Below are positions 1 through 14,243 of a stretch of DNA of 14,243 nucleotides, one piece after another; positions within the stretch are counted from its first letter, which is position 1, and every line of letters begins with the position of its first letter. The position numbers and the translations under genes were made by a program. The stretch is from contig JACQDO010000136.1 of the NCBI GenBank assembly GCA_016201085.1, positions 1 through 14,243 on the forward strand. The letters run 5' to 3'. Below the pieces are notes generated by a model. It did not search any database. It saw only the letters and a list, made by a program, of their open reading frames with translations, and had not been told where the DNA came from. The stretch comes from Hyphomicrobiales bacterium. GTDB taxonomy: Bacteria; Pseudomonadota; Alphaproteobacteria; Rhizobiales; Xanthobacteraceae.

Positions 1-1
1 C

Positions 2-961
2 GATTTCATCAAGGCGGCGCCGTTCGCCACCATCGGCACGGTGCTGTGGATCCTGATCGCCTACAAATTCCACCAGTCGATGATCGACGCGGTCGTTGGC
101 GCCAGCGAAGTTACGCGCAAGGAGGAGCCGCGGCTCTACAACATCCTGGAAAATCTCTGCATCTCGCGCGGCATCACCATGCCGAAGCTGCGCATCGCCG
201 ACGACGACGCGCTCAACGCCTTCGCCACCGGGCTGAACGAAAAGCAATACTCCATCACGGTGACGCGCGGCCTGCTCGACGCGCTCAACGATTCCGAGAT
301 CGAAGCCGTGCTCGGCCACGAGCTCACCCATATCCGCAACGGCGACGTGCGCATGATGGTCATCGCTGTCGTCATCGCCGGCGTGATCTCGTTCTTCGGC
401 GAAATGATCTTCCGCCTGTTCTTCCAGGGCGCGTGGGGCGGCCGTTCGCGCAGCAGCGGCGACGGCGACAAGAAGGGCGGCGCCGGCGCGGCGATTGTGA
501 TCGCGCTGGTGCTGATCGCCATCGCCTGGCTGATGTCGGTGCTGATCCGCTTCGCCCTGTCGCGCCAGCGCGAATATCTCGCCGATTCCGGTTCGGTGGA
601 ACTCACCAAGAATCCCGACGCCATGATCTCGGCGCTACGCAGGATCGAAGGCCGCGGCGAACTGCATGCCGCCAATTCGGCGGTGATGGAAATGTGCATC
701 GACAATCCGCGCGAGGGCTTCGCCGATATTTTCGCCACCCACCCGCCGGTCGACAAGCGCGTCGAGGCGCTGGTGCAATTCGCCGGCGGCCACGACCCCG
801 GGCCGCTGGAGATTGCCGCGCCGGAGCAGCCGGCGCAGATCGAAAGCGCCCCGCCGGTCGGCGGACCGTGGGCTGGCGGCGCCCAAAGCGACAGCGCTAA
901 ACCGTTTTTGCCTGGCGTACCGCCGATCGGCGGCGATGGCCCATGGGGGCCGAAGCGTTAG
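2..961 (+). CDS. M48 family membrane metallopeptidase (5' truncated)
   Basis: Zinc-dependent membrane protease of the M48 (HtpX/Ste24-like) family, expected to act in membrane-protein quality control. The reading frame is open from base 2, so the true start lies outside the window; about 319 residues are visible. The zinc motif HELTH is encoded at 317-331, and the downstream glutamate ligand sits in REYLAD (Glu codon 572-574). A hydrophobic stretch lies just after HELTH (about 355-425) and another precedes REYLAD (about 490-560), as in this family. The C-terminal part carries the family motif THPPVDKRVEAL, followed by a Pro/Gly-rich tail of about 60 residues that is probably disordered. The visible upstream residues are hydrophobic and fit the first membrane segment. 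In many Hyphomicrobiales a lemA gene precedes this protease; that would be just outside the window and is inference. The substrate is unknown. Confidence 0.93.
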   Translation, partial: DFIKAAPFATIGTVLWILIAYKFHQSMIDAVVGASEVTRKEEPRLYNILENLCISRGITMPKLRIADDDALNAFATGLNEKQYSITVTRGLLDALNDSEIEAVLGHELTHIRNGDVRMMVIAVVIAGVISFFGEMIFRLFFQGAWGGRSRSSGDGDKKGGAGAAIVIALVLIAIAWLMSVLIRFALSRQREYLADSGSVELTKNPDAMISALRRIEGRGELHAANSAVMEMCIDNPREGFADIFATHPPVDKRVEALVQFAGGHDPGPLEIAAPEQPAQIESAPPVGGPWAGGAQSDSAKPFLPGVPPIGGDGPWGPKR

Positions 962-970
962 CTCACCTCT

Positions 971-984
971 CCCCGCGCGCGGGG
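971..984. repeat. GC-rich 14-bp perfect palindrome between convergent genes
   Basis: CCCCGCGCGCGGGG is a perfect palindrome in the 33-bp gap between the M48 protease and apt, which converge here. It resembles half of the palindromes often found at gene ends in this order. No T-run follows on either strand, so I do not call it an intrinsic terminator, although a hairpin here could protect 3' ends. Confidence 0.5.
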
Positions 985-994
985 CGACAGAAAA

Positions 995-1543
995 TCAATG
1001 CCCCTCGAACGAGATCAGCGTGCGCACCGGCACGTCCATCTGGCGCAGCTTGGCGGCGCCGCCGAGCTCGGGCAAATCGATGACAAAACAGGCGGCCAGC
1101 ACGTTGGCGCCCATTTGCCGCAGCAATTTCACCGCGCCTTCGGCGGTGCCGCCGGTGGCGATCAGATCGTCCACCAGGATGACGCGCTCGCCCTTTGACA
1201 CCGCGTCCTCGTGCATCTCCATCTCGTCGAGGCCGTACTCGAGCGAATAGGCGATGCTCACGCGCTTGTGCGGCAGCTTGCCTTTCTTGCGGATCGGGAT
1301 GAAGCCGGCCGACACTTGGTGCGCCACCGCGCCGCCGAGAATAAACCCGCGCGCTTCCATGCCGGCGACCTTGTCGATCTTCATGCCGGCCCACGGCTGC
1401 ACCAGCTCATCAACCGCGCGGCGGAAGGCGCGCGCATCGCCCAGCAGCGTGGTGATGTCGCGGAACATGATGCCCGGCTTGTGATAGTCGGGGATGGTGC
1501 GGATGGCTGATTTGAGGTCGTTTTCGAGGGCGGGCGATGTCAT
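995..1543 (-). CDS. apt: Adenine phosphoribosyltransferase
   Basis: Converts adenine and PRPP to AMP and pyrophosphate in the cytoplasm (purine salvage). The 182 residues match the usual family length. The PRPP-binding motif [13 protein letters not shown] spans residues 121-133. The MEARGF motif (62-67) and the flexible-loop region [13 protein letters not shown] (102-114) are also typical of Apt. The ATG at 1543 gives the standard N-terminus ending in [18 protein letters not shown]; the ribosome-binding site is weak. The gene lies 42 bp downstream of the anti-sigma gene on the same strand, so it may be cotranscribed with the sigma module. MtnP, which produces adenine, is encoded about 2.3 kb upstream on the same strand, which suggests an ancestral mtnP-apt salvage cluster. 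Confidence 0.97.
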
Positions 1544-1585
1544 GGCGGCATTTTGGCCGCTCGCTCACCGTTGGTCAAACCGCCA

Positions 1586-2278
1586 TCACAGCGCCAGCGC
1601 GGCATTGCCTTTGAACAGCACCGGGCCGGTCGGCCGGCCGGTGGGCGAGCCGGTGGCGGGCTCAAGCGTGATCTCGAACAACTGATCGGTGCGCAGTGCC
1701 GGCAGATCCTTGAGCGACAGTCGCAGCGTGCGCGCCTGGTTCATCAGACCGACCGACACCGGTCCGCGTTCGCGGCTGGGCAGCGTCCACACTTCCAGCG
1801 CCTTGCCTTCCGGCACGTTGATCGCGGTCAGCGGCAGCAGCACGGCGCGGCCGTCCGCGAAAGTGTGCACCACCGCGCCAGCGCGATTGCCGTCGAGCAG
1901 CACCGCAATCATCACCGGCTGTTGGCGCGCGGCCTTGATGGCGAAGCCGAGGCCGACCGCCAGCACCAGCGCCGCAAGGCTTGCGCCGAGCGCGGTGACG
2001 CGCAGCGCGGCAAGGTTATTCCAGAACCGCGTCCAGGCCGACGGTCCGATGGCGACAGCCGCGCGCGGCATATCGGCTTCGATCCTGCGCCACAGCTCGT
2101 CGCCCGCTGGCTGCGGCGCGGTTGCGTCGTCGAATTCGGCAAACCGCGCGCGCCATTGCTCGACCTCGCGGGCAAAGCCCGGGTCGGCGGCAAGCCGCCG
2201 CTCGGCCATGGCCTTTGCCTCGCCTTCGAGCAGGCCGAGCGCATATTCGCCGGCCAGTGCTTTATCGTCTGGCGTCAT
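1586..2278 (-). CDS. RskA-type membrane anti-sigma factor
   Basis: Predicted single-pass membrane anti-sigma factor that would hold the adjacent ECF sigma factor inactive. The 230 residues divide into three parts. A cytoplasmic N-terminal anti-sigma region begins EYALGLLEGEAKAMAERRLA and contains a WRARFAEFD helix. One transmembrane segment lies at about residues 93-114. A C-terminal RskA-like domain at about 120-230 follows, with VEVWTLP-like (LEVWTLP, 161-167) and VSVGLMN elements. No HxxxCxxC zinc motif is present, which fits the RskA class rather than the ChrR/RsrA class. The chosen ATG overlaps the sigma stop by 4 bp (ATGA), so the two are probably translationally coupled. The same frame stays open further upstream through the sigma gene, but that part is not coding. 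The activating signal cannot be read from the sequence. Confidence 0.9.
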   Translation of the reverse strand: MTPDDKALAGEYALGLLEGEAKAMAERRLAADPGFAREVEQWRARFAEFDDATAPQPAGDELWRRIEADMPRAAVAIGPSAWTRFWNNLAALRVTALGASLAALVLAVGLGFAIKAARQQPVMIAVLLDGNRAGAVVHTFADGRAVLLPLTAINVPEGKALEVWTLPSRERGPVSVGLMNQARTLRLSLKDLPALRTDQLFEITLEPATGSPTGRPTGPVLFKGNAALAL

Positions 2279-2826
2279 CCCATGCACTCCTGCAATGAGA
2301 TCAGGCTGCGTCGCACCCAGCTTTTCACCGTGCCGAGCGGCACGCCGAGCTTGCCGGCGAGTTCGCCGTGCGACAGGCCATGCACATAGGCCAGCACCAC
2401 CACGGCGCGGCGTTCGGCATCGAGCCGTTCGAGGCAGCGACGCAATGCACTCGCTTCCGGCAGATGGGCGAGCGCGTTTTCGGTCGCAGGGGCGGCCTCC
2501 TCCGCACGATCGTCGTCGGCGATGAACCGGCCTTCGTCGCGCAGGATCGAGAGCGCGCAATTGCGCAGGACGGTGTAAAGCCAGGTGCGGGCCGCGCCTT
2601 TTTGCGGATCGAACGAGCGCGCCGCCCGCCACACCCGCATGAAGGTTTCCTGCACGGCTTCTTCCGCCAGATCCTGCCGTCGCAGCATGCGCCGTGCCAC
2701 ACCGATCATGCGGCCGGCTTCGAGGTCGTAGATGACGCGCAGGGCCGTACGGTCGCCGGCCGCGCAACGGGCAATGGCCGCGGCAACTTGCGCTTCCGTC
2801 GCATTGTCCTGCGCTGAGCCGGTCAT
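2275..2826 (-). CDS. ECF-type RNA polymerase sigma factor
   Basis: Alternative sigma factor of the extracytoplasmic-function (sigma-70 region 2 plus region 4 only) type, 183 residues. Region 2 spans about 29-98, with DLAEEAVQETFMRVWRAA and FDPQKGAARTWLYTVLRN. Region 4 spans about 126-180 with the helix-turn-helix LSHGELAGKLGVPLGTVKSW. The linker (about 100-125) is short and acidic/Ala-rich. The closest relatives by appearance are SigK/RpoE-like ECFs paired with RskA anti-sigma factors. A possible GAGG ribosome-binding site lies 10 nt before the ATG. The gene overlaps the anti-sigma gene by 4 bp and is divergent from a DUF4394 gene. Its upstream region carries a motif shared with that gene's promoter region, which suggests autoregulation. 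The exact ECF group is not assigned. Confidence 0.95.
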   Translation of the reverse strand: MTGSAQDNATEAQVAAAIARCAAGDRTALRVIYDLEAGRMIGVARRMLRRQDLAEEAVQETFMRVWRAARSFDPQKGAARTWLYTVLRNCALSILRDEGRFIADDDRAEEAAPATENALAHLPEASALRRCLERLDAERRAVVVLAYVHGLSHGELAGKLGVPLGTVKSWVRRSLISLQECMG

Positions 2827-2882
2827 CGAGGCTTGCCCTCAGGCATCCATATTACTCGAAAAGCCCTGGTGCGGGCCAATAT

Positions 2883-2917
2883 CATAAGGGGTACCCCGCC
2901 CACCCCCGTTTGGATGC
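2883..2917 (-). promoter_or_regulatory. Candidate ECF-dependent promoter of the sigma/anti-sigma operon
   Basis: Read on the - strand, GCATCC (2917-2912) is followed after 17 nt by GTACCCCTTATG (2894-2883). The same two boxes occur on the other strand in front of the divergent DUF4394 gene. The spacing fits a -35/-10 pair, and the -10-like box is 56 nt upstream of the sigma start codon. The function as a promoter is inferred. Confidence 0.55.
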
Positions 2918-2950
2918 AGGCCTGCTCACAAATTTGTTATGGCCGCCGGC

Positions 2951-2986
2951 GCATCCGGCAGCCCGCTCCGCTCCGTACCCCCTATG
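2951..2986 (+). promoter_or_regulatory. Candidate ECF-dependent promoter of the DUF4394 gene
   Basis: GCATCC (2951-2956) is followed after 18 nt by GTACCCCCTATG (2975-2986), 41 nt before the DUF4394 start codon. The downstream box differs at one of 12 positions from the one in front of the sigma gene, and the upstream box is identical. This would give a leader of roughly 40 nt containing the AGGGAGAG ribosome-binding site at 3016-3023. Confidence 0.55.
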
Positions 2987-3027
2987 TCGTCGCATCTAGA
3001 GGCGACAGCAACATCAGGGAGAGTGCG

Positions 3028-3822
3028 ATGAAATTCCGGACATTGATGGCCGCGTCCGCCGCGGTTCTGCTCAGCGCCGTGGCCGCGCAGGCCACCGAGG
3101 TCGCCGCGCTATCGGGCGACAACACCATCTCGATCATCAACACCACTGCCAAGAAGGTCACCAAGACCTGGAAGATCCAGGGCGTCAGCGGGCGCGTGCT
3201 CGGCATCGACGTGCGCCCGGCCGACAACATGCTCTATGCCGTAAGCGCCGAGGGCGGCGTCTATACCGTCGATCTCGCAACCGGCAAAGCGACGATGAAG
3301 TCGAAGCTGGAGAAGACGCTGAACGCCGGCACCTCGGCCACCATCGACTTCAATCCGGTCGCCGACCGTCTGCGCTTGATCGGCAGCGACGGCATGAATC
3401 TGCGCGCCAACGTGGATGACGGCAAGGTCATCATCGACGGCCAGCTCAAGTTCGCCGAAATCGACATGCACAAGGGCGAGAAGCCGAACGTGGTCGCCGG
3501 CGCCTACATCAACTCAGTCAAGGGCGCCAAGGAAACCGCTTTGTACGACATCGACGCCACCATCGGCGGTCTGCTCAAGCAGGCGCCGCCGAATGAAGGC
3601 ACCCTCAATGCGGTCGGCAAGCTCGGTATCAAGGTCACCACCGTCGCCTTCGACATCTGGTCGGATGGCAGCAAGAACGAGGCCTGGCTGATGTCCGGCG
3701 ACTGGCTGCTCAGCGTCGATCTCGCCACCGGCAAGGCGACGCCCGCGGTTCAGATCAAGGGCGTGAGCGGTATCCGCGATATCGCCATCCTCCCCGCCAT
3801 GGCGAACATGAAGTCCATGTAA
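3028..3822 (+). CDS. Secreted DUF4394 domain protein
   Basis: Exported protein of 264 residues, function unknown. The start at 3028 is chosen because AGGGAGAG lies just upstream and the product then opens with a clear signal peptide (residues 1-22, cleavage after AQA). The upstream in-frame extension to 2833 would bury that signal. The mature part matches DUF4394, a repeat-rich, probably beta-propeller-like fold. Recognisable elements are GIDVRPADNMLYAVS, a YTVDLATGKAT repeat that recurs near the C-terminus as SVDLATGKAT, FNPVADRLRLIGSDGMNLR, and LYDIDATIGGLLKQAPPNEG followed by GTLNAVGKLG. It is divergent from the ECF sigma gene and carries the same candidate promoter motif, so it is the likely target of that sigma factor and acts in the periplasm or outside the cell. 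Confidence 0.9.
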   Translation: MKFRTLMAASAAVLLSAVAAQATEVAALSGDNTISIINTTAKKVTKTWKIQGVSGRVLGIDVRPADNMLYAVSAEGGVYTVDLATGKATMKSKLEKTLNAGTSATIDFNPVADRLRLIGSDGMNLRANVDDGKVIIDGQLKFAEIDMHKGEKPNVVAGAYINSVKGAKETALYDIDATIGGLLKQAPPNEGTLNAVGKLGIKVTTVAFDIWSDGSKNEAWLMSGDWLLSVDLATGKATPAVQIKGVSGIRDIAILPAMANMKSM

Positions 3823-3839
3823 GTCGTCATCGGCAGTCC

Positions 3840-3882
3840 GGCGCGCGCCAAGACTCCCCGCTTGGCGCGCGTCGCCATTTTT
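3840..3882 (+). terminator. Rho-independent terminator of the DUF4394 gene
   Basis: GCGCGCGCCAAG (3841-3852) pairs with CTTGGCGCGCGT (3861-3872) over 11 Watson-Crick pairs plus one G-T pair, with an 8-nt loop. TTTTT follows at 3878-3882. It lies 18 nt after the DUF4394 stop. The - strand side has no T-run, so it probably does not terminate mtnP efficiently. Confidence 0.85.
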
Positions 3883-3886
3883 AAGG

Positions 3887-4765
3887 CTAGCGACGCTCGA
3901 GCACCCGGCCCGCCACCGCGTCGAGCTTCTTGATCAGCTCGGGGTCGCGCGCCGATTGCGCGGTGATCAGCGCGTTGTCGAGCGCGCGGTCGGAGCCGAT
4001 CGGGCACGGCTCATGCTCGCGCGGGAAATCGCGCGCCAGCCGCGCCACCAGGCGCTGCGCACGCTCGGCATTGGCATGCACCAGCTTGATGATGTCCTGC
4101 ACGGTGACGGCGTCATGGTCGGGATGCCAGCAGTCGTAATCCGTCACCATGGCGAGGGTGGCGTAGCAGAGCTCGGCTTCGCGCGCGAGCTTGGCCTCCG
4201 GCATGTTGGTCATGCCGATTACCGAATAGCCGAGCTGCTTGTAGGTCATGCTTTCGGCGTAGCTGGAGAACTGCGGCCCCTCCATGCAGACATAAGTGCC
4301 GTCGCGCACCACCGCGATGTCTTCCGCGCGCGCCGCTTCCGCAATGTGGATGCGCAGGCGTGGGCTGACCGGGTGCGCCATCGAGACATGCGCCACCAGC
4401 CCCTTGCCGAAGAACGAGCTCTCGCGCTTGTGGGTGCGGTCGACGAACTGGTCGACCAATACGAATGTGCCGGGCGGCAGTTCCTCCTTGAACGAGCCGC
4501 AGGCCGACAGCGAGACGAGATCGGTGACGCCGGCGCGCTTGAGCACGTCGATATTGGCGCGGTAGTTGATGTCGGAGGGCGACAGCCGGTGGCCCTTGTC
4601 GTGGCGCGGCAGGAACACGATCGGCAGGCCGGCGATATCGCCGATGCGCAGCGCGCCGGACTGCTCACCCCAAGGGCTCGGAATTCGCTGCTCGCGCACG
4701 TTTTGTAGGCCCGGCAGATCGTAGATGCCGCTGCCGCCAATGATACCTAAAACCGCTTTGGCCAT
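3887..4765 (-). CDS. mtnP: S-methyl-5'-thioadenosine phosphorylase
   Basis: Cleaves 5'-methylthioadenosine with phosphate to adenine and methylthioribose-1-phosphate, in the cytoplasm (methionine and adenine salvage). With the ATG at 4765 it has 292 residues, normal for the family. A TTG four codons upstream is possible but less likely, because GGGG before the ATG can serve as ribosome-binding site. Visible motifs are GIIGGSGIYDL (7-17), the phosphate-binding RHDKGH (54-59), MEGPQFSSYAES (161-172), GMTNMPEAKLAREAEL (184-199) and TDYDCW (208-213). This combination points to MTA phosphorylase rather than purine nucleoside phosphorylase, though specificity cannot be proven from sequence. It lies downstream of petABC but is separated by a terminator. 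Apt, which uses its adenine product, is encoded further downstream on the same strand. Confidence 0.95.
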   Translation of the reverse strand: MAKAVLGIIGGSGIYDLPGLQNVREQRIPSPWGEQSGALRIGDIAGLPIVFLPRHDKGHRLSPSDINYRANIDVLKRAGVTDLVSLSACGSFKEELPPGTFVLVDQFVDRTHKRESSFFGKGLVAHVSMAHPVSPRLRIHIAEAARAEDIAVVRDGTYVCMEGPQFSSYAESMTYKQLGYSVIGMTNMPEAKLAREAELCYATLAMVTDYDCWHPDHDAVTVQDIIKLVHANAERAQRLVARLARDFPREHEPCPIGSDRALDNALITAQSARDPELIKKLDAVAGRVLERR

Positions 4766-4788
4766 CGCTTGCCCCAATTCATGCTCTC

Positions 4789-4817
4789 AAAAACGAAAGG
4801 GCCCGAAACCGGGCCCC
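4789..4817 (-). terminator. Rho-independent terminator after petABC
   Basis: On the - strand GGGCCCG pairs with CGGGCCC (4816-4810 with 4805-4799) around a 4-nt loop, followed by TTTCGTTTTT (down to 4789). It sits 23 nt after the petC stop and ends about 23 nt before the mtnP start codon. Confidence 0.85.
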
Positions 4818-4840
4818 AACGTCAAGAGATTTTATGCCAC

Positions 4841-5671
4841 TCAATGCACGTCCGACCACACCTTCTTCTTGGTGAAGTACAGCAGCCCCGCGAACACGAT
4901 GAGGAAGATCATCACCTGGAAGCCGATGCGCTTGCGCGCCATCATGTGCGGCTCGGCCGCCCAGACCATGAACGCGGCAACGTCCTTGGCATATTGTTCG
5001 ACCGTTGCCGGCGAACCGTCGTCGAAGGTCACCTGGCCGGCCGTCAGCGGCGGCGGCATGGCGATGTTGTGACCGGGGAAATATTTGTTGTAATGACCGC
5101 CGGACGGAAGCGCGAAGCCCTTCGGCGGATCCTCGTAGCCCTTGAGCAGCGCGGCGATATAGTCGGGCCCCTGCTCCTGATACTGCGTGATCAGGTCGAA
5201 CACGAACCAGGGGAAGCCGCGCTCGTAAGTGCGCGCCTTGGCGAGCACCGACATGTCCGGCGGCGGCACGCCGTATTGCGCCTTGGCGGCGAGTTCGTTG
5301 GCGAACGGCGACGGGAAATGATCGGCCGGCCGGCCGGCGCGTTCGATCGGATTGCCGAGGTCGTCGGTATCCTTGACCTTGTATTCGGCCGCCACCGCCG
5401 CCACCTGCGCGGCCGAGTAGCCGAGCGCGCCGGCATCGCCCAGATTGCGGAACGCCACCATGTCGAGCGAATGGCAGTTGGCGCAGACCTCGCGGAAGAC
5501 CTTGAAGCCGCGCTGTAGCTGAGCCTCGTCGAATTTGCCGAACGGACCGGAGAACGACCACTTGATGCGCGGCGGCTGCGGCGTGTCGTGATCCTGCGCA
5601 AACGCCGGCGCGCCAAACGCGGCAACAAAGCCTGCGAGGGTGAGAGCGATGATGGTGCGCTGCATCGTCAT
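4841..5671 (-). CDS. petC: Cytochrome c1 of the bc1 complex
   Basis: Membrane-anchored c-type cytochrome that carries electrons from the Rieske protein to soluble or membrane cytochrome c in the ubiquinol-cytochrome c reductase. The 276 residues open with a Sec signal peptide (about 1-25, APAFA cleavage region). The haem site is CANCH at 63-67, and the axial methionine is probably Met205 in NIAMPPPL. A C-terminal membrane anchor spans about 250-266 and is followed by KKK. The first of two nearby ATGs is chosen because GGGGGA lies 6 nt before it. The gene starts 14 bp after the petB stop, so it is in the petABC operon. It is a stand-alone gene, not fused to cytochrome b as in Bradyrhizobium fbcH. 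Confidence 0.97.
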   Translation of the reverse strand: MTMQRTIIALTLAGFVAAFGAPAFAQDHDTPQPPRIKWSFSGPFGKFDEAQLQRGFKVFREVCANCHSLDMVAFRNLGDAGALGYSAAQVAAVAAEYKVKDTDDLGNPIERAGRPADHFPSPFANELAAKAQYGVPPPDMSVLAKARTYERGFPWFVFDLITQYQEQGPDYIAALLKGYEDPPKGFALPSGGHYNKYFPGHNIAMPPPLTAGQVTFDDGSPATVEQYAKDVAAFMVWAAEPHMMARKRIGFQVMIFLIVFAGLLYFTKKKVWSDVH

Positions 5672-5685
5672 GGCGATTCCCCCGC

Positions 5686-6912
5686 TCACGCTTTCGCGCC
5701 CAGAACCGATTCCGAAATCGAATTCGGCAACGGCTTGGTTTTCTCGAATATCCCGAGCAGCGGCAGGATGATGAGGAAAAAGGCGAAGTAGTAGACGGTT
5801 AAGATGCGCGACAGCAGGACAGAGAGGCCTTCCGGCGGCTTGGTGCCGAGCCAGCCCAGCGCCACGCAAACGATCACGAACAGCCAGAAGAACTGCCGGA
5901 ACAGCGGCCGATAGCGCGCCGAGCGCACCTTCGAGGTATCGAGCCAGGGCAGGAAGGCCAGGACCACGATCGATGCACCGAGCGCGCCGACGCCCAACAG
6001 CTTGTCGGGAATGGCCCGCAGGATCGCGTAGAACGGCAGGTAGTACCACTCCGGCACGATATGCGTCGGCGTCACCGCCGGATTGGCCGGGATGTAGTTG
6101 TCGGGGTGGCCGAGGAAGTTCGGGATGTAGAACACGAACCACGCCAACACGATGCAGAAGCACACCATGAAGAAGCCGTCCTTCACGGTGGCGTAAGGCG
6201 TGAACGGCACGGTGTCCTTGTCCGACTTCGGCTCGATGCCGGCCGGATTGTTCTGGCCCGTCACATGCAGCGCCCAGACATGCAGCACCACCGCGCCGGC
6301 GATCACGAACGGCAGCAGGTAGTGCAGCGAGTAGAAGCGGTTGAGCGTCGGATTGCCGACGGCATAGCCGCCCCACAGCCAGCTCACGATAGGCTCGCCA
6401 ATGCCGGGAAGCGCCGAGAACAGATTGGTGATCACGGTCGCCGCCCAGAAGCTCATCTGGCCCCAGACCAGCACGTAGCCCATGAAGCCGGTCGCCATCA
6501 TCAGCCCGTAAATGATGACGCCGAGGATCCACAGCACTTCGCGCGGCTCCTTGTAGGAGCCGTAATAGATGCCGCGCAGCATGTGGATGTAGACGGCGAG
6601 GAAGAACATCGCGGCGCCGTTGGCGTGCAGATAGCGCAGCAGCCAACCGTAGTTGACGTCGCGCATGCTCGCCTCGACCGACTTGAAGGCGAGGTCGACG
6701 TGCGGGGTGTAGTGCATCGTCAGCACGATGCCGGTGATGATCTGCACCCCCAGCATGAACGACAGAATGCCGCCGAACGTCCACCAGTAGTTCAGGTTAC
6801 GCGGCGTAGGATACGCGATGAACGAGGAATGGATCAGGCCGCCGATCGGCAACCGCTTCTCGATCCATTGCAGAACTTTGTTCTGCGGCTGGTAAGTCGA
6901 TGGTCCGCTCAT
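5686..6912 (-). CDS. petB: Cytochrome b of the bc1 complex
   Basis: Integral membrane subunit of ubiquinol-cytochrome c reductase that holds both b haems and the quinol-oxidising and quinone-reducing sites. The 408 residues are full length for a bacterial cytochrome b, with about eight membrane helices. The four haem ligands are visible with the conserved 14-residue spacing: His96/His110 and His197/His211. The quinol-site motif PEWY is at 287-290. The ATG at 6912 lies 2 bp after the petA stop, so petA, petB and petC form one operon. The C-terminus ends ESVLGAKA without continuing into cytochrome c1. Confidence 0.98.
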
Positions 6913-6914
6913 GA

Positions 6915-7442
6915 TCAGCCGATCCGGATCTTATTGTCGGAGACGAAGGTGTAGGGCGGTAGCTCCAGGTTCTTGGGCGCCGGGCCTTTCCGGATGCGGC
7001 CGGAAGTGTCGTACTGCGAGCCGTGGCACGGGCAGAACCAGCCGTCATATTCGCCCTGCTTGGCGATCGGGATGCAGCCGAGATGGGTGCAGATGCCGAT
7101 GACGACCAGCCATTGATCGTGGCCTTGCTTGACGCGCGCGTTGTCGGATTCCGGATCGGGCAGGCTGGCGACGGCAACCTTCTGCGCTTCCTCGATCTCC
7201 TTTTTGGTACGATGGGAGATGAAGATCGGCTTCGAGCGCCAGAACACCTTGATGATCTGCCCCTCGGCGATGGGGGCGAGATCGATCTCGACCGGCGCGC
7301 CCGCGGCAATGGTCGAGGCATCGGGGTTCATCTGCGCGATGAGCGGCACCAGGGCCGCGGCAGCCCCCACCGCGCCGACGGCGCCGGTGGCGATATAGAG
7401 AAAATCGCGGCGCGTGTGCTCCGCCGAAGACACGGTCGTCAC
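6915..7442 (-). CDS. petA: Rieske iron-sulfur subunit of the bc1 complex
   Basis: 2Fe-2S protein that takes electrons from quinol at the periplasmic side of the bc1 complex. The 175 residues begin with a Tat-type signal anchor ([11 protein letters not shown], then a hydrophobic stretch to about residue 36). The cluster-binding motifs are CTHLGC (118-123) and CPCHGSQYD (137-145): ligands Cys118, His120, Cys137 and His140, with the expected Cys123-Cys139 disulfide. The start is a GTG at 7442, supported by a strong purine-rich stretch (GGGGGAGAGGG) about 8 nt upstream and by the expected short N-terminus before the twin arginines. It is the first gene of petABC. Confidence 0.97.
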
Positions 7443-7697
7443 GTCTGGTCCCTCTCCCCCGGGTGACTTGGATCATCCGCCCACAGCTGGGAGCCTGGGA
7501 TCTTGAGGTCCCTCGGCGGCGGGGCGGACCGCATGCGGCTACCCTGGGAAAGGCAACACCGCGCATCGGTGGTTTTTATTGGCACCCTTGCGGAAAGAGC
7601 GCAAGTCCAGTATCGCGCCCGGGCTCTTTAGCCGCATAAATCGTTCGTCTAGAGCGGCTTATCCAAGCCTTTGTGCGGTCATCCTCAGGCCGGCCCG
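7443..7697. other. Divergent intergenic region between petA and trmL
   Basis: These 255 bp must hold the promoters of petABC (-) and trmL (+). I see no convincing gene. A 6-bp inverted repeat, CTTGCG (7587-7592) and CGCAAG (7600-7605), lies near the middle. On the - strand TTGCGC followed after 18 nt by AATAAA is a weak promoter candidate for petABC. Nothing here is strong enough to name a regulator. Confidence 0.35.
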
Positions 7698-8156
7698 ATG
7701 CGGATCGCCCTCTACGAGCCCGACATACCGCAGAATACCGGCACGATTCTGCGCACCTGCGCCTGCCTGGGCCTTGAAGCCCATATCATCGAGCCGGCCG
7801 GCTTCCCGGTCACCGACCGCGCCTTCCGCCGGGCCGGCATGGATTACCTCGACCGGGTCGCCATCATCCGGCACGGCTCGTTCGCCGCTTTCGAGGACTG
7901 GCGCGCCCGTGAACGGCTGGCCCTGGTGTTGCTGACTACCGGCGCGACCCGCAGCTATCTCGATCACACGTTCCGCGACGACCAGGTGCTGCTGTTCGGC
8001 CGCGAGAGCGCCGGCGTGCCGGAGGCGGTGCACCAGGCGGCCGATGCCCGCATCTGCATCCCGATGCGCCATGGCTTGCGCTCGCTCAATATCGCGGTGG
8101 CGGTGGCGATGGTGGCGGGCGAGGCGATCAGGCAGACGGGCAACTTCGGGCGGTAA
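7698..8156 (+). CDS. trmL: tRNA (cytidine(34)-2'-O)-methyltransferase
   Basis: SPOUT-class enzyme that 2'-O-methylates the wobble nucleotide (C34 or cmnm5U34) of leucine tRNAs using S-adenosylmethionine. The 152 residues are the usual length. The N-terminal motif RIALYEPDIPQNTGTILRTC (2-21) is typical. The knotted SAM-binding region contains VLLFGRESAGVPEAV (97-111) and IPMRHGLRSLNIAVAVAM (121-138). The ATG at 7698 is chosen because it places MRIALYEP at the start, as in homologues; a TTG nine codons upstream is less likely. It is followed by a toxin-antitoxin pair and then hemF on the same strand, with only 15 bp from its stop to the toxin operator. Confidence 0.95.
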   Translation: MRIALYEPDIPQNTGTILRTCACLGLEAHIIEPAGFPVTDRAFRRAGMDYLDRVAIIRHGSFAAFEDWRARERLALVLLTTGATRSYLDHTFRDDQVLLFGRESAGVPEAVHQAADARICIPMRHGLRSLNIAVAVAMVAGEAIRQTGNFGR

Positions 8157-8171
8157 CGGCCTTGCAAGAAT

Positions 8172-8192
8172 TGTATATTATGCCAATATACA
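8172..8192 (+). promoter_or_regulatory. Perfect inverted repeat, probable toxin-antitoxin operator
   Basis: TGTATATT (8172-8179) and AATATACA (8185-8192) form a perfect 8-bp inverted repeat around ATGCC. It is strikingly AT-rich against its surroundings and ends 3 nt before the toxin ATG. TTGCAA (8162-8167) followed after 17 nt by AATATA (8185-8190) is a possible promoter overlapping it. BrnT/BrnA-type pairs repress themselves through their antitoxin, so binding by the downstream ribbon-helix-helix protein is the natural reading, but it is inferred. Confidence 0.6.
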
Positions 8193-8195
8193 GAA

Positions 8196-8498
8196 ATGAT
8201 TGATTTTGGCGCGATTGTCGGCTTCGACTGGGATGACGGCAATATTCAAAAAAGCGCCGAAAAACATGGCGTGAGTCCGCTCGAAGCCGAACAGGTCTTC
8301 GTTGACCCGCGCCTGCTGATCCTGACCGACGACGACCACAGCGGAGATGAAATTCGCTTCCACGCTTACGGACAATCGGCCGCCGGTCGCCTGTTACTCG
8401 TGAGCTTCACGCTTCGTCAGAGCGAAACGATGATCCGAATCATTTCCGCCCGCAACATGAGCCGAAGGGAGCGACAACGCTATGCCGAAGAAACTTAA
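8196..8498 (+). CDS. brnT: BrnT family ribonuclease toxin
   Basis: Predicted RelE-like mRNA-cleaving toxin of the BrnT (formerly DUF497) family, cytoplasmic, neutralised by the antitoxin encoded next. The 100 residues are family length. Typical elements are FDWDD (10-14), EKHGVSPLEAEQVFVDP (22-38), the basic [16 protein letters not shown] near the C-terminus (81-96), and a central GRLLLVSFT strand. The start ATG at 8196 has no Shine-Dalgarno sequence: the AT-rich inverted repeat ends only 3 nt before it, so translation may be leaderless or nearly so. It overlaps the antitoxin gene by 17 bp. The pair lies between trmL and hemF, both ordinary housekeeping genes, which suggests insertion. Confidence 0.92.
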   Translation: MIDFGAIVGFDWDDGNIQKSAEKHGVSPLEAEQVFVDPRLLILTDDDHSGDEIRFHAYGQSAAGRLLLVSFTLRQSETMIRIISARNMSRRERQRYAEET

Positions 8499-8748
8499 GC
8501 GAGTGCCCCGTTTCCGCAATGAGGCGGAAGAACGGGCATTTTGGGAAAGCCACGACACTGCCGATTACTTTGATTTGAGCAAAGCGCAGCGCGTGCGGTT
8601 TCCCAATCTCAAGCTGTCGACCACCGCGATATCCTTGCGGCTGCCGCAAGGTACGCTCGATCGCATCAAGGTCGCCGCCAACAAGCGTGACGTGCCCTAC
8701 CAGTCGCTGATCAAGGTCTGGCTGGCGGAGAAACTGGACGCCGAATGA
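8482..8748 (+). CDS. CopG-type (BrnA-like) antitoxin
   Basis: Predicted antitoxin of the CopG_antitoxin family that would bind the BrnT toxin and repress the shared promoter. It has 88 residues. The N-terminal part ([23 protein letters not shown], 9-31, in which the residues after the EERAFWE core are strongly conserved) is the typical toxin-binding region. The C-terminal part (about 47-86, [20 protein letters not shown] then [18 protein letters not shown]) is a ribbon-helix-helix DNA-binding fold. A GAAGGGAG ribosome-binding site lies 10 nt before the ATG, inside the toxin gene. Its stop codon overlaps the hemF start codon by 4 bp (ATGA). It could be named brnA, but it differs from the founding BrnA type, so no symbol is given. 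Confidence 0.9.
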
Positions 8749-9653
8749 ACCAAGTGAGTACGCGCAACCCCGCTGAAATCGAAACCCACAAGACCCGCGC
8801 GCGCGCCTGGTTCGAGGCGCTGCGCGACGATATCTGCGCGGCGCTGGAGGCCGTGGAAGATGCACTGCCGGCGAACGCCCCGCTTGGGCAGAGCACACCC
8901 GGCCACTTCCTGCGTACGCCCTGGAGCCGCACCGATCACACCGGCCAACCGGGCGGCGGCGGCGTGATGTCGCTGATGCGCGGGCGCGTGTTCGAGAAAG
9001 TCGGCGTTCATTGCTCGACCGTGTTCGGCGAATTCGCGCCGGAATTCCGCAAGGAAATCCCCGGCGCCAGCGACGATCCGCGCTTCTGGGCTTCCGGCAT
9101 TTCGCTGATCGCGCATCCGCAGAATCCGCATGTGCCGGCCGTACACATGAACGCCCGTCATGTCGTCACCGGCAAGGCCTGGTTCGGCGGCGGCGCCGAC
9201 CTGACGCCCGTGCTTGACAAGCGCCGCACGCAGACCGACCCGGACACGCTTGCCTTCCATGCCGCCATGCGCGCCGCCTGCGATGGGCACAAGGCGGTGG
9301 CGCCCTACGACAAATACAAGAAATGGTGCGACGACTATTTCTTCCTCAAGCACCGCAACGAGATGCGCGGCATCGGCGGGATTTTCTACGACTATCTGGA
9401 GAGCGATTGGGAGGCGGCGTTCGCCTTCACGCAGGACGTCGGCCGCGCTTTCCGCCGCGTCTATCCCGAGCTGGTGACAAAGAATTTCACGACGCCCTGG
9501 AGCGAGGCCGAGCGCGACGAGCAACTGGTGCGCCGCGGCCGCTATGTCGAGTTCAACCTGCTGTACGACCGCGGCACCATCTTCGGCCTGCGCACCGGCG
9601 GCAATGTCGAGTCGATCCTCTCCTCGATGCCGCCAGTGGTGAAGTGGCCGTGA
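8745..9653 (+). CDS. hemF: Oxygen-dependent coproporphyrinogen-III oxidase
   Basis: Converts coproporphyrinogen III to protoporphyrinogen IX with O2, a late cytoplasmic step of haem synthesis. The 302 residues are full length. Family signatures are [16 protein letters not shown] (124-139), [10 protein letters not shown] (146-155), [16 protein letters not shown] (202-217) and [18 protein letters not shown] (265-282). The ATG overlaps the antitoxin stop by 4 bp. The nearest Shine-Dalgarno candidate, GGAG at 8727-8730, is 14 nt away, which is too far to be ideal, so translation may rely on coupling to the antitoxin. A GTG three codons downstream is an alternative start. No separate promoter is visible, so hemF probably depends on readthrough from trmL or on the toxin-antitoxin promoter. 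The haem it helps make is used by cytochromes b and c1 encoded nearby. Confidence 0.96.
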
Positions 9654-9700
9654 CCTCATGGTGAGGAGGCCGCGAAGCGGCCGTCTCGAACCATGAGGTC
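9652..9700. repeat. Palindromic intergenic repeat 1
   Basis: GACCTCATGG (9652-9661) is perfectly repeated in inverted form as CCATGAGGTC (9691-9700). An inner perfect stem, GGCCGC/GCGGCC, has a GAA loop (9668-9682). It begins inside the hemF stop codon. Such hairpins are abundant interspersed repeats in Bradyrhizobium-like genomes and may act as transcript-end structures. Confidence 0.75.
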
Positions 9701-9708
9701 GTCCCGGG

Positions 9709-9755
9709 CCTCATCCTTCGAGACGCATCGCTTCGCGATGCTCCTCAGGACGAGG
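9709..9755. repeat. Palindromic intergenic repeat 2
   Basis: An imperfect long hairpin from CCTCATCCTTCGAG to CTCAGGACGAGG, with a perfect inner stem GCATCGC/GCGATGC around TTC. It ends 1 bp before the TSUP permease stop codon. It belongs to the same general class of interspersed palindromes as its neighbour but has a different sequence. Confidence 0.7.
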
Positions 9756-9756
9756 A

Positions 9757-10515
9757 TCAGCGTAGCGCCGCCGTAACCATCACGATCCCGCCCAGCAGCA
9801 CCACAACGTCGAGGATGGCGCCGTGCACATGCAGCGGCATGCGCTCGACGAAGGCCTTGGCCAGGAACGCGCCCGGCAGCGCCACGATGCCGATCAGCAG
9901 CGCGAAGGCGACGACCTGCGCGGTGAGCACGCCGGACAGCCCGAATACCGAAGTCTTGACGATGCCGATGACGATCGAGATCGCCGCGTCGGTGGCGATG
10001 ACGCCGGCGCCTTCGACGCCCGCCGCCATCAGCAGCGACAGCAGGATCACGCCCGAGCCGGCGGTGCCGCCGACCACCACGCCATAGCCAAGCGCGCCCG
10101 CCGCCAGCCCGCCGTCGCCGAACTTCACGCCGTGATGTTTGAGCAGGCGGCGCAGCGGCACGCTGAGGATGAGCATCGCGCCGATCACCAGCGCGGCGCC
10201 GGCGCCGGACAGATGCGTATAGCCCCAGGCGCCGAGCACGCAGGTCGGCACCGCGGCCAAGAGCACGATGCCGGCGCGCCGCCAGTCGGCATAGCGCAGG
10301 AAAGCCGCGAGCCGGCTCGAATTATTGAACAGCGCCGAGATCGCGATGATCGGCACCACCGGCTCGGCGCCCACCAGCGGCACCAGCACCAGCGGCATCA
10401 GCGCGCCGGTGCCGTAGCCCGACACGCCACCGACGATGGAGGCGAACAGCGCCACGCCGGCGACCAGCGCGAGCTGCCAGAGCGAGATGTCGGCGAAGCC
10501 GGTAAGAATTTGCAT
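9757..10515 (-). CDS. TauE/SafE (TSUP) family membrane permease
   Basis: Predicted inner-membrane transporter of the TSUP family; members export or import sulfite, sulfoacetate and other organic anions, and the substrate here cannot be told. The 252 residues are almost entirely hydrophobic, with about eight membrane helices. The family's internal duplication is visible: GGVSGYGTGALMPLVLV (29-45) in the first half corresponds to GGTAGSGVILLSLLMAAG (149-166) in the second. The start ATG follows the DM13 stop codon with no base between (TGA then ATG), so the two genes are translated from one message and may work together. The 3' end abuts a palindromic repeat. Confidence 0.9.
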   Translation of the reverse strand: MQILTGFADISLWQLALVAGVALFASIVGGVSGYGTGALMPLVLVPLVGAEPVVPIIAISALFNNSSRLAAFLRYADWRRAGIVLLAAVPTCVLGAWGYTHLSGAGAALVIGAMLILSVPLRRLLKHHGVKFGDGGLAAGALGYGVVVGGTAGSGVILLSLLMAAGVEGAGVIATDAAISIVIGIVKTSVFGLSGVLTAQVVAFALLIGIVALPGAFLAKAFVERMPLHVHGAILDVVVLLGGIVMVTAALR

Positions 10516-11049
10516 TCAGTGCGCGGGGGTCAGATCCGCCGGCGAGATCAGCACGCTGAAGCGCTCGCACCAGATCACCACGCTCGGATAGTTCTTCAGA
10601 TCGACGCCGGCGGGAATCGCGTAGCGCTGGCTGCCCTTGAAGGCGCGCAAGCCGCCGAGATCGATGAACATCGTATCCTTCACCGCCGCGGCGTCGCGAA
10701 TATTCGCCTTCGGTACCAGATAGACGTGGAAGGCCGGCCCCGGCCCCACTTCGAAATCCGGCTCCAGGAACACGGTGCGCTCATAGACGCTGACCTTGCC
10801 GCGTCCCCAGTGCACCGGATCGGACGGGTTGGCGTGGATGAAGGTGCCGGTGGCGACCGCCGCGGCGGCGGCCTGCTTCGGCGCAACGATGGGCGCCGAT
10901 GTCGCTACATCGGCTTGCGTGAGTTGTTCCATGGCCGGCGGCGGCGGAAACACGAACGGAAAGAAAAAGAACCCGAGCGCGACACCGAAGCCGGTGCCGA
11001 GGATGCCGCCGAGCAAAAAGATCGCCAACCCGCGCCAGAACGTACGCAT
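10516..11049 (-). CDS. Membrane-anchored DM13 domain protein
   Basis: The 177-residue protein has an N-terminal membrane segment (about 7-35, rich in Gly and Phe), a Pro/Ala-rich linker (about 35-67), then a DM13 domain (about 68-172) that should face the periplasm. The DM13 signature elements GTFIHANPSDPVHWGRGKV, EPDFEVGPGPAFHVYL and RAFKGSQRYAIPAGVDL are all present. The near-invariant cysteine is Cys161 in VVIWCERFSVL. DM13 domains have been proposed to take part in redox or electron-transfer reactions; this is not proven for bacterial members. The ATG at 11049 is chosen because AGGGG lies 8 nt upstream and the membrane anchor then starts the protein; the in-frame extension upstream is arginine-rich and looks non-coding. 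It is the first gene of a pair with the TSUP permease. Confidence 0.9.
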   Translation of the reverse strand: MRTFWRGLAIFLLGGILGTGFGVALGFFFFPFVFPPPPAMEQLTQADVATSAPIVAPKQAAAAAVATGTFIHANPSDPVHWGRGKVSVYERTVFLEPDFEVGPGPAFHVYLVPKANIRDAAAVKDTMFIDLGGLRAFKGSQRYAIPAGVDLKNYPSVVIWCERFSVLISPADLTPAH

Positions 11050-11500
11050 CTCTATTTCCCCTATCGATCGAGCATAGTGGGGCTTGCAACGGTCGTCACG
11101 CCGGCGACGACGCAGGTAATCGGCAGCGCGTAGCCGTCGCAAGATGAACCGATCTTATCGCTCGGCAATTCGCACCAGCTTTCACCCCGTCACGTCGACC
11201 GCCTTGAGACAGCGGCGCGACAGCTCGCGATTGCTCTGGTGCCGATGAGTCCGCTTTGACCTCGGGCCGGAGCACGGCTTTTCAACAGGGCGCGTCCTTT
11301 GTGGTAATTAACTACCTTCAATGTGTGGCGGGTCTGCAACAATCCCTGATAAGTTGCGTTCACTGTACGATACAGCATTGAAGCGTGAGCGGGAGTCGGC
11401 TCAATTGATTAATCTGGATTAAGGGCTGGAGAGCGGGGCGGGGCCCCTTCTCCATTCGGTGGTGCACAGCCTGGGATATGGCTGGCAGAAGGAGGAGAAA
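11050..11500. other. 451-bp divergent intergenic region
   Basis: No convincing gene or tRNA is seen. The stretch from about 11290 is more AT-rich than its surroundings. It holds several symmetric sites: a near-palindrome GGTAATTAACTACC (11303-11316, 12 of 14 positions symmetric), CTGTA-CGA-TACAG (11363-11375), TCAATTGA (11401-11408) and a GC-rich hairpin at 11428-11453. TTGAC at 11256-11260 is a possible -35 box without a good -10. The promoters of the outer-membrane protein (+) and the DM13 gene (-) must lie here, but I cannot place them reliably. Confidence 0.4.
11428..11453 (+). promoter_or_regulatory. GC-rich hairpin in the outer-membrane protein leader
   Basis: GGAGA (11428-11432) pairs with TCTCC (11449-11453), and GGGG (11435-11438) with CCCC (11444-11447), around a 5-nt loop. 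It lies 47 nt before the start codon and has no T-run, so it is a leader structure rather than a terminator. A role in mRNA stability or translation control is a guess. Confidence 0.4.
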
Positions 11501-12241
11501 ATGCGTCGTCTCGTCATTGGATTGTTAGGCGCGGCCGCCATGAGCGTTGCGGCAAACGCCGCCGACATGCCGGTCAAGGCGCCAATCGTCAAGGCTCCGG
11601 TTGCAGTGCCGTTCAGTTGGGCTGGTTTCTACGCCGGCCTCAATGCCGGATATGTATGGGGCCGTTCCACCCAGACAGATATAACGGGTTACAATCTAGC
11701 CGATTCGACGATCGGCTATAATCCGCGTGGATTCCAGGGCGGTGGCCATTTCGGTTACAATTGGCAATTCAACCAGTTCGTCTTGGGCATCGAGGGCGAG
11801 ATTGGCGGCTTTAGCTGGAATAAGAGCGCGCAATACGGTCCTTATATTGGCGTCCGTGGAGCGAACGACAGTGTCGCCAGCACATCGAATGGCGTGTTCG
11901 GCGTCATTGCCGGCAGGGCGGGCGTAGCCTTCGATAACGTCCTGCTGTTCGCAAAAGGCGGCGGCATTTTCACCAGTGTGAAGAACTCGTTCATCGATAC
12001 CGATCCGACCGGGATCACACTAACATCCGGTACCGATACGAAAAACCGTAATGGCTGGACTGTTGGCGGCGGTTTGGAATATGCCTTCAATAGAAATTGG
12101 GCGGTTCGCATCGAATATGCCCACTACGGGTTCGGCACTGTCAACCACACTGCAATCGGCTCCAATGGCGTGGCCTACACGTTCAGTCACTCGTTGTCGG
12201 CAGATAGTGTTCGCGGCGGTGTGACCTATCTGTTCCACTAG
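11501..12241 (+). CDS. Outer-membrane beta-barrel protein (Omp25/Omp31-like)
   Basis: Predicted porin-like or structural outer-membrane protein of the family often called outer-membrane immunogenic or opacity-family protein in Hyphomicrobiales. It has 246 residues. A signal peptide (1-20, ANA cleavage site) is followed by the typical DMPVKAPIVKAP linker, then FSWAGFYAGLNAGYVWG, which begins the barrel. Alternating aromatic/Gly strands follow (FQGGGHFGYNWQFNQFVLG, GWTVGGGLEYAFNRNWAVRI), ending in VRGGVTYLFH. The last residue is His, not the usual terminal Phe. The ATG at 11501 is preceded by GGAGG (11491-11495); an upstream in-frame start would hide the signal peptide. It has a lower GC content than its neighbours, as is common for such surface proteins. 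Confidence 0.93.
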   Translation: MRRLVIGLLGAAAMSVAANAADMPVKAPIVKAPVAVPFSWAGFYAGLNAGYVWGRSTQTDITGYNLADSTIGYNPRGFQGGGHFGYNWQFNQFVLGIEGEIGGFSWNKSAQYGPYIGVRGANDSVASTSNGVFGVIAGRAGVAFDNVLLFAKGGGIFTSVKNSFIDTDPTGITLTSGTDTKNRNGWTVGGGLEYAFNRNWAVRIEYAHYGFGTVNHTAIGSNGVAYTFSHSLSADSVRGGVTYLFH

Positions 12242-12263
12242 CCACAGCGATCAAGCAATCTAG

Positions 12264-12299
12264 AAAGCCCCAGGCATCTCGCCCGGGGCTTTTTCTTTT
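12264..12299 (+). terminator. Rho-independent terminator of the outer-membrane protein gene
   Basis: AAAGCCCC (12264-12271) pairs with GGGGCTTT (12285-12292), and the stem can extend inward by three more pairs after one mismatch. TTTTTCTTTT follows (12290-12299). It lies 22 bp after the stop codon. On the other strand a short TTTCT follows the hairpin, so it may also end the convergent CCA gene transcript. Confidence 0.9.
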
Positions 12300-12311
12300 A
12301 AACCCGGTGTA

Positions 12312-13577
12312 TCATTTTTTTTCGATTACGATCGCATCGGCGATCTTGTCAAGCGCATCCGCATCGCTCGGAAATCCGGCCTTGATCCAGGCCGCTTCCG
12401 CCACGGCAAGCGCCGCTCCCAGCGCCGGGCCCTTGGCGACGCCGCGCTTGATGAAGTCGGCGGCCTTGAGCGGAAACACCGGCGCGCTCCAACGTTGCGG
12501 CAGGCTCGCCAGCGCGCGCCATCCGGCATCGTTGGCCGATTCATCCGAGCGCGCCCAGCCGAGCAGCGCGTGGTCGGTATATTGCTGCGGACCCAACCGA
12601 TACAGCAGCGCGCGCGTGGCCGGCTCGCCCAAGCGCGACGATATGCGCCGCCAGCCCTCCGCCATCGAGGCCAGCCGCTCATGTTCGGCGTTGAACAGCC
12701 GCAGCTTCTGCCACAGGCGCTCGGCATCCTCGGCCACCACGACGGCAAGCGCGCCGAGCCGGCGCACCGGATCGGCGGCCTGCCCGATCGCCACTTCCAC
12801 CTTGGCCATGTTCTCGAACGCGGCCAGATGGCTCACGCCGCCGAGCACGCGCAGCGCCAGGCCCGCGTCGGTCATGGAAACAAGCGTCGGCACCGCGTGC
12901 GGCGCCACCACCAGCTTCATGATCTCCATGCGCACGCGCTCGCGCGAGAGCTGATCGAGCCCGTCGCGGCCGGCGATGCAGGCGGCGAGCCCTTCCCGGT
13001 CGGGATGATCGCTGGTGCCGTAGGCGGCGTGGAAACGGAAGAAGCGCAAAATGCGCAGGTAGTCCTCGGCGATGCGCTTATGCGGATCGCCGATGAAGCG
13101 CACGCGCCGCGCCGCCAGATCGGCCTGCCCGCCGACATAATCGTACACCGCGCCGTCGCGCGTCACCGACAGCGCGTTGATGGTGAAATCGCGCCGCTCG
13201 GCGTCCGCCCGCCAGTCGCGGCCGAAGGCGACCTTGGCGTGGCGGCCATAGGTTTCCACGTCCTGGCGCAGCGTGGTGACCTCGAACGGATGCTTGTCGA
13301 TGACGACGGTAATGGTGCCGTGTTCGATGCCGGTCGGCACCGCTTTGAAGCCGGCCGCCGTCACGCGCCGCACCACCTCCTCGGGGACCGCGGTGGTGGC
13401 GACGTCGATCTCGTGGATCGGCATATCGATCAGCGCATTGCGCACCGCGCCGCCGACCACGCGCGCCTGTTCGCCGTCGCAATCGAGCACTTCCAGCAGA
13501 CGCGGCAGCGCGCCGCCCGCGAGCCAGGCCGCGTCGCGCAGGCTGCGATCCGTCCGGCCGGCCTGCGGCGACGTCAC
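12312..13577 (-). CDS. cca: CCA tRNA nucleotidyltransferase
   Basis: Class II nucleotidyltransferase/poly(A) polymerase-family enzyme that builds or repairs the 3' CCA end of tRNAs. It has 421 residues. The catalytic head has VVGGAVRNALID (40-51) and EIDVATT (56-62), then RRDFTINAL (128-136) and RIAEDYLRILRFFRF (168-182). The first acidic residue of the usual DxD metal-binding pair is Glu56 here, with Asp58 retained. The C-terminal half is helical and alanine-rich, fitting the tRNA-binding body. The start is a GTG at 13577 that overlaps the upstream DUF6111 stop by 4 bp (GTGA), which supports coupled translation. CCA-adding versus poly(A) activity cannot be separated with certainty from sequence, but a member in this context is normally CCA-adding. 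Confidence 0.94.
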   Translation of the reverse strand: MTSPQAGRTDRSLRDAAWLAGGALPRLLEVLDCDGEQARVVGGAVRNALIDMPIHEIDVATTAVPEEVVRRVTAAGFKAVPTGIEHGTITVVIDKHPFEVTTLRQDVETYGRHAKVAFGRDWRADAERRDFTINALSVTRDGAVYDYVGGQADLAARRVRFIGDPHKRIAEDYLRILRFFRFHAAYGTSDHPDREGLAACIAGRDGLDQLSRERVRMEIMKLVVAPHAVPTLVSMTDAGLALRVLGGVSHLAAFENMAKVEVAIGQAADPVRRLGALAVVVAEDAERLWQKLRLFNAEHERLASMAEGWRRISSRLGEPATRALLYRLGPQQYTDHALLGWARSDESANDAGWRALASLPQRWSAPVFPLKAADFIKRGVAKGPALGAALAVAEAAWIKAGFPSDADALDKIADAIVIEKK

Positions 13578-13837
13578 TTGGTCTGCCCCGGCACGAATTT
13601 GCCGTCTTCCATATGCGCCGGCACATAAGTCGTGCCGACCGGCGCGCCGCTATAATTGGCGAAATAGACGAAGCTGCCGACCATCAGCACGAGCGCGGCG
13701 ATGACCAGCCAGGCGATGCGCGACAGCGGCCAGGAGTCCGGATGCATGACGCCGGCCTTGGTCGCCCACAGGAACACGCCGTACAGCACGAACGGCATCA
13801 GGAACAGGATGACTTCGGTGGCGACCGGGCGGATCAT
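13574..13837 (-). CDS. DUF6111 family small membrane protein
   Basis: Small inner-membrane protein of 87 residues, function unknown. Two hydrophobic segments are seen: about 7-24 (VILFLMPFVLYGVFLWAT) and about 36-57 (RIAWLVIAALVLMVGSFVYF). A short hydrophilic tail, GTTYVPAHMEDGKFVPGQTK, follows and is a recognisable feature of the family. The ATG at 13837 is chosen because GGAG lies 7 nt upstream and it places the first membrane segment at the N-terminus; the upstream in-frame extension falls in a palindromic repeat. It overlaps cca by 4 bp and follows a NUDIX gene, a gene order seen in other alphaproteobacteria. Confidence 0.85.
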   Translation of the reverse strand: MIRPVATEVILFLMPFVLYGVFLWATKAGVMHPDSWPLSRIAWLVIAALVLMVGSFVYFANYSGAPVGTTYVPAHMEDGKFVPGQTK

Positions 13838-13848
13838 TTTTCTTCTCC

Positions 13849-13967
13849 ATCCCTCCCCCGAAGGGGGAGGGTGGTCAGCGAAGCTGACCGGGTGGGGGCG
13901 CACTCAACGTAACCCCACCCGTCCGCTCGCTGCGCTCGCGTCCACCCTCCCCTTGCAGGGGAGGGAT
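13849..13967. repeat. Composite palindromic intergenic element, 119 bp
   Basis: The ends are perfect 10-bp inverted repeats, ATCCCTCCCC (13849-13858) and GGGGAGGGAT (13958-13967). Inside are four perfect hairpins: CCCTCCCCC/GGGGGAGGG (13851-13871, loop GAA), GGTCAGC/GCTGACC (13873-13889, loop GAA), GGGTGGGG/CCCCACCC (13890-13920) and CCCTCCCC/GGGGAGGG (13945-13965). It resembles interspersed elements common in Hyphomicrobiales and has no coding capacity. It lies between the NUDIX gene and the DUF6111 ribosome-binding site. Confidence 0.8.
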
Positions 13968-13994
13968 TAAGAAAACAGGTCGCGCGGCACCGCC

Positions 13995-14243
13995 TCATCG
14001 ATAAATCCTATCGTGTAGATTGCGCAGTATACCCGCGGTCACGCCCCAAATGTAGCGCTCGCCGAAGGTGATGGCATAATAATGCCGCGTCATGCCCTGC
14101 CAGTCGCGCGAATGGCGCTGCACGTTGGCCTGGTCCATCAGAAAGGCGAGCGGCACCTCGAAGGTGGCGTCGACCTCGCTGGTGTTGAGCGTGAGCGCAA
14201 AGCCCGGCTGGACGCGCGCGATCACCGGCACGATGCGATAGCC
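13995..14243 (-). CDS. NUDIX hydrolase, CoA pyrophosphatase-like (5' part outside window)
   Basis: Only the C-terminal 82 residues are visible; the frame runs open to base 14243. They match the C-terminal part of CoA pyrophosphatase-type NUDIX hydrolases (NudL/YeaB-like), which cleave coenzyme A or related nucleotides. Recognisable elements are GYRIVPVIARVQPGF, FEVPLAFLMD, the tyrosine-containing HYYAITFGERYIWGVTAGIL and the closing RNLHDRIYR. The NUDIX box itself lies upstream of the window, so catalytic competence cannot be judged. It is the first visible gene of a - strand run with DUF6111 and cca. Confidence 0.88.
   Translation of the reverse strand, partial: GYRIVPVIARVQPGFALTLNTSEVDATFEVPLAFLMDQANVQRHSRDWQGMTRHYYAITFGERYIWGVTAGILRNLHDRIYR

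Follow-up and report, generated by a model that had tools for sequence, protein, structure and literature searches.

Candidate back-to-back promoters linking a SigK-like sigma operon to a divergent DUF4394 gene

An ECF sigma factor gene and a gene of the DUF4394 family stand back to back in a Hyphomicrobiales genome (assembly GCA_016201085.1), and the short DNA between them carries two promoter-like sites of nearly the same sequence in opposite orientation. What reads these sites, and does the pairing tie the DUF4394 gene to the sigma factor beside it? The window, that is the whole stretch of 14,243 nucleotides that was analysed, is contig JACQDO010000136.1 (C302 in our numbering) of a 3.66 Mb source assembly in 526 contigs that is 88.57% complete.

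The divergent locus and its two sites

The features on which the argument depends are as follows.

1586..2278, − strand: RskA-type anti-sigma factor gene (Pfam RskA_C, E 7.5e-23, 81.7 bits)
2275..2826, − strand: ECF sigma factor gene, SigK-like, 183 aa (Pfam Sigma70_r2 and Sigma70_r4_2; nearest solved chain 4nqw)
2883, − strand: predicted start of the sigma operon transcript (from geometry, +11 from the G of GTA)
2892..2894, − strand: −10 core GTA of the sigma/anti-sigma operon (pattern match; relatives)
2912..2917, − strand: −35 box GCATCC of the sigma/anti-sigma operon (pattern match; kept in relatives)
2928..2940, no strand: A/T-rich tract common to both promoters, with a putative UP-element-like role (A/T enrichment in relatives)
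2951..2956, + strand: −35 box GCATCC of the DUF4394 promoter (pattern match; relatives)
2975..2977, + strand: −10 core GTA of the DUF4394 promoter (pattern match; relatives)
2986, + strand: predicted start of the DUF4394 transcript (conserved G at +11 from the G of GTA)
2989..3006, + strand: stem-loop (GTCGC...GCGAC) near the 5' end of the predicted DUF4394 leader (leader folding and arm pairing)
3028..3822, + strand: DUF4394 gene, putative target (Pfam DUF4394, E 8.2e-71)

The anti-sigma and sigma genes share four bases (ATGA), as read from the sequence, and the DUF4394 gene diverges from this operon with both sites in between. The sigma factor holds regions 2 and 4 only. The best of its 16 matches among solved chains is 4nqw, SigK of M. 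tuberculosis (E 2.9e-20), and its C131 and C181 line up with cysteines 150 and 200 of that chain (counted by eye), which correspond to SigK residues 133 and 183 once a constant offset of 17 is taken off. According to the accessible part of PMC7509140, equivalents of SigK C133/C183 occur in 94% of ECF18, in 56% of ECF19 and in <2% elsewhere. With the NCBIfam SigK model NF007228 the sigma factor reaches 124.3 bits, the cut-off of the model being 226. Helix 1 of the anti-sigma factor, KALAGEYALGLL, is alike by eye at 7 of 12 positions to the AS19-1 anti-sigma helix consensus HTLAGAYALDAL given in the accessible text of PMC7406223.

The product of the DUF4394 gene begins with a stretch that is signal-peptide-like by eye. 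Its AlphaFold2 model is all beta with a mean pLDDT of 86.4 (below 50 at residues 1-22 and 258-264) and matches generic beta-propellers at a query TM of about 0.4-0.5, and the protein is thus a predicted beta-propeller; as the fold matches are generic, we draw no function from them. Sequence searches of the PDB with the anti-sigma factor and with the DUF4394 protein returned nothing. Elsewhere in the window there is a small ORF at 8196-8498 (+), which we take, by eye, to resemble a BrnT-type toxin; it matched no family in an NCBIfam search.

The first-pass annotation had described divergent sites GCATCC-N17 and GCATCC-N18 at promoter-like distances from both start codons, and both were found exactly so: GCATCC-N17-GTACCC on the − strand at 2889-2917, 62 bases from the sigma ATG (2826), and GCATCC-N18-GTACCC on the + strand at 2951-2980, 47 bases from the DUF4394 ATG (3028). 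The pattern GCATCC-N16-18-GTACCC has exactly these two matches in the window and none in 200 dinucleotide shuffles. The pair could still be an accident, or a mere relic of the common descent of the intergenic region: the sites are only two, and in the source genome the similar pattern GCATCC-N15-19-GTACC occurs 6 times against 4 for the reversed control, so that the window alone is thin evidence. The comparison with relatives decides the matter.

Conservation and anatomy of the probable promoter pair

DUF4394 was found in 68 of 198 genomes of the family (E 1e-3), in 47 of 297 of the order and in 22 of 289 of the class (E 1e-20), the source genome being included at each level. Eight weak DUF4394 rows (E above 1e-9), one at family level and seven at order level, were left out, duplicate loci (L038, L039, L040, L042 and also L128) were removed before counting, and gene starts in relatives were projected from tblastn alignments and not taken from annotation. 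Among 53 distinct loci with a divergent sigma gene (duplicates removed, window included), GCATCC-N15-18-GTA stands on both sides in 43, on the DUF4394 side only in 5, on the sigma side only in 1 and on neither in 4. A cultured relative, Tardiphaga robiniae LMG 26467, carries the module with both boxes exact; its locus, L042, was removed as a duplicate and lies on the contig that also appears as L028. Addition of the order-level loci gave 82 divergent loci from 14 numbered families and one named record without a number. In these, GCATCC-N16-18-GT precedes DUF4394 in 79, the sigma operon in 70 and both, as the same promoter element before operon and target, in 67; with at most one mismatch the counts rise to 81, 77 and 76.

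At the stricter of these two levels, 100 shuffle sets reached maxima of 6 (DUF4394 side), 4 (sigma side) and 0 (both), and 30 permuted −35 boxes searched on the real DNA reached 5, 2 and 0. With one mismatch allowed, one or more permuted boxes reached high counts (35 on both sides at most), probably because they partly overlap the real box, and for this reason we rely on the stricter level. The surrounding region diverges across the 14 numbered families while the boxes stay. The site pair is therefore far beyond chance, and an origin in coincidence or shared descent alone has a negligible probability.

The pattern extends to the class level, where 21 further loci were found. All six with a detected divergent sigma gene have both boxes within one mismatch. 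Four of the other 14 (L229, L232, L235 and L238) have GCATCC with GT and no sigma gene detected nearby, and a fifth match, at L244, lies within a misplaced gene start. At L236 the sigma and anti-sigma genes lie upstream on the same strand and the box has one mismatch. In tandem loci, where DUF4394 is followed by the sigma gene, DUF4394 has the box in four of five, three of the four being of one genus. Some divergent loci deviate: the sigma-side box is not recognisable at L125, no normal DUF-side −10 was seen at L130 and L131, and four loci of genus g24 have GCATCG with GTT on the sigma side and GTT on both sides.

The anatomy of the promoters was read from sets dereplicated at 75% (68 DUF-side and 66 sigma-side rows). 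Both sides have a common core of TGCATCC, 17-18 bases and GT(A), with an A/T tract upstream. Sites were chosen by the six box bases, GT and a preference for a following A; neither the T that precedes GCATCC nor the A/T tract 11-20 bases upstream entered into that choice, yet each shows enrichment on the two sides alike. The consensus GCATCC...GTACCC proposed at first thus keeps its GCATCC and its GT, and its −10 part should shrink to GTA, as GT(A/T/C) is what the two sides have in common among relatives. Likewise, the match of the downstream strings at 11 of 12 positions holds in the window, where the two 12-base strings have one differing position, and does not hold in relatives, in which the CCCCnTATG continuation is partly kept on the DUF4394 side and is not conserved on the sigma side. 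A G stands 11 bases after the G of GTA in 75% of the DUF-side rows, and an A at this position in 47% of the sigma-side rows. The conserved G points to 2986 (+) as the likely start of the DUF4394 transcript, and the same rule would place the other start at 2883 (−).

Inverted and close as they are, only 33 bases apart in the window, the GGATGC...GCATCC arms might instead form the dyad operator of a dimeric regulator. Where both boxes are present (75 loci), anything from 19 to 74 bases separates one −35 box from the other (a 76th value, from L151, is spurious and was set aside), whereas each arm keeps its 17 or 18 bases to its own GT(A) in nearly all loci; a sigma-side site at L153 has 16, with gaps of 16-19 examined and GTGT cases read at the second GT. 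Furthermore, tandem loci such as L157 keep the DUF4394 box with no divergent sigma gene. A variable distance between the −35 boxes with a constant −35/−10 spacing argues for a pair of promoters and not for a fixed dyad operator, which we reject as very improbable. The third base of the −10 also differs from A on the two sides together: in seven loci the sigma-side base is not A, and in all seven the DUF4394-side base is non-A too, against 7 of 71 of the others. This joint change, like the box kept in tandem loci, speaks for one and the same reader of the two sites. The seven come from three groups of relatives, L125, L130, L131 and L151 are left out of this table, and Fisher test values on the loci are only indicative as relatives are not independent. 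Separately, at L012 (G055) an inverted-repeat insert, seen by eye, lies between the sigma promoter and its gene and puts 209 bases between the −10 and the gene start; L134 and L135 also carry repeated stretches in this interval.

A further possibility is that the sites are promoters of another sigma factor, for example one of ECF29 type that would read the GCATCC region as a −10. The sigma-side site of the window does read GCATCCAA, and this is the −10 of S. meliloti RpoE8 (ECF29), with GGGAAC as its −35, in the accessible part of PMC6180224. Upstream of GCATCC there is no conserved GGGAAC-like box but an A/T tract only, and on these grounds the ECF29-type −10 is rejected; the GT(A) is kept 17-18 bases downstream, the anti-sigma factor is of RskA type and the adjoining sigma factor is closest to SigK. 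The remaining evidence on this reading comes from genomes in which the dedicated sigma factor was not detected, which are treated in the next section.

The reach of the promoter core was assessed by genome-wide pattern counts with a reversed-pattern control, a search that misses sites deviating from the pattern. In 18 genomes there are 115 matches to TGCATCC-N17-18-GTA and 85 to the reversed pattern; the module itself accounts for 21 of the 115. In the 12 module-bearing genomes the other sites number 54 against 60 in the control, and the source genome has two matches, one of them belonging to the module. These counts show no excess of sites in the 18 genomes beyond the module's own. A wide regulon is hence rejected, and the circuit is apparently private, consisting of one operon and one gene.

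Taken together, both sites are very probably back-to-back promoters (TGCATCC at −35, 17-18 bases, GT(A) at −10) read by the adjoining ECF sigma factor and driving its own operon and DUF4394, with the binding of this sigma factor to both sites deduced from sequence comparison. In the mechanism that we propose, the membrane-bound RskA-type anti-sigma factor would hold the sigma factor until an envelope signal releases it, perhaps by proteolysis or a redox change of RskA. The freed sigma factor would transcribe its own sigma/anti-sigma operon, giving positive feedback and reset, and also the divergent DUF4394 gene, the predicted beta-propeller product of which would be secreted.

The transcript of the target may have a feature of its own. 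The predicted leaders of DUF4394 are more stably folded than shuffled versions of themselves (mean z −1.24, 43 of 81 below −1), and no such signal was found in sigma-side leaders (mean z 0.03, 8 of 59 below −1). The arms of the short stem pair better within loci than when permuted between loci (14.4 against 11.02, sd 0.33, about 10 sd, for 60 of 71 leaders after removal of near copies and in a permutation that ignores relatedness). The stem sequence differs between groups of relatives, so the stem-loop covaries; its likely role would be to steady the DUF4394 messenger. An outer helix between the leader start and the Shine-Dalgarno region also scored higher within loci (11.21 against 10.05 permuted, sd 0.28). 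We do not claim this helix: of the two pairings that served as controls, one was itself slightly raised (10.18 against 9.45, p 0.006), and most of the 5' arm of the helix falls before the predicted transcript start.

DUF4394 genes without the dedicated sigma factor

In 16 of the 68 family genomes DUF4394 lacks a divergent sigma gene, G074 holding only a weak homologue. The dedicated sigma factor was not found in the other 15 genomes, which were searched for sigma and RskA_C (two of them incomplete, 58% and 69%), hits at E 1e-25 being 28-41% identical or absent. These 15 are a subset of 25 loci without a cognate sigma gene in the locus-wide scan; L132 (contig edge), the weak L080, L165 and L167, and also L037, L136, L146, L150, L152 and L166 stand outside the comparison. 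Exact GCATCC with GT remains in two of the 15 (L026 and L077), and L027 has GCATCT.

Boxes before GTA at gaps of 15-18 were then compared in 17 sigma-less rows (the 15, L136 and L037), in the 82 divergent-linked loci and in 56 regions upstream of FAS1 (fasciclin) genes (L168-L223). The FAS1 regions are part of 90 FAS1-bearing family genomes with a few others, some genomes appearing twice and two regions overlapping. Exact GCATCC occurs in 2 of 17 sigma-less, 65 of 82 divergent-linked and 4 of 56 FAS1 rows. GAAACC within one mismatch occurs in 9 of 17, 0 of 82 and 43 of 56, respectively, and in shuffles of the sigma-less and FAS1 rows in 0.4 of 17 and 2.2 of 56; the FAS1 boxes have the form GAAAC(C/T/G)-N16/17-GTA. 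Four of the nine sigma-less rows (L069, L072, L078 and L079) read GCAACC, a box that differs from GCATCC by one base as well, and only the other five can be assigned clearly to GAAAC: GAAACC or GAAACT in L020, L023, L025 and L075, and AAAACC in L136. With the GCAACC rows counted, GCATCC within one mismatch is present in 8 of 17.

Two of these rows have peculiarities of their own. The DUF4394 match of L079 (G056:C1:2816432-2817159) consists of two abutting pieces in different frames, so that the gene may be broken or the sequence wrong. L037, a MAG contig with the nearest DUF4394 (83%), has ACATCC in place of GCATCC, as if decaying, and no sigma gene was found within its 6.8 kb of sequence.

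This distribution bears on the reading by another sigma factor from both directions. In its favour, the box is kept, with the cognate sigma gene not detected, in G182, of the window's own genus, and in four class-level loci; in G162 and G017, GCATCC stands before FAS1 genes that adjoin a paralogous SigK-RskA pair. Against it, the exact box is mostly gone where the dedicated sigma factor is absent. With the missing GGGAAC-like box, promoters of another sigma factor are unlikely, though less so than a dyad operator. The first-pass annotation had proposed a candidate consensus for the adjoining sigma factor and a self-contained circuit in which DUF4394 is the target. Contrary to the refuting outcome that it named, both boxes are conserved in orthologous sigma/DUF4394 pairs, and the proposal gains further support from this usual loss of the exact box and from the genome-wide counts.

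Where might DUF4394 belong after the loss of its sigma factor? In the DUF4394 protein tree, which omits the weak homologues L080, L165 and L167, several sigma-less genes fall inside sigma-linked groups: L023 lies inside a fork of support 98/95, L020 stands with L025 and L016 with L026, and L136 is placed likewise; the placement of L027 and L037 has weaker support. This suggests repeated loss of the dedicated sigma factor. A count of tree labels compared two named groups with 82 rows uncounted, and so is no test of repeated loss.

Nineteen family genomes have both the dedicated sigma factor at DUF4394 and a FAS1 gene. A GAAAC box precedes FAS1 in 13 of these, every one of which has GCATCC at DUF4394; the remaining six (G011, G062, G080, G128, G165 and G185) lack the GAAAC box at FAS1, and in three of them the FAS1 box is GCATCC-like. 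With no dedicated sigma factor at the copy and a GAAAC-box FAS1 in the genome, DUF4394 has GAAACT in G045, GAAACC in G075 (one genus with G045) and in G095, and AAAACC at the second copy of G360. The latter genome offers an internal control, its other copy (L151), beside a divergent sigma gene, having GCATCC. FAS1 and DUF4394 share TGCATCC-N16-GTA in G162. In G017, GCATCC and GCATCT precede FAS1 and DUF4394 with N17 and GTAACTG, a site that the box scan missed, probably owing to a gene start placed too far upstream. G347 (L152, 394-3234) has the series sigma, RskA_C, fasciclin and DUF4394 by Pfam, and in G461 (L146) FAS1 stands directly before DUF4394 by tblastn, with a short anti-sigma match and the sigma gene out of view. 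A handover is opposed by G182, where FAS1 lacks a matching box and DUF4394 keeps GCATCC, and by G014, which matches only loosely; in G031 the box was found at neither gene. A sigma factor reading the GAAAC boxes was not found in the sigma-less genomes, where FAS1 stands beside a paralogous SigK-RskA pair in 3 of 13 RskA_C stretches.

The presence of GAAAC boxes at some sigma-less DUF4394 genes, as in most of the FAS1 regions compared, suggests passage to another ECF regulon. We hold it evenly poised that DUF4394 and FAS1 are interchangeable or partner outputs of SigK/RskA-type systems, and that after loss of the dedicated sigma factor, apparently several times, DUF4394 was rewired into the FAS1 regulon through a GAAAC box or a sigma-RskA-FAS1 series. 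If true, one orphan secreted beta-propeller would have been handed repeatedly between the promoters of ECF regulons.

The module among known ECF systems

What appears to be new here is a probably autoregulated SigK/RskA-like module with a defined promoter core and DUF4394 as its apparent sole output. It supplies an ECF subgroup with a candidate promoter consensus, none having been found in a partial literature survey, and gives a first regulatory context for DUF4394, a family not named in any paper within the literature searched. With a regulon of seemingly one operon and one gene, the question of the target is within reach of one reporter assay, and relatives that naturally lack the sigma factor are ready tests of promoter rewiring.

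Other ECF systems have related arrangements with different details. The BcrS-AbcS/bcrXQP system (ECF16) of Brucella melitensis also has divergent ECF/anti-sigma and target operons with back-to-back matching promoters, but it belongs to another ECF group, has TGTAAC and CGAA boxes and drives other target proteins; the accessible part of PMC8315932 gives 14 genomic pattern matches. About 55% of ECF sigma factors are autoregulated and AAC at −35 was regarded as a hallmark, according to PMC8103513, and the module's GCATCC departs from that hallmark. The accessible portions of PMC3597554 and PMC4821874 gave no useful motif. The FAS1 genes of the same family, with GAAAC-N16/17-GTA, are alike in their ECF-like −35/−10 geometry and share their box with some DUF4394 genes, but have GAAAC instead of GCATCC at −35.

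The closest likeness is to the SigK-RskA-MPT83/MPT70 systems (ECF18/ECF19) of mycobacteria and Yersinia. The accessible text of PMC7509140 describes a SigK site before mpt83, the ECF18/ECF19 grouping and a redox role of the cysteines. Both systems pair an ECF sigma factor with an RskA_C anti-sigma factor and have an output gene with its own site, and the SigK cysteines align. The two differ in −35 box and in output: the mycobacterial box is CCATCC and that of the present module TGCATCC, and the output here is DUF4394, not a fasciclin. A fasciclin-type target gene beside the sigma gene is typical of known SigK modules, though we do not treat it as defining. No such neighbour is present at the window sigma gene, where DUF4394 holds the target position, and a search of the 88.57% complete source genome for FAS1 gave no hit at 1e-15. 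By this analogy, the window module probably works like SigK-RskA-MPT83, with a predicted beta-propeller replacing the fasciclin.
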